The notes under the pieces were generated by a model. The model saw only the letters and a list, made by a program, of their open reading frames with translations. It did not search any database and had not been told where the DNA came from. Of a stretch of DNA of 64,000 bases, positions 1-64,000 are shown in pieces. The DNA lies in contig PAIP01000084.1 of the NCBI GenBank assembly GCA_002704915.1, positions 1 through 64,000 of the forward strand, in the 5' to 3' direction. The first letter of the stretch is position 1, and each line of letters begins with the position of its first letter. The translations under genes were made by a program, and so were the position numbers. Source of the stretch: Parvularcula sp. (GTDB lineage Bacteria; Pseudomonadota; Alphaproteobacteria; Caulobacterales; Parvularculaceae).

Positions 1-527
1 ACTGCCAGAGCCGCCGCCACTAGCTTCCATTTTTCACCGGGATCGTTCTTGGCGTATTGTAGCGATCGAAACGGAAGCAATATTCGATTGGTCACGTGCT
101 CAAGGTGGGGAATAGCGCCGGGCGCATAGTTGCGCCGTGCTCCGAGGTCCGGGGGGACGCCAGTGCGCATCAATTCCGCGAGCATGTCGGCGCGCTTCAC
201 CACCGGAATATGGCGCGCGCGGGCGGCGGCGACTTCCGGATTGTCGCGTTTGATCGCTGTCGAAATAATCACCGCATCGGCGCCTTCGACATTTTCCGGT
301 TTGTGGCCGATGACGACGGGAATGCCCTTCTCGCGAAGGCGCTGGACATTGGCGCTGTCGGCGACGTCAGATCCGCGCACATCGTAGCCAAGCGTCCGCA
401 TCACATCGGCGATGCCGCTCATGCCGATGCCGCCGATGCCGACAAAATGCACGACGCCCGCGCCGAAGGGCAGGCGCACCTTGATCGCCGGCGGATCGAT
501 TTTTGAATATTGGTCTTTACCCGTCAT
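1..527 (-). CDS. murC: UDP-N-acetylmuramate--L-alanine ligase MurC, N-terminal part; homology breaks
   Basis: MurC adds L-alanine to UDP-MurNAc in the cytoplasm. Residues 1-121 are clearly Mur[10 protein letters not shown] nucleotide loop at about 30-38 and MLAELMR at about 115-121. In the family the ATP loop GTHGKT follows within about 10 residues. Here the frame stays open to the window edge but reads [16 protein letters not shown] and onward, with no GTHGKT, and neither other frame restores it. Bases 1-164 therefore do not look like murC and use codons (ATA, CTA) rare in the neighbours. The ATG lies 12 nt after the murG stop. A rearrangement or an assembly join are both possible; MurC is normally essential, so an intact copy should exist somewhere. 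Confidence 0.75.
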
Positions 528-539
528 ACTACTCTTTAC

Positions 540-1655
540 TTACGCCGCCGCTTTTTGCCCGGCGATATCTTCAATCAGATCGGCGAGCCGCGCGGCGGCG
601 CCGGATTTGACCGCGCCTTTGGCGCTGGCGGCCATAGATTTCAGCCGCTCCCGATTGGTCAGCAGCGCTTCCAGCGGGGCGGCGAGTTCGTATTCATTAA
701 ACTCCTTTTCCGGCAAAATCACGGCGGCGTTTTTATCCTTTAACGCCCGTGCGTTGCCGGTCTGGTGATCGTCCATGGCGATGGCGAGCGGCACCAGGAT
801 CGACGGGCGGCCAATGGCGGCAAGCTCCGTGACTGTGGAGGCGCCGGCACGGGAAATGACCAGATGCGCCGCCGCCATGCGTTGGGGCAGGTCGGCGAAA
901 AACGAGGCCACCTCGGCGCGCACCCCCGCACTCGCATAGCCCGCTTTCACGGCTTCCATTTCAGCTTCCCGCGCCTGATGAGTGACTACAAGGCGCCGGC
1001 GCAGATCGGGCGCCAGATTCGCAATCGCCTTGACCGGCGCTTTGGAAAAGATGCTGGCGCCCTGGCTGCCGCCGAAAATCAGAAGATGGATATCGCCGTC
1101 GAGCGAGGGATAAGGCGCATCGGCGACGGCGTTCACCGCATCGCGCACGGGATTGCCCACTTCGGTCGCGGCGACGCCCGCAGGCAATTTTTCCAGCACG
1201 GGAAAGGCGTGCGCCGTGAACGCCGCCTTTTTCACAAGCAACCGGTTCGCGCGTCCCAAAACACCGTTCTGTTCATGCACCCCATAGGGAATTTTCATGA
1301 GCTCCGCCGCCTTCATGGCGGGCAGCGAGGGATAGCCGCCAAACCCCACCGCTGCGGCCGGTTTTCGTTTCTTGAACTCGCGCAAGGACGTGAAAAGACC
1401 GGCGGCAATCGAGACCGCCGCCGCGGCTTTCGCCACAGGCCCGCCGATGGAAGGCGTCGCCGCGGAAATTTCAAAGCGGTCATCCGCCGGAAAGTTCTGC
1501 GCATAACGCACGCCGCGCGCATCCGTCACCAACAGCACACGATGACCACGCCGCTTCAACTCCTGCGCCAGCGCTTCGGCCGGAAACAGATGCCCGCCGG
1601 TTCCTCCCGCCGCCAAGGCTATGGGATTCGGCGCGATGGGCCCGGTGATTGTCAC
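540..1655 (-). CDS. murG: UDP-GlcNAc:lipid I N-acetylglucosaminyltransferase MurG
   Basis: MurG converts lipid I to lipid II at the inner face of the membrane. The 371-residue product has the GT28 glycine loop GGTGGH at 17-22, HEQNGV in the N-terminal domain, FGGSQGA in the UDP-binding C-terminal domain and the HQTGNA stretch near the end. Length is normal for the family. I chose the GTG at 1655-1653, which overlaps the ftsW TGA (GTGA) and has AAGGA about 10 nt upstream; the frame is open far upstream but that part is antiparallel noise inside ftsW. It is translationally coupled to ftsW in the dcw operon. Confidence 0.95.
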   Translation of the reverse strand: MTITGPIAPNPIALAAGGTGGHLFPAEALAQELKRRGHRVLLVTDARGVRYAQNFPADDRFEISAATPSIGGPVAKAAAAVSIAAGLFTSLREFKKRKPAAAVGFGGYPSLPAMKAAELMKIPYGVHEQNGVLGRANRLLVKKAAFTAHAFPVLEKLPAGVAATEVGNPVRDAVNAVADAPYPSLDGDIHLLIFGGSQGASIFSKAPVKAIANLAPDLRRRLVVTHQAREAEMEAVKAGYASAGVRAEVASFFADLPQRMAAAHLVISRAGASTVTELAAIGRPSILVPLAIAMDDHQTGNARALKDKNAAVILPEKEFNEYELAAPLEALLTNRERLKSMAASAKGAVKSGAAARLADLIEDIAGQKAAA

Positions 1656-2788
1656 GGCATGATGTCCTTGCGGCGGAAGACGCCCTGATGCGTGCGCGTC
1701 AGGGCGAAGATGAGCCCGACGGTGAGGCCCGTCGCGAGCAGCGACGAGCCGCCATAGGAAATGAAAGGCAGCGTCATGCCTTTTGCCGGCAGCGCGCGCA
1801 GCGAGACGCCGATATTGATGATCGCCTGAAAGCCGATGATCGCCGCGAGCCCCGTCGCCGCGCATTGCGCGAAGACGCTTTTGAGGCCCGCCGCCACGGT
1901 CATGATCCGCGCCGTGAAAATCGCGAAAAGCATGATGATGAGAGCTGCAAGGAGAAAGCCGAACTCCTCCCCCGCCACTGCAAAAATGAAATCCGTATGC
2001 GCGTCGGGCAGCATGGTCTTCACCGGCGGCGCGTCGCCTCGGCCGATGAGCCCGCCATTCGCAATGGTCTCCATAGCCCGGTCCACCTGATAGGTCTCGT
2101 TGGTTTCCGGATTGAAGAAGCCGTCGACGCGGCGCGCCACGTGGTCCGACAAATAGTAGCCGGCGGTGAGCGCGCCCATGCCGGCGACGCCAAGAAGCGC
2201 GATCCACAACCAGCTCCACCCGGCGACGAAAAACATCACCGCCCATACGGCGGTAATGAGCGCCCACTGGCCGAAGTCCGGCTGCAACAGAAGAAGCAGC
2301 GCGAAAAATCCGTAAAGCCCGATGGCGATGGCGCCGCCCGGGAATTTCGGATCGCGCGCGCCCTCGGCAAGCATCCAGGCGGCGGCTATGACAAAACCGG
2401 GCTTTGCAAACTCCGATGGCTGCAGCGACATGCCGCCAAGATAAAACCATCGCTTGGAGCCGTTCACCTCTCCCCCGAAGAAAAGGAGAAGAAGCATCAA
2501 TCCAACGGCGCCCAGAAAGATGATGACGCCAAGCCGGCGCGCCTGCAGCGGGGTCAGCGCAGCGACGGCCGTCATCACAATCAGCGCCGGCCCCATGAAC
2601 AGGAGCTGACGCAATGGAAAATGGAACTCGCTGGAAATTCCCTTGCGCAAAGCCGCGGACGGGCCCGCCGCCATCAAAACGACGCCGCCGATCACGATGA
2701 TCAAGAACAGGACGCCAAGCGCGGGGCGGTCAATCGACCACCACAGCCGCGCGAAAGGAGACTCATCAAGCCGCGACAGACGTCTCAC
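1652..2788 (-). CDS. ftsW: Septal SEDS glycosyltransferase FtsW
   Basis: FtsW polymerises lipid II at the septum together with FtsI. The 378-residue protein is almost entirely hydrophobic, with about ten membrane segments. It carries the SEDS signature PSEFAKP in the first half and the C-terminal SYGGSSLLATG motif. The short basic cytoplasmic N-terminus is usual for alphaproteobacteria. The ATG overlaps the end of murD by 4 nt and the stop overlaps the murG start, as expected for the mur/fts operon. FtsW, not RodA, is the call because of the position between murD and murG. Confidence 0.95.
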   Translation of the reverse strand: MRRLSRLDESPFARLWWSIDRPALGVLFLIIVIGGVVLMAAGPSAALRKGISSEFHFPLRQLLFMGPALIVMTAVAALTPLQARRLGVIIFLGAVGLMLLLLFFGGEVNGSKRWFYLGGMSLQPSEFAKPGFVIAAAWMLAEGARDPKFPGGAIAIGLYGFFALLLLLQPDFGQWALITAVWAVMFFVAGWSWLWIALLGVAGMGALTAGYYLSDHVARRVDGFFNPETNETYQVDRAMETIANGGLIGRGDAPPVKTMLPDAHTDFIFAVAGEEFGFLLAALIIMLFAIFTARIMTVAAGLKSVFAQCAATGLAAIIGFQAIINIGVSLRALPAKGMTLPFISYGGSSLLATGLTVGLIFALTRTHQGVFRRKDIMP

Positions 2789-4197
2789 GCCGCCTCTCCA
2801 TTGGTTGCCGACAATTCCGAGACGAGATTGCGAAACGCCTCGCCGCGCTCGGTGAAACTCTTGAACTGGTCATAGGAAGCGCAGGCTGGCGACAGGAGAA
2901 CGACCGGGTTCTTCGCGTCGGATTTCGCGGCGTCCTTCGCCGCGGCGGCGACGGCCTTTTCGAGGTCGCCGCACTGGACGCATTTGACGGCGCTTTTCAG
3001 TTGCGTCTCGAACTGCGCCGCCGCCTCGCCGATGAGATACGCTTTTTGAACCCGGTCCATCATCGGAACCAGACTTTCAATGCCGCCCTCTTTCGGCTTG
3101 CCACCGACAATCCAGAAAATATCGGTGAACGCGGCGAGCGCGCGCGCCGCGGCGTCGGCGTTTGTCGCCTTGGAGTCGTTGATGAACAGCACCTTGCCGT
3201 TGCGCCCGACTTCTTCAATGCGGTGCGGCAGGCCTTCGTAACGCAGCGCCGATTTCACGGCGAGCGCCGGGTCGACGCCAAATTTCTCACATACCGCGAC
3301 AGCGGCGGCGGCGTTCTGATGATTATGGACGCCGCGCAGGGATCGCGCCGATGACATATCCCCCGCAAGAGCCGTCTTGCCGTCGAGATTGTAATAGATA
3401 TTGCCGTCGAGCGCATAAACGCCCCGGCCCAGCGCGCTGCCGGCGGAAACCGGGCGCACTTCAGCGGGCCCGCGCGCCATCAATTCGGTGCAGACGCTCT
3501 GCGCATAATCGTCATCGACGCCGATCACCGCCAGGTCCTCAGCGGTCTGATTACGGAAGATGCGTTTCTTCGCCTCCAGATAGCCGTCGACGGAGCCATG
3601 ACGCTCGATGTGATCGGGCGAGAGATTTAAAAACACCGCTGCATTGAGACGGAGCGAGTGCGTCAGATCGAGCTGAAACGACGACAGTTCCAGCACATAG
3701 ATGGCGTCGCTCTCAAAGGCGGGAAGAGACAGCGCCGCCTCGCCGATATTGCCGCCCGCATAAACGTCCTCGCCCGCCTGCTTCAGCATATGGCCGATCA
3801 GCGCCGTGGTCGTAGATTTGCCGTTCGAGCCGGTAACGCCGATCACGCGCGGGCGCGCGCGCGGCTCCAGCGCGTTCAAGGCGCGGGCGAACAACTCTGT
3901 ATCGCCGATGACATCCACCTTTTCCATCTTCGCCTTGCGCACGATCGCATGGGGTTTGGGATGGGTAAGCGGCACGCCCGGCGATACGATAACCGCATCG
4001 AGTTCTTTCCACGGCCAGTTTTTCGGATGCTCGCAGCGATATTCGGTATCGGCGACCTTGTCGCGCGCCGGACGGTTCTCGTCGAAGGAAAAAACCTGCG
4101 CCCCCGATTGCGCCAGCGCCTCGCAGGTCGCAACGCCGCTCAGCCCAAGGCCGAACACGCCGAATTTCTTTTTCTTGACGTCAGGGATCAGGATCAT
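2785..4197 (-). CDS. murD: UDP-N-acetylmuramoylalanine--D-glutamate ligase MurD
   Basis: MurD adds D-glutamate to UDP-MurNAc-L-Ala. The 470-residue product has the N-terminal UDP-binding fold (GLGLSG at 16-21), the Mur-ligase ATP loop GSNGKST at 123-129, ELSSFQL and LNLSPDH in the central domain, and NDSKATN with GGKPK in the C-terminal domain. Length is normal. Its stop overlaps the ftsW ATG by 4 nt; 8 nt separate its start from the mraY stop. Nothing unusual. Confidence 0.95.
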   Translation of the reverse strand: MILIPDVKKKKFGVFGLGLSGVATCEALAQSGAQVFSFDENRPARDKVADTEYRCEHPKNWPWKELDAVIVSPGVPLTHPKPHAIVRKAKMEKVDVIGDTELFARALNALEPRARPRVIGVTGSNGKSTTTALIGHMLKQAGEDVYAGGNIGEAALSLPAFESDAIYVLELSSFQLDLTHSLRLNAAVFLNLSPDHIERHGSVDGYLEAKKRIFRNQTAEDLAVIGVDDDYAQSVCTELMARGPAEVRPVSAGSALGRGVYALDGNIYYNLDGKTALAGDMSSARSLRGVHNHQNAAAAVAVCEKFGVDPALAVKSALRYEGLPHRIEEVGRNGKVLFINDSKATNADAAARALAAFTDIFWIVGGKPKEGGIESLVPMMDRVQKAYLIGEAAAQFETQLKSAVKCVQCGDLEKAVAAAAKDAAKSDAKNPVVLLSPACASYDQFKSFTERGEAFRNLVSELSATNGEAA

Positions 4198-4205
4198 CGT
4201 TTCCC

Positions 4206-5339
4206 CTAACGCAGCTTCAGGGTGGCGAGACCGATCATGGCAAGAACGAAAGCGATAATCCAGAAGCGGATCACGATCGTCGATTCTTTCCAGCCCAGTT
4301 GCTCAAAATGGTGGTGGATCGGCGCCATGCGGAAGACGCGCTTGCCCGTCAGCTTGAAGGACGCGATCTGGATCATCACCGACAGGCCTTCGAGCACGAA
4401 GAGACCGCCCACAATGGCGAGCACGATCTCATGTTTTGCGGCGACCGCAATCGTTCCGATGGCGCCGCCCAGCGCCAGGGAACCAGTGTCGCCCATGAAA
4501 ATCGCGGCGGGCGGCGCATTGTACCAGAGGAAGCCGAGCCCGGCGCCGATGATCGCGCCGCAAATGACCGTGAGCTCGCCGACGCCCGGCACAAAAGGCA
4601 CGCCGAGATAATTGGCATAGATAATGTTGCCGACGAGATAGGCGATCAGCGCATAGGCGCCCGAAGCGATCATCACCGGCACGGTCGCGAGGCCGTCGAG
4701 ACCGTCGGTCAGATTTACGGTGTTCGAGGCGCCGACAATCACGAAGGCGGCGAAGGGAATAATGAAAATACCGAGCGGCACGCCCGGCGCATTGAACCAG
4801 GCGTCGAAAATGGTGAGCGGCACGAACGGAACGCCGACAGACGTTGCAAGCCCTGTCGGCGCATCCGGCGCATGAGACAAGGCATCCATGCAAAGCCAGC
4901 CCGCAAGCAAGGCGACGGCGAACTGCACGATCAGTTTCAAACTGCCCACCACGCCGTCCGCCGACTGTTTCGTCACTTTCATATAGTCGTCGATAAATCC
5001 GAGCGCGCCGAAAGCGAGCGTCACGCCCATGACGATCCACACGTAAATATTGTCGAGCCGCGCCCACAGAAATGTCGCGACCGTCAGCGACAAAAGAATA
5101 AGCACGCCGCCCATGGTGGGCGTCCCCGCCTTTTCGATGATATGGGTCTGCGGACCGTCAGTGCGGATCGGCTGGCCGCGGCCCTGTTTGCGGCGCATCC
5201 AGCGGATCAGCGACGGCCCCGTCAGAAACGAGATCAGCAGCGCCGTCATCACCGCCCCGCCCGTCCGGAAGGTCAGGTAATTGAACAGATTGAAAAGTTG
5301 GAACTGATCCGCAAACGGGGTCAGCAGATGATAGAGCAT
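4206..5339 (-). CDS. mraY: Phospho-N-acetylmuramoyl-pentapeptide transferase MraY
   Basis: MraY transfers phospho-MurNAc-pentapeptide to undecaprenyl phosphate, forming lipid I in the membrane. The 377-residue protein has about ten membrane segments and the family motifs GTPTMGG, DDYMK (catalytic aspartates in the first large loop), [18 protein letters not shown] and the C-terminal APIHHHFE. The ATG follows the murF stop with no gap, so translation is probably coupled. Confidence 0.96.
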
Positions 5340-6821
5340 TTACGTCCGGCTTTCTTTTTGTTCTTCCATGACGCCGCTTTCCTTGAGCGCACGCGCCACG
5401 GCGCTCACTTTCGAGGCGTTCGATCCCTTGACCATGACAACATCTCCGGGGGCGACAGCGTCGAGCACCGGCCCCACAAGGCCGACGGCGTCGCCGGCGT
5501 GAAGCCCGCGCATATCCGGCGGCAGCGCATCCCAGAGATGGCGCATCAATTGGCCCGCTGCGTAGACCCGGTCAACCTTCGCCGCAACCAGCGCGGTTAC
5601 AAGTTTTTCATGCAATGCGGGGCCTTCAGGCCCAAGCTCCAGCATTTCACCGAGAATGGCGATCCGCCGCCCGCCGCCTTGCGGATTTCCCGCGCCTGGC
5701 TCGGTCGCGCCGAGGAGCCCGATGGCCGCCGCCATGGAGGCCGGATTGGCGTTATAGCTTTCATCGATCAGGGTCGCCGTTCCACCCTCAACCGCGATTT
5801 CCGCGCGTGCGCCGCGGCCTTCCGCAGGCGATATGGCGCCGAGCGCGCGGATCGCTCCGTCGAGAGGACAGCCCACAGCGTCCGCTGCGGCGAGCGCAGC
5901 GAGCATGTTGCCCGCCTGATGGCGGCCCGGAACGCCGGCGAAAAACTCCATCGTCTCGCCTTTGATTGTTGCTTTCAGCCGCGCGCCAGCGCCCTCCGCC
6001 CGATAATCGAGCAATTGAAAATCGGCGCCGTCTTTCTCACCGAAGGTGATGAAGCCGGCGGCGCCCGCCTCTTCGGCGCGCTTTTTCAGAAGCGGGAAAA
6101 ACTCATTGTCGAAAGGCAAGACCGCAATCCCGCCCGGCGCAAGCCCCAGAAAGATTTCCGCCTTGGCTTCGGCGATCTCTTCAATGGAGTTGAAAAATTC
6201 CAGATGCGCCGCTGCGACGGTCGTGACAATGGCGGCGTGCGGGCGAACGAGTTTTGTTAGCGGCGTGATCTCGCCGCCATGGTTCATGCCGATTTCGAAC
6301 ACGCCATAATCGGCGCCCATGGGCAGGCGCGCCAGCGTTAAGGGCACGCCCCAGTGATTGTTGAAGCTTTTATCCGCGGCATGCACAGAGCCGTCGCTTC
6401 CGAGAACGGCGCGCAGAATTTCCTTCGTCGATGTCTTGCCGGCGCTGCCCGTGACGCCGATGCGCTTGCCGAAATTGCGGGTGCGCGCGGCGCGGGCGAG
6501 ATCACGCAAGCCTTCGAGCGTATCGCCGACTACCAGCAGGGGCGCGCCGTCCGGCGCATCTTCCGGCGCGCGCGCCACAAGCGCGGCGGCGGCGCCCGCA
6601 TCGAACGCGTTTTTCAAAAACTCATGACCGTCGCGCGCATCGCGCAAGGCGACAAAAATATCACCCGGCTTCAAGGTGCGCGTATCGATGGAAACCCCGC
6701 CGGCGCTCCATTCTTCCGCGGTCCAGCGCTTCGGATCGCCGCCGCGCGCGCACAACGCACCCCCAGTCGCGGCCGCCGCTTCATAGGCGCTCCATAAATT
6801 CTGCAGATTTTCTTTTACCAT
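5340..6821 (-). CDS. murF: UDP-MurNAc-tripeptide--D-alanyl-D-alanine ligase MurF
   Basis: MurF adds D-Ala-D-Ala to complete the cytoplasmic peptidoglycan precursor. The 493-residue product has IDTRT near 46-50 (UDP binding), the ATP loop GSAGKTS at 125-131, FEIGMNHGGEI in the central domain and DESYNANP further on. I chose the ATG at 6821-6819, which overlaps the murE TGA as TGATG and has GGAG 8 nt upstream, rather than the GTG three bases earlier. The order murE-murF-mraY is the standard dcw order. Confidence 0.95.
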   Translation of the reverse strand: MVKENLQNLWSAYEAAAATGGALCARGGDPKRWTAEEWSAGGVSIDTRTLKPGDIFVALRDARDGHEFLKNAFDAGAAAALVARAPEDAPDGAPLLVVGDTLEGLRDLARAARTRNFGKRIGVTGSAGKTSTKEILRAVLGSDGSVHAADKSFNNHWGVPLTLARLPMGADYGVFEIGMNHGGEITPLTKLVRPHAAIVTTVAAAHLEFFNSIEEIAEAKAEIFLGLAPGGIAVLPFDNEFFPLLKKRAEEAGAAGFITFGEKDGADFQLLDYRAEGAGARLKATIKGETMEFFAGVPGRHQAGNMLAALAAADAVGCPLDGAIRALGAISPAEGRGARAEIAVEGGTATLIDESYNANPASMAAAIGLLGATEPGAGNPQGGGRRIAILGEMLELGPEGPALHEKLVTALVAAKVDRVYAAGQLMRHLWDALPPDMRGLHAGDAVGLVGPVLDAVAPGDVVMVKGSNASKVSAVARALKESGVMEEQKESRT

Positions 6822-8257
6822 CACCCGAGCTCCTTCATTCTGTCCGCGACGGCGTCGCGCGCAACGCTCGCATCGTCGAACGGAAAGACCTGATCCCCCA
6901 CCTGTTGCCCCGCTTCATGCCCCTTCCCCAAAATCAGGAGCACATCCCCCTCCGTCAGCATCGCGACCCCCGCCGCGATGGCCTCGCCCCGTTCGCCGAT
7001 CTCCTTTGCGTCAGGGCACCCTTTCAGCACCTCCGAGCGGATCGCCGCCGGATCTTCCGTACGCGGATTGTCATCCGTTACGATTACAAAGTCGGCGTTG
7101 TCTTTCGCCGCTGACCCCATGAGCGGGCGTTTTGTTTTGTCGCGATCGCCGCCGGCGCCGATAATGGCGATGACACGACCCGGCGCATGCGGCCGGATGG
7201 CTTTCAGCGCTGTGGCGACCGCGTCCGGCGTATGGGCGTAATCCACATAGACCCCGCCGCCGGCGATTTCGGCGACAAACTCCATGCGCCCCGGCGCGCC
7301 TTCAAGATTGGCGAGCTGCAACATGACGTCCGAGGCCCGCGCGCCGGAGGCGATCACGATGCCCGCGGCAAGCAATGCGTTTTCGGCCTGAAAGCCGCCG
7401 ATCAAGGGCGGATCGGCGCGATAGCGATAGCCGCCATATTCAATCTCCAGCGCAAGACCGCTCATATGCGGCTTGCAGTCGACCAGTTTGACGTCGCGGC
7501 CTTTGACGCCAGTTTGCACAGTGGGAAGGTTACGCTGTCGCGCCAACTCCACAATCCCTTCAGCGCCCTCCCCATCCATATTGATGGCGGCCGTGCCGCC
7601 TTTCGCCAGGAGATCGGAGAACAGCCGTCCCTTGGCTGCAAAATATTCTTCGAATGACGAATGGTAATCGAGATGGTCCTGGGTGATGTTGGTGAAGGCG
7701 GCGACGCGAAAATGAACGCCGTCGGCACGATGCTGCGCCAGGCCGTGACTGGACGCCTCCATCGCAAGATGGGTGACGCCGGCGCGGGCCATGGCGTCGA
7801 GCGTTTCATGAAGCATGACCGGGTCTGGCGTCGTGTGCTCAAGCGCGCGCTCAAAAACCCGCGACTGGGCGCCGAGCGTGCCCAGACTTCCGGCCTCAAG
7901 CCCGAGCAGCGTCCAGAGCTGCGCCGCAAAGCGCGCCGTCGACGTCTTGCCATTGGTGCCGGTCACCCCGGCGATAATGTCGGGTTGACGCGGATAAAAG
8001 CGCGCCGCCAATTGCGCCAGGCGCCGGCGCGGCTGTGGATCTGAAATGACCGGCAATGTCGACGTAACGCCCGGCATGGCGAGTATCGCCGCTGCGCCGT
8101 TTTCCTCCGCCTGACGGATGAATTTTGCGCCATCTGTTTTCACGCCCGGAAGCGCCGCAAACAGAAAGCCGCGCAAGACGGCGCGGCTGTCGGCGGTCAG
8201 CCCGTCAATTTGCGGATCGGGCTCGATCGTCTCATAGGCGAGTTCGGAAAGCCTCAT
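6821..8257 (-). CDS. murE: UDP-MurNAc-L-Ala-D-Glu--meso-diaminopimelate ligase MurE
   Basis: MurE adds the third residue of the stem peptide. The 478-residue protein shows TADSRAV (UDP site, about 21-27), the ATP loop GTNGKTS at 100-106, HTTPDP, and DDNPR at about 395-399. In characterised MurE proteins the DNPR motif marks specificity for meso-diaminopimelate rather than lysine, so a DAP-type wall is inferred. The stop overlaps murF and the start overlaps the ftsI stop by 4 nt. Confidence 0.96.
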   Translation of the reverse strand: MRLSELAYETIEPDPQIDGLTADSRAVLRGFLFAALPGVKTDGAKFIRQAEENGAAAILAMPGVTSTLPVISDPQPRRRLAQLAARFYPRQPDIIAGVTGTNGKTSTARFAAQLWTLLGLEAGSLGTLGAQSRVFERALEHTTPDPVMLHETLDAMARAGVTHLAMEASSHGLAQHRADGVHFRVAAFTNITQDHLDYHSSFEEYFAAKGRLFSDLLAKGGTAAINMDGEGAEGIVELARQRNLPTVQTGVKGRDVKLVDCKPHMSGLALEIEYGGYRYRADPPLIGGFQAENALLAAGIVIASGARASDVMLQLANLEGAPGRMEFVAEIAGGGVYVDYAHTPDAVATALKAIRPHAPGRVIAIIGAGGDRDKTKRPLMGSAAKDNADFVIVTDDNPRTEDPAAIRSEVLKGCPDAKEIGERGEAIAAGVAMLTEGDVLLILGKGHEAGQQVGDQVFPFDDASVARDAVADRMKELG

Positions 8258-10038
8258 GGCGCCCCCCCGCCTTTACCGGCGCCTCCTTCGTACCCACGCG
8301 AAAGTTTTGCTTCCCTGCGCAGAGACGGCGGCTCACCCGTCACGAAGGATGCAAGCGCCTCGGATTCATTGACTGGCGCCAGACCAAGCAAAGGCGCCGC
8401 GCGCTCGACAAATCGTGAAAAAGCCGGCGCGGCATTCCAGCCGGCCGTGGCGTAGCCATGGGTTCCCTCAGCCGGCTGAGGATTGTCATAGGTGATGAGA
8501 ACCGAATAGCGCGGCGCATAACCCGGCACGGCGCCGATAAAACTCGCAATACGGGCATTCGTATTGTAACCGCCGGTCAGCGATCGCTTGTCCGCCGTCG
8601 CCGTCTTGCCGATGGGAAAGAACCCTTCCACTTCTGCAAAGCTCGCCGTTCCATCGGTAACAACCCGCCGGAGAATGCGGCGCATGGCGGCGCTCGTTTC
8701 TTTTGAGAAGACGCGCGATCCTTCATCCGCCTTCTCAGGCGCCAGGAAATGCGGCGTCCGGTATTCGCCCCCATTCACCACCGCCGAAAACGCCGCAAGC
8801 AGGTGCAATGGCGTCACCGCAATGCCGTGACCATAGGAAATCGTCGCCGTTTCAACCGGCCCCCACTGCCAGGGAAGATCCGGCTCGCGGTTTTCCGCGA
8901 TCTCAATAGGCAGCGCGGAGAAAAGACCAAGCGCTTCGAGATAATGCTGCTGTTTTTGCGCGCCGAGATCGAGCGCCATGCGCGCCGCGCCGATATTGGA
9001 AGAATACTGCACCACTTCCGACAAGGTCAGGACGCGGTTTTCGCCATGGAAATCGGAGATGCGCCGATCGGCGACCTTGAACGTTCCGCGCGCGTCATAT
9101 GTCGTCGACTCCCGCCCGAGCCCTTCCTCAATCACCGCCGCCGCCGTAAACGCCTTGAAAGCGGAGCCCAGCTCATAGCGGTCATAGGTGGCGCGATTGC
9201 GGCGGGAATCCGCCCCGACGGCGCCCGGCGCGTTGGGATCGAAATCCGGCAAGCTCGCAAGGGCGATCACCTCGCCCGTCTCCACATCCATGACAGCCCC
9301 CCAGGCGGCTTCGGGCTGAAATTTCTCCATATCCGCCGCGAGTTCTTCTTCCAGGATCTGCTGCACGCGAATATCGATGCTGGCCCGCATGGGGCCCTTG
9401 CCCCGGTAACGATTGGCGGTTTTCTCAAGCCCCATGACGCCGCCCTTGCCGGGCTCGTCATGACCGATCACATGGGCGGCGAGATCGCCTTGCGGAAAGA
9501 AACGCTTCACCCGCGCAGCGAACCGCACGCCCGGCAGGCCGAGATCGAAAACCGCCTTGCGCTCGGCGGGCGTCAGATCCGCGCGCACTTCCACATAGCG
9601 CCCCTCGGCGAGCTTCTGCTCCAAAGCCGCGGCGTCCACATCGGAGAGAACGCCCGCAAGCTGTTGCGCGGCTTCTTTTGCGTCCCAAACTTCATTGCCC
9701 GCCACTTCCAGCGCGATCACCGGCACATCGACGGCGAGCAGCGCCCCGTTGCGATCGACGATTTCCGCGCGCGGCGCATCCAAACGCGGCGCCGATGCGT
9801 AATGCCCTGACGGCTGAAGCCCGCCGAATGAAATAAAGGCGAGCCGAACCCCGAGCGCGCCGAAAACGAAGACGAACACGGAAGCGCACATCATGATGCG
9901 GGTGCGCGCGCGCGCCGCTGTCCGGCCCCGCGCGCCAGTCGCCCGCACCTTGAACGCCTCGCTATCGGCGTCGGCGCCGTCAGCCTCGGCGATCACATAG
10001 GCTTTCGGTTTCGCTCGTTTCGACTTCCTCAGAAACAC
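8254..10038 (-). CDS. ftsI: Septal peptidoglycan transpeptidase FtsI (PBP3)
   Basis: FtsI cross-links septal peptidoglycan with FtsW. The 594-residue class B PBP has a basic cytoplasmic tail, one membrane helix at about 48-70, a dimerisation domain and a transpeptidase domain with SAFK (active Ser/Lys) and SSN. The third motif reads GKTATA where GKTGTA is usual: the KTG glycine is alanine. The start is a GTG at 10038, since no ATG precedes the membrane helix and AAAGGA lies upstream. The stop overlaps murE by 4 nt. The Ala in KTG is worth comparing with relatives. Confidence 0.93.
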   Translation of the reverse strand: MFLRKSKRAKPKAYVIAEADGADADSEAFKVRATGARGRTAARARTRIMMCASVFVFVFGALGVRLAFISFGGLQPSGHYASAPRLDAPRAEIVDRNGALLAVDVPVIALEVAGNEVWDAKEAAQQLAGVLSDVDAAALEQKLAEGRYVEVRADLTPAERKAVFDLGLPGVRFAARVKRFFPQGDLAAHVIGHDEPGKGGVMGLEKTANRYRGKGPMRASIDIRVQQILEEELAADMEKFQPEAAWGAVMDVETGEVIALASLPDFDPNAPGAVGADSRRNRATYDRYELGSAFKAFTAAAVIEEGLGRESTTYDARGTFKVADRRISDFHGENRVLTLSEVVQYSSNIGAARMALDLGAQKQQHYLEALGLFSALPIEIAENREPDLPWQWGPVETATISYGHGIAVTPLHLLAAFSAVVNGGEYRTPHFLAPEKADEGSRVFSKETSAAMRRILRRVVTDGTASFAEVEGFFPIGKTATADKRSLTGGYNTNARIASFIGAVPGYAPRYSVLITYDNPQPAEGTHGYATAGWNAAPAFSRFVERAAPLLGLAPVNESEALASFVTGEPPSLRREAKLSRGYEGGAGKGGGAP

Positions 10039-10068
10039 CGGCGGGGGTTTTCCTTTCAGAGGGTGATC

Positions 10069-10443
10069 CTATTGCGCATCCGTGACCTGCGCCATGGCGA
10101 GGGCGTGCAGGATGACATCGCTGTCGGGCGAAGGCGCGTCTTCTTCAGGGACATAATCCGTATCACCGAGAAGCGCCGCGAATTCTCGCGCGTTTACAAG
10201 CTGCCTGCTGTCCGATGGACGCAGATCGGTTTTCGCCGCCGCCACCTTCGCCAGCCGGTCAGGGTTTTCAAGGTAAGCGATTTCCGCGCGCAACATCTGG
10301 ATCGAACGCACCTCTTCCACCTGACTGGTTTCGATTTGCTCTATGTCCTCGCGCAACTCGCGCACGGAAACCTCAGCGCGATAACGCCCGAAGGCCGCCG
10401 CAGCCAGCAATACGCACAAAAATATAGTTGTGATACGGATCAT
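10069..10443 (-). CDS. ftsL: Cell division protein FtsL
   Basis: FtsL is the small bitopic divisome protein that bridges FtsB/FtsQ and activates FtsWI. The 124-residue product has one membrane helix at about 4-20, then a heptad-rich periplasmic coil (about 25-65) ending in LENPDRLAKVAA, which resembles the conserved NPxRIE/LA region of FtsL, and an acidic, probably disordered tail. Sequence identity in this family is low, so the call rests on topology and on its place between rsmH and ftsI. Its ATG follows the rsmH stop directly. Confidence 0.85.
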   Translation of the reverse strand: MIRITTIFLCVLLAAAAFGRYRAEVSVRELREDIEQIETSQVEEVRSIQMLRAEIAYLENPDRLAKVAAAKTDLRPSDSRQLVNAREFAALLGDTDYVPEEDAPSPDSDVILHALAMAQVTDAQ

Positions 10444-11463
10444 TTATTTTCCTCCGTGCATGAAAGACAGTTTGATTTCCTTGGGCGCGCCAAGCGCATC
10501 GTCGCCATCGGGCGCCGGCGGCGCTTCGGTACGGACGGCCGCGCGCAATTTCGCAGACCGGGCGCGCGGATTGTCTGCGGTTTCTTCATTCGAAGATTCA
10601 AGCGCGCGCGGATATAGGAGCTCGAACGAGGCCGGCGGGCGCTCCGCCGGCGGGAGATGACGAGACCCCCCGCCTTTGCTCTCAGACCGGCTTGCAAGAA
10701 AGCGTTTGACGATACGGTCTTCGAGCGAGTGGAAAGCCACAACCACCAGCCGCCCCGCCGGACGCAACAAGCGCTCGGCCGCGCGCAAACCCGCGATAAG
10801 CTGGCCCAGCTCGTCATTGACGAAAATTCGCAGCGCCTGAAACACCCGCGTCGCGGGATGAATTTTCTTTTTGCCCTTTTGGCGCGCCGGGACGGGCGTC
10901 GCCTTCTCCACAATCGAGGCAAGCTGATCCGTTGTGGTGATCGGCGCCTTTTCACGCTCGCGGATGATGGCCCGCGCGATGGCGCTGGCCCGGTTTTCCT
11001 CGCCATAGCGGCGGAAGATGGCGGCGAGATCCTGGGCGTCGGCGCGGGCGATAACATCTTCCGCATCCGGTTTTTCACCGTCCATCCGCATGGACAAGGG
11101 CCCCTCATGACGGAAGGAAAAGCCGCGCTCCGCCTCATCGAGCTGCATGGACGAAACGCCGAGATCGAAGACGACGCCGTCGATCACCTCAACGCCCTCT
11201 TCGTTCAGCGCCTCGCGCATTTCCGCAAATGGCCTGTTGATGAGAAACAAGCGGCCCGAAAACTCTTTCGCCCATTCTTTCGCGCGCTCGATTGCGGTCG
11301 GATCGCGATCGAATCCGTAAACCGTGCAATCGGCGGCGTTTAAAATCGCGCGCGCATAACCGCCGGCGCCGAAGGTCGCGTCTACATAGACGCCGCCTTT
11401 TTTCGGGGCGAGCGCGGCAATAACCTCTTTCAACATAACGGGCTGGTGCGCGGCGTATGTCAT
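10444..11463 (-). CDS. rsmH: 16S rRNA (cytosine-1402-N4)-methyltransferase RsmH
   Basis: RsmH (MraW) methylates N4 of C1402 in 16S rRNA. The 339-residue product has the SAM-binding VDATFGAGGY near residue 27, FDLGVSSMQLD in the catalytic core, SLEDRIVK near 245 and the inserted helical domain typical of the family. Its ATG overlaps the mraZ stop by 4 nt; mraZ-rsmH-ftsL is the universal start of the dcw operon. Confidence 0.96.
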   Translation of the reverse strand: MTYAAHQPVMLKEVIAALAPKKGGVYVDATFGAGGYARAILNAADCTVYGFDRDPTAIERAKEWAKEFSGRLFLINRPFAEMREALNEEGVEVIDGVVFDLGVSSMQLDEAERGFSFRHEGPLSMRMDGEKPDAEDVIARADAQDLAAIFRRYGEENRASAIARAIIREREKAPITTTDQLASIVEKATPVPARQKGKKKIHPATRVFQALRIFVNDELGQLIAGLRAAERLLRPAGRLVVVAFHSLEDRIVKRFLASRSESKGGGSRHLPPAERPPASFELLYPRALESSNEETADNPRARSAKLRAAVRTEAPPAPDGDDALGAPKEIKLSFMHGGK

Positions 11464-11960
11464 TCCGCGCCCCCGTTCAGTCTCGGATTTTTCAAGGAGC
11501 GCCTTGCTTCATTCGCCGCCTTTTTCGCCGCATCGAGAGGCCCGGCGAAAAGCTCCGGATTCCAGATCTGGAAAGAACGGATATGTCCTGCGAACAAAGC
11601 CTGGCCGTTAAGCTGGGCATGATTGCGCAAATGCTCCGGCAGATTGATCCGCCCTTCGGGATCCGTGGTCACGGGCGTGAGCTGCGTCGCCACGGCGCGC
11701 TCAAGCGCAATGCGCTTTTCCGAATAGGGATCGAGATCCTCCACCATGGAAAAGAGATAGTCGACGAACTCATCGCCGCCGCATTCAAGGCAGGGCTCTT
11801 CCGTGGACGGAAGACAATAGATGACATTCTCGGTCGCAAGATCGAGCACGCGCCGAAAGGCCGCCGGCGTGGCCAGGCGTCCTTTCGCATCGATCTTGTT
11901 GACATAGGACCCTAAAAACCGGGCCCCGGCCCCGCGCCGCATGCCGCTTCCCTTCGCCAA
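11460..11960 (-). CDS. mraZ: Transcriptional regulator MraZ
   Basis: MraZ is a ring-forming AbrB-fold DNA-binding protein that regulates its own dcw operon. The 166-residue product has the two duplicated half domains with DAKGR (about 25-29) and DPEGR (about 100-104), which contact DNA. It is slightly longer than the common form of about 150 residues, with a basic N-terminal extension and a C-terminal tail. The predicted operator, four TGGG repeats, lies 49-82 nt upstream. Confidence 0.95.
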   Translation of the reverse strand: MAKGSGMRRGAGARFLGSYVNKIDAKGRLATPAAFRRVLDLATENVIYCLPSTEEPCLECGGDEFVDYLFSMVEDLDPYSEKRIALERAVATQLTPVTTDPEGRINLPEHLRNHAQLNGQALFAGHIRSFQIWNPELFAGPLDAAKKAANEARRSLKNPRLNGGAE

Positions 11961-12008
11961 CGCGCCCGCCGCTTAACGCGGGCGCGTGTCGTCCCTTGCC
12001 CAAATTAT

Positions 12009-12049
12009 TGGGAAAGTATGGGATAGCATGGGAATTTATGGGCGGTCAA
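12009..12049 (-). promoter_or_regulatory. mraZ/dcw promoter with four MraZ-type TGGG repeats
   Basis: On the plus strand TGGG occurs at 12009, 12019, 12029 and 12039, an exact 10-bp period. Known MraZ operators are TGGGN units separated by 5 nt, which is the same period. On the minus strand a candidate promoter overlaps them: TTGACC at 12049-12044, a 17-bp spacer and CTATCC at 12026-12021. Repressor bound to the repeats would cover the spacer and -10. The repeats read TGGG on the strand opposite to transcription; orientation should be compared with relatives. Confidence 0.8.
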
Positions 12050-12092
12050 AGGATGATTCGCCTTTGGCCGTTTAATTCTCACGACAGTTCCG

Positions 12093-12107
12093 GAACAGAA
12101 ACGGAAC
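12093..12107. promoter_or_regulatory. Putative LexA (SOS) box upstream of the dcw operon
   Basis: The sequence GAACAGAAACGGAAC is an exact GAAC-N7-GAAC, the alphaproteobacterial LexA box. The flanking A after each GAAC also matches common boxes. It sits 44 nt upstream of the predicted mraZ -35 element. The other boundary of the gap is the 3' end of the FliJ-like gene, so mraZ is the only gene with its 5' end nearby. An 8-base match can occur by chance; function is inferred. Confidence 0.5.
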
Positions 12108-12113
12108 ATTCGC

Positions 12114-12135
12114 GAATCAGATCGTGACAAGAATC
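12114..12135. promoter_or_regulatory. Two GANTC methylation sites upstream of mraZ
   Basis: GAATC occurs at 12114-12118 and 12131-12135, next to the LexA-type box. GANTC is the target of the cell-cycle methyltransferase CcrM in alphaproteobacteria, and clusters in promoters often mark GcrA/CtrA-regulated division genes. No ccrM gene is in this window. Confidence 0.4.
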
Positions 12136-12220
12136 AGTAAACACTGGTTAATAAAAGGTGAATTTTCCACGCCCTATGTGGAAAAACGGCGACCTGCCAG
12201 CACCCAAAATTGGCGGCGAC

Positions 12221-12523
12221 CTATGCGGCGCTCGCCGCTTTCTGCGGCAGATGCGCGACAAGCGCCTCCAGCCGACCGGCGCGGGCCGACGCCGCTGCGA
12301 GTTTTTCGCGCGCCGCTTGCTCAGCCGTTTCATAGGTCGCCAATATCGCCATCACGCGCCGGCGACGCGCGGACGCGGCGGCGCCCGCATGTGAAAGCGA
12401 TCGTTCGGCGGCTTGGCGGGCGATGGCGAGGTCCGCGAGATCTTCACGCAGCGCCGCATGCTCTTCGCGAGCGAGACGCAACAATTTCAAAAGCGCGCCG
12501 TGTTCTTTGCCTGTCGTCAGCAT
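12221..12523 (-). CDS. FliJ-like coiled-coil protein
   Basis: A 100-residue, strongly helical protein rich in Ala, Glu, Arg and Leu, with no membrane segment or signal peptide. Heptads run through most of its length, as in FliJ, the stalk-like component of the flagellar export ATPase complex. FliJ is usually 130-150 residues, so this is short. Genes of the flagellar export ATPase set lie beside ctrA in several alphaproteobacteria, which fits its position back-to-back with ctrA. AAAGGGA precedes the ATG. The assignment rests on composition and context; a different small coiled-coil protein is possible. Confidence 0.5.
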   Translation of the reverse strand: MLTTGKEHGALLKLLRLAREEHAALREDLADLAIARQAAERSLSHAGAAASARRRRVMAILATYETAEQAAREKLAAASARAGRLEALVAHLPQKAASAA

Positions 12524-12971
12524 GCCCGTCCCTTTCGCTTTTTATGGATTATAGAGCGCCGCTTCGCGCCGCCTGTCCAACTCATCTTGCGCGTCGTCGC
12601 CTGGGCGCTAGGTCCAAAACTCGCACGCACCGGCAGCGGCCGCAGCACATCCCCGTTTCGAATGCGATATGAGCGTGCGCCAGCTCGCGAAACCGTCTTA
12701 ACAGGGCCCGTTTAAGCGCCGGTAAATTGGTGAACCGCTTTAACAGTGAAAAAACCGAACATGCTTAATGACAGGGGCCGCAAATCAAGCAATCACTTGG
12801 GCTCTCCAGTAACAAGTATTTTCGCGGCCTTAAAAAGCCCCCGACAAACGAGCGAATTTGATTCACGCTGTTAACCATTATGAAAGCTTATCGTCGTTAA
12901 CTTCCCGCCGATAACGCGAAAAGAGCGCGGGTGTTTTCGAGGGGAACGGCGCGCCAACAGGAGACGGACAC
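12524..12971 (+). promoter_or_regulatory. ctrA upstream region with GANTC and TTAACCAT motifs
   Basis: This 448-base gap holds no convincing gene. It contains GATTC at 12860-12864, a potential CcrM site, TTAACCAT at 12871-12878 (a motif often seen with CtrA half sites), TTAAC at 12897-12901, and TTAA-N7-TAAA at 12712-12726, one base from a full CtrA box. In Caulobacter ctrA is autoregulated and its P1 promoter is sensitive to GANTC methylation; the same logic is inferred here. AGGAG stands 8 nt before the ctrA ATG. Confidence 0.5.
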
Positions 12972-13673
12972 ATGCGGGTTCTGCTGATCGAAGACGACGG
13001 CGCGACGGCGCAAAGCATCGAACTGATGCTGAAGTCGGACGGGTTCAACGTCTACACCACCGACCTCGGCGAAGAAGGCGTCGATCTCGGCAAGGTTTAC
13101 GACTACGACATCATTCTTCTTGACCTCAACCTGCCCGACATGACCGGCTTCGACGTTTTGAAGTCCCTGCGGGTCGCCAAGGTCAATACGCCGATCCTTA
13201 TTCTCACGGGTCAGGGCGACATTGAAACCAAAGTCCGGGGCCTCGGCTTCGGCGCGGACGATTACATGACCAAGCCCTTCCACAAGGACGAGCTTGTCGC
13301 GCGCATTCACGCCATTGTGCGCCGCTCGAAAGGTCATTCCCAGTCGGTCATCACGACGGGCCGCCTCGTCGTCAATCTCGACGCAAAAACGGTCGAGGTC
13401 GCGGGCCAGCGGGTCCACCTCACCGGCAAGGAATACCAGATGCTGGAGCTTCTCTCGCTCCGCAAGGGCACGACGCTGACGAAAGAGATGTTCCTCAACC
13501 ACCTTTATGGCGGCATGGACGAGCCCGAACTCAAAATCATCGACGTCTTTATCTGTAAGCTGCGTAAAAAACTCGCTGCTGCGACACAAGGCGAGCACTA
13601 TATCGAAACAGTCTGGGGGCGCGGTTACGTTCTTCGCGACCCGCAGGAGGAAAAAGCCCAATCCGTCGCGTAA
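12972..13673 (+). CDS. ctrA: Cell cycle master response regulator CtrA
   Basis: CtrA is the OmpR-type response regulator that controls division, flagellar and DNA methylation genes and silences the origin in Caulobacter-type bacteria. The 233-residue product is close to the canonical sequence throughout: MRVLLIEDD at the start, phospho-acceptor Asp51 in [15 protein letters not shown] at the end of the receiver, and a winged-helix domain with [17 protein letters not shown] and [13 protein letters not shown]. The tail EEKAQSVA ends in hydrophobic residues, as needed for ClpXP turnover of CtrA. Transcribed away from the dcw operon; a strong bidirectional terminator follows. Confidence 0.98.
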
Positions 13674-13718
13674 CGTCTCCCGACACGCGACGCGTATTCT
13701 AAACTTGCACCAACAAAC

Positions 13719-13750
13719 AAAAACGCCCCGGAGCGATCCGGGGCGTTTTT
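13719..13750. terminator. Bidirectional rho-independent terminator
   Basis: A perfect 8-bp stem CGCCCCGG / CCGGGGCG with loop AGCGAT is flanked by five A and five T. It lies between the convergent ctrA and the VPLPA-CTERM gene and can serve both. Confidence 0.9.
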
Positions 13751-13770
13751 CGATTCGCGCAACGGCGTTC

Positions 13771-14358
13771 CTAACTTGAAGCTGCCCGCTTGCGGCCCGC
13801 CGCTGCGGCGCCGCCCAGTCCCGTCAGGAACAACAGCGCGCCCGCCGGCAGGGGAACTTCGCTCATGGGGTCGCCCAGAACGGCGATATTATACTGCGAA
13901 GCGTTGCCGCCGGTCGCAGACAAATTCGACCAAAGAAGCTCTCCCGCCCCGAGAAATGTGGAAGCTAAGATCGTGAACGAGAACGTCTCATTGAGGGACG
14001 GAACATAGCCGCCGTCACCGACAGAACAGGTATCGACGCACAGGGTCGGACCGTTGGCGCCGCCGCTGGTTTGAGTCACTGAAAACGGGACAGGGACGCC
14101 GCTAAGGACCGGGTCGCCAAAGGCGCCCTCAACCTCGATATCGTCCGTTTGGTTTCCGAAACTGAACCAGTCGAATTCCTGACCGGAACTCCACGACCCG
14201 TCATTGTTATCGAGCACCACATCAATGTCGTACTGGTAACTGCCCCCGAGATCCGTCACGTCATAATAGACCGTGAACGGCGTCGCCGAGGCCGGCGCGG
14301 TCAGAAAGGCTGCTCCCGCCGCAGCGCTGGCGCCGAGCAGCAAAGACCGAAATTTCAT
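13771..14358 (-). CDS. VPLPA-CTERM sorting domain protein (secreted)
   Basis: A 195-residue predicted exported protein. A signal peptide occupies about residues 1-25 (MKFRSLLLG to ASA). The body is acidic, Asn/Gly/Ser rich and beta-like, with two Cys (CVDTC) that could pair. The C-terminus reads VPLPAGALLFLTGLGG followed by AGRKRA: motif, membrane helix and basic tail, which is the VPLPA-CTERM signal recognised by exosortases. I chose the ATG at 14358 because GGAG lies 8 nt upstream and the signal peptide starts there; a longer frame has no RBS. Function unknown; no exosortase gene is in the window. Confidence 0.8.
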   Translation of the reverse strand: MKFRSLLLGASAAAGAAFLTAPASATPFTVYYDVTDLGGSYQYDIDVVLDNNDGSWSSGQEFDWFSFGNQTDDIEVEGAFGDPVLSGVPVPFSVTQTSGGANGPTLCVDTCSVGDGGYVPSLNETFSFTILASTFLGAGELLWSNLSATGGNASQYNIAVLGDPMSEVPLPAGALLFLTGLGGAAAAGRKRAASS

Positions 14359-14556
14359 GATGGTTGCTCCACTCTTTTTTACACACACAAAGTCTGACGC
14401 ATACTCACTCACAATTGTCATGCCAAGGCGTTGAAGCAGTTCAGTTTATTTTTCAACCGCGGGGTGAATTCACAGCCGCTGACTTGCCGTCACTTACCGT
14501 ACGCAAAGCCCTCATCAAAAGCGAAACGCTGAAGTTCTCGTCATAGTGGCGGCGCG

Positions 14557-14582
14557 GGAACAAACACGTCCCGAGTCGCGTT
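14557..14582 (+). promoter_or_regulatory. EcfG-type general stress promoter
   Basis: GGAAC at 14557-14561, a 17-nt spacer and CGTT at 14579-14582 match the EcfG sigma factor consensus. The -10 element ends 32 nt before the chosen GTG start of the next gene. Spacing and sequence are the same as at the phyR promoter. Confidence 0.75.
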
Positions 14583-14614
14583 TGAGGAGCAAATCCGCAG
14601 CAGGAGAGATTGAA

Positions 14615-15124
14615 GTGTCAGATGTCGATAAAGCCCGCGAAAATCCCGAAGCCCTTTTCTGGGAAGAGGTGGAAGACGTGAACGCGGGCATGCTCGGCGT
14701 TGAGGGCAGCGGCCAGCATTTGCAGCCCATGTCGCCCTATAGCGATCCTGAAAATGCGTCGATCTGGTTCTTCACCGAAAAAAACGCTGACCTTCTGGAC
14801 GCCCTCGGCCCGGACGGTGGGAAGGCGATCTTCTCGGTTGTGTCGAAGAGCCGTGATTTCTTCGCCTGCGCCACCGGCGAGCTGATTGAAAATCTCGACC
14901 GCGCCAAAGTGGACGAATATTGGAACCCGGTCGCAGCGGCCTGGTACGCCGAAGGCAAGGACGATCCCAATCTCACCTTGTTGCAGTTAAAACTGGAAGA
15001 CGCCTCAATCTGGGCGTCGTCGGGCAATCCCTTCGCTTTCGCCTGGCGCATCGCCAAGGGCAATTTCTCCGACGACCCGCCGGAAGACATGGGCGAGCGC
15101 AACCATTTCCGTTTCGCCGCCTAG
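14615..15124 (+). CDS. Pyridoxamine 5'-phosphate oxidase-like general stress protein
   Basis: A 169-residue cytoplasmic protein of the split-barrel flavin-binding fold, subgroup of the Gsp26-like general stress proteins. Visible features are SPYSDPENASIWFFTEKN, KSRDFFACATGEL and an interface segment EYWNPVAAAWY, as in this family; members bind FMN or related flavins, and the reaction is not established. I chose the GTG at 14615 (GGAG 8 nt upstream) over an ATG at 14546, because the EcfG promoter lies between them. Its promoter places it in the general stress regulon, which agrees with the family name. Confidence 0.8.
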   Translation: MSDVDKARENPEALFWEEVEDVNAGMLGVEGSGQHLQPMSPYSDPENASIWFFTEKNADLLDALGPDGGKAIFSVVSKSRDFFACATGELIENLDRAKVDEYWNPVAAAWYAEGKDDPNLTLLQLKLEDASIWASSGNPFAFAWRIAKGNFSDDPPEDMGERNHFRFAA

Positions 15125-15182
15125 ATCATCAGGGTCGCGCCGGGTTTGCGAAAAACCGGATTCCACTTTTTCGCCCGGCGCT
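15125..15182. repeat. Palindromic hairpin repeat, CCG-N5-CAC loop family
   Basis: The whole gap between two convergent genes is one hairpin: arm GCGCCGGGtttGCGAAAAA, loop CCGGATTCCAC, arm TTTTTCGCCCGGCGC. Repeats with an AACCGG-TTCCAC core are widespread between alphaproteobacterial genes. A copy with the same loop pattern is inserted in the rhs gene at 55143-55200. It may also act as a terminator for both genes. Confidence 0.75.
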
Positions 15183-16055
15183 CTAAGCCGCGCTCACCGC
15201 CTCTTCCATCGCAAGCACCGCTTTCTTGCGCGCGACGCCCCAGCGATAATTGTGGATGACGCCGGAGGAGAGGATCACCCGGTGGCAGGGAATGAGTACA
15301 GAGATAAGATTGGCGCCGACGGCGGCGCCCACGGCGCGATTGGCCTTCGGTTTGCCGATTTCGGAGGCGATGTCACCATAGGTGCAGCGCGCCCCGTAAG
15401 GGATTTTCAACAGCGCTTCCCACACTTTCAACTGGAAATTCGTGCCGCGCACGTGAAGGCGCAAAGGTTCATCGAGTTTGCGGTTAAGCGCGAAGGCGAA
15501 AGCCTGCGCCGCGAGCGGCGTCACATAGTCTTTGTCCTGAACGAATTCCGCCGCATCCCAGTCATGCATCATTTCGGCGAGATGCAACTCGTCGCCCCCT
15601 TCTTCGGCGAAACTCATCCAGCACACGCCTTTCTCCGTCGCAGCTATGAGAACGCGTCCGAGCGGGCCGTTCAAAAAGGCGTAACGAATGACAAGCCCCT
15701 GGCCCCGACGGCGATAATCGCCGGGCGTCATGGCTTCCGACGCGAGAAAGAGATCATGCAGCCGCGACGCCCCCGAAAGACCGGCGGAAAAAGACGCGGA
15801 CAAAACGTCCTCGCCCTCGGCGATAGCGCGCTTGGCTTCCTGCGCCGCGAGATATTGCAGAAACCGCTTGGGTGAGACGCCTGCCCCCGCCTTGAACATG
15901 CGCTGAAAATGCGCCGGCGAGAGACCCACATGGGCCGCTGTCTCCTCAAGGCCGGGATGGGTCTCCGCATTGGCGGTGAGGAAATCGATGGCGCGGGCCA
16001 CGGGCTCCAGAGCCTCGAGGCGGGCGGGCGTGATCTGAAAGGACATATCGCTCAT
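15183..16055 (-). CDS. AraC-type HTH / O6-methylguanine-DNA methyltransferase fusion (Ada-like)
   Basis: A 290-residue protein with an AraC-type helix-turn-helix at about 15-115 (AAHVGLSPAHFQRMFK) and an O6-alkylguanine-DNA alkyltransferase domain from about 125 on. The suicide cysteine sits in PCHRV (Cys257), preceded by the RAVGAA DNA-binding helix. The N-terminal zinc domain of classical Ada, which takes a methyl group from phosphotriesters, is absent. It can repair O6-methylguanine; whether it still regulates transcription is unclear. The start follows a region with a perfect CtrA box and a GANTC site. Confidence 0.9.
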   Translation of the reverse strand: MSDMSFQITPARLEALEPVARAIDFLTANAETHPGLEETAAHVGLSPAHFQRMFKAGAGVSPKRFLQYLAAQEAKRAIAEGEDVLSASFSAGLSGASRLHDLFLASEAMTPGDYRRRGQGLVIRYAFLNGPLGRVLIAATEKGVCWMSFAEEGGDELHLAEMMHDWDAAEFVQDKDYVTPLAAQAFAFALNRKLDEPLRLHVRGTNFQLKVWEALLKIPYGARCTYGDIASEIGKPKANRAVGAAVGANLISVLIPCHRVILSSGVIHNYRWGVARKKAVLAMEEAVSAA

Positions 16056-16118
16056 GCGCCTGTCTATGAACCGAAAATCCGGCGTCCGACACCCGAATCT
16101 TGCTGAGACGGTCCGATC

Positions 16119-16133
16119 TTAACCCGCCGTTAA
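16119..16133. promoter_or_regulatory. Perfect CtrA box with neighbouring GANTC site
   Basis: TTAACCCGCCGTTAA is an exact TTAA-N7-TTAA, the CtrA binding consensus, in the gap between two divergent genes. GAATC at 16095-16099 is a possible CcrM site 20 nt away, and a TTAAC half site follows at 16151. CtrA itself is encoded 2.5 kb to the left. Either the Ada-like gene or the membrane protein could be the target. Confidence 0.65.
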
Positions 16134-16205
16134 ACCTAATTTTACGGGCCATTAACCCTAATGGCGCCTAAATATCCGGGCAACAAACCGGAGGAGATCC
16201 TCGAG

Positions 16206-16556
16206 ATGGAAGATCTCAGTTACATTATCGGTATCGGGTTTTCCGGCGCGGATCTGCCGCGCGCCGTCATCCTCGCCTTCCTCTTCGCCATGTTCGCCCA
16301 AGGCAACGGCAATATCTGGAAAGCGGGCCTTCTCGCCCTTCTCATCGACCGCACGGTCTGGCCGATCGCCGCCATGGGCGCGTCAGGAGCGGAATTGCAG
16401 TCGGTCTATTCGGCGATCGCCGGCATGGCGAAAAGCTTCAAGGCCGATCTCGGCATTTACATCGTGCGCTATATCGGTCTTGTGCTGATGATCGGCGGGT
16501 TCCGCTGGATGCGCGCCTGGATCCACGGCATGTCGCCGAAAAAAGCGGCCGCTTAA
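16206..16556 (+). CDS. Small membrane protein of unknown function
   Basis: A 116-residue protein with about three hydrophobic segments (about 15-32, 38-58 and 92-108) and a basic C-terminal tail MSPKKAAA. I do not recognise the family. The ATG at 16206 is preceded by GGAGGAG at 9 nt, better than an upstream in-frame ATG at 16161. The only clue to function is the CtrA box 73 nt upstream, which suggests cell-cycle control. The 3' end overlaps the convergent ketoacyl synthase gene by 4 nt. Confidence 0.7.
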   Translation: MEDLSYIIGIGFSGADLPRAVILAFLFAMFAQGNGNIWKAGLLALLIDRTVWPIAAMGASGAELQSVYSAIAGMAKSFKADLGIYIVRYIGLVLMIGGFRWMRAWIHGMSPKKAAA

Positions 16557-17761
16557 ACCTTTTCGAACGCCGTCACGGCGTTCAGGCCACCAAATGCAAA
16601 AGAATTGGAGAGCGCGACAGAAATGTCGCGCTCTTTTGCTTCATTGGGAATGTAATCGAGATCGCATTCCGGGTCCGGCTCGTCATAATTGACCGTAGGC
16701 GGAGCAATGCCATCACGCAGCGCGAGGATCGCCGCAATGGCCTCGATCCCGCCCGCGGCGCCCAGCAAATGTCCATGCATGGATTTGGTGGAGGACACGG
16801 CGAGCTTGTCCGCCCCGGCGCCGAAAACCTTTCGGATCGCTTTCGTCTCCGTCGGATCGTTCAGAAGCGTGCCGGTGCCGTGGGCGTTGATATAAACCCC
16901 TGACGGATCGTCAATGGAGATATCTTTGAGGGCCAGTTTCATGGCCCCGGCCGCACCGTTCATATCCGGATTGATCATGTCTTTGCCGTCGGCGTTCATG
17001 CCGAAACCAGAAAGCCGGCAGAGAATATCGGCGCCCCGCGCTTTTGCATGCTCTTCTTCCTCAAGCACCAGCACGCCCGCCCCTTCGCCGATGACAAGGC
17101 CTTTGCGGTTTTTCGAAAACGGCCGGCAGGTTTCATCCGCAAGGATGTGCATCGCCTTCCAGGCTTCAAGCGCGCCGTAACACAGGATCGCTTCGCTCGC
17201 GCCGGCGAAAGCGACATCGGCGGCGCCGGACTTGATGAGTTCCGACGAAACGCCGATGGCGTGCGCCCCGGTGGCGCACGCGCTCGACACCGCAAAGGCG
17301 GGGCCCCGAACGCCATATTTGATCGTGAGGTGGCTTGCCGCGGCGTTGGGTATCACTTTGAGAATGGTCAAGGGATGCGGACGCCGCTCGCGGCACAGCA
17401 TCGCCGTATAGCCATTGTCGAACGTCGCCTGTCCGCCGATGCCGGTTCCGATGATGCAGGCCGTGCGCGCGCCCAAGGCGTCATCGAAAACAAGGCCCGA
17501 CTGCGCCGCTGCTTCTTCCGCGGCGAGCGCCGCAAGCTGCGAGAACCGGTCGGCGCGCAGAAGTTGAGCCCCGAGAGTTTTGATGCGCTCTTCTAGCCCG
17601 TCGACTGGCGCAACCGGAACGGTCAGTGAAAATCGATCGAGCGCGTATTCACGCATTTCAATCGCGCAGCGCGCGGCAAACAATCCATCGCGGAATTCAT
17701 CAACGCTGGCGCCCAGCGGCGTGACCGCGCCCATTCCCGTAACGACGACATTCCGGGTCAT
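16553..17761 (-). CDS. Beta-ketoacyl-ACP synthase, FabF/NodE-like, paired with its own ACP
   Basis: A 402-residue type II condensing enzyme that extends an acyl chain with malonyl-ACP. The catalytic triad is visible: Cys162 in SSACATGAH, His in NAHGTGT and His in KSMHGHLLGAAGG. Length and the C-terminal NSFAFGGLN loop fit FabF. It sits 10 nt downstream of an ACP gene with no other fatty acid genes around, as in NodF/NodE and other specialised systems, so a dedicated lipid or secondary metabolite is more likely than housekeeping FabF. The product cannot be read from the sequence. Confidence 0.85.
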   Translation of the reverse strand: MTRNVVVTGMGAVTPLGASVDEFRDGLFAARCAIEMREYALDRFSLTVPVAPVDGLEERIKTLGAQLLRADRFSQLAALAAEEAAAQSGLVFDDALGARTACIIGTGIGGQATFDNGYTAMLCRERRPHPLTILKVIPNAAASHLTIKYGVRGPAFAVSSACATGAHAIGVSSELIKSGAADVAFAGASEAILCYGALEAWKAMHILADETCRPFSKNRKGLVIGEGAGVLVLEEEEHAKARGADILCRLSGFGMNADGKDMINPDMNGAAGAMKLALKDISIDDPSGVYINAHGTGTLLNDPTETKAIRKVFGAGADKLAVSSTKSMHGHLLGAAGGIEAIAAILALRDGIAPPTVNYDEPDPECDLDYIPNEAKERDISVALSNSFAFGGLNAVTAFEKV

Positions 17762-17771
17762 GCTGTTTCGT

Positions 17772-18020
17772 CTATTTCTTGATGAGTTTTTCGAGCGCGT
17801 CGATCAGCTCGCCAACCGTCGACATATCGCCGAATGGATTTTCATTGGCGTTGAACGGCACTTCCACGCCGAGCTTTTCCTCGACCTCATAGATAATCTC
17901 GACAACGGAAAAGGAATCGATGCCGAGATCGGCGATCGGCGTGTCGCGATTGAGCTCGCCCGTGAGCCCCACCGCATGCTCCTTGATGATCTCGAAAAGG
18001 GTCGGTTCCAGTTCCGCCAT
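17772..18020 (-). CDS. Acyl carrier protein (specialised)
   Basis: An 82-residue acidic protein of ACP size. The phosphopantetheine serine is Ser36 in DLGIDSFSVVEI; the usual motif is DSL, here DSF. Four-helix pattern and the acidic helix II EIIYEVEEKLGV are typical. It is followed 10 nt later by a ketoacyl synthase, suggesting the two form one elongation unit. The main acpP of fatty acid synthesis normally lies next to fabF in a fabD-fabG-acpP-fabF set, which is not here. Confidence 0.88.
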   Translation of the reverse strand: MAELEPTLFEIIKEHAVGLTGELNRDTPIADLGIDSFSVVEIIYEVEEKLGVEVPFNANENPFGDMSTVGELIDALEKLIKK

Positions 18021-18106
18021 TCAGCCCTCCATTCCTCCCGACGGTCTTAGCGGAGACCGCCGGAAATGCCTAGGCCGCAGCGCAACAGGCGCGGCCCAAT
18101 GGGCCG

Positions 18107-18592
18107 TTAATCGCGAAAATTCTGGTATTGCAGGGGCTGTTCGAGCTTCATGCCCTTGACGAAGGCGATCACCTCCTGCAGGTCGTCGCGCTTCTTGCCG
18201 GTGACGCGAAGCTCCTCCCCCTGGATCGCCACCTGCACCTTGAATTTCTCGCCCTTGATCGCCTTGACGATCTTCTTTGCGAGCTCCTTGTCGATGCCTT
18301 CCTTGATCTTCACCTGCTGACGCACCGACTGTCCGGCGGCCGGTTCTTCCTTTTGATAATCTAGCGAGCCCGGCTCGATGCCGCGCTTTTGCATGTTGCC
18401 CTGCAGGATCTCGTGCATCTGGCGCAGTTTCAGATCGTCATCGGCGAAGATCGTAACGACGCCGTCTTTCAGTTCGACGGTCGACTTCGATCCCTTGAAA
18501 TCATAGCGCGTCGAGATTTCACGCATGACATTCTGAACGGCGTTCTCGGCCTCAGAGAGATTGACTTCGGAAACGATGTCGAAAGACGGCAT
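18107..18592 (-). CDS. YajQ family nucleotide-binding protein
   Basis: A 161-residue member of the UPF0234/YajQ family: MPSFDIVSEVNLSE at the start, STRYDFKGS, and the C-terminal VTGKKRDDLQEVI and QYQNFRD signature. YajQ proteins have two RRM-like folds; a Xanthomonas homologue binds cyclic di-GMP and works with a transcription factor, and others bind nucleotides or RNA. The role here is not known. It stands alone, 68 nt from the RNase P RNA. Confidence 0.93.
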   Translation of the reverse strand: MPSFDIVSEVNLSEAENAVQNVMREISTRYDFKGSKSTVELKDGVVTIFADDDLKLRQMHEILQGNMQKRGIEPGSLDYQKEEPAAGQSVRQQVKIKEGIDKELAKKIVKAIKGEKFKVQVAIQGEELRVTGKKRDDLQEVIAFVKGMKLEQPLQYQNFRD

Positions 18593-18660
18593 GGGCGAGC
18601 CTCATTTTTATCTGCGCAGATCTTTTGCGGGATTCAGCGGCGCCCGCAAGCAAGACAAAA

Positions 18661-19055
18661 CAGTCGCCAGACGGTCTGTAAGCCGGGTTCTGTATCCCGC
18701 ATCAAGTGCGGAACGACGGCCATTCCTCTAGGCGCGCCATTGCTGACGCGCTCAAGCAACCAACCCGGACGACTCGGCGCGGAAACCCGCCTGCCTTTCG
18801 GCGCGTCATCCCTATTCGGTCTTGCTCCAGGCGGGGCTTGCCATGCCCGTCCCATTGCTGGTCCGGCGGTGCGCTCTTACCGCACCTTTTCACCCTTGCC
18901 TCGTGAAGAGGCGGTTCATTCTCTGTGGCGCTTTCCCTCAGGCCCCTTATCCCTAAGAGGCCCGGCCGGGCGTTACCCGGCGCCTTGTCTCCATGGAGCC
19001 CGGACTTTCCTCCCGCGGCCATAAGGCCGCCGGCGACCGTCCGACCGTCTGGCGA
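18661..19055 (-). ncRNA. rnpB: RNase P RNA (class A)
   Basis: The catalytic RNA that matures tRNA 5' ends. On the minus strand the 5' end carries GAGGAAAGTCCGGGCTCC (CR I region) and the 3' end carries ACAGAACCCGGCTTA, both hallmark conserved blocks. P1 closes by pairing GCCAGACGGTC near 19053 with GACCGTCTGGC near 18665. The size, about 395 nt, is normal. A T-rich stretch (TGTTTTGTC) follows the 3' end. Ends are accurate to a few bases. Confidence 0.95.
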
Positions 19056-19142
19056 GCGGGTGATGTGTCCTTTCCTGCGACTGAGGTCAAGGCTGCGTGA
19101 GCCCTCATTCACGCCGCCGCCAAGGAGCCGTATATCTTCATC

Positions 19143-19664
19143 ATGAAACGCATTTCCCTTTTCCGCCACGCTGAAGCCATCGACGGACCGCCGGAGATGG
19201 CTGATATCGACCGCCCGCTCCCCCCCCGCGGCCGGGACGACGCTGCCCGAATGGGCGGCACCATCGCGAAGCGCGAGCCGCTCCCCGATGTCGTCTTATG
19301 CTCGCCTTCGGTCAGAACACGCGAGACGCTTGAATACGCAAGTCTTCCGGGAAACCGCGAGACGATCTTCAATCCCGCGATCTACCACGCGCCGGCGAAG
19401 CAGATTCTCGCCGCCATCAGAACGCTCCCAGACGCCTGCGGCCATGTTCTTGTGGTCGGGCACAATCCGGGGTTCCACGATCTGGCGCTGAAGCTGGCGG
19501 CGCCGGACGAAAGCGACCCCGACGCTCTCAGACAGATCATGAAGAAATTTCCGAAAGGCGCGCTGGCGTGTTTCGAACTCGACATCGACGCCTGGCGCGA
19601 CGCCCGATTTGGCCGCGGCCGCCTCAGCGATTTTGTCCGGCCAAAGGAATTGCGCCCAGGATAA
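19143..19664 (+). CDS. SixA-type histidine phosphatase
   Basis: A 173-residue histidine phosphatase superfamily protein. The catalytic histidine is His9 in LFRHAEA, Arg8 beside it, and the second conserved His is in VGHNPGFHDLA. Length and motifs match SixA-like phosphohistidine phosphatases, which remove phosphate from HPt-type histidines or from small substrates. It stands divergent from rnpB. Substrate unknown. Confidence 0.88.
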   Translation: MKRISLFRHAEAIDGPPEMADIDRPLPPRGRDDAARMGGTIAKREPLPDVVLCSPSVRTRETLEYASLPGNRETIFNPAIYHAPAKQILAAIRTLPDACGHVLVVGHNPGFHDLALKLAAPDESDPDALRQIMKKFPKGALACFELDIDAWRDARFGRGRLSDFVRPKELRPG

Positions 19665-19704
19665 GCCTCCCCTACAGCACAGCTCCGGTCAGGCGGAGCG
19701 ATTT

Positions 19705-20160
19705 GTGGCGGCTCTTTATCATTACAATTCCGAGGCGGAGGTCATCCGCATCGGCGAAGGCTTTGCCTCCGCAACCCTGCCCAAGGCGGAGTGGACCCAT
19801 GGCGCTCACTGGGCGGCCGCTTTCTGGCTGATCCTGAAACGCCCTGACATCAATCCTGAACGCGACATGCCAGGCATGATCCGGCGCTACAATGACGCCG
19901 TCGGCACGCCGAATACGGACAGCGAAGGCTATCATGAGACGATCACGAGGGGCTCGCTGATCATTGCGCGGGAATTCATTGCGCAGCAGGCGGACGATCC
20001 GCTTTTGCACGACCTCTGCGACCGCCTCTTCGCGTCGCGTTTCGGGCGCAACGACTGGCTTTTTGAGCACTGGTCAAAAGACGTTTTGTTCTCTGCAAAG
20101 GCGCGCAAGCAATGGGTTGCACCCAATCTGAATCCTTTGCGGGCATGCCTAGGAAACTAG
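19705..20160 (+). CDS. Conserved hypothetical protein
   Basis: A 151-residue soluble protein I do not recognise. It has no signal peptide or membrane segment and is rich in Trp and acidic residues, with HYNSEAEVI, EWTHGAHW and FGRNDWLFEHW as distinctive stretches. I chose the GTG at 19705, with GGAG 6 nt upstream and 40 nt after the sixA stop; the frame stays open into sixA. Codon use matches the neighbours. It may be co-transcribed with the phosphatase. Confidence 0.6.
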   Translation: MAALYHYNSEAEVIRIGEGFASATLPKAEWTHGAHWAAAFWLILKRPDINPERDMPGMIRRYNDAVGTPNTDSEGYHETITRGSLIIAREFIAQQADDPLLHDLCDRLFASRFGRNDWLFEHWSKDVLFSAKARKQWVAPNLNPLRACLGN

Positions 20161-20214
20161 CGAGCCGGGTTTGCTTAGAATAAAGTCCATTCTCTCAAAT
20201 AAGGGGGACTTTTC

Positions 20215-20589
20215 ATGAAATTTCCAGCCGCACTCGCCGTCATTATCGTCGCGGGCCTGCATTTCGGCTTCCTGGCGCTGGAGATGTTTTACTGGGACGC
20301 GCCGCTTGGCCGGAAAGTCTTTTCCATGACGCCTGAACAATCGGCGCAAACTGCCATGCTCGCCGCCAATCAGGGGCTTTATAACGGCTTCCTCGCCGCC
20401 GGATTGTTGTGGGGCCTTGTGGCGCGCAAGAGCGATGTCGTCATCTTCTTTCTGCTGTGCGTCATCATTGCGGGCATTTTCGGCGCCCTGACCGCCAAGC
20501 CCACTATTCTTCTGGTCCAGGCCGCGCCCGGCGCAATCGCGCTCGGCCTCACTCTTCTCGCAAGAAAACGCCGAAGCGAAATATTGTAA
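20215..20589 (+). CDS. DUF1304 family membrane protein
   Basis: A 124-residue integral membrane protein with four hydrophobic segments. The pattern of an N-terminal helix with HFGFLALEMFYW and a second with NQGLYNGFLAAGLLWG is the signature of DUF1304. The biochemical role of this family is unknown. A clear RBS (AAGGGGGA) precedes the ATG. Confidence 0.85.
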   Translation: MKFPAALAVIIVAGLHFGFLALEMFYWDAPLGRKVFSMTPEQSAQTAMLAANQGLYNGFLAAGLLWGLVARKSDVVIFFLLCVIIAGIFGALTAKPTILLVQAAPGAIALGLTLLARKRRSEIL

Positions 20590-20687
20590 ACAAGATGTTG
20601 CGGCATTAGATCGGACTGGCCCCCGCCCGATCAAATGAAATTAAAATTCCTGTTCTATCCGTCACTCTCCTTGCCTCTGGAAGTGAC

Positions 20688-20963
20688 ATGCAGCCCCTGA
20701 TCGAACGACATTTTGCCGCTTTTGCCTTTGTCATCGGCGCCGGCGCCTCGGTGATTGTCGTTCAATTTCCGTGGTTTTCTTTCCTTGCGACGATTCTGGT
20801 CTGGACGGCGCTCAGATCGCCGAAAGATTTCGGCTTCGGCCACATGCTGAAAATACCCTCGGCGCGCACAATTTCCGACGCCGCTTATGAAGGCTTATGG
20901 GCGGCGGTCGCCCTGGTGTTCGGCGTCACGATCCTGTTTGAAAGCGTCACCGCAGCCGGCTGA
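20688..20963 (+). CDS. Small membrane protein of unknown function
   Basis: A 91-residue protein with an N-terminal hydrophobic hairpin (about 9-42) and a C-terminal hydrophobic segment (about 68-86). I do not recognise a family. GGAAG stands 6 nt before the ATG and codon use is normal for the region. It stands between DUF1304 and hemN, separated from each by about 90 nt. Confidence 0.55.
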   Translation: MQPLIERHFAAFAFVIGAGASVIVVQFPWFSFLATILVWTALRSPKDFGFGHMLKIPSARTISDAAYEGLWAAVALVFGVTILFESVTAAG

Positions 20964-21007
20964 GATTATGGGCCTGTCCCCGGCAGGCCCGAAAAGCAAC
21001 TGCGGGA

Positions 21008-21021
21008 TTGATACAGCTCAA
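21008..21021 (+). promoter_or_regulatory. FNR/FnrL-type box upstream of hemN
   Basis: TTGATACAGCTCAA differs by one base from TTGAT-N4-ATCAA. It stands 33 nt before the hemN ATG, and hemN genes are classic FNR/FnrL targets switched on when oxygen is low. Confidence 0.65.
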
Positions 21022-21054
21022 ACCCACACAGCGGGCGCGGTGTAGAAGCTGGTC

Positions 21055-22398
21055 ATGGCCAAGCGCGAAGACATCATTCTGAAATACGCCGACAAGCGGC
21101 TGCCGCGATATACGAGCTATCCGACAGCGCCGAATTTCTCGCCTTCCGTCACGGCGGCGGATTATGAAACGTGGCTGGCGGCGCTCAACCCGGACGAACC
21201 TATTTCCCTTTACCTCCATGTCCCCTTTTGCCGGGACATGTGCTGGTATTGCGGCTGCAACACCAAGGCGACGCGCCGGACCGAGCCTGTGGAGCAGTTC
21301 GCAGACAGCCTTCTCGCCGAGATTGACCTCATCGCCTCGCTTCTGCCAGCGCAGATGAAAGTCAGCCATGTTCACTGGGGCGGCGGCAGCCCGACCTATC
21401 TCGCCCCCACACGCTTCACCCAACTTATGGACCGGCTGCGCGCGCGCTTCGATGTGACGAAGGATGCCGAGATCGCGATCGAAATCGACCCGCGCCATAT
21501 GACGCCGGCGCTGGCCGAAACCTATCGGGCCGCTGGCGTAGCGCGCGCCAGTCTCGGCGTTCAGACCTTCGAGCCTCGCGTTCAGGCAGCGATCAACCGT
21601 CTTCAGGACGCCGAAATGGTTAGCGGCGCTGTCGATCTGTTGCGCGCGGCGGGCGTTGCCGGACTCAATTTCGACCTCATCTACGGACTGCCTTTTCAGA
21701 CCGTGGACAACTGCCGGGCAAGCGTGCGCGAGGCGCTTAGATTCTCGCCAGACCGACTTTCCGTTTTCGGCTACGCCCATGTGCCGCATTTCAAGCCGCA
21801 TCAGAAACTGATCCGGGAAGCGGATCTTCCCGATGCGTCGGCTCGCCTGGCGCAGGCCATCGCAATTGCTGAAGAACTCGAAACCGCCGGTTACGTCTCC
21901 ATCGGCCTCGACCATTATGCAAAAGCCGACGATTCCCTCGCCGTCGCCCATGCGCGCAAACGCCTGCATCGCAATTTTCAGGGCTACACCACGGATAACG
22001 CATCGGCGATCCTCGGTTTCGGGCCGTCGGCCATCGGCTGGCTGCCGCAGGGCTATGTGCAGAACACGCCTGCGACCGCGGAATGGGAACGGCGCGTGCT
22101 GGCCGGCGAAACGCCCATTGCGCGAGGCTGCGCCCTCACGGCGCAAGACCGCTTCCGCCGGGACATCATCGAAACCCTGATGTGCCATCTCGAAGCCGAT
22201 GTGGCGGCCATTTCCGCAAAGCATGGATTGGCGGCGCCGGAACCCGATCTTTCGTCCTTCCTCAACGAAGGAATCGTGGCGAAGGAGAATTCAACAGTGC
22301 GCGTGCATGAAGACTACCGCCCGCTTGTTCGCAATGTGGCGGCGGCATTCGACGCTTATCTGCCGGCGTCGACGGCGAAACATTCGGTTGCTGTTTGA
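21055..22398 (+). CDS. hemN: Oxygen-independent coproporphyrinogen III oxidase HemN
   Basis: This radical SAM enzyme oxidatively decarboxylates coproporphyrinogen III to protoporphyrinogen IX without oxygen in heme synthesis. The 447-residue length is right for HemN. The iron-sulfur motif CRDMCWYCGC lies at 59-68; the HemN-type extra Cys follows the CxxxCxxC triad. N-terminal YTSYPTAP, the WGGGSP motif near 117 and the C-terminal QDRFRRDIIETLMC also match true HemN rather than HemW. A FNR-like box precedes it. Confidence 0.95.
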   Translation: MAKREDIILKYADKRLPRYTSYPTAPNFSPSVTAADYETWLAALNPDEPISLYLHVPFCRDMCWYCGCNTKATRRTEPVEQFADSLLAEIDLIASLLPAQMKVSHVHWGGGSPTYLAPTRFTQLMDRLRARFDVTKDAEIAIEIDPRHMTPALAETYRAAGVARASLGVQTFEPRVQAAINRLQDAEMVSGAVDLLRAAGVAGLNFDLIYGLPFQTVDNCRASVREALRFSPDRLSVFGYAHVPHFKPHQKLIREADLPDASARLAQAIAIAEELETAGYVSIGLDHYAKADDSLAVAHARKRLHRNFQGYTTDNASAILGFGPSAIGWLPQGYVQNTPATAEWERRVLAGETPIARGCALTAQDRFRRDIIETLMCHLEADVAAISAKHGLAAPEPDLSSFLNEGIVAKENSTVRVHEDYRPLVRNVAAAFDAYLPASTAKHSVAV

Positions 22399-22420
22399 TG
22401 CTTAGGCCCGCAACGGTTTT

Positions 22421-23104
22421 CTAGGCTGCGTTTTTGACGGCAATCAGCGCCGCCTTGGTGCGCGGGTCGAAACCCTGACCTAAAGACTGCGGACAGAACC
22501 GCCGCTGAAAGGCGAGAAGCGCAGAGGCGTGATCGCCCTGGGGCGCGTCATAGCCGATTGCGGAAAGCGCCGCGAGCGCGTCCTCATATGCGATGGAAAG
22601 CCCCGCCTCGGCGGGCCCGTCATAGGGCGCCAGCGCCAGGCCCTCTCTTGCAAGGCGCGCCCATGGGAATTTTTCGCCCGGGTCTTCTTTGCGGCGCGGC
22701 GCGACATCGGAGTGTCCGAGCACATGGTGGGCCCGCACATTATGACGGGTGCGGATCTCTTTCAGGAGCGCAATTACGGATGCGATCTGCGAGTCGGGAA
22801 AATCGCGATAGCCCCATTCATGACCGGGATTGACGATCTCGATTCCGATGGAGCGGGCGTTGATCCCGATATCGCCCTGCCAGCTTCCGACGCCCGCATG
22901 CCAGGCGCGCATGGCTTCGTCCACCAGCTTGTAGACGTCGCCATTTTCCTCGACGAGATAATGGGCGCTGACCTTCGCCTCCGGGCTTTGCAGACGCGCC
23001 AGCGCTTCGGCGCCCGTGGGCATCCCGGTGTAATGCAGAATCACCATGTCGATATTCGCCCCGCGGGCGTCGAAATTGGGCGACGGCGCGTCGATGAATT
23101 TCAT
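22421..23104 (-). CDS. N-acetylmuramoyl-L-alanine amidase, AmpD/AmiD family
   Basis: A 227-residue zinc amidase (Amidase_2) that cleaves MurNAc-L-Ala bonds. Zinc ligands are visible: His24 in ILHYTGM, His in VLGHSDVAP and a catalytic block DPGEKFPW. The region from about 160 on resembles a peptidoglycan-binding domain (LSAIGYDAP, LLAFQRRF). No signal peptide is seen, so AmpD-like cytosolic recycling is more likely than an envelope role; the extra domain is more typical of AmiD. The start overlaps the stop of the EamA gene by 4 nt. Confidence 0.9.
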   Translation of the reverse strand: MKFIDAPSPNFDARGANIDMVILHYTGMPTGAEALARLQSPEAKVSAHYLVEENGDVYKLVDEAMRAWHAGVGSWQGDIGINARSIGIEIVNPGHEWGYRDFPDSQIASVIALLKEIRTRHNVRAHHVLGHSDVAPRRKEDPGEKFPWARLAREGLALAPYDGPAEAGLSIAYEDALAALSAIGYDAPQGDHASALLAFQRRFCPQSLGQGFDPRTKAALIAVKNAA

Positions 23105-24015
23105 GCTCCCTCTCCTTGCGGCGCGACGAGGGCGTCATTCTTGGCCTGTTTCTTAACATTGCGCAAAAGCACCACGCCGACGCCGCACAAGGTCATGAAG
23201 CCGCCGACCATCATACGCGGCCCGAAGGGATCGCCCATGAGCAAGACGCCGAAAAAGACCGCGCAGATGGTGGTCAACAAGACGCTCGGCGCAACGACGC
23301 TGATAGGCAGGCGCTGCAACAGCCAGTAATAGGCCGTGTGCCCGAACAAAGAGGCGCCGAGCGCCGAATAGAGAATGGCGCCGGCGAGGAACAGCTTGTC
23401 GCTGTGTTGGAAAGCGTCCAGTTGCCCCTCTTCGAAAATCAGCGTCATGGCCGAAAGCGTGACAGCGCCGACCAGCGAGAACCAGGCGAGCAGTTCATGG
23501 GGCTTAAACGCCGTGGTTCGCTTGACGATCACTGCGCCCACAGCTTCGGAAAAGGCGCCCGCCGCCACGAGCCCGACGCCAAGCCCCACATGCTCCCCGC
23601 TTCCGCCACCGCTTTCGCCGCCGAGCGCAATAACGGCGACGCCCGCAAAAGCGAGCGAAATGCCGATGATGCGGGGCAGGCCCGGCCGGTCTCCGAGAAA
23701 CAGGAAAGCAAGCAGCGTCGAAAACGGCACGTTGAGTTCAATGGCGATCGCCGCCGCCGACGCGGTCGCGAATTTCAGTCCCGTGAACATGAGCGCATAG
23801 TTCAGGGCGCCGATGCAGACGCCGCCGATCAAAACAAACCGCATCTCTCCTTTGCGCCATTTCAGAAAGCGTGACAGGATCGCAGCGACCAGCACCATCC
23901 GGATAGCCGCATAGAACATGGGCGGCATTACGCCCACCGCTGTCTTAATGACGACGAAGTGAAAGCCCCAGATGAGGCAGACCAAAAGCAGGATGCTGAT
24001 TTCGCGTATAGACAC
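23101..24015 (-). CDS. EamA-family (DMT) transporter
   Basis: A 304-residue protein with ten predicted membrane helices in two EamA repeats, ending in a basic tail. Typical elements are IWGFHFVVIK near the start and ALNYALMFTGLKFA in repeat one. DMT proteins export amino acids, nucleosides or other small metabolites; the substrate cannot be predicted. It is coupled by a 4-nt overlap to the downstream amidase, so uptake or export of a wall-derived compound is conceivable but unproven. Confidence 0.88.
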   Translation of the reverse strand: MSIREISILLLVCLIWGFHFVVIKTAVGVMPPMFYAAIRMVLVAAILSRFLKWRKGEMRFVLIGGVCIGALNYALMFTGLKFATASAAAIAIELNVPFSTLLAFLFLGDRPGLPRIIGISLAFAGVAVIALGGESGGGSGEHVGLGVGLVAAGAFSEAVGAVIVKRTTAFKPHELLAWFSLVGAVTLSAMTLIFEEGQLDAFQHSDKLFLAGAILYSALGASLFGHTAYYWLLQRLPISVVAPSVLLTTICAVFFGVLLMGDPFGPRMMVGGFMTLCGVGVVLLRNVKKQAKNDALVAPQGEGA

Positions 24016-24123
24016 AGGCGCCGCGCCGTAATTTTAAAGGACCCTTCCGGCCTTATGCCGACGGGCGCGGAGCTGCAATCGATAATATCTATTAAAGTTT
24101 AAAGTCGAAGCGCGGCGACACGC

Positions 24124-24357
24124 TCAGGCGGAGACCGGCCGCCAGCCCCGCGCGCCATTTTTGTGCGTCAGGACTCCCGCCACGGCGGATGCGGCCAGCA
24201 CGAAAGGCGCGGCGATAGCGACGGCGATAATGGCGAGCGAGGAAATGAGGATGAGGACAGCGAAAAACAGCGCTTCGCCCGCCCGCTTCACTGCCGGAGG
24301 CCGGGCCTCATCGGCCCCTTCCGCATCGGCAGCAGTCTTCGAAATGGTTTTTTCCAC
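24124..24357 (-). CDS. Small single-pass or two-pass membrane protein
   Basis: A 77-residue protein with an acidic, Ala-rich N-terminus (about 1-25), a long hydrophobic stretch (about 29-62) able to form one or two helices, and a basic C-terminal end. No family recognised. Codon use is normal. Confidence 0.5.
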   Translation of the reverse strand: MEKTISKTAADAEGADEARPPAVKRAGEALFFAVLILISSLAIIAVAIAAPFVLAASAVAGVLTHKNGARGWRPVSA

Positions 24358-24443
24358 CGGAACCCGTTAACGCGACTTTACAAATCCATCAGACCAAAAA
24401 GCGGCCCTGGCGTCCATAGTGCGACGCAATCTTTGCGCCTGAT

Positions 24444-25127
24444 TTAACTGTAATCGGTTAATATCTGCTCATAGGCCCCGTTGATCGCCGCCATCCGACC
24501 TTCGGCGATGCGCACCAGATCGGCTGGAACCCCCCGCGCCATCAGGGCGTCGGGATGGTGGTTCCTCGACAGCGAGCGGTAGGCCGATTTCACCGCCTCC
24601 AGAGCGACGCCGGGTTCTATTCCCAGAATGAGATAGGGATCGTCGGCGCCAAGCCCCAGATGAGTCGCCCTCAACCGGTGAAAGGCAGGCTTTGAGAGGC
24701 CGAAGGCGTTCGCCGCCTGCTCCAGCAATTCAAGCTCCCGCGGGTGAGCCACCCCATCCGCCACAGCCACATGGAAAAGGCAGTCGAGCACGTCTTCGAG
24801 CACTTCTGGGGCGTCCTCGAAGATCTTGGCGACCTGGGAAAGATATTCCCTGAACCCCGCCACATCTTTCTGGGCGAGCTGATAGATCATGCGGACCTTG
24901 TCCGCTTCGCTCTCGGGAAAGTGGAAATAGCTGCGAAAGGCGTCAATCTCATCGTCTGTGACGATGCCGTCCGCCTTCGCCATTTTGGCCGACAGCGCAA
25001 TCAGCGCGATGGAGAAGGCCGCCTCGTTGCGGCGCTGTTTCTGGGCCGCCAGCTTGTCCAGCAACGTCCCTAACGTGCGCCGCCGCGCCTCGGCAATCCC
25101 GGCTTCTATTTTATCCCAGAATGACAT
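24444..25127 (-). CDS. DjlA-like co-chaperone: TerB-like plus J domain
   Basis: A 227-residue protein. Residues about 20-140 form a TerB-like helical domain (ALSAKMAKADGIVTDDE and VAVADGVAHPREL are the paired acidic helices), and about 160-227 form a J domain with the HPD tripeptide in NHHPDALM that activates DnaK ATPase. This TerB-DnaJ layout is that of DjlA, but the DjlA membrane anchor is missing. I chose the ATG at 25127 (MSFWDKI); an in-frame start 18 codons earlier adds an unrelated extension. Confidence 0.88.
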   Translation of the reverse strand: MSFWDKIEAGIAEARRRTLGTLLDKLAAQKQRRNEAAFSIALIALSAKMAKADGIVTDDEIDAFRSYFHFPESEADKVRMIYQLAQKDVAGFREYLSQVAKIFEDAPEVLEDVLDCLFHVAVADGVAHPRELELLEQAANAFGLSKPAFHRLRATHLGLGADDPYLILGIEPGVALEAVKSAYRSLSRNHHPDALMARGVPADLVRIAEGRMAAINGAYEQILTDYS

Positions 25128-25383
25128 GAGCGGGCTCTTACAGCCCTCGATTGGCAAAATCCAGAACCGCCGCACGATCACTGGGGAAAACTAACGCGCG
25201 AAATTTTATTCCATAGCGCTCAACGTTTTATTCCCAGCCGCGCGCACCCCTTGCGCTTTTTCGGAAAGCGCACCCTTTGCCACAGGGTGATTTCACCGAC
25301 ATGCTCATTCCGGTTGCGGGAAGACAGCCACGCCAGATCAATCGCAGGCAGGCATTTTGGCGGCGCAGACGGGAGACGGGACG
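25128..25383. other. Intergenic region, no gene seen
   Basis: 256 bases between the djlA-like gene and a possible small ORF. No convincing coding potential, repeat or RNA fold recognised; AT-rich patches near 25200-25230 may hold the djlA-like promoter. Confidence 0.4.
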
Positions 25384-25485
25384 ATGGGGCGTACGTTTCG
25401 GGAGTTTGGCGTAGTGGTGAGCGGACTGTTATGCGGGGCCGCTTTCACTTTAATTGCGCTTTTGGTTGCAGGCGTGTTTCAGTAA
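25384..25485 (+). CDS. Possible 33-residue membrane peptide
   Basis: ATG at 25384 with GGGAG about 9 nt upstream opens a 33-residue frame: a short polar start (MGRTFREF), then one hydrophobic helix (about 9-31) ending VAGVFQ. No family recognised. It is too short to judge by codon use. Confidence 0.35.
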   Translation: MGRTFREFGVVVSGLLCGAAFTLIALLVAGVFQ

Positions 25486-25517
25486 AGACTAATTTTGTCT
25501 GTATACTGACATCATTA

Positions 25518-26474
25518 CTAAGGGGCAATGCAACGCCAGATTTTGACGGTCAGCCTTTCGCGGTCACCCGGCGAGGGCGTCAATGTCTCTACTTTATCGA
25601 GCTTTAATCCGGAAGCGTCGCACCAGTCTGCGACTTCCGCATCTGAAAAGCCCAGCCGACGATGGGCGTGTTCTTCTCTCAGAAACTCAAGATCATGCGG
25701 CGCAAAGTCAGAAATGATCAGCCGTCCGCCTTTTTTCAGAATGCGCGCCGCTTCTGTAACCGCGGCGCCAGGCTCCGCCAGATAGTGCAATACCTGGTGC
25801 AAACAGGCGACATCGGCATAGCGGTCTTCAAGCGGCAGGGAAAAAAGGTCGCCATGCCGCACCTGCGCATGGGTGACGCCGGCCCGGTCGAGATTGGCGC
25901 GCGCAATCGCCAGCATTTCATGAGAAAGGTCATAGCCGACGGCGCTTTGATAGCGATCCGCGAAAATCTCCAGCATCCTGCCCGTGCCCGTGCCGAGGTC
26001 CACGAAGATGTCCATGGGCGCATCATCGGCGAGCGCAAGAATGCGCGCCTCGATATCCTGTTCCGGCAGGTGCAGGGCGCGCAAGCGGCTCCACTCACGG
26101 GCGTTCGCTTCGAAATAGGCCGCCGCCTGCGCCGCGCGCGCCTGCCGGGTCTGTTCGAAACGCTCTGCATCGCGGGCAAGCAGCCGGTCGCCCGCCTCTC
26201 CGATGGCCCGGGCCGCGGCGATCACCGCCTCGCAGGAGGGGTCTCCGCCCGTCGCCGAGGCCCTGTAAAACATCCACGCGCCTTCCCGATGGCGCTCCGC
26301 AAGCCCAGCGTCCGCCAGAATTTTAAGATGGCGGCTGACCCGCGGCTGGCTCTGTCCCAAAATGGCAGTAATCTCGCTCACCGTAAGCTCGCCCCGGATC
26401 AGCAGCACCATGATCCGAAGCCGGGTTTCCTCGCCGATAGCGCGGAATGTGTTGAGCGCGGCGTCGAGCGCCAT
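25518..26474 (-). CDS. ArsR-type HTH fused to SAM-dependent methyltransferase domain
   Basis: A 318-residue fusion. Residues about 1-90 are an ArsR winged helix (VSEITAILGQSQPRVSRHLKIL); residues about 130-318 are a class I methyltransferase with the SAM motif VDLGTGTGRMLEIF. Regulators of this architecture control methionine and SAM-cycle genes in proteobacteria (SahR and related ArsR-type regulators), where the methyltransferase fold senses SAM or SAH. An 18-bp perfect palindrome 41 nt upstream is a likely operator, so autoregulation is inferred. No methionine gene is adjacent. Confidence 0.88.
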   Translation of the reverse strand: MALDAALNTFRAIGEETRLRIMVLLIRGELTVSEITAILGQSQPRVSRHLKILADAGLAERHREGAWMFYRASATGGDPSCEAVIAAARAIGEAGDRLLARDAERFEQTRQARAAQAAAYFEANAREWSRLRALHLPEQDIEARILALADDAPMDIFVDLGTGTGRMLEIFADRYQSAVGYDLSHEMLAIARANLDRAGVTHAQVRHGDLFSLPLEDRYADVACLHQVLHYLAEPGAAVTEAARILKKGGRLIISDFAPHDLEFLREEHAHRRLGFSDAEVADWCDASGLKLDKVETLTPSPGDRERLTVKIWRCIAP

Positions 26475-26514
26475 ACCGTCTTTACCTCAAATGATTGCCG
26501 CCAAGCCTTTGAAA

Positions 26515-26532
26515 CATAAAGATATCTTTATG
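26515..26532. promoter_or_regulatory. 18-bp perfect palindrome, likely operator of the ArsR-type regulator
   Basis: CATAAAGATATCTTTATG is fully symmetrical and lies 41 nt upstream of the regulator start, in the divergent gap with mlaA (start 26675). Size and symmetry fit an ArsR dimer site. Confidence 0.75.
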
Positions 26533-26674
26533 AGAGAGCAATCACTGGGGGAACCCAACGCAATCGTCAAGGTTTGTTCATTGTTCCGGCGCCGCAAAGC
26601 CTTATATGTTGTGATCAAATGGAGCCGGAAACCGGTCCGACGCTGAAGGAAAATCGCCAGAGGGGGCGCTGTTT

Positions 26675-27484
26675 ATGAAGGTTCTTGCTGCATCATGCGC
26701 CGGCGTCTGGCTGGCTTTTGCCGGCGCCGCTTCGGCGCAGCTATCCGGGGCGAATGACGATCCGGACGCCCTCGCCCGGGATCTGGAAGCCGCAGACACA
26801 CAGGCCGACGGCGCCGTCACTGACCCGTGGGAAGGCTTCAACCGGAAGATGTTCGCTTTCAATGACGGGCTCGATCGCAAAATCATGACACCCGCCGCCA
26901 AGGGGTATCGCGCCGTCACCCATAAAAAGCAGCGCAAGGGCATCCGGAATTTTCTCGCCAATCTCAGAACGCCGGTGATTTTCGTAAACGACCTTCTTCA
27001 AGGCGAGCCCAAGCGCGCCGGCGAAACGCTGGGGCGTTTCTTTATTAACTCCACCATCGGCTTTGGCGGCATGGGCGACCCGGCCGAGCGTATGGGCATT
27101 CCTCAGCATGGAGAGGATTTCGGCCAGACTCTTGCCGTCTGGGGCGTCGATTCCGGTCCTTATCTCGTATTGCCGTTTCTAGGGCCGAGCACCCTGCGCG
27201 ACGGTTTCGGCAAGGGCGTCGACCTCACCATAGACCCCGCCTTCTGGATTACGACGGACCCAGCCATGTATTTCCGCTTTTCGCGGGCGGGCGTCGGCGT
27301 CGTTTCCTCGCGCGAGCCCCTGATCGAACCGCTTGCAGATATCCGCGCCGATTCCCTCGACTTTTACGCGTCTATTCGCAGCTTCTATCTTCAGTCGCGC
27401 AAGCGCGAAATCAATAATGGCCGCGCAAGTTATGAAGACCTGCCGGATATCGGCGACTTCGAAGAATTCGAAGAGCTGGAATAG
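26675..27484 (+). CDS. mlaA: Outer membrane lipid asymmetry protein MlaA (VacJ)
   Basis: MlaA removes phospholipids from the outer leaflet of the outer membrane and hands them to MlaC. The 269-residue precursor has a signal peptide (about 1-22, ending ASAQ). The VacJ signature DPWEGFNRKMFAFND lies at about 49-63, and INSTIGFGGMGDPAE and YLVLPFLGPSTLRD follow. No lipobox Cys is seen at the cleavage site, so it may not be a lipoprotein, unlike E. coli VacJ. The C-terminus is very acidic. mlaC follows after 25 nt. Confidence 0.93.
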   Translation: MKVLAASCAGVWLAFAGAASAQLSGANDDPDALARDLEAADTQADGAVTDPWEGFNRKMFAFNDGLDRKIMTPAAKGYRAVTHKKQRKGIRNFLANLRTPVIFVNDLLQGEPKRAGETLGRFFINSTIGFGGMGDPAERMGIPQHGEDFGQTLAVWGVDSGPYLVLPFLGPSTLRDGFGKGVDLTIDPAFWITTDPAMYFRFSRAGVGVVSSREPLIEPLADIRADSLDFYASIRSFYLQSRKREINNGRASYEDLPDIGDFEEFEELE

Positions 27485-27509
27485 CCAGTTCCCTTCAGGA
27501 GAACAGATT

Positions 27510-28136
27510 ATGTCAGTACTCACCCGCCGCGCCTTCGCCGTCCTCACCGCCTCCGCCATCATGGCGCTCGGCTTCTCGGCGCCCGCAGCCGCCGATCAAG
27601 CGGCGGAAACTTTCGTTCAGAATATTCTCGATGAGGCCGCGCCCAAGCTTCAGAGTGGCGACAAGGACGTCATGTTCGACGCCGTTGACGACCTCGTCGA
27701 CAAATATGTCGACATGCGCCGTGTGGGCCGCTTCGTCCTTGGCCGCGCCGCGCGTCAGATGACCGATGCGCAAGCTGAGGAATATTTCCCGCTTTTCAGA
27801 GACTATGCAAAAATGGTCTATCGCAACACGATGGAAGATTATGCGGGTCAGGAGCTAAAAGTTACAGGCTCCGTGGATCGCGCCTCTTATGACATTATCG
27901 TCAATTCGAAGATCGCCAATCCGCAACCCGGCGACCAACTCGCCGATATGCTCATTCACTGGCGCATCTATCGCGACAAGGAAGGCAATATGTCGATCTT
28001 CGATGCCGGCGCGAACGAAATCTGGCTCGCCATCGAGCAACAGGAACAGTTCACCTCGATCATCGCCAATAATGGCGGCGGCGAAAGAGGGATCGATGCG
28101 CTCATCGCGGATATGAAAAAGCGGCTTAACAAATAA
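27510..28136 (+). CDS. mlaC: Phospholipid-binding periplasmic protein MlaC
   Basis: MlaC carries phospholipid across the periplasm between MlaA and the MlaFEDB ABC transporter. The 208-residue precursor has an RR-containing signal peptide (SVLTRRAFAV, cleavage after about residue 26), DLVDKYVDMRRVGRFVLG and a C-terminal half with DWRI-like HWRIYRDKEG, as in the Ttg2D/MlaC family. AGGAG precedes the ATG at 27510. The mlaFEDB genes are not in this window. Confidence 0.9.
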   Translation: MSVLTRRAFAVLTASAIMALGFSAPAAADQAAETFVQNILDEAAPKLQSGDKDVMFDAVDDLVDKYVDMRRVGRFVLGRAARQMTDAQAEEYFPLFRDYAKMVYRNTMEDYAGQELKVTGSVDRASYDIIVNSKIANPQPGDQLADMLIHWRIYRDKEGNMSIFDAGANEIWLAIEQQEQFTSIIANNGGGERGIDALIADMKKRLNK

Positions 28137-28157
28137 GGTCGACCGCTTTGCGAACAC

Positions 28158-28189
28158 AAAAAAGGCCGCCCGAAGGGGCGGCCTTTTTC
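28158..28189. terminator. Bidirectional rho-independent terminator
   Basis: Stem AAAGGCCGCCC / GGGCGGCCTTT with a GAAG loop and A/T flanks, between the convergent mlaC and rpsD. Confidence 0.9.
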
Positions 28190-28214
28190 GATTCCTGAGG
28201 GGAGTCTTCTCGTC

Positions 28215-28832
28215 TTACGAGGAGTAATATTCGACGACGAGGTTCGGCTCCATGGTGCAGGGGTAAGGCACCTCGGCAAATTCCGGCACGCGCAGATACG
28301 TCGCCGTCATCTTTTTCGGATCGACTTCGACATAATCCGGAATGTCGCGCTCGGCGCTTTGCAGGGCTTCCAGCACCAGCGCCATGTTTTTCGACTTGTC
28401 CTTGATCTCGACAACATCGCCCGGCTTCAGGCGCGCCGACGGGATGTTGGTTTTGACGCCGTTCAGCTTCACATGGCCATGATTGATAAACTGGCGCGCG
28501 GCGAACACGGTCGGCACGAATTTCGAGCGATAAACGATGGCGTCGAGACGGCTTTCGAGCAGGCCGATCAGAAGTTCGGCGGTGTTGCCCCGCTGGCGCG
28601 AAGCTTCGTTGTAAATCTTCTCGAAGTGCTTTTCGGAAATATTGCCGTAATAGCCTTTGAGCTTCTGCTTCGCCATGAGCTGCAGGCCGAAGTCCGACAG
28701 CTTGCCTTTGCGGCGCTGGCCATGCATGCCCGGGCCGTAATCGCGTTTGTTGATGGGAGATTTCGGCCGGCCCCAGACGTTTTCGCCGACCCGGCGGTCA
28801 AGCTTGTGCTTGGCGCTGATGCGCTTTGACAT
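28215..28832 (-). CDS. rpsD: 30S ribosomal protein S4
   Basis: S4 nucleates 30S assembly by binding the 16S 5' domain. The 205-residue product has the typical start [30 protein letters not shown], and the S4 domain at about 94-155 ([20 protein letters not shown]). I chose the ATG at 28832 with GAGG upstream; the frame is open further but lacks homology. Alphaproteobacterial rpsD is commonly a lone gene, as here. Confidence 0.97.
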
Positions 28833-29006
28833 CGTATCCTCGTTTTCCGGCGCGGCCCGGCTCCGGGGCCCATCCCCGGCGCAGTTGAAACGGCGGTCCA
28901 CGCGCCACCCGTTCGAAGCGGTGGGCAATAAGGGGCCGGACCCGGCCTGTCAACGCCGGAGCTGCCGAAAACACCCATGGCTGCCGGGCGCTGGTCCCAA
29001 AATGCG

Positions 29007-29032
29007 AAAAGCCCGCCAAATGGCGGGCTTTT
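29007..29032 (-). terminator. Rho-independent terminator after the VPLPA-CTERM gene
   Basis: AAAAGCCCGCC, loop, GGCGGGCTTTT: a 10-11 bp stem with A/T ends, 28 nt after the stop of the minus-strand gene at 29060. Confidence 0.85.
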
Positions 29033-29059
29033 GCCGAAAATTCATTGTGCTGGAAGCGC

Positions 29060-29641
29060 TCAGGCGGCCTTGCGGCGGCCCGCGAAACCGAGCCCGCCAA
29101 GACCGGCGATCATCAGCCAGGCGGCGGCCGGAAGCGGCACTTCGCTTGGCGCATCTCCGCCATAGAAGCTGATGTGAGACAGGCCCGCATCGATATAGGT
29201 CCCTACGTCGAAAGAGAACATGCCGACGAGCGGGTTCATGTCCCAATAGAACAGAGCAAACTCATTGCCTGCTTTGAGCGCGACATACTCAAGGCCGAAA
29301 CCAGTTCCGGTGAGGTCGAAATTCACCGTGCCTTCGAAATCGTCATCCATGGCCAATGAAAACAGGCTGGCCGAAACAGCGCCGTTCTCAGGAAACTGGC
29401 CGTTGGCCTGGCACTCATCCTCGTCAATTTCGCAAAGATTGATTTTGGCAAGATAGTCGACGGACGTGTCGCCGTTATAGGCTAGAATTTCGTCATGAAT
29501 ATCGTTGTTCATGCCGTTATTGTTCCCGCTGGCATTGTCGTTGCCCGGATATGTTCCGATGTAGACAAGACCGGCATGGGCGGGCGCGGCGGCGAGCGCA
29601 AACATGGCTGCAGCGGCGATTGATACGAACTTCTTGATCAC
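29060..29641 (-). CDS. VPLPA-CTERM sorting domain protein (secreted), second copy of the type
   Basis: A 193-residue predicted exported protein: signal peptide at about 1-23 (ending AHA), then an Asn/Asp-rich beta-like body with CEIDEDEC (two Cys), and the C-terminal sorting signal EVPLPAAAWLMIAGLGG with basic end GRRKAA. It shares only the signal peptide and sorting signal with the protein at 13771. VPLPA-CTERM proteins are processed by an exosortase and go to the cell surface or extracellular matrix. The function of the body is unknown. Confidence 0.85.
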   Translation of the reverse strand: MIKKFVSIAAAAMFALAAAPAHAGLVYIGTYPGNDNASGNNNGMNNDIHDEILAYNGDTSVDYLAKINLCEIDEDECQANGQFPENGAVSASLFSLAMDDDFEGTVNFDLTGTGFGLEYVALKAGNEFALFYWDMNPLVGMFSFDVGTYIDAGLSHISFYGGDAPSEVPLPAAAWLMIAGLGGLGFAGRRKAA

Positions 29642-29816
29642 AAGGATCCCCCTTACTCTACGCGTACCCTACGTACGTGCGTGAAAAAGCATGAGAAGGT
29701 TGCTTTCGCAAGCGGCCTTGCATCATCCGGACCATAAAATTTCCGATAAGTTCGCCCGAGCGATGAATGAGCGAACGCCGCACAACCCTATGGTGAAAAA
29801 ATGCTGGCGCCCGTAA

Positions 29817-31337
29817 TCAGCTAATCGCTGGCTGAGCCTGCCGTGCGATATCGTATTCAGAGAAATCCGGCTGGCGCATCTCCTTCAGATAGGTGCGCAC
29901 ATCGTGAGGATAGAGCGTGAAATTGCGCCCGGCCTCATCCACATACCAGGCGCCGCAGCGCGCAGCCCAGACCCGGTCCTGGAGATCGTCCTGGATGCGG
30001 TCGTCGAACGACTTCGCCGCTTCCGGGCGCGGAGCGATCTGCCCCTTGTCGCCCGTCCGTTTAATGAGATCGATGACGTAATTCACTTGCGCTTCGATCA
30101 TCAAAATCACCGAGTTATGTCCGAGGCCGGAATTCGGTCCGAGCAGCAGGAAAAAATTCGGAAAGCCGGGCGCCATGATCGTCCGGTGCGCGGCGATGCC
30201 GCCTTTCCATGTCTCGCGCAAGCTTTTGCCTGAGGGGCCGGTCACCTCAATCGATTCCAGAATGTCGAATGGTTTGAAGCCGGTTGCGAGAATTAGGACA
30301 TCTGCAGGATGATCGCGACCGTCTTTCGTGCTGACGCCGGTCTCAGTCACAGCCTCGATCCCTTCAGTAATAAGATCCACATTCGGTTTCTGAATGGCCG
30401 GAAGGTAATCGTCCGAGATCAATATGCGCTTGCAGCCGACGGGATAATCCGGCGTCAATTTTGCGCGCAGTTCGGGATCGGAAACTTGCTTTTCGAGATG
30501 TTTCTGAAAGATCTTGCGGATGAAACTCTTCACCCGATTCTCGTCTTTTTTGAACGCGTTGAAGCGCCACTCCATCACGGTGAAATAAAATCCGCGATAG
30601 GCGCGCGCGAGAAGCGGCGCCTTGGCGAAGACGCCTTTCAGCCACTTGGGATAGGCGTAACTCATGCGCGGCATCACCCAATTGGGCGTGCGCTGATAAA
30701 GGTCGAGATGCGCCACCTTGTCGACAATGGCGGGCACGACCTGCACCGCGCTTGCAGCCGAACCGATGATCGCGACGCGTTTGCCTGAAAGGTCCACATC
30801 GTCACGCCATTGCGCCGTGTGAAACACCGGTCCCTTGAAAGTCTCCATTCCGGCGATAGGGGGAATATTCGGTTCATGCAGGCCGCCGAGCCCGCTCACG
30901 ACGTAATCGGCGATCGCCGAAGTACCGTCTGTGAATTCGATGGTCCACTCCGCCCCGTCATGGCGGATCGCCGTCACGGTTTTCTTGAATTTGATGAAGG
31001 GATAGAGCCCGTATTTGCGGGCGCAGTGTTTCATGTAATCCCAGATTTCCCCGCCAGGGGAAAAGCGGCGCGACCAGTTGGGATTGGGCTCGAACGAAAA
31101 GGAATAAAGATGCGAGGGCACGTCGCAGGCGACGCCCGGATACCGGTTCTCCCGCCAGGTCCCGCCGACCTCGTCGGCCTTTTCGTAAATGGTGAAGTTC
31201 TCGAACCCTTCCTGTTTCAACCGGATGGCCATGCCCATGCCAGAGAAGCCTGCGCCCAGAATCGCAATGCGCGGCCCCTTGCCGGGGCGGGGGTCATTGC
31301 CCGCCACATCGAGAATGGTCTTGTGATCGTCCGCCAT
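29817..31337 (-). CDS. Flavin-containing monooxygenase, Baeyer-Villiger type
   Basis: A 506-residue NADPH/FAD monooxygenase. The first Rossmann motif is GAGFSGMG at about 28-35, the second GSAASAVQ near 190. The Baeyer-Villiger fingerprint FxGxxxHTxxW is present as FKGPVFHTAQW near 165-175, and the GGTWRENRYPGVACD stretch is typical of cyclohexanone/phenylacetone monooxygenase relatives. Such enzymes insert oxygen next to ketones; the substrate is unknown. It stands alone. Confidence 0.9.
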   Translation of the reverse strand: MADDHKTILDVAGNDPRPGKGPRIAILGAGFSGMGMAIRLKQEGFENFTIYEKADEVGGTWRENRYPGVACDVPSHLYSFSFEPNPNWSRRFSPGGEIWDYMKHCARKYGLYPFIKFKKTVTAIRHDGAEWTIEFTDGTSAIADYVVSGLGGLHEPNIPPIAGMETFKGPVFHTAQWRDDVDLSGKRVAIIGSAASAVQVVPAIVDKVAHLDLYQRTPNWVMPRMSYAYPKWLKGVFAKAPLLARAYRGFYFTVMEWRFNAFKKDENRVKSFIRKIFQKHLEKQVSDPELRAKLTPDYPVGCKRILISDDYLPAIQKPNVDLITEGIEAVTETGVSTKDGRDHPADVLILATGFKPFDILESIEVTGPSGKSLRETWKGGIAAHRTIMAPGFPNFFLLLGPNSGLGHNSVILMIEAQVNYVIDLIKRTGDKGQIAPRPEAAKSFDDRIQDDLQDRVWAARCGAWYVDEAGRNFTLYPHDVRTYLKEMRQPDFSEYDIARQAQPAIS

Positions 31338-31429
31338 GGCTCCCCGGTTATTGTGGGTTCTGGTAAGGCGTTACACTGGTGAGTTTACCTCTAAACGACC
31401 TCCGGCTTCAAGCCGGGGACGCAGCCCCG

Positions 31430-32179
31430 TCAGGATCTCACGGAAAACGGGGTAAAATCGGTATCCGCGTCATAGACATCGACGCCCTCGGCGCGTTTCA
31501 GCATCCCGACGACGCGATAGGTCACCGGCGTTAAAAGCGCCTCCCACAAGACCTTCAGGAGGTAATTGGTGGCGAGCACGGTGATGACCTGCGTTACGGA
31601 CCAGACCCCGAGAAAGGCGATGGGATAAAACAGGAGGCTGTCGACGCCCTGCCCCACCACCGTGGACCCAATGGTTCGCTGCCAGAGATGCTTGCCGCCT
31701 GAGGCGACTTTCATCCGCGCCATGACGAACGCATTGGCGAGCTCGCCCGCCCAGAACGCGATCACCGACGCAAAGACGATGCGCGGCGTCAGGCCGAACA
31801 CCGCCTCATAGGCGTCCTGCCCCTCCCAGCCCGGCGCCGGCGGCATGGAAACAACGACCCACGCCATGAACGCCATGAAAAGGACCGCCGCGAAACCGGC
31901 CCACACAACACGGCGGGCGCGGGCATAGCCGTAAACTTCCGTCAAGACGTCGCCGAGGACATAAGAGAGCGGAAAGAAAAGAATGCCGGCACCGAACATG
32001 CCGGCGTTCCAGCTTCCGATCTTCAGCTCGAAAAACTGAACGAGTTTCGCCGCGCCAATGAGATTCGAGCAAATCAGAATCGCGACAAACGCCGCCATGG
32101 CGAAGTCGTAATATTTGAACCGGTGCTGATGAAGCGCATCGGCGTGATCGATGCGTTCCAGGTTTTCCATGCTCGCCAA
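31430..32179 (-). CDS. yhhQ: Queuosine precursor transporter YhhQ (VUT family)
   Basis: YhhQ imports preQ0/preQ1 for queuosine synthesis. The 249-residue protein has about six membrane segments, with the family motifs FPLSYVLGDVLTEVYGY near 70-86 and STVVGQGVDSLLFY near 170-183. It lies about 15 kb from tgt, queA and queF in this window, which supports the role. Alternative start at Met4 would be 3 residues shorter. Confidence 0.88.
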   Translation of the reverse strand: MASMENLERIDHADALHQHRFKYYDFAMAAFVAILICSNLIGAAKLVQFFELKIGSWNAGMFGAGILFFPLSYVLGDVLTEVYGYARARRVVWAGFAAVLFMAFMAWVVVSMPPAPGWEGQDAYEAVFGLTPRIVFASVIAFWAGELANAFVMARMKVASGGKHLWQRTIGSTVVGQGVDSLLFYPIAFLGVWSVTQVITVLATNYLLKVLWEALLTPVTYRVVGMLKRAEGVDVYDADTDFTPFSVRS

Positions 32180-32204
32180 GTGAGAGGCCCTTTTTCTTTA
32201 ACCG

Positions 32205-33932
32205 CTATTCCATTGACGCGTCTTCCCAGCCCGTCCAGCCGGGACCGCGCACGACGCGGCCCGCTGTCGCGCCCGTATGCTCGCCGTCTTTCAGGGTATG
32301 CACGCCATTGACGAAAACGTCGCTGACACCCACCGCCAGTTGGTGCGGCTCCGCGAAGGTCGCCTTGTCCTGAATTTCCGCCGGATCGAAAATGACGATG
32401 TCGGCGTAATAGCCGGGCGCGATCATGCCGCGATCTTTCAGTTTCAGATTGGTTGCGGGCAAGGAGGTAAGCTTGCGCACCGCCTCCTCAATGGTCAGCA
32501 CGCCTTCCTCGCGCACATATTTCGCAAAAATACGCGCGAAATTACCATAAGCGCGCGGATGGGTGCTCTGCTCCAGAAAAACGCCTTCCGGCGCCATGGA
32601 CCCGCCATCGGAGCCGAAGCTGACCCAGGGCAGCGCGATCTTCTTTTTGATGTTGTCTTCGGACATGGAGAAATAGACCACCTGCACCCGGCTGCCGTCT
32701 TCGACAACGAGATCCATCGCCGTTTCCGCATAGGATTTGCCGCGCTCTTCGGCGACCTCCGCCAGGGTCATGCCGATATATTTGCGCAGATCCGGATTGC
32801 GGAACCCCACAAGCAACACGCCCTCCGGCCCGCCGGCATTGGTGATGCCGCTGACGAACTCATCGGACGGATTGGTGATGGCGTCGGCGACGCGCGCGCG
32901 GATTTCCGGATCCTGCAAACGTTCGGCCCATTTTTCGTAGCCGCCTTCCTGCACCCATAAAGGCATCGCCGCATCAAGCCCCGTAGAGCTTGCCGGATAG
33001 GCATACATGTCTGCCGTAATGGAAAGGCCTTCGGTCTGCGCCGCTTCCACCTTTGCAATGACATCGTCGAGCTTGGACCAGTTCGCCCGCCCGCTCGCCT
33101 TGAGGTGATAGATTTCAGCCGGCGCGCCGGTGGCCCGCGCAATGCCGATCAGCTCATCCACAGCTTCGAGCAGCTCCTCGTCTTCCGAGCGGATATGGGA
33201 GATATACATGCCTTCGGATTCGGCGGCGGCGGCGACCAGCGCCGTCAGTTCTTCGGTGTTCGCGAAATTCGCCGGCGCATAGATGAGCGACGACCCGACG
33301 CCCATGGCGCCTTCGTCCATGGCCTCACGCACCATCTGTTGCATTTCGTCCAGCTCTTCGGGCGTTGCGGCGCGGTTGTCATAGCCGATCACCGACGCGC
33401 GCAAGGTCGTGGCGCCGACGAAAGAAGCGACATTCGGCGATACACCCTTGCGCTCCAGATATTCGAGATATTCGCCGAGCGTCGTCCATTCGATGTCATA
33501 AACGATGTCGGACTGGCGCGCCTTCGCTTGGCGCTTGATCTCCTCCGACCAGGGGCCGTAGGAAACACCCTCGCCGAAAACCTCCAGCGTTACGCCTTGC
33601 GATATGTCGCCGAGACTGCGCCCGTCTTCGATGAGGTCTTCAACCGCCCAGCTCAGCATGTTGATGAACCCCGGCGCCACGGCCTGCCCTTCAGCGTCGA
33701 TCACGGTTTCGGCTTCGGCGCCGGCAAGCGGCCCAATCGCAGCGATGCGGTCATCCTCAATCGCAACACTGGTCACTTTGCCGGGACCACCCGAGCCGTC
33801 ATAGACCGTCCCTCCACGGATAATGACATCGTAATGACCGGCCTTGGCTTCTGGCGCGTCCAAGCCGTCTGCGCACGCCGTGAGGACAAGCGCCAAACTT
33901 GCGACGATGTTTATCGCAGCGATATTTTTCAT
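32205..33932 (-). CDS. N-acyl-D-amino-acid deacylase-like amidohydrolase lipoprotein
   Basis: A 575-residue amidohydrolase superfamily protein with a lipoprotein signal (lipobox LTAC at about 17-20). It matches the D-aminoacylase family: YDVIIRGGTVYDGSGG at the start of the mature part, ISHIRSED and IYHLKASG (the two metal-binding His), SFGSDGGSM (catalytic Asp), and HPRAYGNFARI. The canonical first HxH pair after APGFI is missing and reads NMLSW. D-aminoacylases need only the other metal site, so activity is still possible. Start at 33932 puts the lipobox in place; a start 5 codons earlier is possible. Confidence 0.85.
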   Translation of the reverse strand: MKNIAAINIVASLALVLTACADGLDAPEAKAGHYDVIIRGGTVYDGSGGPGKVTSVAIEDDRIAAIGPLAGAEAETVIDAEGQAVAPGFINMLSWAVEDLIEDGRSLGDISQGVTLEVFGEGVSYGPWSEEIKRQAKARQSDIVYDIEWTTLGEYLEYLERKGVSPNVASFVGATTLRASVIGYDNRAATPEELDEMQQMVREAMDEGAMGVGSSLIYAPANFANTEELTALVAAAAESEGMYISHIRSEDEELLEAVDELIGIARATGAPAEIYHLKASGRANWSKLDDVIAKVEAAQTEGLSITADMYAYPASSTGLDAAMPLWVQEGGYEKWAERLQDPEIRARVADAITNPSDEFVSGITNAGGPEGVLLVGFRNPDLRKYIGMTLAEVAEERGKSYAETAMDLVVEDGSRVQVVYFSMSEDNIKKKIALPWVSFGSDGGSMAPEGVFLEQSTHPRAYGNFARIFAKYVREEGVLTIEEAVRKLTSLPATNLKLKDRGMIAPGYYADIVIFDPAEIQDKATFAEPHQLAVGVSDVFVNGVHTLKDGEHTGATAGRVVRGPGWTGWEDASME

Positions 33933-33949
33933 AATGGAAATCCCCATTC

Positions 33950-34753
33950 CTATCCTTCGCGGCGTTTGGTCAGCGCCTTGATGACGCCGCGCAAACTGCG
34001 CACTTCCCCGGCCGTCAATCCCGCGCGCATGAATGCGACTTTGAGATTGCGCTCCATATTGGGGCGTTTCGCGTCAGGAAAGAAGTAGCCAGCCCTGTCG
34101 AGTTCAGCGACAAGATGCTCAAAAAAGCGCTCGAAATCCTCCCGCGGCGCAGGGATCGCGATGTCGAGTTCTGAAGGCGGCGGCTTGCGTCCGTCCGCCT
34201 TCGCCCACTCATAGGCGACGATCAAAGCCGCCTGGGCAAGATTGAGCGAGGCGAAAGCCGGATTGACCGGGATCGAGATAACGCCGTCAGCCCGCACCAC
34301 GTCTTCATTGGACAGCCCTGCCCGCTCTCCCCCGAACAGGACCGCGCAGGTCTCGCCCCTGTCAATTCGCTGTTTCATCTTCGCCGAAGCCTCGGCGGGT
34401 TCGAATACCGGCAGCAACGCTTCGCGCGGGCGGGCCGTTGTCGCCAGCACATAATTGCAGCCGGTCAAGGCCTGCTCCGTCGTTGTAAAAACGCGCGTCT
34501 GGTCTATGACGATGGAGGCGCCGGCCGCCATGGCGCCGGCCTTTTCATTGGGCCAGCCGTCACGGGGATTGACGAGCCGCAGCCCCGAAAGGCCGAAATT
34601 GAGCATGGCTCTTGCCGCGGCGCCGATATTTTCGCCCATTTGCGGCTCCACCAGCACAAAAAGCGGGGCGGGGCCCAACGCGGCGAGCCCGTCGCGGCGT
34701 GCGATTCGACGCTGACTGGCGATCGCCTCGCGATCCGGCCTGTTCCGGCTCAC
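33950..34753 (-). CDS. trmJ: tRNA (cytidine/uridine-32-2'-O)-methyltransferase TrmJ
   Basis: A SPOUT-fold RNA methyltransferase of 267 residues. Conserved elements are LVEPQMGENIGAAARAM near 34-50, LFGGERAGLSNED (motif 2) and IPVNPAFASLNLAQA (motif 3, the SAM knot). The C-terminal helical extension of about 80 residues is the part that distinguishes TrmJ from TrmL. The predicted role is 2'-O-methylation of tRNA position 32. The basic N-terminal extension of about 25 residues is unusual. Confidence 0.9.
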   Translation of the reverse strand: MSRNRPDREAIASQRRIARRDGLAALGPAPLFVLVEPQMGENIGAAARAMLNFGLSGLRLVNPRDGWPNEKAGAMAAGASIVIDQTRVFTTTEQALTGCNYVLATTARPREALLPVFEPAEASAKMKQRIDRGETCAVLFGGERAGLSNEDVVRADGVISIPVNPAFASLNLAQAALIVAYEWAKADGRKPPPSELDIAIPAPREDFERFFEHLVAELDRAGYFFPDAKRPNMERNLKVAFMRAGLTAGEVRSLRGVIKALTKRREG

Positions 34754-34926
34754 AGGCGCCTCCGCCTGGCGGGCGCTTTTAAAGTCAGACCTTTTCCCGG
34801 CAATCGTCCCGACCCCCTTTTCATTCCAGCCCTGCTGGTGCTAATAGCCCGGCGAAATCCATCCACAGCCATACACCATCCGCGCAGCGGTCTCATCGCG
34901 CGCCAGCAAGTCCGGTAGGGAATTCC

Positions 34927-36141
34927 ATGCAAAAAATCAAAGTCGATAATCCAATCGTTGAAATGGACGGGGACGAGATGACCCGGATCATCTGGCAGAT
35001 GATCAAGGACAAGCTCATCCATCCCTATCTCGATATCGATCTGAAATATTTCGACCTTGGCATGGAAAGCCGGGACGCCACGGACGACCAGATCACCGTT
35101 GACGCCGCGGAAGCCACAAAAAAATACGGCGTCGCCGTAAAATGCGCCACGATCACGCCTGATGAGGCCAGGGTTGAGGAATTCGGCCTCAAAAAAATGT
35201 GGCGCTCGCCCAACGGCACCATCCGCAACATTCTCGGCGGCGTCGTCTTCCGCGAGCCGATCATTATCCGCAATGTGCCGCGCCTGGTCCCGGGCTGGAC
35301 GCAGCCCATCATCATCGGCCGTCACGCCTATGGCGACCAGTATCGCGCCACCGACATGCTGTTTCCCGGCAAAGGCAAGCTGACCCTGAAATGGGAAGGC
35401 GAAAATGGCGACGTGATGGAAGAGGAAGTCTTCGACGCGCCCTCCTCCGGCATTTACATGGGCATGTACAATCTCGACCAGTCGATCCGCGATTTCGCCC
35501 GCGCGTCTTTCAATTATGCGCTGCAGCGCAAATACCCGCTCTATCTCTCCACCAAGAACACCATCATGAAAAAATATGATGGGCGTTTCAAAGATCTGTT
35601 CCAGGAAATGTATGAAACGGAGTTCAAAGAAAAATTTGACGCGGCCGGCCTCACCTATGAGCACCGCCTCATCGACGACATGGTGGCGGCATGCCTGAAA
35701 TGGTCCGGCGGTTATGTCTGGGCCTGCAAGAACTATGACGGCGACGTGCAGTCCGACACCGTGGCGCAAGGCTTCGGATCGCTCGGGCTGATGACGTCGG
35801 TGCTGATGTCCCCGGACGGCAAGACCGTCGAAGCCGAAGCGGCGCACGGCACTGTCACCCGTCACTACCGCGCCCATCAGCGCGGCGAGGAAACCTCCAC
35901 CAATTCCATCGCCTCAATCTACGCCTGGACGCGCGGCCTTGCCCATCGCGGCAAGCTCGACGGCAATGACGCCCTCATCAAATTTGCGACAACGCTGGAA
36001 GAAACCGTCGTCAAAACAGTCGAATCCGGCTCGATGACAAAGGATCTCGCGCTTCTCATCGGCGCAGAACAAAAATGGCTCACCACCACCGGATTCCTTG
36101 AAAAAGTTGACGAAAACTTCCGCAAAGCCATGGGCGCATAG
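34927..36141 (+). CDS. icd: NADP-dependent isocitrate dehydrogenase
   Basis: TCA-cycle enzyme converting isocitrate to 2-oxoglutarate. The 404-residue product is the eukaryotic-like (type II) homodimeric form: [12 protein letters not shown] at 16-27, [12 protein letters not shown] for isocitrate binding, and [11 protein letters not shown] for NADP binding. Length and motifs are normal. It is monocistronic, with trmJ divergent upstream. Confidence 0.97.
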
Positions 36142-36216
36142 GGTCGAGAAGCTGGTCAGGCGGGTTGATTTGTCCGGATTCTATGGTGTCATTTCCGGAT
36201 GTCTCAAATCGGGATG

Positions 36217-36242
36217 GGAACTTTTTCGGGCGTGAAGGCGTT
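36217..36242 (+). promoter_or_regulatory. EcfG-type general stress promoter upstream of phyR
   Basis: GGAAC at 36217-36221, 17-nt spacer, CGTT at 36239-36242: an exact EcfG promoter, 51 nt before the phyR ATG. PhyR genes are commonly under EcfG control, giving positive feedback. Confidence 0.85.
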
Positions 36243-36293
36243 GTGTAGCACTGTCATGCGCGCCCGTGTAGTTCGTTTCCAGTTGGACGTCCG

Positions 36294-37076
36294 ATGCCCA
36301 AACTGACCCCGTTTCAAAAGGATCTTCGTTTTGTCCGCCAGTTCGCGCGGGCTGTGACCTCGGACCAGTTTCTGGGCGATGAAATCGCAGCGGCCGCATT
36401 GCAGCGATTCGACTATTCCGCGGTGGAAGGGCTTCCCGACCGGGAGCGGCAAATCACTGTTTTCCGCGCGTTCTACGATGCCTGGCGCAGCGCCAGCGCG
36501 GAAGGCGGCGCGGCTTTTTCAAACCGGTCCGTCCTTGCCGCGCGCCCCTTCACAGCCGAACCGCCGCGTCAGCTCGTATTGCTGGTCGATGTGATCGGCC
36601 TAGAAATCGAAAAGGCTGCGGCGTTGATCGGCGTCGAGCCGTCGGAAGCCAAACGCCTTCTTTCAGAGGAAAGAAGACGCATAGCGGCGACGCAGGTGTC
36701 GGGCACGGCGCTTGTGATTGAAGACGAGCCGGTGATCGCGCTCGAAGTCGCCGCAACGCTGGAAACGATCGGCTTGAAGGTCCTCGCCACTGCGCGAACC
36801 GCCGACGACGCCATTCGCCTCGCCAATAAGCACAGACCCGATGTGGTGATGGCGGATTACGATCTCGGCGCCGGACGCACCGGGCTCGACGCCGTGCGCG
36901 AGATCACCTCGACGCTGCCGGTGATCGCGATTTTCCTCACCGCCTATCCAGACGACGTCTTGAGCGGCGACGATTACGAGCCGACATTCATTCTGACCAA
37001 ACCTTTTGACGAACGCGCCCTGCGCGCAGCGATCGTTCACGGCCTTTCATTGCCGCGGGCGGGAGTCATCACATAA
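36294..37076 (+). CDS. phyR: General stress anti-anti-sigma response regulator PhyR
   Basis: PhyR, when phosphorylated, binds NepR and frees the sigma factor EcfG. The 260-residue protein has an EcfG-like sigma domain at about 1-125 (region 2: FVRQFARAVT, RERQITVFRAFYDAW; region 4: RQLVLLVDVIGLEIEKAAALIGV) and a receiver domain at about 140-255 with ALVIEDEP, phospho-acceptor in MADYDLG and Lys in TKPFDE. Unusually, nepR and ecfG are not beside it. An EcfG promoter precedes it and a histidine kinase follows after 78 nt. Confidence 0.93.
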   Translation: MPKLTPFQKDLRFVRQFARAVTSDQFLGDEIAAAALQRFDYSAVEGLPDRERQITVFRAFYDAWRSASAEGGAAFSNRSVLAARPFTAEPPRQLVLLVDVIGLEIEKAAALIGVEPSEAKRLLSEERRRIAATQVSGTALVIEDEPVIALEVAATLETIGLKVLATARTADDAIRLANKHRPDVVMADYDLGAGRTGLDAVREITSTLPVIAIFLTAYPDDVLSGDDYEPTFILTKPFDERALRAAIVHGLSLPRAGVIT

Positions 37077-37154
37077 CTTGCCGCACAAGCGCATGATGAC
37101 CCTGTTTGTTTCATCCCGATTTCAGGCTCTCCGGCCCGTTGAAAGCCGACTGCC

Positions 37155-38534
37155 ATGACCCTGACACGGCGCCAGCGCAGCCTCATCGCCTTTGTCTCTA
37201 TAGGCATTGGGCTGCTTGCGCTTTTCGCCGCCGCAGCGGCGGCTTTCTTCGTAAACAAGGCCAATAACCGCGCCGATTCTCTCGTCATGCACACCATCAC
37301 TGTGATTACCGAAGCGCTGCAATATCAAACCGGCATTCAGGGCGCTGTGATCGGGGAACGCGCCTTCCTGATCACGCGGGACGAGCAATATCTGACCGAT
37401 TATGAAAATGCGCTGGCGAGCTATGAAGAAGCGCGCGAAAACATTCGCGAATTGACGCGGGACAATCCCGCGCAACAGCTCCGCCTCGACAATATCGATA
37501 TTCAGGCGCAACATATCACCGACTCCCTGAAGCGCGTCCTTAGCGGCTTCATGGCAGGGACCATTGAATCGCGGGAAAGCATCGTACGACAGAACAATGT
37601 GGATGCGCTGCTTGCCGACTTCAACGACATGATGTCCATGCTGATCCGCGAAGAACAGGCGCTGCTGCAAACCCGCCGGCAGGAACAACAGGCAGGCGAC
37701 AGGCTGGTCGGCCAGATTATTCTCGGCGCTCTTGCGATTATTTCCGGTCTCCTGATCTTGCAGCTTGCCATGCTCCGGGAGCAAAACCAGGTTCAGCGGG
37801 CGCGAAACACGGAGATCATGGCGCTCAATACAGAACTTGAACATCATGTCTCGGAGCGCACGAAAGAGCTGGAAGCCGCCAAGCGATCGCTCGAAGAAGA
37901 AAATCTGCGCGTCGAATCGCTTCTGCGCGATTTGCATCACCGCGTCGGCAACAGCCTTCAGCTTGTGGCGTCGTTCCTGAGCCTGCAATCCAACCAGGTG
38001 GAAGGCGAAGAGGCAAAATCAACCTTGCGCGCAGCGCGCGGGCGCGTTCTTTCCATCGCCGCCACGCAGCGCCGTCTTGCCATGAACACCAATCACGAAT
38101 TCGTAGCGGCGGGCCATTTCATCTCGCAGATCGTCGACGACCTGAAAGCGAATCTCAATTTCGAACAGAATATCGAGATCACGACGAATATAGGCGATTT
38201 CGACATTCCCTCACGCGATGCGGTCACCATTGGCGTCCTGATCTCGGAAATGGTCACCAACGCTGTCAAATACGCCTTTCAGGGCCGCGAGAAGGGGCTG
38301 ATCCACATCGCTTTTCATCGCGACCTGGAGAGCGAACGCTGCACGCTCATCGTCGAGGACGATGGCGTCGGTCTTTCCGCCGGCGCCGCCAACCCCCATG
38401 GAGGCCTGGGCGGGCGCATTATCGAAAGCCTGATCGCTGCTCTGGGCGGTGAAATCGAGCGCCTGGCAAGCGGTATCGGACAGGGGCCAGGGGCCCGTCT
38501 GGTGGTCACCTATCCTTACGCCAGCCCCGCCTAA
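37155..38534 (+). CDS. CHASE3 / HisKA_2 sensor histidine kinase, likely PhyR kinase
   Basis: A 459-residue membrane sensor: helix at about 11-32, periplasmic CHASE3 domain (about 40-170, with QGAVIGERAFLITRDEQYL), second helix at about 190-210, a coiled coil, then a HisKA_2 domain with the phospho-histidine in LHHRVGNSLQLVASFLSLQ and a HATPase domain (MVTNAVKYAF, EDDGVG). HisKA_2/HWE kinases are the usual partners of PhyR. Its place right after phyR makes it the probable PhyK. Confidence 0.9.
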   Translation: MTLTRRQRSLIAFVSIGIGLLALFAAAAAAFFVNKANNRADSLVMHTITVITEALQYQTGIQGAVIGERAFLITRDEQYLTDYENALASYEEARENIRELTRDNPAQQLRLDNIDIQAQHITDSLKRVLSGFMAGTIESRESIVRQNNVDALLADFNDMMSMLIREEQALLQTRRQEQQAGDRLVGQIILGALAIISGLLILQLAMLREQNQVQRARNTEIMALNTELEHHVSERTKELEAAKRSLEEENLRVESLLRDLHHRVGNSLQLVASFLSLQSNQVEGEEAKSTLRAARGRVLSIAATQRRLAMNTNHEFVAAGHFISQIVDDLKANLNFEQNIEITTNIGDFDIPSRDAVTIGVLISEMVTNAVKYAFQGREKGLIHIAFHRDLESERCTLIVEDDGVGLSAGAANPHGGLGGRIIESLIAALGGEIERLASGIGQGPGARLVVTYPYASPA

Positions 38535-38669
38535 AGCCCAAAAAATCCAAGCTTTTGCGCCCTTCCTCGCAGATTCAAGGCGGTTTGGCGCATTCGGCTC
38601 GCATTCCGGAGCGCTGCATGGCAGCATGGGTCGATAGGGCGTTGCGTTTATCCCCTAAGGAGCAGATCC

Positions 38670-39329
38670 ATGTTGCGAACTATTCTCATTTCCAGTCTCG
38701 CCGCCTGTGCGCTGACCACAGCCGCCGCCGCGGAAGAAACGCGTAGTTTTGAACTTGCCTCATTTGAACGCATCGATATTTCCGCCGGCATCAAGCTTGT
38801 TGCGACCGCGGGCCGAGAACAGTCCGTCGAGGTTCAGACCACCGAGGGCGATTTCAGCGATTTTGAGATCGAGGTGAAAAACGACGTTCTTTATCTTTCC
38901 AGGGAATGGAACCGCCTGCGTTGGCATCAGAAAAAAGCCGACTACAAAGTCATCCTGACAGCGCCGAATATCGAAGCGCTGGAAGCCTCTTCCGGATCTC
39001 ACTCGACCTTGGAAGACATCGACTCGCGTCGTTTTAATGCTGATTTATCGAGCGGTTCTTTCGCTGTCATTGCCGGCCGCAGCGACAACTGCACGGTCGA
39101 TATTTCCAGCGGCGCCAATCTCGACGCCCGCGACCTTATCTGCGGTTCGGCCAATATCGATGTGTCGAGCGGCGGTCATGGCGAAATCACGGTGACAAAG
39201 TCGCTGGTGGGCGATGCGTCAAGCGGCGGCCATGTGGCCGTGTACGGCTCGCCTGAGCGCGTGAATATCGACCGGTCTTCGGGCGGGCGCATTAAGATCA
39301 AATCATCCGTGACAGCGAACCGGGACTAG
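38670..39329 (+). CDS. DUF2807 (head GIN domain) secreted protein A
   Basis: A 219-residue exported protein with a signal peptide (about 1-20, ending AAA). The body is the DUF2807 beta-helix: FERIDISAGIKLVA at the start and then repeated turns of the form DISSG, DVSSG, DASSGG, DRSSGG about every 20 residues. Such proteins are thought to be periplasmic or outer-surface; no activity is known. It lies in tandem with a second DUF2807 gene. A good RBS (AAGGAG) precedes the ATG. Confidence 0.85.
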   Translation: MLRTILISSLAACALTTAAAAEETRSFELASFERIDISAGIKLVATAGREQSVEVQTTEGDFSDFEIEVKNDVLYLSREWNRLRWHQKKADYKVILTAPNIEALEASSGSHSTLEDIDSRRFNADLSSGSFAVIAGRSDNCTVDISSGANLDARDLICGSANIDVSSGGHGEITVTKSLVGDASSGGHVAVYGSPERVNIDRSSGGRIKIKSSVTANRD

Positions 39330-39389
39330 GCCTTGCTGCTGTTACGCTACAAGCGCGTGTCAAACGCCGTCAAAAAAGGAAGGGATATC

Positions 39390-40034
39390 ATGATGAAAGC
39401 ACTCACCATTGCGGCCGCCTTCGGCGCAGCGTCTTTAAGCGCCATGTCGCTCGCGCATGCGGACAGCCAGACATATGACTTTTCCGGCTTCACCGAAATC
39501 GACGCCTCCGCAGGCGTCGATGTGGAAGTCACCGTAGGCGGCGCCTATTCCGTACGCGCGGAAGGCGAGCCTGAAGCCCTCGAACGGTTGCGCATCGAAC
39601 GCGACGGAAGCGCGCTTGAGATTGGCCGCACGCGCAACAGCTCTTTCTTCTCGCCCGGCCGGAAATGGCGGGTGACAGTTTACGTCACAACACCGGAATT
39701 AAACGGCGTGGACGTTTCCAGCGGCGCCGACGTAAAAGCGGAGGGCATTGACGCCGGAGATTTCAGCGCCTCCGTTTCTTCGGGCGCCGACGCGGTATTG
39801 AGCGGCCGCTGCGGCACGATCAAGGCTGACGGCAGCAGCGGCGCCGATCTCGACGCCGAGAATCTCAGATGCGAGAACGCCGTCGCGGACGTCTCCTCCG
39901 GCGCCGACCTCATCCTCTACGCGTCAGAAAGCCTTGAAGCCGACGCTTCAAGCGGCGGCGACATCACCGTTTACGGTTCGCCGAAAAACACCAATATCGA
40001 CAAGTCGTCCGGCGGCGGCGTTTCAATCCGCTAG
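39390..40034 (+). CDS. DUF2807 (head GIN domain) secreted protein B
   Basis: A 214-residue exported protein (signal peptide to about residue 24, ending AHAD). It has the same beta-helix layout as its upstream neighbour, with FTEIDASAGVDVEV, then DVSSGAD, SVSSGAD, DGSSGAD, DVSSGAD, DASSGGD and DKSSGGG at near-regular spacing. The two genes look like an old duplication, with the final VYGSP block conserved in both. Start at the ATG at 39390 with AAGGAAGGG upstream; a second ATG follows directly. Confidence 0.85.
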   Translation: MMKALTIAAAFGAASLSAMSLAHADSQTYDFSGFTEIDASAGVDVEVTVGGAYSVRAEGEPEALERLRIERDGSALEIGRTRNSSFFSPGRKWRVTVYVTTPELNGVDVSSGADVKAEGIDAGDFSASVSSGADAVLSGRCGTIKADGSSGADLDAENLRCENAVADVSSGADLILYASESLEADASSGGDITVYGSPKNTNIDKSSGGGVSIR

Positions 40035-40040
40035 CAGGCT

Positions 40041-42701
<2,661 letters not shown>

Positions 42702-42777
42702 GGAGGGAGCCTGCCTCGTCTTGCCTGTTCTCTCACGCCGAAGTTTGGCCGGCGCTCACGGGATCGATATAGAAACT

Positions 42778-42883
42778 GCGCCGGCCCCCATGAAGGAGCC
42801 GGCGCGACATAGGTCTTAGAGCCGGGTTCGCCCGTTCGCAATATCGGGCCAGACAAGAAGGCAAAGCCCCTATGGGGCTTTGC
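42778..42883 (-). other. Two hairpins in the alaS leader / VOC gene terminator region
   Basis: GCGCCGGC (42778-42785) pairs with GCCGGCGC (42798-42805), and GCAAAGCCCC (42861-42870) pairs with GGGGCTTTGC (42874-42883). An outer pairing of GCCGGGTTCGC near 42831 with GCGAACCGGC near 42890 would enclose the second. The hairpin nearer 42883 may end VOC transcription, though no T tract follows. Confidence 0.45.
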
Positions 42884-42902
42884 GGGCCCCGCGAACCGGC
42901 GG

Positions 42903-43271
42903 TCAGGCGGAGGTCATGCAGAATGCGTTGAGCTTGTTGCCGTCGGGATCGCGGAAATAGCCGGCGTAAAAGCTGTCGCCACGGGGGCCTGCGGCGCCCT
43001 CGTCCTTGGCCCCAAGCTCCATCGCTTTCTTGTAGACCCGATCGACCATGTCCGGCTTGTCGCAGGCGAGCGCCACCATGGTTCCGTTCCCCACTGAGGC
43101 GGCATTGCCGTCATAGGGCTTGATGACGCCGAATCCCGCCGCGCCATTGCCCCAGGCGACAAAGGTTTCCGCCTCCATCTGGCGCTTGGCGCCAAATTCA
43201 GCGAGCAGCGCGTCATAGAATTTCGCCGCCTTCTCCAAATCATTCGTGCCGACCGTCACATAACCAATCAT
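42903..43271 (-). CDS. VOC family (glyoxalase-like) protein
   Basis: A 122-residue single VOC domain with two beta-alpha-beta-beta-beta modules: IGYVTVGTNDLEKAAKFYDALL at the start and YAGYFRDPDGNKLNAFC at the end, the usual VOC closing motif. Metal ligands of glyoxalase I are not all obvious. It probably acts on a small molecule; function unknown. It is transcribed in the same direction as alaS. Confidence 0.88.
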   Translation of the reverse strand: MIGYVTVGTNDLEKAAKFYDALLAEFGAKRQMEAETFVAWGNGAAGFGVIKPYDGNAASVGNGTMVALACDKPDMVDRVYKKAMELGAKDEGAAGPRGDSFYAGYFRDPDGNKLNAFCMTSA

Positions 43272-43385
43272 GTCTTTCTCCCGTTAAACCCCATTGAGAC
43301 GATAGAAATCGGATAGACCGCGCCTTTCGCCCGCACCCTACCGGCGACAGGCGAAAGAGAGTTTTGCGGCTGCTAGCCGAACGCG

Positions 43386-43407
43386 GCGCGCAATCTTATT
43401 TGCGCGC
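43386..43407 (-). terminator. Possible recA terminator hairpin
   Basis: A perfect 8-bp stem, GCGCGCAA / TTGCGCGC with loop TCTTAT, begins 12 nt after the recA stop. There is no T tract, so it may only stabilise the 3' end. Confidence 0.4.
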
Positions 43408-43418
43408 TTGTTTCCGCC

Positions 43419-44501
43419 TTACGCTTCGGCGGCGATGCCGTCATCATCCTCGACATTTTCGCCGGTGAGCATTTCTTCAGCGACGAGGCCCGCATTGGCG
43501 CGGATCGCGGTTTCGATTTCCCCGGCCATGTCGGGATTGTCGCGCAGGAACTGCTTGGCGTTTTCACGGCCCTGGCCGATGCGTTCGGAATTATAGGAGA
43601 ACCATGAGCCCGATTTTTCGACCACATTGGCCTTGACGCCGAGATCGATGAGCTCGCCCATTTTCGAAACGCCCTCGCCATACATGATGTCGAATTCCAC
43701 CTGTTTGAAAGGCGGCGCGACTTTGTTTTTCACGACCTTGACGCGGGTCTGGTTGCCGACCACCTCGTCGCGGTTCTTGATGGCGCCGATGCGGCGGATA
43801 TCGAGACGCACGGAGGAATAGAATTTCAGCGCGTTGCCGCCCGTGGTCGTCTCCGGCGAACCGAACATCACACCGATTTTCATGCGAATCTGGTTGATGA
43901 AAATCACCAGCGTGTTGGATTTGGAGATAGAGCCGGTGAGCTTGCGCAAGGCCTGGCTCATCAGGCGCGCCTGAAGGCCGGGAAGCGAGTCGCCCATTTC
44001 GCCTTCGAGTTCAGCGCGGGGCGTCAGCGCCGCGACAGAGTCGATGACAAGCACGTCGATGGCGCCGGAGCGCACCAGCGTGTCGGCGATTTCAAGGGCC
44101 TGCTCGCCGGTGTCCGGCTGGGAGATCAACAGCTCGTCGAGATTGACGCCAAGCTTTTGCGCATAGACCGGATCGAGCGCGTGCTCGGCGTCGACAAAGG
44201 CGGCGGTGCCGCCCTTTTTCTGGGCTTCCGCCGCCACATGCAGCGCAAGCGTCGTCTTGCCCGAGCTTTCCGGCCCGTAAATTTCCACGATGCGGCCCTT
44301 GGGCAGACCGCCAATCCCCAGGGCGATGTCGAGACCCAGCGAGCCCGTGGAGATCGATTCGATATCCACCACCTCGCGGTCGCCGAGGCGCATGAGCGAG
44401 CCCTTGCCGAACGCCTTGTCGATCTGGGAGATCGCCGATTCCAGCGCCTTGGATTTATCCATGTTGTCCGCCTCTACTAACCGCAATGCGCCTTTCGCCA
44501 T
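43419..44501 (-). CDS. recA: Recombinase RecA
   Basis: RecA catalyses strand exchange and triggers LexA self-cleavage. The product is 360 residues with Walker [10 protein letters not shown] near 80, [21 protein letters not shown], the L2 region [28 protein letters not shown], and the acidic C-terminal tail. I chose the ATG at 44501 ([10 protein letters not shown]) with GGAGGCGGAG upstream, because alphaproteobacterial RecA has about 20 residues before the DKSKALE helix. A near-consensus LexA box lies 51 nt upstream. Confidence 0.97.
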
Positions 44502-44551
44502 CTCCGCCTCCGTTGCCTGACAAGGGCCGCCCCTGTCAACGAGAAGCGTTT

Positions 44552-44566
44552 GTACGCTATTTGTTC
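44552..44566 (-). promoter_or_regulatory. LexA box of recA
   Basis: On the minus strand GAACAAATAGCGTAC is GAAC-N7-GTAC, one base from GAAC-N7-GAAC. Its place before recA, a universal SOS gene, makes it the expected LexA site. TATAAA about 17 nt further upstream is a candidate -10. Confidence 0.65.
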
Positions 44567-44716
44567 TCATTTGGCAAGGAGATTTATAGCATTGTTTTCA
44601 TTGGGAAATTTATGGCGCGTTCTAATTTTGTCCAAAATTTCAGGCCCCGAGATTATCTTTGACAAACCAGGGATTCTGATTGATGACGATTCGCCGTGCC
44701 CTATCAGAAAATAGCC

Positions 44717-44877
44717 TTACCTGGCCTTTTTCTTCTTCTTCGGTTCCGGCTTTTCGGTGCGATCTTCCGAATTACCTGTTCAAAGGCGGGTTCAGAGTCG
44801 TCGCATTCCAGCTCTCGCGCTTTTTCTCGAAAGCGTTCGATCTGGGGTTTTTTCTTTTCCTTCGCGTCGCTAATAGT
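44717..44877 (-). pseudogene. Decayed small alphaproteobacterial protein (ERFREKARELECD type)
   Basis: Minus-strand translation gives SDAKEKKKPQIERFREKA, then RELECDDSEPAFEQV, which resembles a small conserved protein common in alphaproteobacteria that ends in a Lys-rich tail. Here no ATG, GTG or TTG is in frame: an ATT stands where the start is expected and a TGA lies two codons upstream. The Lys-rich end KPEPKKKKKAR followed by TAA is in another frame, so a one-base shift lies near RKIA. It borders the AT-rich patch, whose insertion may have removed the 5' end. The family call is from memory. Confidence 0.5.
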
Positions 44878-44955
44878 TCACAATCCAAAAAACAACATAA
44901 AAAAACCAATAAACTCAATAAGTTACCACGCCCTTCCGCGAACGACTTACATAAA

Positions 44956-46404
44956 CTAGTACCAGTATGGGAGGTACCTAGCGTTACGATTTCCTTGATC
45001 CTCTGAGAGAGGTTTTATCAAATCAACAGCGCACGCTTCTTTGATGACCTCTGACACTTGCGAATACTGCTTTTGAGACAGTCTAAATCGTTGCCTTAAA
45101 GACGCGTTGCTCATGAAGTCATTTTTTTCAGCACGCAAGCAAGCATGAAAGTAGCACGCCCTTAAGCGCTCTTCTTTAGTCATTTGAGCAAAGGGGCGAG
45201 GTCCAAAAATGGTAACAACGGTGCAATCAGACACCTGTTGAATTAGTGGTGGTGGAAGTCCGGCCAATTCAATTTCTGTGAATGCCCGGTCAATGCCGCT
45301 GCCCCTTTCTTCGCACACACCTAACCGACGCATTAGGTCTGCGAGATTATTATTTCGGGTTCTTGAGGGCGCATCAATAAAGCGGTCTGGATCAACTAGG
45401 GGCTTGCCTGGGTTGGTAATGACGATGCGGTCCCCAAAAATTTCAACGGTAGGCCCAAAGCCCAAGATTGTGAAATCTTGGTGAATAATAGCGTTTGCCA
45501 AAATTTCACGGATGGCAACTCGCGGAAAATCGTAAGTGGTTTGGCGAAGGCCATGGCGCATTTCTTCACGATGTGGGGTACGGCTCATTATGGAATTGAG
45601 CGCACGCTCAAACGCAACAAAATACCCAAATACTCCGTTTATCTCTTCTTCGGCTTCTAGCTTTGTGTTGCCTTTGTATCTTATGAGACGAATGCCCTTA
45701 CGCTCTAAGCCCGCCCACTCGGTAAAATCGCGAGCAGCAGTTAGAACAAGGAGATTAGTTACATCGTAGCCGCCTTCGCTATGCGGGTGTATTAGCTTTT
45801 CTTGTTCCAGATAACTGATAGAGCCGTCTTTTGAACGACCTTCAACAAGCTGTCTAACAACGTCTTCAACAAAAAAGTGTTCAAAAACATCACTTTTGCT
45901 GTAGCCAGTGGCAGCAAAAGTATCCTCGAAAGAGAACCTATTCACAGCTTGCCATATTGCTGCTTCTCTTTGTGGATGTTTTGACAAGGGGTGAAGCGAT
46001 TCATCAATGCGGATGAAGGCTTCATCTTTGAAGCGAACTGGGTGCTAATACGCGGGGTCGATCCGCAAAATCTCAACAAACTTGCCATCTACCTCATGAC
46101 GGCAATGCTCAATATTTAGCGATGGTGAGAGCATTTTATTTAGCCAATGTAAAAAACTCTCACCCCCCACTTTTTCGGAGGCTAGATCGACTTTCGTTCC
46201 CACCAAGTTATGGGTGCCATCTTCTATGCCGAATACTAAGAATCCGTGCGCCTCTCCATTATAAATGGCGGAATTGGCTAGCGCGGAAACGTATTTCCCA
46301 ACCGAGTCAGATTTTGAGTTGTTGACTTTAAATTCGGCCCACTCGGTTTCTTTAGGCAGGGCTCGCAACCATTCAATCAAGTTTTCGGGCTTTTTTATTG
46401 TCAT
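44956..46404 (-). pseudogene. AlbA_2 (Schlafen-like) / HATPase_c_4 protein interrupted by one TAG
   Basis: Two open segments in the same frame, 46045-46404 and 44956-45987, are joined by sequence with a single in-frame TAG at 46047-46045. Residues 1-119 are an AlbA_2 domain (TEWAEFKVN, VSALANSA, GFLVFGIEDGT). After the TAG the frame reads HPVRFKDEAFIRI, the usual continuation of this family, and then a HATPase_c_4 region (REILANAIIHQDF, ERGSGIDRAF). Full length would be about 481 residues, normal for the family. One CAG-to-TAG change explains it. Base composition is clearly AT-richer than flanking genes, indicating transfer. Reinitiation could still make the C-terminal part. Confidence 0.85.
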
Positions 46405-46439
46405 CTATGCGCCAGCGAAGAAAATGGGCCGCCTTCTGT

Positions 46440-46655
46440 CTAAGCGTAACGGGCTTCGTTAGCCCTTTGATACGTCAGCCGCTTGCCGACGATAGAAGCG
46501 ACAGCGGCTTCCGTCCGTTCCACATCATTTACGCCTTTAGCGACGCGGTTGGAATACCGGAAATCAAACTCCGCCATATAGCGGTGAAGATGTTGCGATG
46601 AGCAGTGTTGATAAACGCCGCGGATCCCACGTTTGAAGACGGAGAAAAAGCCCTC
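46440..46655 (-). pseudogene. IS1595-family transposase, C-terminal remnant
   Basis: About 70 residues match the end of IS1595-family DDE transposases: EGFFSVFKRGIRGVYQHC, then HLHRYMAEFDFRYSNRVA and VGKRLTYQ. The zinc-finger and DDE core upstream are gone; the frame before Glu33 has no resemblance. I found no terminal inverted repeats. It marks past insertion activity in the patch between recA and tRNA-Lys. Confidence 0.85.
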
Positions 46656-46943
46656 ATAGCCTACCCAGCGAGCTTCTGGATGGGCTAGCGTCACCCCCCC
46701 GATCGATAACAGCACGGAGATCGCAGTAAGAAATGAAACCTTCGGCGGCATATATTTCCCTTGCGCAGTCCAACCTTAAAGCCAGCACTCGATTCGAGGA
46801 AACGGGTTGAGTAAAAAACGTGTACTCATCGCGTCGCCACATTCCCGGAAACATACGCACGAGAAGAAGTGTGGCAGGAATTTCCTTAGCTTAACGTATC
46901 TTTTGTAAGGGGATAATTTCGCAGTTGATTTTGTTAGCTAATT

Positions 46944-47019
46944 TGGTGAGCCCTGATGGATTCGAACCATCGACCTACTGATTAAAAGTCAGTTGCTCTA
47001 CCAGCTGAGCTAAGGGCCC
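46944..47019 (-). tRNA. tRNA-Lys (TTT)
   Basis: A 76-nt cloverleaf with encoded CCA. Acceptor GGGCCCT pairs with AGGGCTC (one G-U), anticodon loop CTTTTAA gives TTT, and the T loop is GGTTCGAATCC. Its 3' end faces the AT-rich patch at 44.6-46.9 kb, the usual side for island integration. Confidence 0.97.
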
Positions 47020-47068
47020 ACGAGACGGCGACGGGATACGCGAATGCTGGCGATGTGCGAAGCCCGGC

Positions 47069-47102
47069 AATAAAAAGCCGCCCACGTTTCCCGTGAAGCG
47101 GC
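47069..47102 (-). terminator. Rho-independent terminator of tgt
   Basis: On the minus strand GCCGC-TT-CACG, loop, CGTG-G-GCGGC is followed by TTTTTATT, about 90 nt after the tgt stop. Confidence 0.75.
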
Positions 47103-47193
47103 AATCCGCCTTAAGAGGCGCGGAACATAGTTGCGGCCCCTCGTCCGGTCAACCGATTCGGGCGGGGATTTTCGCCGATTTTCACTCAGGTTT

Positions 47194-48321
47194 TCAAACG
47201 ACGGTTTCGCCGCTTTCGGCCCGGAATCGGGCGACGAACTCGGCGAAGCGCCCTTCCGCGATGGCGCTACGCATGCCGCCCATAAGCTCCTGATAATAAT
47301 GAAGATTGTGCCAGGTCAGCAGCATGGGCCCGAGATATTCCCCGGCGCGGAAGAGGTGATGGAGATAGGCCTTCGAGTAATCGCGGCTCGCGGGACATGC
47401 GCTTTCGGGATCGAGCGGCGCCGGGTCGTCGGCGAAGGCCGCGTTCTTGATGTTGATCGCCCCCGCCTTTGTCCACGCCTGACCGTGGCGGCCGGAGCGC
47501 GTCGGCGCGACGCAGTCGAACATGTCGACCCCGCGGGCGACGGCGCCGACAATGTCCGCGGGCTTGCCGACGCCCATCAGGTAACGGGGTTTCGCCTTAT
47601 CCATATGGGGCGTCGTGAATTCGAGGACGCGGAACATCTCCTCGCGCCCCTCCCCCACCGCAAGCCCGCCGATGGAGTAGCCCGGAAAGCCGATCTCCAT
47701 CAGCTTGTCGAGGCTCTCGCGCCGGAGGTCCTCGTAATTGGCGCCCTGCACGATGCCGAACAGCGCCTGACCCGGTTTGGACTTTTCCTCAAAAGCGCGC
47801 TTCGAGCGTTTCGCCCAGCGCACCGAAAGCAGCATCGACTCGCGCGCTTTATCATGTTCGATGGGGATGGCCGGGCATTCGTCGAGCTGCATCTGGATGT
47901 CGGAACCGAGGAGGCATTGTATTTCAATGGAGCGTTCCGGCGTCAGCATGTGTTTCGAGCCGTCGATATGCGACTGGAACGAGACGCCCTCCTCCGTCAG
48001 CTTGCGGAGTTTCGACAGCGACATCACCTGAAAGCCGCCGCTATCGGTCAGGATCGGATGCGGCCAGTTCATGAATTTATGGAGACCGCCAAGCGCCGAC
48101 ACTCGCTCGGCGCTAGGCCGCAGCATCAGGTGATAGGTGTTGCCTAGGACAATATCCGCGCCGGTTTGGCGCACATGATCCGCCAGCATCGCTTTCACTG
48201 TCCCCGCCGTGCCTACGGGCATGAAGGCCGGCGTCCTGATCTCGCCGCGCGGGGTCGAAATCAAACCGGTACGCGCGGGGCCGTCCGTGGCCTTCAGCGA
48301 AAACGAAAACTCGGCGGTCAA
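47194..48321 (-). CDS. tgt: tRNA-guanine transglycosylase Tgt
   Basis: Tgt exchanges guanine 34 for preQ1 in tRNAs with GUN anticodons. The 375-residue product has the active-site DSGGFQ near 93-98, the substrate loop GGLAVGEG and the nucleophile region [17 protein letters not shown]. The structural zinc site normally reads CxCxxC before YLHHL. Here it reads SACPAS: only the middle Cys is present and two are Ser. The rest is standard. tgt overlaps csaA by 4 nt; queA and queF follow upstream in the same direction. Confidence 0.95.
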
Positions 48322-48656
48322 TACATCCTCCCGCCAAGGGGAACGTTCATCGAAGGCCCGAGCAGCACAACCTCGCCATTTTCATCGGGAAGGCCGAGCA
48401 CCAGCACCTCCGACATGAAATCGGCGATCTGGCGCGGCGGGAAATTCACCACCGCGATCACCTGTCGTCCTATAAGATCCTCTTCCTTGTAATTTACCGT
48501 AATCTGCGCCGAGGATTTCTTGACGCCGATTTCCGGCCCGAAATCGACCCAGAGCTTCCATGCGGGCTTACGCGCCTTCGGAAATGGCTCCACGCGCTCG
48601 ATCACGCCGGCGCGAATGTCGACTTTCATAAAATCGCCGAAAGAAATCTCGGTCAT
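48318..48656 (-). CDS. csaA: tRNA-binding protein CsaA
   Basis: A 112-residue OB-fold protein of the CsaA/EMAP-II type: [23 protein letters not shown] at the start, [26 protein letters not shown] in the core, and the [15 protein letters not shown] end typical of CsaA. It binds tRNA and has been linked to protein export in Bacillus. It is coupled to tgt by a 4-nt overlap and to the DUF1697 gene by another. Confidence 0.93.
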
Positions 48657-49183
48657 GATTTTTGCCCCGCAAGGTCGATCAACGCCTGAACCGTGTTCCA
48701 GTTGCGCGCCGTAATTTTGGTCTTCAGAATCCTGTCCGCCTTTTCGGCGATTTTCGACGCCGCCAAGCCTTGAGGCGAATGAAGATAAAGAACGCCTTTT
48801 GCGAGAACGAATTCCTCCGGCGCGGTTTTAACGCAGGCAAGCCCGGCTTCGGCGTCTTTGTCCGGCGCGCCATCGAGGAAAAACAGGTGAACCGATTTCG
48901 GCTCCGCTTTTGCCTCCTTTGCATATGGACAGGCGGCGGCGGCTTTTTTCAGACCCGCCAGCGTCATCACAAATGTATGGGGCTCGAAACCGAATTTCTT
49001 CTTGATGGCCGCGGCGATCTCCGGACCTTTTGCCTTACCGTCATAGACGACATTACCGCTCTGGATATAGGTGCGCACATTCTCGCAGCCCATGTCTTCA
49101 AGAAGTTTCGCCAGCTCTTTCATGGGCAGCTTGTTATTCCCGCCCACATTAACGCCGCGAAGAAGCGCGATTTTTTCCGTCAT
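48653..49183 (-). CDS. DUF1697 family protein
   Basis: A 176-residue soluble protein with the DUF1697 signature: [19 protein letters not shown] near 6-24, [10 protein letters not shown] near 40-49, and the closing [15 protein letters not shown]. Function is unknown. It overlaps both queA and csaA by 4 nt, so it is part of the tgt/queA transcript. Confidence 0.93.
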
Positions 49184-50232
49184 GATGCACGCTCCAATAA
49201 ACAGGCGTCGCCATAGGAATAAAAGCGATACTGCTTTTCGATGGCGTGGGCGTAGGCCGCTTTTATGGCGTCCGTTCCCGCAAAGGCCGAGACCAACATG
49301 AACAGCGTCGAGCGCGGCAGGTGGAAATTGGTCATCAGCATGTCGACGGCTTTAAACCGGTAACCCGGCGTAATAAAGATGTCGGTCTCGGCGGCGAAGG
49401 GATTTATCGTTCCGCCCTCCGCCGCGGCGCTTTCGAGCAGCCGCAGCGAGGTCGTGCCGACCGCGATGACGCGGCCGCCAGCGCCGCGCGCCGTATTGAT
49501 TGCGGCGGCTTGTTCTGCGGTGATTTCGCCCCATTCCGAATGCATCTTGTGATCGGCGGTATCCTCGGCCGTCACCGGCAGAAAAGTGCCCGCGCCCACA
49601 TGCAGGGTAATGGTTGTCTGTTTAACGCCTTTGTCTCTTAACGCAGCGATGAGGGCCGGCGTGAAATGGAGTCCCGCCGTGGGCGCGGCGACGGAGCCCA
49701 CTTCCTCAGCGAACATGGTCTGATAGCTCGCTTTGTCTTCTTCGCCCGCCGGACGCTTGCGCGCGATATAAGGCGGCAGCGGCATGACGCCGGCCTTGTC
49801 GAGCGCAGCATAGAAGCTGTCGCGTCCCGTGTCGAATTGCAGTTCCGCTTCGGCGCCGTCGCGCGCAACGACCTCTGCAGACAGCGCTTCGCCAAAACGG
49901 ATGAGATCGCCTTCGCGGATGCGCTTTGCAGGGCGCACGAAGGCGCGCCAACGATTGCCTCCGAGATCTTTGTGCAAGGTCGCTTCAATGGAAACGGGAT
50001 CGCCGCCGCTTTCTCTTGCCGGGCGCTCGCCGAAGAGCTGCGCCGGGATGACCTTGGTGTCATTGGCGACGAGAAGATCGCCGGGCCGCAACAGCGACGG
50101 CAGATCCCTGACAATGCGGTCTTCGACACCTGAAGGCTTTACATGCAAGAGGCGTGCGGAATCACGAGGGACCGCAGGGCTCAGCGCAATCCGCTCTGGC
50201 GGCAGGTCAAAATCAAACAGATCTACGCGCAT
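49180..50232 (-). CDS. queA: S-adenosylmethionine:tRNA ribosyltransferase-isomerase QueA
   Basis: QueA transfers the ribosyl part of SAM to preQ1-34 tRNA to give epoxyqueuosine. The 350-residue product has [10 protein letters not shown] at the start, [18 protein letters not shown], and [18 protein letters not shown] and [10 protein letters not shown], all diagnostic. The start at 50232 has GGAAG upstream; the longer frame adds a sequence without homology. Confidence 0.96.
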
Positions 50233-50248
50233 CGAAAAAGCTTCCGTC

Positions 50249-51241
50249 TTACGCGAGACGTGAAGCACATTCCGCCGCGATTTCAAAGGAGCGACGGCGC
50301 GCCTGATGGTCGTAGATCTGACCGGAGATGATGAGTTCGTCCGGCTGATGGCGGTCAAGGAACGCCTTCATTTCCCGCGTCACTTTTTCCGGCCCGCCGA
50401 TAAAGGAGCAGGAGAGGATTTCGCGGAGCATTCCTTGCGCCTGTGTCCCTAAGCTTTCGAAATAGCCTTTTTTCGGCGGCGGCAGCTTGCCGGGCCGGCC
50501 GGTGCGCAAATTGACGAAAGCCTGATAAAGCGAGGTGGCGATGAGTTCAGCTTCCTCGTCCGTTTCCGCCGCGCCCACATTCGCCGCCAGCATGAGATGC
50601 GGTTCCGGCCATTCCTCCGAGGGCTGATATCTTTCGCGGTAGAGGTCGATCGCCTGCTCCAGCGCCGCCGGCGCGAAATGCGAGGCGAACGCGTAAGGCA
50701 GCCCCAGATGCGCCGCGAGCTGCGCGCCGTAAAGGCTCGATCCCAAAATCCAGATCGGCACATGGGTGCCAGCGCCGGGCACCGCCTGCAGATAGCCTTC
50801 CTCCGGCTCGCCGAGAAACGCCTGTAACTCCACCACGTCATGCGGGAAGCGGTCTTCGCCCTGTTCGCGCATGGGCCGGCGCAATGCGCGGATCGACGCC
50901 ATGTCGCCGCCGGGCGCGCGGCCGAGCCCGAGATCGATGCGGCCGGGATAAAGCTCGGCGAGCGTGCCGAACTGTTCGGCGATCAGCAGCGGCGCATGAT
51001 TGGGCAGCATGATCCCACCGGCGCCGACGCGGATGGTTTTCGTGCCCTCCGCCACATAGCCGATCACGACCGAGGTCGCAGCGCTCGCGACGCCTGGAAT
51101 ATTGTGATGTTCAGCGAGCCAGTAGCGATTGAAACCGAGGCTTTCGGCAAGCTGCGCCAGATCGCGCGCATTCATCAGCGCCTGTCGCGCATCGCCGCCT
51201 TCAATGACAGGGCAAAGATCGAGAACGGAAAACGGGATCAT
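50249..51241 (-). CDS. LLM-class (luciferase-like) flavin-dependent oxidoreductase
   Basis: A 330-residue TIM-barrel flavoprotein of the bacterial luciferase-like group: [54 protein letters not shown] and [11 protein letters not shown] are typical of the MsnO8-like subgroup. Members use reduced FMN or F420; the substrate is unknown. It is the most upstream gene before queA on this strand (16 nt gap). I chose the ATG at 51241 because an in-frame TTG further up extends the protein without homology. Confidence 0.9.
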
Positions 51242-51289
51242 GGCCGCAAACTTAGGCGCGTGAGCGCCCTGCGCCAAGGCGCATCACAC

Positions 51290-52132
51290 CTAAATCGAAT
51301 AGGTATCGTAATAAAAACTCTGATCCATGGTTTCAGACGGCGACGACCCTTTGCACGTGCCAACCGGTTTCGCCGGCACGCCAGCGACGGTGCAATAGGG
51401 CTCTACCGCTTTCAGGACGACGCTGCCGGCGGCGACTTTCGCGCCCTCGCCCACTTCGATATTGCCGAGCACCTTGGCGCCGACGCTGATCAGCGCGCCG
51501 CGGCGGATTTTCGGATGACGATCGCCCGATTCCTTGCCCGTTCCGCCGAGCGTCACATTCTGCAGGATCGACACATCATCATCGATCTCAGCCGTCTCGC
51601 CGATGACGATGCCCGTTGCGTGATCCATGAAAACGCCCTTGCCGATTTTCACCGCCGGATGAATGTCCACCGCGAACAATTCCGACATTCGGCTTTGCAG
51701 AAAGAAGGCTAGCGCCTGCCGCTCGTGACGCCATAGCCAGTTGGCGACGCGCTGCGCCTGCAGCGCCAGATAGCCTTTGAAATAAAGGAAAGGCTGCATG
51801 TATTCGTGACATGCCGGATCGCGGTCGAAAACGGCGCGCAAGTCAACGAGCGCGGCCTCGACTATCGTAGGTTCGCTTTCATAGGCCTCGGCGCAGACCT
51901 CACGCCACAACATGGCGTTCATTTCCGCATCGGAAAGCTTTTGCGCCAGGCGATAGGAAAGCGCTGCTTCAAACGTCGAATGGTTTAAGATGGTCGCATG
52001 CAGGAAGCTCGCAAGCACGGGCTCAGTCGCCGCCGCCGACGCCGCCTCGACGCGCATCTTCGCCCAGGTCTGATCCTTGGTCAGCGGAACGACATTCGCG
52101 TTCTCTGACGGATTTGCAGATGTTTTCGCCAT
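51290..52132 (-). CDS. cysE: Serine O-acetyltransferase CysE
   Basis: CysE makes O-acetylserine for cysteine synthesis. The 280-residue product has the N-terminal SATase helical domain (LASFLHATILNHSTFEAALSY), then a left-handed beta-helix with DIHPAVKIGKGVFMDHATGIVIGE and DDVSILQNVTLGGTGKESGDRHPKI. The C-terminal Ile needed to dock into CysK is present as the last residue (YDTYSI). Confidence 0.95.
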   Translation of the reverse strand: MAKTSANPSENANVVPLTKDQTWAKMRVEAASAAATEPVLASFLHATILNHSTFEAALSYRLAQKLSDAEMNAMLWREVCAEAYESEPTIVEAALVDLRAVFDRDPACHEYMQPFLYFKGYLALQAQRVANWLWRHERQALAFFLQSRMSELFAVDIHPAVKIGKGVFMDHATGIVIGETAEIDDDVSILQNVTLGGTGKESGDRHPKIRRGALISVGAKVLGNIEVGEGAKVAAGSVVLKAVEPYCTVAGVPAKPVGTCKGSSPSETMDQSFYYDTYSI

Positions 52133-52159
52133 GATCGTTTCCTCTCCGGCGGGAGTTTC

Positions 52160-52768
52160 CTATTTTCGGGCGCCGCCCGCAAGCAGAGAGGCGGAAATAG
52201 GCGCTGGCAAATCCCCGCGCAAGGCCTTGGCATATGCGGTCAGCGTCATCACGATTGTGAGACTGTCGGTAATTTCGCCCGACATCACCTTTTCTAAAAG
52301 GTCTTTAAAGAAAACCTTCTTCACGGTTAACGCTTCGGAGGGTTCAGGGGCCGCGGGGCCTTGGGACAACTCCCAGGCGAGAAAACAGATCGCGCGTTCA
52401 TCCGTAACCGAATTGGAGATGTCGAATTCACATAGCGGCGCCCATTCTTTCGCCGTCAGTCCCGTCTCCTCCACGAGTTCGCGTTGCGCCGACGCCAAGG
52501 GATCGACATCACGCTTGCCTCCGCCTTCGGGCAGCTCCCAACTATATTTGTCGTGCGGGAAACGATGCTGTCCCACAAGCGGGACCATGCCATTTTCTTC
52601 CACGGGCAACACGCCGATGGCGACGTTTTTGAAATGAACGACGCCATATTCGCCAGGCGTGCCGTCAGGGTGAATGACCGCGTGATCGGTGACGGTAATC
52701 CACGGATTGTCGAAGGCTTCGCGCGCCGCCTTCACCCGCCATGGCCCCACTGTTTTTTTTGACCTCAT
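52160..52768 (-). CDS. Nudix hydrolase, ADP-ribose pyrophosphatase-like
   Basis: A 202-residue Nudix protein. The box ends normally in RELVEETGL, but the first conserved Glu (7 residues before RE) is Val in GGKRDVDPLASAQ. WELPEGGG before it fits the ADP-ribose pyrophosphatase group. The REUxEE part that binds Mg is intact, so activity is likely. Its start overlaps the PPIase stop by 4 nt. Confidence 0.88.
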   Translation of the reverse strand: MRSKKTVGPWRVKAAREAFDNPWITVTDHAVIHPDGTPGEYGVVHFKNVAIGVLPVEENGMVPLVGQHRFPHDKYSWELPEGGGKRDVDPLASAQRELVEETGLTAKEWAPLCEFDISNSVTDERAICFLAWELSQGPAAPEPSEALTVKKVFFKDLLEKVMSGEITDSLTIVMTLTAYAKALRGDLPAPISASLLAGGARK

Positions 52769-53709
52769 TCCGCCGCCGCATCGCCCGCTATGGTGCGAAC
52801 CGGCATGTTCACCGCACAGACATCCACATGATCCGGTCGGTAATAAAAGAACTCTTCCGGGCGATTGCGGCGCGACTCAACCAAATCCGCGAAGGTCTGC
52901 GTGTCGGCCCGCAGGATTTCCAGCCTCGGCCGTTCCCCTTCGGGCAAATCCGCGGCGACACGCATGGAAACGATCTCTTCGCCGCGATCGTCTTCTTCCG
53001 TCTCCGGCGGCGCAACGCGGCGCAATTGCTGCACCAGCTCCATGCCTTCAACCACATTCCCGAAGACGGTGAGGTTGCGGTCGAGATAACGCTGCGGCTG
53101 AAGCGTGATGTAAAATTCCGTGCCACCGGAATCGCGCTCATTATTGCGCGCCATGGCGACGGCGCCGGTGCAATGGAGCTTCCAGATCGTCTCGCCTTCG
53201 ACGCCCACCGGCTCGGAATCGAGAAAGCCGACCTGGGACGCGTAGCCGTCGACATCCTTGAGCGGTGTCAGCGACATCTCCGCCGTTAGAGGGTCTTCGA
53301 ATTCCGCAGGAATGCTCGGCGCCGCCGACACCACCTTGCGGGTTTCGAAAACATCGCCGCCCTGGGCGACAAAACCGTCGATGACGCGGTAGAAACTGAG
53401 CCCGTCATAAAAATCGTCCCGGGCGAGCGCTTTCATCTGCGCAACATGCCCCTGGGCGAGTTGCTCCGACAATGCGATGGTGACGCGCCCGCGATCGAGC
53501 TGAAGCACCAAAAGATTTTCGGGATCGAGCGCGCGCCAGTCCTCCGGCGCAGATTCTGAAATGATCTGACCGGGGCCGCGCTTTTCGGCGTCCTCATCGG
53601 CGCTTCGAATTTCAGAAGCCTCGCTATCTATCGCTTCGACCACTTCATCTTCTCCCGCGGGGGAGCAGGCCGCTGCGAAAACCGTCAGCATCACGAATGA
53701 TTTTTTCAT
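52765..53709 (-). CDS. Cyclophilin-type peptidylprolyl isomerase lipoprotein
   Basis: A 314-residue precursor with a lipoprotein signal peptide (lipobox AAAC, about 15-18), an acidic linker, and a cyclophilin domain from about 75 on: FYDGLSFYRVIDGFVAQGGD, NNERDSGGTEFYITLQPQRYLDRNLTVFG. It is predicted to help fold periplasmic or outer membrane proteins. I chose the ATG at 53709, where the signal peptide begins. Confidence 0.92.
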   Translation of the reverse strand: MKKSFVMLTVFAAACSPAGEDEVVEAIDSEASEIRSADEDAEKRGPGQIISESAPEDWRALDPENLLVLQLDRGRVTIALSEQLAQGHVAQMKALARDDFYDGLSFYRVIDGFVAQGGDVFETRKVVSAAPSIPAEFEDPLTAEMSLTPLKDVDGYASQVGFLDSEPVGVEGETIWKLHCTGAVAMARNNERDSGGTEFYITLQPQRYLDRNLTVFGNVVEGMELVQQLRRVAPPETEEDDRGEEIVSMRVAADLPEGERPRLEILRADTQTFADLVESRRNRPEEFFYYRPDHVDVCAVNMPVRTIAGDAAAE

Positions 53710-53710
53710 A

Positions 53711-54289
53711 TTACCCTCGTCCCCGATAAGGCGCAACGCCGGTCTCAGGCAGCCATACGCCTTTGGGCTGTTCGCCGGTCTGGTAAAAAACATCGATGGG
53801 AATGCCGCCGCGCGGATACCAGTAGCCGGCGATCCTCAGCCATTTCGGTTTCGCCGCCGCGACGATGCGCTTGGCGATATAGACGGTGCAATCTTCGTGA
53901 AAGGCGCCGTGATTGCGGAAAGACGTCAGAAACAGTTTGAAGGATTTGGACTCAATAATCAGCCTCGCGGGCACATAGTCGATCACAAGATGCGCGAAGT
54001 CCGGCTGACCGGTCACGGGGCAAAGGCTCGTGAATTCCGGCGCCGTAAAGCGGGCCACATAAAGCTCGCCTGCTTGCGGGTTGGGCGCGGTCTCCAGCAC
54101 CGCCGAATCCGGATCGGCTGGCGCCTCCGTCTGACGGCCAAGCTGGGTCAGGTCGGCGCCCTTCGATTTCACCTTGGGCTTGGCGCTCTCGCCGCGGTCG
54201 ATGTCGCGGAGGGTTTGCAATGTCGCCGCCTTGCGGGGGCGGGAGGCGGTCTTTTTCGCAGCGGGTTTCTTTTCGGTTTTTTGTGCCAT
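53711..54289 (-). CDS. queF: NADPH-dependent 7-cyano-7-deazaguanine reductase QueF
   Basis: QueF reduces preQ0 to preQ1. The 192-residue product has the catalytic Cys in [13 protein letters not shown], the QueF substrate motif [21 protein letters not shown] and the C-terminal [11 protein letters not shown]. It is the short (YkvM-like) type, with an added Lys/Ala-rich, probably disordered, N-terminal extension of about 60 residues ([13 protein letters not shown]). The ATG at 54289 has AAGGAT upstream. It lies 2 nt from the PPIase gene. Confidence 0.95.
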
Positions 54290-54482
54290 GAACGGTATCC
54301 TTTCGCCCTTGATACCGGCGCCCGCGGCCGGCCGCAAAGCCCGGTCCGAGCCAGCGGGCCAAATTGGCGGAAAACGGCCCGCCAGCCCATGGACAAGCCC
54401 GCCCGCTCTGGCTATAAGCCGCCCTCCGCTTGGCGGGGGCCTCCCCGCGCGCGGAGCTTTGAGGGGCCGTCCCGGCCCCTGC

Positions 54483-54558
<76 letters not shown>

Positions 54559-54966
54559 CTTCACTTCATCAAATCAAAAAGTTAGACGCCGCCAAGGTAA
54601 ATCCGGATGCGAACGATACTGGGTTGATAGTGTAGCGACACCGCTAATCGGCGCAAATTGCGTCACGGCTCCGGCGGCGCGAACAATGTCGTCCGGCTCA
54701 ATTATGACTATGACGCCCGCCGCAAGGTGACGTCGGTCACCGATGACGTGAACGCCGGGGAGGACCGCGCCTTCACCTATGATTACAACGGGCGGTTGTT
54801 GACGGCGTCGGGCCCCTGGGGCTCGGGGAGTTTCACCTACGACGCGCTCTCCAATCTGCGCCAGCAGACGCTGGGCGCGCGGACCATCACGGTCGCCTAT
54901 GACGGGACTAACCGCGTGTCCTCGGCCAACGACAACGGGTCGGTGAAGTCCTACGCCTATGATGCC

Positions 54967-55012
54967 CCGCGCGCGAAGGCGCGCTCTGATTTTGTTTGTC
55001 GGCCTTCGCCGA
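54967..55012. repeat. 46-bp palindromic insertion in rhs
   Basis: The Rhs frame reads YDA before and RGNATTVGPN after, so GATGCC and CGCGGCAAT would join cleanly if 54967-55012 were removed. The extra 46 bp contain GCGAAGGC and its inverse GCCTTCGC around an AT-rich loop (TGATTTTGTTTGTC), and shift the frame by one. Boundaries are accurate to a few bases. Confidence 0.65.
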
Positions 55013-55142
55013 CGCGGCAATGCGACCACCGTCGGGCCGAATGCGTTCGTTTATGATTTCGCCAATCAGCCGGTGAGCGTTTCGGGCGGCGCCGGCGGAA
55101 CTTATGAATATGACGCGAACCTCCAGCGCGTGAAATCCGTCG

Positions 55143-55200
55143 AATGATTTAGGGCGCGTTTTCTGCGGCGAACCGCTGCGCACTTCGCCGAAAAACGCTG
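55143..55200. repeat. 58-bp palindromic insertion in rhs, same loop family as 15125-15182
   Basis: The Rhs frame reads RVKSV before and RGDTIYSFYS after. The 58 bp between form a hairpin: arm GCGTTTTctGCGGCGAA, loop CCGCTGCGCAC, arm TTCGCCGAAAAACGC. The 11-nt loop fits CCG-N5-CAC, as in the repeat at 15125. The insertion brings a TGA and shifts the frame by one. Confidence 0.7.
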
Positions 55201-56256
55201 CGGGGCGACACAATCTATTCCTTCTACTCCCGGGTGACGGGGAATGTCGCCTTCCGTTACGATGTGACGAACGGCGTCCTCACCGAATACGCGTTTATCG
55301 GCCCCGCCTCGGTGCGCATCAAGAACGGCGTCGCCGAATATGTCCACGCCGACCATCTGGGCAGCCCCATCGCGGCGACGGACGCCGCCGGCAATGTCAC
55401 ATGGCGCGAGTCATACGACCCCTTCGGCGAGGCGCGGCTGAAACCCGCCGCCAATGACAACGACACCGGGTTTACGGGCCATATCGCCGACAAGGCGACC
55501 GGCCTCACCTACATGCAGGCCCGCTATTACGACCCCGTCATCGGCCGGTTCCTCTCCACCGATCCCATTGGGTATCAGGACCAGTTGAACCTCTACGCGT
55601 ATGTCCACAATGATCCGGTGAACATGGCCGATGCCAATGGCGAAGCAGCTTATCTAGTTGCACGCCCTGCAATGCTAGGAGCTAGTCATATGTTTGTCAT
55701 CGTCGTTGACGATTCTACGGGTGAGATTTGGCAATACTCGTTCGGCCCTCAAGGTGGTCCCGGTAATTTAGGTCAATTAGTGCTCAACACCGACTCAATA
55801 GCCGCCACCGATCGAGCTGCATTCAACACATTTCTGGCAGATCCAGAGGCCGCTCGCAGCGATGGCATCTCAGCTACCACTATAAACGCGTCTGATGACG
55901 CCGTCAGGGCTTCCGGCGATGCCATCGCAGCCGCCCTTGGAACGAAGGACAATCCAGGTGACATCAGGTACGTTGTTGTTCCTGACAAACGGTCTGGTCC
56001 GGATAGAGGTAATAGCAATTCTGCTGCTTATGCTGTGGCCGATAGGGCCAACCCGGATGACGCACAAAGTTTACCCCCAGGTGTACGGGCGCCTGGTTGG
56101 GGACAATCAGGAAATATTCCCAATCCGAAGCCAGATCGGCTTGAATTTAAGGGAGTATTTAAGGCAGAAGCAACACGAATACGGAATTGAGATTTACAGC
56201 AATTGTTGCAGCCCAGAGCTGCGCTACATAGATATGTAGCTTGGGAGTATTCACAA

Positions 56257-56616
56257 ATGAAATCGAAAATAATACCGATTTTTGTATTTTTATTGCTTAT
56301 ATTTATTATGCTTCTTCTTTCTAAAAAAGTGTTCCAGAAGGCTTTATTTGAACCTAATGGAACGATTCGGGAAGGTGGCGTTTTTGGAATTAGTATTGGA
56401 TCGCAGTCTGGTGAAATCGCGCCAGTGCTCTCGCGCCTAAAATTCTCAAGGGGAAGTAAATCAGTATTGCAATATTGTCCCGATGATATCTTTGCAGAGA
56501 GTAGTCATTCGGAAGTCTATACCCGGCAAAATTGGCCAAGCGGCATGATTTGCGTGCTTTATAAAGATGATAGAGTGACTACAATTTACTGGAGTTTGGA
56601 TCTTATTTATCTCTAA
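56257..56616 (+). CDS. Small membrane-anchored protein, possible Rhs immunity protein
   Basis: A 119-residue protein with one strong N-terminal hydrophobic helix (about 4-23) and a soluble remainder with CPDDIF and WPSGMICVLYKDD. It is AT-rich, unlike the chromosome core. It begins 66 nt after the Rhs C-terminal domain, the standard place for an immunity gene, with GGGAG upstream of the ATG. No family recognised. An inner-membrane anchor with a periplasmic domain would suit protection against an envelope-acting effector; this is inference from position only. Confidence 0.6.
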   Translation: MKSKIIPIFVFLLLIFIMLLLSKKVFQKALFEPNGTIREGGVFGISIGSQSGEIAPVLSRLKFSRGSKSVLQYCPDDIFAESSHSEVYTRQNWPSGMICVLYKDDRVTTIYWSLDLIYL

Positions 56617-56635
56617 CGGCAATTGACCGTATCAA

Positions 56636-56667
56636 GTAGGGCCTCCGCCGCGTAGCATTTGCCCGCC
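56636..56667 (+). repeat. Left REP-like element of RAYT locus 1
   Basis: Begins GTAGGG and ends GCATTTGCCCGCC, a degenerate form of the REP copy found inverted at 57246-57267. Confidence 0.5.
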
Positions 56668-56718
56668 ACTATTATGGGGAGGCTTGCGTGACGTTTATGT
56701 TCGTGGCTCAATCTTTCT

Positions 56719-57243
56719 ATGCCGGACTATCGCCGACGATACGCCGATGGCGGAATATATTTCCTGACGCTTTGCCTCGAAGACCGGCGAAGCGGTCTGT
56801 TGGTCCGTGAGATCGACAAACTTAGGGGGGCATGGCGCCGCGCCGCCGCCGCAAGGCCATTTGAAACGATTGCTGCGGTGGTCTTGCCCGATCATCTCCA
56901 TTTTCTCTGGCGCCTGCCCGATGACGATCACGATTTTCCGATACGGATTGCACAGTTGAAAGCAGGTTTCACAAGGGCCTTGCCCGAACCGGTCAAGCGC
57001 ACGGGGCGCAAGCGTGAACGCGGCGTGTGGCAGTCAAGATATTGGGAACACCTGATCCGCGATGGAGGGGATCTCGACCGTCACATCGACTATATTCACT
57101 TCAACCCGATCAAACACGGTTATGTTGATGATCCTGATAGCTGGCCCTATTCGACCTATAAGAAATGGAAAACGGACACCGGCAGACCGATCACCACCCC
57201 ACGGGGAGATTGGAAACCGCTTCACCTTGGTGAACGAGTTTGA
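56719..57243 (+). CDS. REP-associated tyrosine transposase (RAYT)
   Basis: A 174-residue single-domain Y1 transposase of the IS200/IS605-related RAYT group, which mobilises or maintains REP palindromes. The HUH motif is HLH in LPDHLHFLW near 57-65; the catalytic Tyr is in DYIHFNPIKHG near 133-143. The N-terminus MPDYRRRYADGGIYFLTL and the C-terminal WPYSTYKKW are family hallmarks. It looks intact. Inverted REP elements lie on both sides (56636 and 57246). A decayed relative stands 640 bp downstream. Confidence 0.92.
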   Translation: MPDYRRRYADGGIYFLTLCLEDRRSGLLVREIDKLRGAWRRAAAARPFETIAAVVLPDHLHFLWRLPDDDHDFPIRIAQLKAGFTRALPEPVKRTGRKRERGVWQSRYWEHLIRDGGDLDRHIDYIHFNPIKHGYVDDPDSWPYSTYKKWKTDTGRPITTPRGDWKPLHLGERV

Positions 57244-57245
57244 TT

Positions 57246-57267
57246 GGCGGGCAGATGCCCGCCCTAC
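57246..57267 (-). repeat. Right REP element of RAYT locus 1
   Basis: GGCGGGCA-GA-TGCCCGCC followed by CTAC: an 8-bp perfect stem. In reverse it reads GTAGGGCGGGCA and onward, the GTAG-headed REP form that RAYTs recognise. It starts 2 nt after the RAYT stop. Confidence 0.8.
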
Positions 57268-57362
57268 GAGGTGCGAAGCACCTCATGCTGTGACAAGCGG
57301 CGGGGCGGAAGCCGCCAAACAAGTCGAACCAATCGATCCAGACAAAGAGAGGCGGTGACCCA

Positions 57363-57536
57363 ATGAGACACAGGGGACGAGTTCTGTTTGTAATGACAAT
57401 AATTTTTTTCGCTCCGGTAGCCTTTGTGTGGTTGCGATATCCCGACAGCCCGCACACCACAGAGGCAACTATCGCCGCAGTTGTAGGGATCATTTTCCTT
57501 GCAGGGTGGCTCTTCCTATTGGGCGGAAAGAAATGA
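57363..57536 (+). CDS. Small two-helix membrane protein
   Basis: A 57-residue frame starting MRHRGRVLFV with two hydrophobic segments (about 7-23 and 36-54) and ending GGKK. It has positive residues at both ends, suggesting both termini are cytoplasmic. GAGAGGCGG lies upstream of the ATG. No family recognised; composition is AT-richer than the core. Confidence 0.5.
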   Translation: MRHRGRVLFVMTIIFFAPVAFVWLRYPDSPHTTEATIAAVVGIIFLAGWLFLLGGKK

Positions 57537-57598
57537 CGCGGATTCTTTGTTGTCGAATAGCGATTGGTGGATCGCAAGATAAAGGGAACGGCGCATTT

Positions 57599-57701
57599 GG
57601 CGCCACGTTCCCGTTAAGGGATTGTCTGCACACGGGTTTTTATAGTGCAAATTGGCGCCATCGGTTCCCGTCGAGGCGCCGTTTTGGCGCCAATTGGCGC
57701 C
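57599..57701. repeat. Cluster of GGCGCC palindromes
   Basis: GGCGCC occurs at 57599, 57654, 57675, 57686 and 57696, mostly inside TTGGCGCCA, with two more at 57836 and 57879. The 348-base gap 57537-57884 holds this cluster and a REP element and no convincing gene. Confidence 0.6.
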
Positions 57702-57809
57702 TGGGATGCAGATGCCTGGGATTGCGGGGATTTGCGCTATACGGAAGATCGCCGATGTGCTGAGATCGGGGCATGTCGCGTAATGGTGGGAACGGTTTAA
57801 CCGGAGCAA

Positions 57810-57841
57810 GTAGGGTGCATTAAGCGGTAGCGCAAGGCGCC
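57810..57841 (+). repeat. Left REP element of RAYT locus 2
   Basis: Reads GTAGGGTGCATTAAGC, a short spacer and GCGCAAGGCGCC. It is the inverted partner of 58256-58288 and is a different REP family from that of RAYT locus 1. Confidence 0.8.
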
Positions 57842-57884
57842 ATTCAAACCATCCCCTCGTAATGCGTTTGGTTATTCTGGCGCC

Positions 57885-58220
57885 ATGCCCGATTAGCGGC
57901 GCATATTTGTTGCGGGCGGAGATTACTTCTTCACCGTAAATCTGCTTAATCGGCATCAATCCTTGTTGACCGATAACATCGGCAAGTTGCGCGCTGCGTA
58001 TGGCGATGCGCGCGCCGGCCGCCGCAAAGGCGAACGTGGCGTGTGGCAAAGGCGGTTTTGGGAGCATCTCATTCGCGACGGAGACGATCTTGATCGCCAT
58101 GTTGACTACACCCGCTGGAATCCCGTGAAGCACGGCCTTGTCGATAGTCCTGATGATTGGCCCTATTCGACCTATAAGGAATGGAAAAAGGACTGGCAGG
58201 CCGATCGATATTCCGCGTGA
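57885..58220 (+). pseudogene. Decayed second RAYT gene
   Basis: Reads MPD, then TAG where the intact copy has Tyr, then RRIFVAGGDYFFTVNLLNR, followed by an internal deletion of about 50 codons that removes the HUH motif, and resumes at RKGERGVWQRRFWEHLIRDG with DYTRWNPVKHG and WPYSTYKEW. It lacks catalytic parts and cannot be active. It is clearly related to the intact RAYT at 56719 but not identical, and sits exactly between two inverted REP copies of its own type. Confidence 0.88.
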
Positions 58221-58255
58221 GGATTGGAAACCTCTTTATCTGGGCGAACATTGAC

Positions 58256-58288
58256 GGCGCATTGCGCCTTCGGCTTGATGCACCCTAC
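58256..58288 (-). repeat. Right REP element of RAYT locus 2
   Basis: Reads GGCGCATTGCGCC, CTTCGGCTTGATG and CACCCTAC; in reverse it begins GTAGGGTGCATCAAGC, matching the left copy at 57810 with a few substitutions. Confidence 0.8.
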
Positions 58289-58300
58289 CTGCTCGCTTAG

Positions 58301-58726
58301 CTAAGATCGTGTTCGCCTCCCCAAAATCCGTGACGCCGCGAAGTAGCCGATGAGAACCCCCGGAACTGTCCAGGCGAGATCGTGCCAGTCGAAAGCCCCG
58401 TACGGCATGAAGAGTTGGAGCCCTTCCCAGGCCCAAAGCCCCAATAGGGCGAGCGCCGCCGCGCCCAGGTCGACTTTTCCTTGCGGTACGCCTTTGACCA
58501 TTTCCCGGGCCACAATATTAATGCCGCCTGTAAGGGAGACAGCTCCGAGAAAATTGGGCGCCACGCCCGCAAGATAAGTTATGGTCGCTGTTTCCTGGCC
58601 GCCGCCAGCCAGACCCGGACGGAAGACGTCCTGCACATAGTGATAAAGCAGCCCCGGCAGCAGAGAGACCAAGACGAAGGCGATCGCCGCCCTCAGAGGT
58701 GTGGGTTTCGAAACCTTATCGTCCAT
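58301..58726 (-). CDS. Membrane protein of unknown function (VanZ-like topology)
   Basis: A 141-residue protein with about four hydrophobic segments (near 12-30, 47-65, 87-102 and 120-135). The stretch WEGLQLFMPYGAFDWHDLAWTVPGV resembles small VanZ-like or DUF-type membrane proteins, but I cannot name a family with confidence. The ATG at 58726 has GGAG upstream; a start 7 codons earlier is possible. Confidence 0.6.
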   Translation of the reverse strand: MDDKVSKPTPLRAAIAFVLVSLLPGLLYHYVQDVFRPGLAGGGQETATITYLAGVAPNFLGAVSLTGGINIVAREMVKGVPQGKVDLGAAALALLGLWAWEGLQLFMPYGAFDWHDLAWTVPGVLIGYFAASRILGRRTRS

Positions 58727-58804
58727 CCGGGCGCTCTCCAATCTCACGGCGAAGATGTCGTCTTATTTTCTTTCCCGCCTCTGCGTAGCGGGCCCGAAAT
58801 TCTC

Positions 58805-60103
58805 TCAGTAAGTCCAACTCAAAGACAGGTTCGCATAGTGAAGGCGGCCGTCTTGACTGGCGTCAAGGACGCTTCCCGCCGCACTGAAAACATAGGCCGA
58901 CTCAACGCTCACCCCCTCGGCGAGTCGCCATACGGCCCGCACGAACGCAATATCCGCGACGCGGCTCCCCTCTCCCGCCCGCGGCGGAACCAGAATTTCA
59001 TAAGGAACACGATAGACAGCATCGGTTTCTCGAAGCCGCCAGATTCGTCCCGCCGCGATTTCAAACGTCACATTTTCGCTTGGCTCGATCAGCCCGTAGG
59101 CCTGAAGGTCCAATGCATTGGCCGGCGCTATCGTTGCCGCATCCGAATAATAAGCAAAGCGCGGATAGATGGCGCTGAAGGTCTGAAGATCTCCATCGTC
59201 CGGATCGCGGTCCCCGGAGACAACGTTGCCCCGCAACCCCAGCCGATGATCGCGGCGTCCTGACGTCAGGGGCGTATTGGCGTCAAAAGCTGCGCCCCAC
59301 GCATTAATCGCGTTATCAGCGAATTTCCCGAACTGATAGATTGTCTCAATGTTCACATCCGTTGCGCCGACGCGGCCGAAGAGCCTTGCCCCGACCGAAT
59401 GGCGCGTTTCGGCCCCTTGCGCCCAGACGGTCCGCGCATCCCGCCGCCCAAAATAATATAGATCGAGATTGATCCGTTCCCGGATATCTTGCCGACCTAG
59501 ATAGGCCCCCCAGAAAGCCTCGGCGAGATTCGTCTTATCATCGAACAGGCCAGGCGATAGCCGCACAGGACGCAGGGCGAACAGGCTAAGACGCGCGCCT
59601 CCGCTTTCGGCCACGACCGAAACGCCGTCGAAGGTTCTGACCGCATTGGGCGCTTCGCGGGCTGCGTTAAGACGAGACTCCCCTTGGGGATTGCGTTGTC
59701 GCCCAAGACGGCCGGAAACGGTCCATCCGGCCATCTCACGCCCGTAAGCCAAATATCCCTGCAAGAGATCGCCATCATTGCGGTCGAGACTACGATCCCT
59801 GGCGCCGCCGCCTTCTTCGCCATAAAACCCAAGCTCGCCGTATACGGACCAACCGGACTGACTTCGAATCGAGGCGGCGAGCGTCGATCGATATTGGAAA
59901 GAGGCAAAATCCTGGGTCTCGGCAAGACCGAAAAAAGGGTTGTCATAGGCATCGATCCGCAGGCGCGACGCCCCTTCAAAGTCGATGCTCCATCCATGGT
60001 TCTGCGCCATGGCGCCAGAAAAGGACGATGCGACCGCGCAGGCGATGGTTAAGCACGACGCCCACAAGAGGCCGGACGGCGTCTTTCGCCGGCGCCGGCT
60101 CAT
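58805..60103 (-). CDS. Alginate-export-type outer membrane channel
   Basis: A 432-residue precursor: signal peptide at about 1-33 (ending AMA), then a beta-barrel pattern of alternating strands ending in an aromatic terminal strand LSLSWTY. Motifs such as RLGRQ, FDGVSVVAES, and FWGAYLGRQ with DLYYFGRRD match the alginate export (PF13372) family. Such porins pass small organic or aromatic compounds in many species. Its start overlaps the hydrolase stop by 4 nt, so it is the last gene of an operon that may feed the upstream enzymes. Confidence 0.8.
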   Translation of the reverse strand: MSRRRRKTPSGLLWASCLTIACAVASSFSGAMAQNHGWSIDFEGASRLRIDAYDNPFFGLAETQDFASFQYRSTLAASIRSQSGWSVYGELGFYGEEGGGARDRSLDRNDGDLLQGYLAYGREMAGWTVSGRLGRQRNPQGESRLNAAREAPNAVRTFDGVSVVAESGGARLSLFALRPVRLSPGLFDDKTNLAEAFWGAYLGRQDIRERINLDLYYFGRRDARTVWAQGAETRHSVGARLFGRVGATDVNIETIYQFGKFADNAINAWGAAFDANTPLTSGRRDHRLGLRGNVVSGDRDPDDGDLQTFSAIYPRFAYYSDAATIAPANALDLQAYGLIEPSENVTFEIAAGRIWRLRETDAVYRVPYEILVPPRAGEGSRVADIAFVRAVWRLAEGVSVESAYVFSAAGSVLDASQDGRLHYANLSLSWTY

Positions 60104-61042
60104 TGATCTGTTTGCGTCTTGCGAAAAAAGGCCTGCATCCGATCGGCGAGGAAGGCAGGCTTTTCTTCCGGCAGCAGATGCCCGGCGCCGGGAATAATCC
60201 CGCCGACAGCGCTTTGCGTGATATAGCTCATCTGTTCGTGGGTTACTGGCACGCCGAATTCGCCGCCCCAGGCCATAACCGGCGCATGCATCCCTGCCTC
60301 GCCGATCGCCCTGAGCTGCCGCGCCGTTTCGAAACTCGCGCGATACCAGCCGACACTGCCCCGGATCCCATTTTCAGCGCGCAGACTGTCGGCATAGATC
60401 CGCCGATCCTCGGCTGTCACGGCATCCGGATTTGGCGCATGCATCAGGGGCACGATCCAATCCACGAACGCCTGTTCCTTTAAGCAATAACTCGGGCAGG
60501 CCGGGCGCGGTGTTGAACCCGAAATGCCAATAGCCTCCGTAATTTTCTTCCCTATAGACCGTGAACTGATCGAGATTGTAGCCCACAAGCGGCTCATCCA
60601 GATAGGTGAGCGATATCGTCTCCTCGGGATAAGTTCCTGCGAAAGCCAGAGTGACGAGCGCGCCCATGTCATGTCCGACAATGTGGCTCCTCGATTTTCC
60701 CAAATGGCCAAGAATCCCCCGAATATCCGTAGCCAGATTAACTGCATCATAGCCGTCTTCGGGTTTGTCGGTGCCGCCATAGCCGCGCATATCGGGAACG
60801 ATCACGAACCAGTCATCGGCCAAAAGGGGCGCAAGCTTTCTCCAGCTATGGGACGTTCCCATCCAGCCATGCATCAGGACCACCGCCTCCTTCTTGCGGC
60901 TGCCATAGATCGCGACATTGTAGACGACGCCATTGGTTTCGATCTTCATCTGTTGATCTCCCTGTGTCGTTTCGGCCGCGGCCATGCTTGCGATGAATAC
61001 GATGGCGACGATTGCGGCCATGGCGGCTCGAGCGACAGTCAT
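60100..61042 (-). pseudogene. Alpha/beta hydrolase (epoxide-hydrolase-like), frameshifted
   Basis: Signal peptide at about 1-22, then an alpha/beta hydrolase core: MHGWMGTSHSWRKLAPLL, VPDMRGYGGTDKP, and the nucleophile elbow VGHDMGALV (Asp). At LPELLLK the frame shifts by one base near 60478-60484 (run CTTAAAGGAAC), and the rest (EQAFVDWIVPLMH, catalytic region PGAGHLLPEEKPAF) continues in another frame to the stop at 60100. Removing one base restores a protein of about 313 residues. It could be real decay or a sequencing error. It overlaps both neighbours by 4 nt. Confidence 0.82.
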
Positions 61043-61674
61043 GAGGATCCTCCCGGAAGGTTCGCCATGATGTACTCGACAGCCCACTGAACTCCGCCGC
61101 CATGCGCCAGGGTGATCGGATAAAGATTTTGATATTCGGGGGCGGAATTGTCCGGGCACCATTCGGCCATCACCGCAAACCAGCTCATCGGCACAGCGCC
61201 GCGCTGAACCATCCGCTCACAGGCCCGCTGATGCGCTTCAGAACTGAGTCCGCCCGATGCATCGGCGACGAAGTAGACTTCATAGCCGTCAGCCAGCGCG
61301 GAAATGCTGGTCTGGGCTAGACAGACTTCCGTCCAAAGCCCCGCCATGACCAGCTTCTTTCGCCCTGTCGCCTCAACCGCACTGACGAAGGCCGGATCCG
61401 ACCAGGCATTCGTGTTCGTTCGGTCGATGGGCTTCTGGTCCGGAAAAATGCCGCTCAGACCGGCGAGCAAAGGATCCCGCAAGGGCCCGCCCTCGCCATT
61501 AATGGTCGTCAGGATTGTCGGGACCGACAGGGTCTTCGCAGCTTTCGCCAGCGCAATCACATTGTTGGTCAGCAGCTCCGGCGCAATCGACGTCACCGGA
61601 AAGGCGACCCAAGGCTGATGGTCGATCAGGCAGAGGACGCTATTGTCCGTGGTCAGTTCATTAATCGTGTGCAT
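61039..61674 (-). CDS. Isochorismatase-family cysteine hydrolase
   Basis: A 211-residue protein of the isochorismatase-like fold. The triad is visible: Asp in LIDHQPW near 20, Lys in GRKKLVMAGLW and Cys in WTEVCLAQTSISAL near 117. The group includes YcaC-like hydrolases, which act on amides and related compounds; the true substrate is unknown. The ATG at 61674 follows GGAG; the longer frame has no homology. It overlaps the hydrolase start by 4 nt. Confidence 0.88.
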   Translation of the reverse strand: MHTINELTTDNSVLCLIDHQPWVAFPVTSIAPELLTNNVIALAKAAKTLSVPTILTTINGEGGPLRDPLLAGLSGIFPDQKPIDRTNTNAWSDPAFVSAVEATGRKKLVMAGLWTEVCLAQTSISALADGYEVYFVADASGGLSSEAHQRACERMVQRGAVPMSWFAVMAEWCPDNSAPEYQNLYPITLAHGGGVQWAVEYIMANLPGGSS

Positions 61675-61748
61675 TTTCGGACGATCTCCCGTCAGGTTTA
61701 AAGTTCCGCTGTTGAAGAAATGACCATCACCATCTCGAAAACTGACGC

Positions 61749-62282
61749 CTAGTCTTGCGCGGGCGCTGACATCATGGCCTGCATGGCCGCCTTTGTTGAT
61801 GGATCGAGGACGGAATTGTGACGGATCAACGCCCATTCGCCGTCCCGCTTCTCGAAGGTGTCGGTGTTCAGTGCGGACCCCACATAGTCGACGGACGCTG
61901 TGCGCTCGAAGACGATCAGATAGGTCGTCACCTCGGCGCGGCTCTCATCTCCGCTGAAGAGGAAATTCGCCGCCACATGGCGCTTGCCGGTGATGAACGG
62001 CCTTGATTGCTCCAGCGCTGCCGCAATGGCGTCTCGTCCCCTCGCCGTACCGAAGTCGGAAATGAACTCCGCGTCTTCTCCGAAAAAGCTCGCATAAAGA
62101 TCATAATCCGCCGCATCGAGCGCGTGGTTCAGACGCACGATGACCTGCCGAAGCGCGGCCTGATCTTTCACGGAAAGACCGTTTCTTTCAGTGATGTAGG
62201 CAGTGTCGGGCGAGGGCTGCGCGGCCGCCATGGCCGGCGCCATGAAAGCGAGGGCCGCCAGAACTGCTCTTTCAAAAGGCAT
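61749..62282 (-). CDS. SnoaL-like (NTF2 fold) periplasmic protein
   Basis: A 177-residue precursor with a signal peptide (about 1-21, ending AAA). The mature part is a SnoaL/NTF2-type cone: LRQVIVRLNHALDAADYDLYASFF, then EFISDFGTARGRDAIAAAL, and an antiparallel sheet ending GEWALIRHN. Members are isomerases, hydrolases or ligand-binding proteins. First gene of the operon; a palindromic motif lies 95 nt upstream. Confidence 0.82.
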   Translation of the reverse strand: MPFERAVLAALAFMAPAMAAAQPSPDTAYITERNGLSVKDQAALRQVIVRLNHALDAADYDLYASFFGEDAEFISDFGTARGRDAIAAALEQSRPFITGKRHVAANFLFSGDESRAEVTTYLIVFERTASVDYVGSALNTDTFEKRDGEWALIRHNSVLDPSTKAAMQAMMSAPAQD

Positions 62283-62376
62283 ACGGGTCTCCTATGGCTT
62301 CATCGGCTCAAACCAGCCGCAGGCAGTGCTTTTCCCGATGAGAAGCGAGGTCACACGTGACTCTTGCGACAATAAA

Positions 62377-62395
62377 GTACAGTTATGATCTGTAC
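62377..62395. promoter_or_regulatory. Inverted repeat, possible operator
   Basis: GTACAGTTATGATCTGTAC: 6-bp arms, 7-nt centre, in the gap between the SnoaL-like gene start (62282) and the end of the MFS gene (62402). Size fits a dimeric regulator; no regulator gene is next to it. Confidence 0.5.
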
Positions 62396-62401
62396 GGATT
62401 T

Positions 62402-64000
62402 TCACTGCCAATCTCCGCCCGCAAGCGCGGCGCCCATCCTAGGCGCGATCAGATGTTCGACGCGGGGCTCGCCGGGGCCGAGATGATATCGGCGAGCGGC
62501 CGCCTGCAGGTTCGTATCATAGTGAGTGACGCGTTCATGTTGGCGGAGATGCTCTGTCCAGCTCGAAACAAGAAACCATTCGAGATAGCGCTCGCGCCTC
62601 TCCGCATCCTGCTGAACGCCCCATTGATACGCCCCATCGCGGTACCGCTCGGCGGCCTGTGCGCGAATGGCGGCAAGAAACTGTTCTTCTTTCTTTGGAT
62701 CGATGAGATATTCGACGGTGACCATGACCGGCCCCCGATCCTCCGGCCCGTCAATATCGAGCGCCGGAACTTCCCAGAGCCCGGCGGGCCGCAGATCCAT
62801 CCCTTCGCCTTGCCCCAAAGAGACGCGGCGGACTGCAATAAACGCCAACAGAATGCCCGCCGCGGCGACGGCGAGCGCGATCGAGACGGAACTGCGCTCG
62901 GCAAGCTGACCCCAGAGGATCGACCCGCCGGCCATCCCCCCGGACATGACCATCAGGAACAGAGCGAGCCCACGCGCTCTCACCCAATCGGGAAGCGCCG
63001 TCTGGGCGGAGACATTGAGGCTGGTCAACATGGCGATCCAGGCGACGCCGCCGAGCAGCGACGCGCCTACCGCCATCGCCGGCGCGGGGGCGACCGCCAG
63101 GACGGTCATGGCCGCGGCCGTGCCGAAGGTCGCCCAAGCAGCGATCTGGTTCGAGGTGAAGCTTTCCTTGAAACGCGGCAGCAGCAGAGCCCCGGCGACG
63201 GCGCCGATCCCGATAGCGGTCAGCATGGCGCCGTAAAGCGCCGAGCCCCCCTCGGGGAAACGCCGCGCGATCAGCGGCAACATCGCCCAATAGGCGCTGG
63301 CGAAAGCAAAGAAGGCGATCGCCCTGAGGAGGGTCGCTTTCAGCGCCTTATTGTATGCGGCATGGCGAAGTCCTGTGGTGATCGACCCGAAGAACGGTTC
63401 TGGCGGCAAGGTTCGTTCCGCGCGCTGCGGCGGACGCCATAGCAGGACCGCGAAAACGATCACCGCGCAACTGGCGGCGTTCAGAAAAAATGGCGTTGCA
63501 ATTCCTGCGGCGGCGATCAGAAATCCGCCGATGGCGGGGCCGATCGCCCGCGCAATGTTGATCCCCATGGAGTTGAGCGCGATCGCAGCCGACAAATCCT
63601 CACGCGGAACCAGTTGAGGCACGACGGATTGCCAGGCCGGGGCGATGAAGGCCGCGCCGGTTCCGATCAGAAAAGTGAAGGCGACAAGACCAAGAGGCGA
63701 GATCCGGCCTGCGGAAACGAAAAGCGCGAGCGCCGCGATCACGCCGACGAGCCCGGCATTGACGACGATCAGCAGGCGCTTCTTGTCGACCCGGTCCGCA
63801 AGCGCGCCGGCGAAAAGAACGAACAGGAATTGCGGCGCCATGGTCGCCGCCTGCACAAGCGCAACCACCGAAGGCGAGGGATCGAGGGTGGTCATCAACC
63901 ACCCTGCCCCGACATCGTGCATCCAGGTTCCGATGTTGGAGATGAGCGTCGCGGTCCAGAGGAGCGCAAAGGCCGGGTGGCCGAACGGCGCCCACGGGCT
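62402..64000 (-). CDS. MFS exporter with C-terminal soluble domain, 5' end beyond the window
   Basis: At least 532 residues; the frame is open to the right edge, and the extra part (FALLWTATLISNIGTWMHDVGAGWLM) is the usual first helix of MFS_3 (enterobactin-exporter-like) proteins, so the start lies outside. About twelve helices fill residues to about 410; motif A-like ALADRVDKKR is present. The last about 110 residues are a soluble ferredoxin-like domain (VTVEYLIDPKKEEQFLAAI) typical of this subgroup. The exported compound is unknown. Confidence 0.88.
   Translation of the reverse strand, partial: SPWAPFGHPAFALLWTATLISNIGTWMHDVGAGWLMTTLDPSPSVVALVQAATMAPQFLFVLFAGALADRVDKKRLLIVVNAGLVGVIAALALFVSAGRISPLGLVAFTFLIGTGAAFIAPAWQSVVPQLVPREDLSAAIALNSMGINIARAIGPAIGGFLIAAAGIATPFFLNAASCAVIVFAVLLWRPPQRAERTLPPEPFFGSITTGLRHAAYNKALKATLLRAIAFFAFASAYWAMLPLIARRFPEGGSALYGAMLTAIGIGAVAGALLLPRFKESFTSNQIAAWATFGTAAAMTVLAVAPAPAMAVGASLLGGVAWIAMLTSLNVSAQTALPDWVRARGLALFLMVMSGGMAGGSILWGQLAERSSVSIALAVAAAGILLAFIAVRRVSLGQGEGMDLRPAGLWEVPALDIDGPEDRGPVMVTVEYLIDPKKEEQFLAAIRAQAAERYRDGAYQWGVQQDAERRERYLEWFLVSSWTEHLRQHERVTHYDTNLQAAARRYHLGPGEPRVEHLIAPRMGAALAGGDWQ

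What the first reader, a model, noticed from the sequence alone, without database searches (positions are those of the whole stretch)
54634..56616. Orphan Rhs C-terminal effector module with candidate immunity gene at tRNA-Phe
A truncated Rhs core keeps an intact C-terminal domain (HxFVIV and GNSNSAAYAV motifs suggesting a hydrolase-like site) followed by an AT-rich small membrane protein. Orphan tip modules serve as a reservoir for swapping onto full-length Rhs proteins. The effector/immunity pair is not one I can name.
Basis: partly seen in the sequence, partly recalled or inferred. Interest (0 to 1): 0.6.

Follow-up and report, generated by a model that had tools for sequence, protein, structure and literature searches.

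The report
Stranded Rhs toxin tip with immunity
A broken bacterial weapon gene next to a tRNA keeps an intact toxin end and a fast-changing membrane immunity gene; the same pair sits side by side in other bacteria, and the toxin probably attacks the cell envelope, which makes it a new family inside a known kind of bacterial warfare system.

Summary
After tRNA-Phe (54483-54558) come a broken Rhs core (about 54650-55641), an intact 182-residue tip (55642-56190) and a 119-residue AT-rich membrane protein (56257-56616). Neither small protein matches Pfam, NCBIfam or PADLOC.

Six tip relatives were found, all in alphaproteobacteria. One relative is a full-length Rhs with a signal-peptide-like start; five are truncated strays.

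The immunity model is confident (pLDDT 90): a membrane helix plus a domain with weak likeness to BLIP and BamE. Membrane-anchored BamE-like immunity to lipid-targeting toxins is already described. The tip model is poor (pLDDT 57); its best, weak matches include permuted NlpC/P60 proteins, with His before an invariant N-S-N at a helix start. I read it as a permuted NlpC/P60-like lipid hydrolase, perhaps with Ser for Cys; a profile comparison with Peptidase_C92 found nothing.

No full-length rhs was found in this genome, so tip swapping looks idle; retained immunity is likelier. New member of a known kind, modest interest.

The parts
54483..54558 (+). tRNA-Phe (GAA), likely integration site upstream of the module
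   Evidence: no second copy of its 3' end in the window
54650..55641 (+). Remnant of an Rhs core, in three frames; start approximate
54968..55015 (.). Palindrome pair inside the core where the frame changes; bounds approximate, by eye
   Evidence: sequence; frames
55156..55198 (.). Palindrome inside the core beside a stop; the pattern tried was found only here in this genome
55234..56190 (+). Last open frame (GTG start, no clear ribosome site by eye): core end plus toxin tip, 318 aa
55414..55641 (+). Rhs_assc_core (TIGR03696) match
55642..56190 (+). Toxin tip, 182 aa, no Pfam, NCBIfam or PADLOC family
   Evidence: relatives
55687..55704 (+). HMFVIV: His16 (invariant), candidate catalytic His on a strand
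56008..56037 (+). GNSNSAAYAV: invariant N-S-N, candidate nucleophile Ser125 at a helix start
56243..56247 (+). GGGAG, ribosome-binding-site-like, 9 bases before the immunity ATG
56257..56616 (+). Candidate immunity protein, 119 aa: one membrane helix plus a domain with weak likeness to BLIP and BamE

Best explanation
This is a displaced (orphan) Rhs C-terminal toxin and immunity pair that arrived at a tRNA-Phe site. The delivery part (Rhs core) is broken and the tip frame lacks a clear start signal, so the toxin is probably not delivered now. The tip is inferred to be an envelope-acting enzyme with a circularly permuted NlpC/P60-like fold: His16 on a strand, and the N-S-N motif at the start of a later helix supplying the nucleophile (Ser125 here where the family usually has Cys), cutting an acyl or amide bond in phospholipid, lipoprotein or peptidoglycan. 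In a full-length relative the Rhs protein starts with a signal-peptide-like sequence, so the tip would be met outside the cytoplasm. The downstream protein is inferred to sit in the inner membrane with its BamE-like domain in the periplasm, where it binds and blocks the tip. Shown here: conserved pairing, conserved motifs, the hydrophobic N-terminus, the broken core, and the tRNA position. Inferred: toxicity, chemistry, direction of the membrane protein, binding.
For: Pairing: the partner directly follows the tip in the window and in all 6 relatives (gaps of 66, 36, 7, 22 and 71 bases, two overlaps); leave-one-out profiles find the left-out tip (7 of 7, E 2e-56 to 3e-18; for L021 its second part) and the left-out partner (7 of 7 best in its own locus, E 2e-22 to 0.018) in a set of 1113 open frames. 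Full-length relative: L005/G487, open frame 2197 aa, signal-peptide-like N-terminus by eye. Immunity: pLDDT 90.3, pTM 0.79; the second look lists BLIP (Z 3.1 to 5.2, best over 60 residues at 2.6 A; 7 of 50 rows) and BAM-complex chains (Z 3.0 to 4.4; about a dozen of 50 rows); hydrophobic N-terminus in 18 of 18 proteins examined, lipobox-like site in 3 of 18, one of them loose. Published match of kind: membrane-anchored, rapidly evolving BamE-like immunity paired with lipid-targeting toxins; toxins of that group include a papain-like fatty acyltransferase (PMC12419801, sections 29 and 30 read). Tip fold: of 997 chains the two best are Aichivirus 2A (Z 4.7) and TseH (Z 4.0), and rank 6 is human CLN5 (Z 3.3 over 125 residues); TseH is permuted NlpC/P60 (PMC12994826 passages), the likeness of 2A and CLN5 to this group is recalled. 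Mobility: both Rhs core ends found in this genome lie 3' of a tRNA gene (the remnants start about 0.1 and 0.6 kb from it), the second with an integrase fragment between.
Against: The tip model is poor (pLDDT 56.9; residues 112-124 under 50, block 121-130 mean 50). Foldseek's best E was 0.68 in PDB and 0.07 in viral models, neither row naming this fold. Profile comparison of the tips with nine Peptidase_C92 proteins gave no match (probability 0.02; background pairs 0.04 and 0.11). The acidic third residue is not strictly conserved: the E28 column is acidic in 5 of 6 rows, and L021 has Asn there. For the immunity model Foldseek's best E was 0.31, with no BamE among the 50 rows shown, and the top second-look row is an anti-CRISPR protein (6exp, Z 6.0). 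The partners share only 20-37% identity; those of L022 and L030 are recovered only at E 0.00045 and 0.018. No attachment-site repeat was found in the window.
Confidence: 0.6

Rival explanations
1. The pair is a true toxin and immunity module, but the tip has another fold and chemistry (for example an uncharacterised beta-rich enzyme, or a peptidoglycan-cutting amidase).
For: No trusted family match for the tip in Pfam, NCBIfam, PHROGs or PADLOC; weak structure matches; no profile match to Peptidase_C92.
Against: Order His then N-S-N at a helix start, and the best structural matches, fit the permuted NlpC/P60 layout; a BamE-like partner fits lipid-targeting toxins.
Confidence: 0.3
2. Plain debris: tip and immunity gene are both decaying leftovers with no present function.
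For: Core broken, no clear start signal for the tip; the L021 relative has a broken tip and L036 and L039 hold only remnants.
Against: Tip and immunity frames are both intact and the immunity gene keeps a ribosome-site-like sequence. Selection could not be measured: synonymous sites gave no estimate.
Confidence: 0.3
3. Silent reservoir whose tip can recombine onto a full-length Rhs, as evidence suggests for Salmonella LT2 (PMC3967940, passages read).
For: A core end is kept upstream of the tip, which would give homology; a full-length Rhs with this tip exists elsewhere.
Against: Two Rhs core ends were found in this 98.95% complete, 85-contig genome and both are truncated.
Confidence: 0.12
4. 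The downstream gene is an ordinary BamE-like envelope protein that lies there by accident.
For: BamE itself is a housekeeping protein; 11 of 16 genomes with a relative have no intact tip beside it.
Against: It follows the tip in 7 of 7 loci, in several unrelated surroundings.
Confidence: 0.05

Closest known systems
Orphan rhs-CT/rhsI pairs of Enterobacteriaceae (PMC3967940, passages read)
   Same: Displaced tip with part of the core, followed by an immunity gene, without start signal
   Different: Here no full-length rhs lies upstream or was found in the genome; the module lies at a tRNA and its core is internally broken
BamE-like immunity proteins of lipid-targeting polymorphic toxins (PMC12419801, sections 29 and 30 read)
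   Same: Small, membrane-anchored, rapidly diverging, likeness to BamE, beside a toxin domain thought to act outside the cytoplasm
   Different: Partner tip here is Rhs-borne and unnamed; whether it is the papain-like acyltransferase type listed there was not tested
Tox-Act1 and TseH, permuted NlpC/P60 toxins (PMC12994826, passages read)
   Same: His before nucleophile, membrane-associated immunity (Tox-Act1), weak structural match to TseH (Z 4.0)
   Different: Ser in place of Cys, Rhs-borne, different immunity (Imm-Act1 has two membrane helices), no sequence match shown
Serine-bearing papain-like families DUF2145, DUF2272, DUF3750, menin (PMC10318531, section 6 read)
   Same: Ser at the place of the catalytic Cys, activity unproven
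   Different: Not described as toxin tips in that section; relation to this tip not tested

Membership tests
Orphan Rhs tip and immunity pair | Truncated core joined to an intact C-terminal domain | tested here: met
Orphan Rhs tip and immunity pair | Same tip found on a full-length Rhs elsewhere | tested here: met
   L005, 59-60% identical tip on an open frame of 2197 aa
Orphan Rhs tip and immunity pair | Conserved neighbour gene acting as immunity | tested here: inconclusive
   Conserved neighbour: 7 of 7 loci; protection not testable here
Orphan Rhs tip and immunity pair | Full-length main rhs gene upstream in the same locus (the enterobacterial layout) | tested here: not met
   The core remnant starts about 0.1 kb after the tRNA; two truncated Rhs loci were found in the genome
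BamE-like immunity protein | Membrane anchor or lipoprotein signal | tested here: met
   Hydrophobic N-terminus 18 of 18, lipobox-like site 3 of 18, one of them loose
BamE-like immunity protein | BamE-like fold | tested here: inconclusive
   Confident model; BAM-complex and BLIP chains among the second-look rows, Z 3.0 to 5.2, below an unrelated top row; none among the 50 Foldseek rows shown; the two-helix hairpin of the paper was not checked
Permuted NlpC/P60 superfamily | His before a nucleophile that starts a helix | tested here: inconclusive
   Seen in the model, but pLDDT is about 50 or below there
Permuted NlpC/P60 superfamily | Catalytic Cys | tested here: not met
   Ser125 in 6 of 6; residue 127 is Cys in 1 of these 6 (L020) and in L021
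Permuted NlpC/P60 superfamily | Fold match | tested here: inconclusive
   Z 4.7 and 4.0 to two members, tied with unrelated rows
Peptidase_C92 (PF05708) | Sequence profile similarity | tested here: not met
   Probability 0.02 against nine proteins (nine of the eleven places); only six tips in the query profile
Lipocone toxins | Helical lipocone core | tested here: inconclusive
   Model is strand-rich at its N-terminus, but of low confidence

The most novel reading that the evidence does not exclude
The tip is a serine-based, circularly permuted NlpC/P60 lipid hydrolase or acyltransferase used as an Rhs toxin, with Ser and Cys exchanged around one N-S-N core motif, and countered by a BamE-like immunity protein that outlives its toxin in many genomes as a stand-alone shield.
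Probability: 0.3. Interest if true: 0.5.

Novelty: new member of a known kind. Interest (0 to 1): 0.36.

Why it matters
It adds an unnamed toxin and immunity family, with a testable active site, to the alphaproteobacteria, and suggests that a fast-changing BamE-like immunity class also guards against an Rhs tip. If Ser really replaces Cys, it would make the open question whether serine papain-like proteins are active directly testable. The immunity genes without an intact tip suggest that defence is kept after the weapon is lost.

Tried and rejected
Considered and rejected: attachment-site duplication of the tRNA end inside the window (none). Viral and plasmid carriage of the tip (no relative in viral contigs; none in plasmids; phage records were not searched). 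Weak tip hits in genome searches, read frame by frame and judged by eye, are other proteins or no coherent gene: G051 (two places), G085, G125, G244, G360, G806 and the own-genome C15 place, which looks like an RNA polymerase beta subunit, and G769. Sequence search of solved structures with both alignments: only unrelated weak rows (E 0.14 or worse). Pfam hit Arabino_trans_C in one of six tips (E 0.0028; again E 0.006 in the L030 frame, below its cut-off) treated as chance. Weak Pfam hits among the 17 immunity relatives treated as chance: PASTA in 2 (best E 0.034), YNR034W-A-like in 1, Imm51 in 1 (E 0.17). The L005 partner matches phrog_18767, of unknown function, at E 0.002; not followed. Foldseek for both models: nothing at E 0.001 or better. 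Peptidase_C92 profile comparison: negative (two of eleven places, below the cut-off, were left out). dN/dS of window tip against L005 tip: dN 0.40, dS not computable, so no statement on selection. Palindrome in the core as a high-copy repeat: the pattern tried occurs once in the genome, on both strands, and a 101-base search found only itself. Fold families absent from the second-look lists are not excluded.

Paper searches listed no paper that I recognised as describing this N-S-N tip; for most papers only the listing was seen. PMC12042878 and PMC3482391 (passages) gave nothing that settles the tip.

Full report
What is there. The window region holds tRNA-Phe at 54483-54558, an Rhs core remnant, an intact tip (55642-56190) and a small membrane protein gene (56257-56616). 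The core end matches Rhs_assc_core at E 3.3e-27 and an upstream piece matches the Rhs core and YD repeats. The core is not one frame: it is split between about 54650 and 55641, with a frame change at a palindrome pair and a stop beside a second palindrome. The tip and the small protein have no family in Pfam, NCBIfam or PADLOC at E 1 or better; in PHROGs the last open frame matches only over its core part, and the window's small protein not at all.

Relatives. The tip is rare. In the order-level sample 10 of 398 genomes gave a match at E 0.01 or better; I count 5 of these as real (the window's own, G297, G011, G039, G180) and read and rejected the other 5. At class level 4 of 385 matched with a profile; besides the own genome, G487 and G666 are real and G769 is not. 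At phylum level 3 of 378 matched: the own genome, G011 again, and G806, rejected. In the order of G666, 1 of 82, itself. The samples overlap in part. That makes six relatives: L005/G487, G297 (L019), G011 (L020), G039 (L021), G180 (L022), G666 (L030).

Full-length or stray. Only L005 is full length: an open frame of 2197 aa with RHS repeats and a start that looks like a Sec signal peptide by eye. The other five are truncated as far as read: core remnants of roughly 25 to 260 residues before the tip. The G039 tip is itself broken. In G180 a second core end lies about 0.75 kb upstream, so strays may pile up at one site.

Pairing. In the window and all six relatives a small membrane protein gene follows the tip, by 7 to 71 bases or with overlap in two. 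Identity among these proteins is only 20-37%, while the tips keep 29-60%, so I tested homology by leaving each out in turn: profiles of the other six find the left-out tip in 7 of 7 and the left-out partner in 7 of 7 as the best frame of its own locus, the weakest at E 0.00045 (G180) and 0.018 (G666). The same family was found in 16 of 398 genomes of the order sample. Five of these lie beside tips. Of the other 11, three show remnants: L039 has an Rhs core piece (E 7e-12) and an N-S-N-bearing tip piece (E 0.005) before it, L036 has an N-S-N-S-bearing piece before it (E 0.11, so mainly by eye), and L041 has an Rhs core end on its far side (E 2e-18); the other eight showed nothing at E 1 with the tip profile. 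The immunity gene therefore seems to outlast the toxin.

Structure. The immunity model is confident (pLDDT 90.3): a helix at residues 5-22 that fits a membrane anchor, then a helix-and-strand domain. The second look ranks an anti-CRISPR protein first (Z 6.0), with BLIP at 5.2 and about a dozen BAM-complex rows up to 4.4; Foldseek alone gave no BamE among the 50 rows shown, best E 0.31. All 18 proteins examined have a hydrophobic N-terminus, and three have a lipobox-like site, one of them loose, which speaks for the periplasmic side. The tip model is poor (pLDDT 56.9, six sequences). It has four strands, with His16 on the second, then helices with a short fifth strand between, and N-S-N at the start of the helix 125-136. 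Among 997 chains the two best are Aichivirus 2A (Z 4.7, 88 residues, 3.5 A) and TseH (Z 4.0, 110 residues, 4.7 A); human CLN5 is sixth (Z 3.3, 125 residues); a bluetongue capsid protein, unrelated, is third at 3.8. TseH is described as permuted NlpC/P60 with phospholipase activity (PMC12994826, passages); that Aichivirus 2A and CLN5 are papain-like proteins with His before Cys is recalled. In LRAT the triad is Cys161, His60, His72 (PMC12225734, one passage); in the tip His16 and Glu28 are also 12 apart, but the acidic residue is not strictly conserved. These matches are weak and the profile comparison with Peptidase_C92 was negative, so the fold stands at about even odds.

How it likely works. 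The published precedent is close: BamE-like, membrane-anchored immunity proteins accompany lipid-targeting toxins, and toxins of that group include a papain-like fatty acyltransferase (PMC12419801, sections 29 and 30); and Tox-Act1 is a periplasm-acting phospholipase with a membrane immunity protein (PMC12994826, passages). By this analogy the tip attacks an acyl or amide bond in the envelope and the partner blocks it there. Serine at the place of the usual cysteine is known in a few papain-like families, where activity is unproven (PMC10318531, section 6). That the catalytic Cys of permuted NlpC/P60 enzymes starts a helix is from PMC3142127 (passages).

Site and history. In this genome two Rhs core ends were found. 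The second, on contig 22, lies about 0.6 kb 3' of a tRNA-Tyr with an integrase fragment between, and carries a different tip and candidate partner. So 2 of 2 lie behind tRNA genes, which suggests arrival by tRNA-directed integration. Twenty loci with this tRNA-Phe were fetched from 28 genomes of the genus. None of the 19 others shares DNA with the window's 54559-62000 in the stretch held behind the tRNA; for 17 of them that stretch is 316 to 1504 bases, and two end at the tRNA and could not show it. No attachment repeat remains in the window. With no full-length rhs found, the tip cannot be passed to one known in this assembly; retained immunity is the more economical present role.

Verdict. 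The system kind is known (orphan Rhs pairs; BamE-like immunity; permuted NlpC/P60 toxins); the tip family is not in the family libraries searched.

Noticed in passing
window 56719-57243 and 57963-58220: A REP-associated tyrosine transposase gene (NF047646, E 8.6e-50) and a fragment of a second one (E 2.2e-21) follow the immunity gene; the fragment is flanked by inverted repeats 57804-57830 and 58268-58294.
   Followed up: partly
window 54968-55015 and 55156-55198: Two palindromic elements lie inside the Rhs core where it is broken; the pattern tried for the second occurs once in the genome, so they are not shown to belong to a high-copy family.
   Followed up: partly
L018 (G000:C22) 7920-10183: Second stray Rhs tip of the same genome: tRNA-Tyr, integrase fragment (Arm-DNA-bind_3, E 1.3e-8), Rhs core end with a different tip, and a 158-aa candidate immunity gene.
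   Followed up: partly
L022 5061-5126 and 3258-4314: Two Rhs core ends in tandem in G180, the second with the tip and immunity gene; it looks like an array of stray tips.
   Followed up: partly
L036 to L046: Eleven relatives of the immunity gene without an intact tip beside them; three show tip or Rhs remnants.
   Followed up: yes
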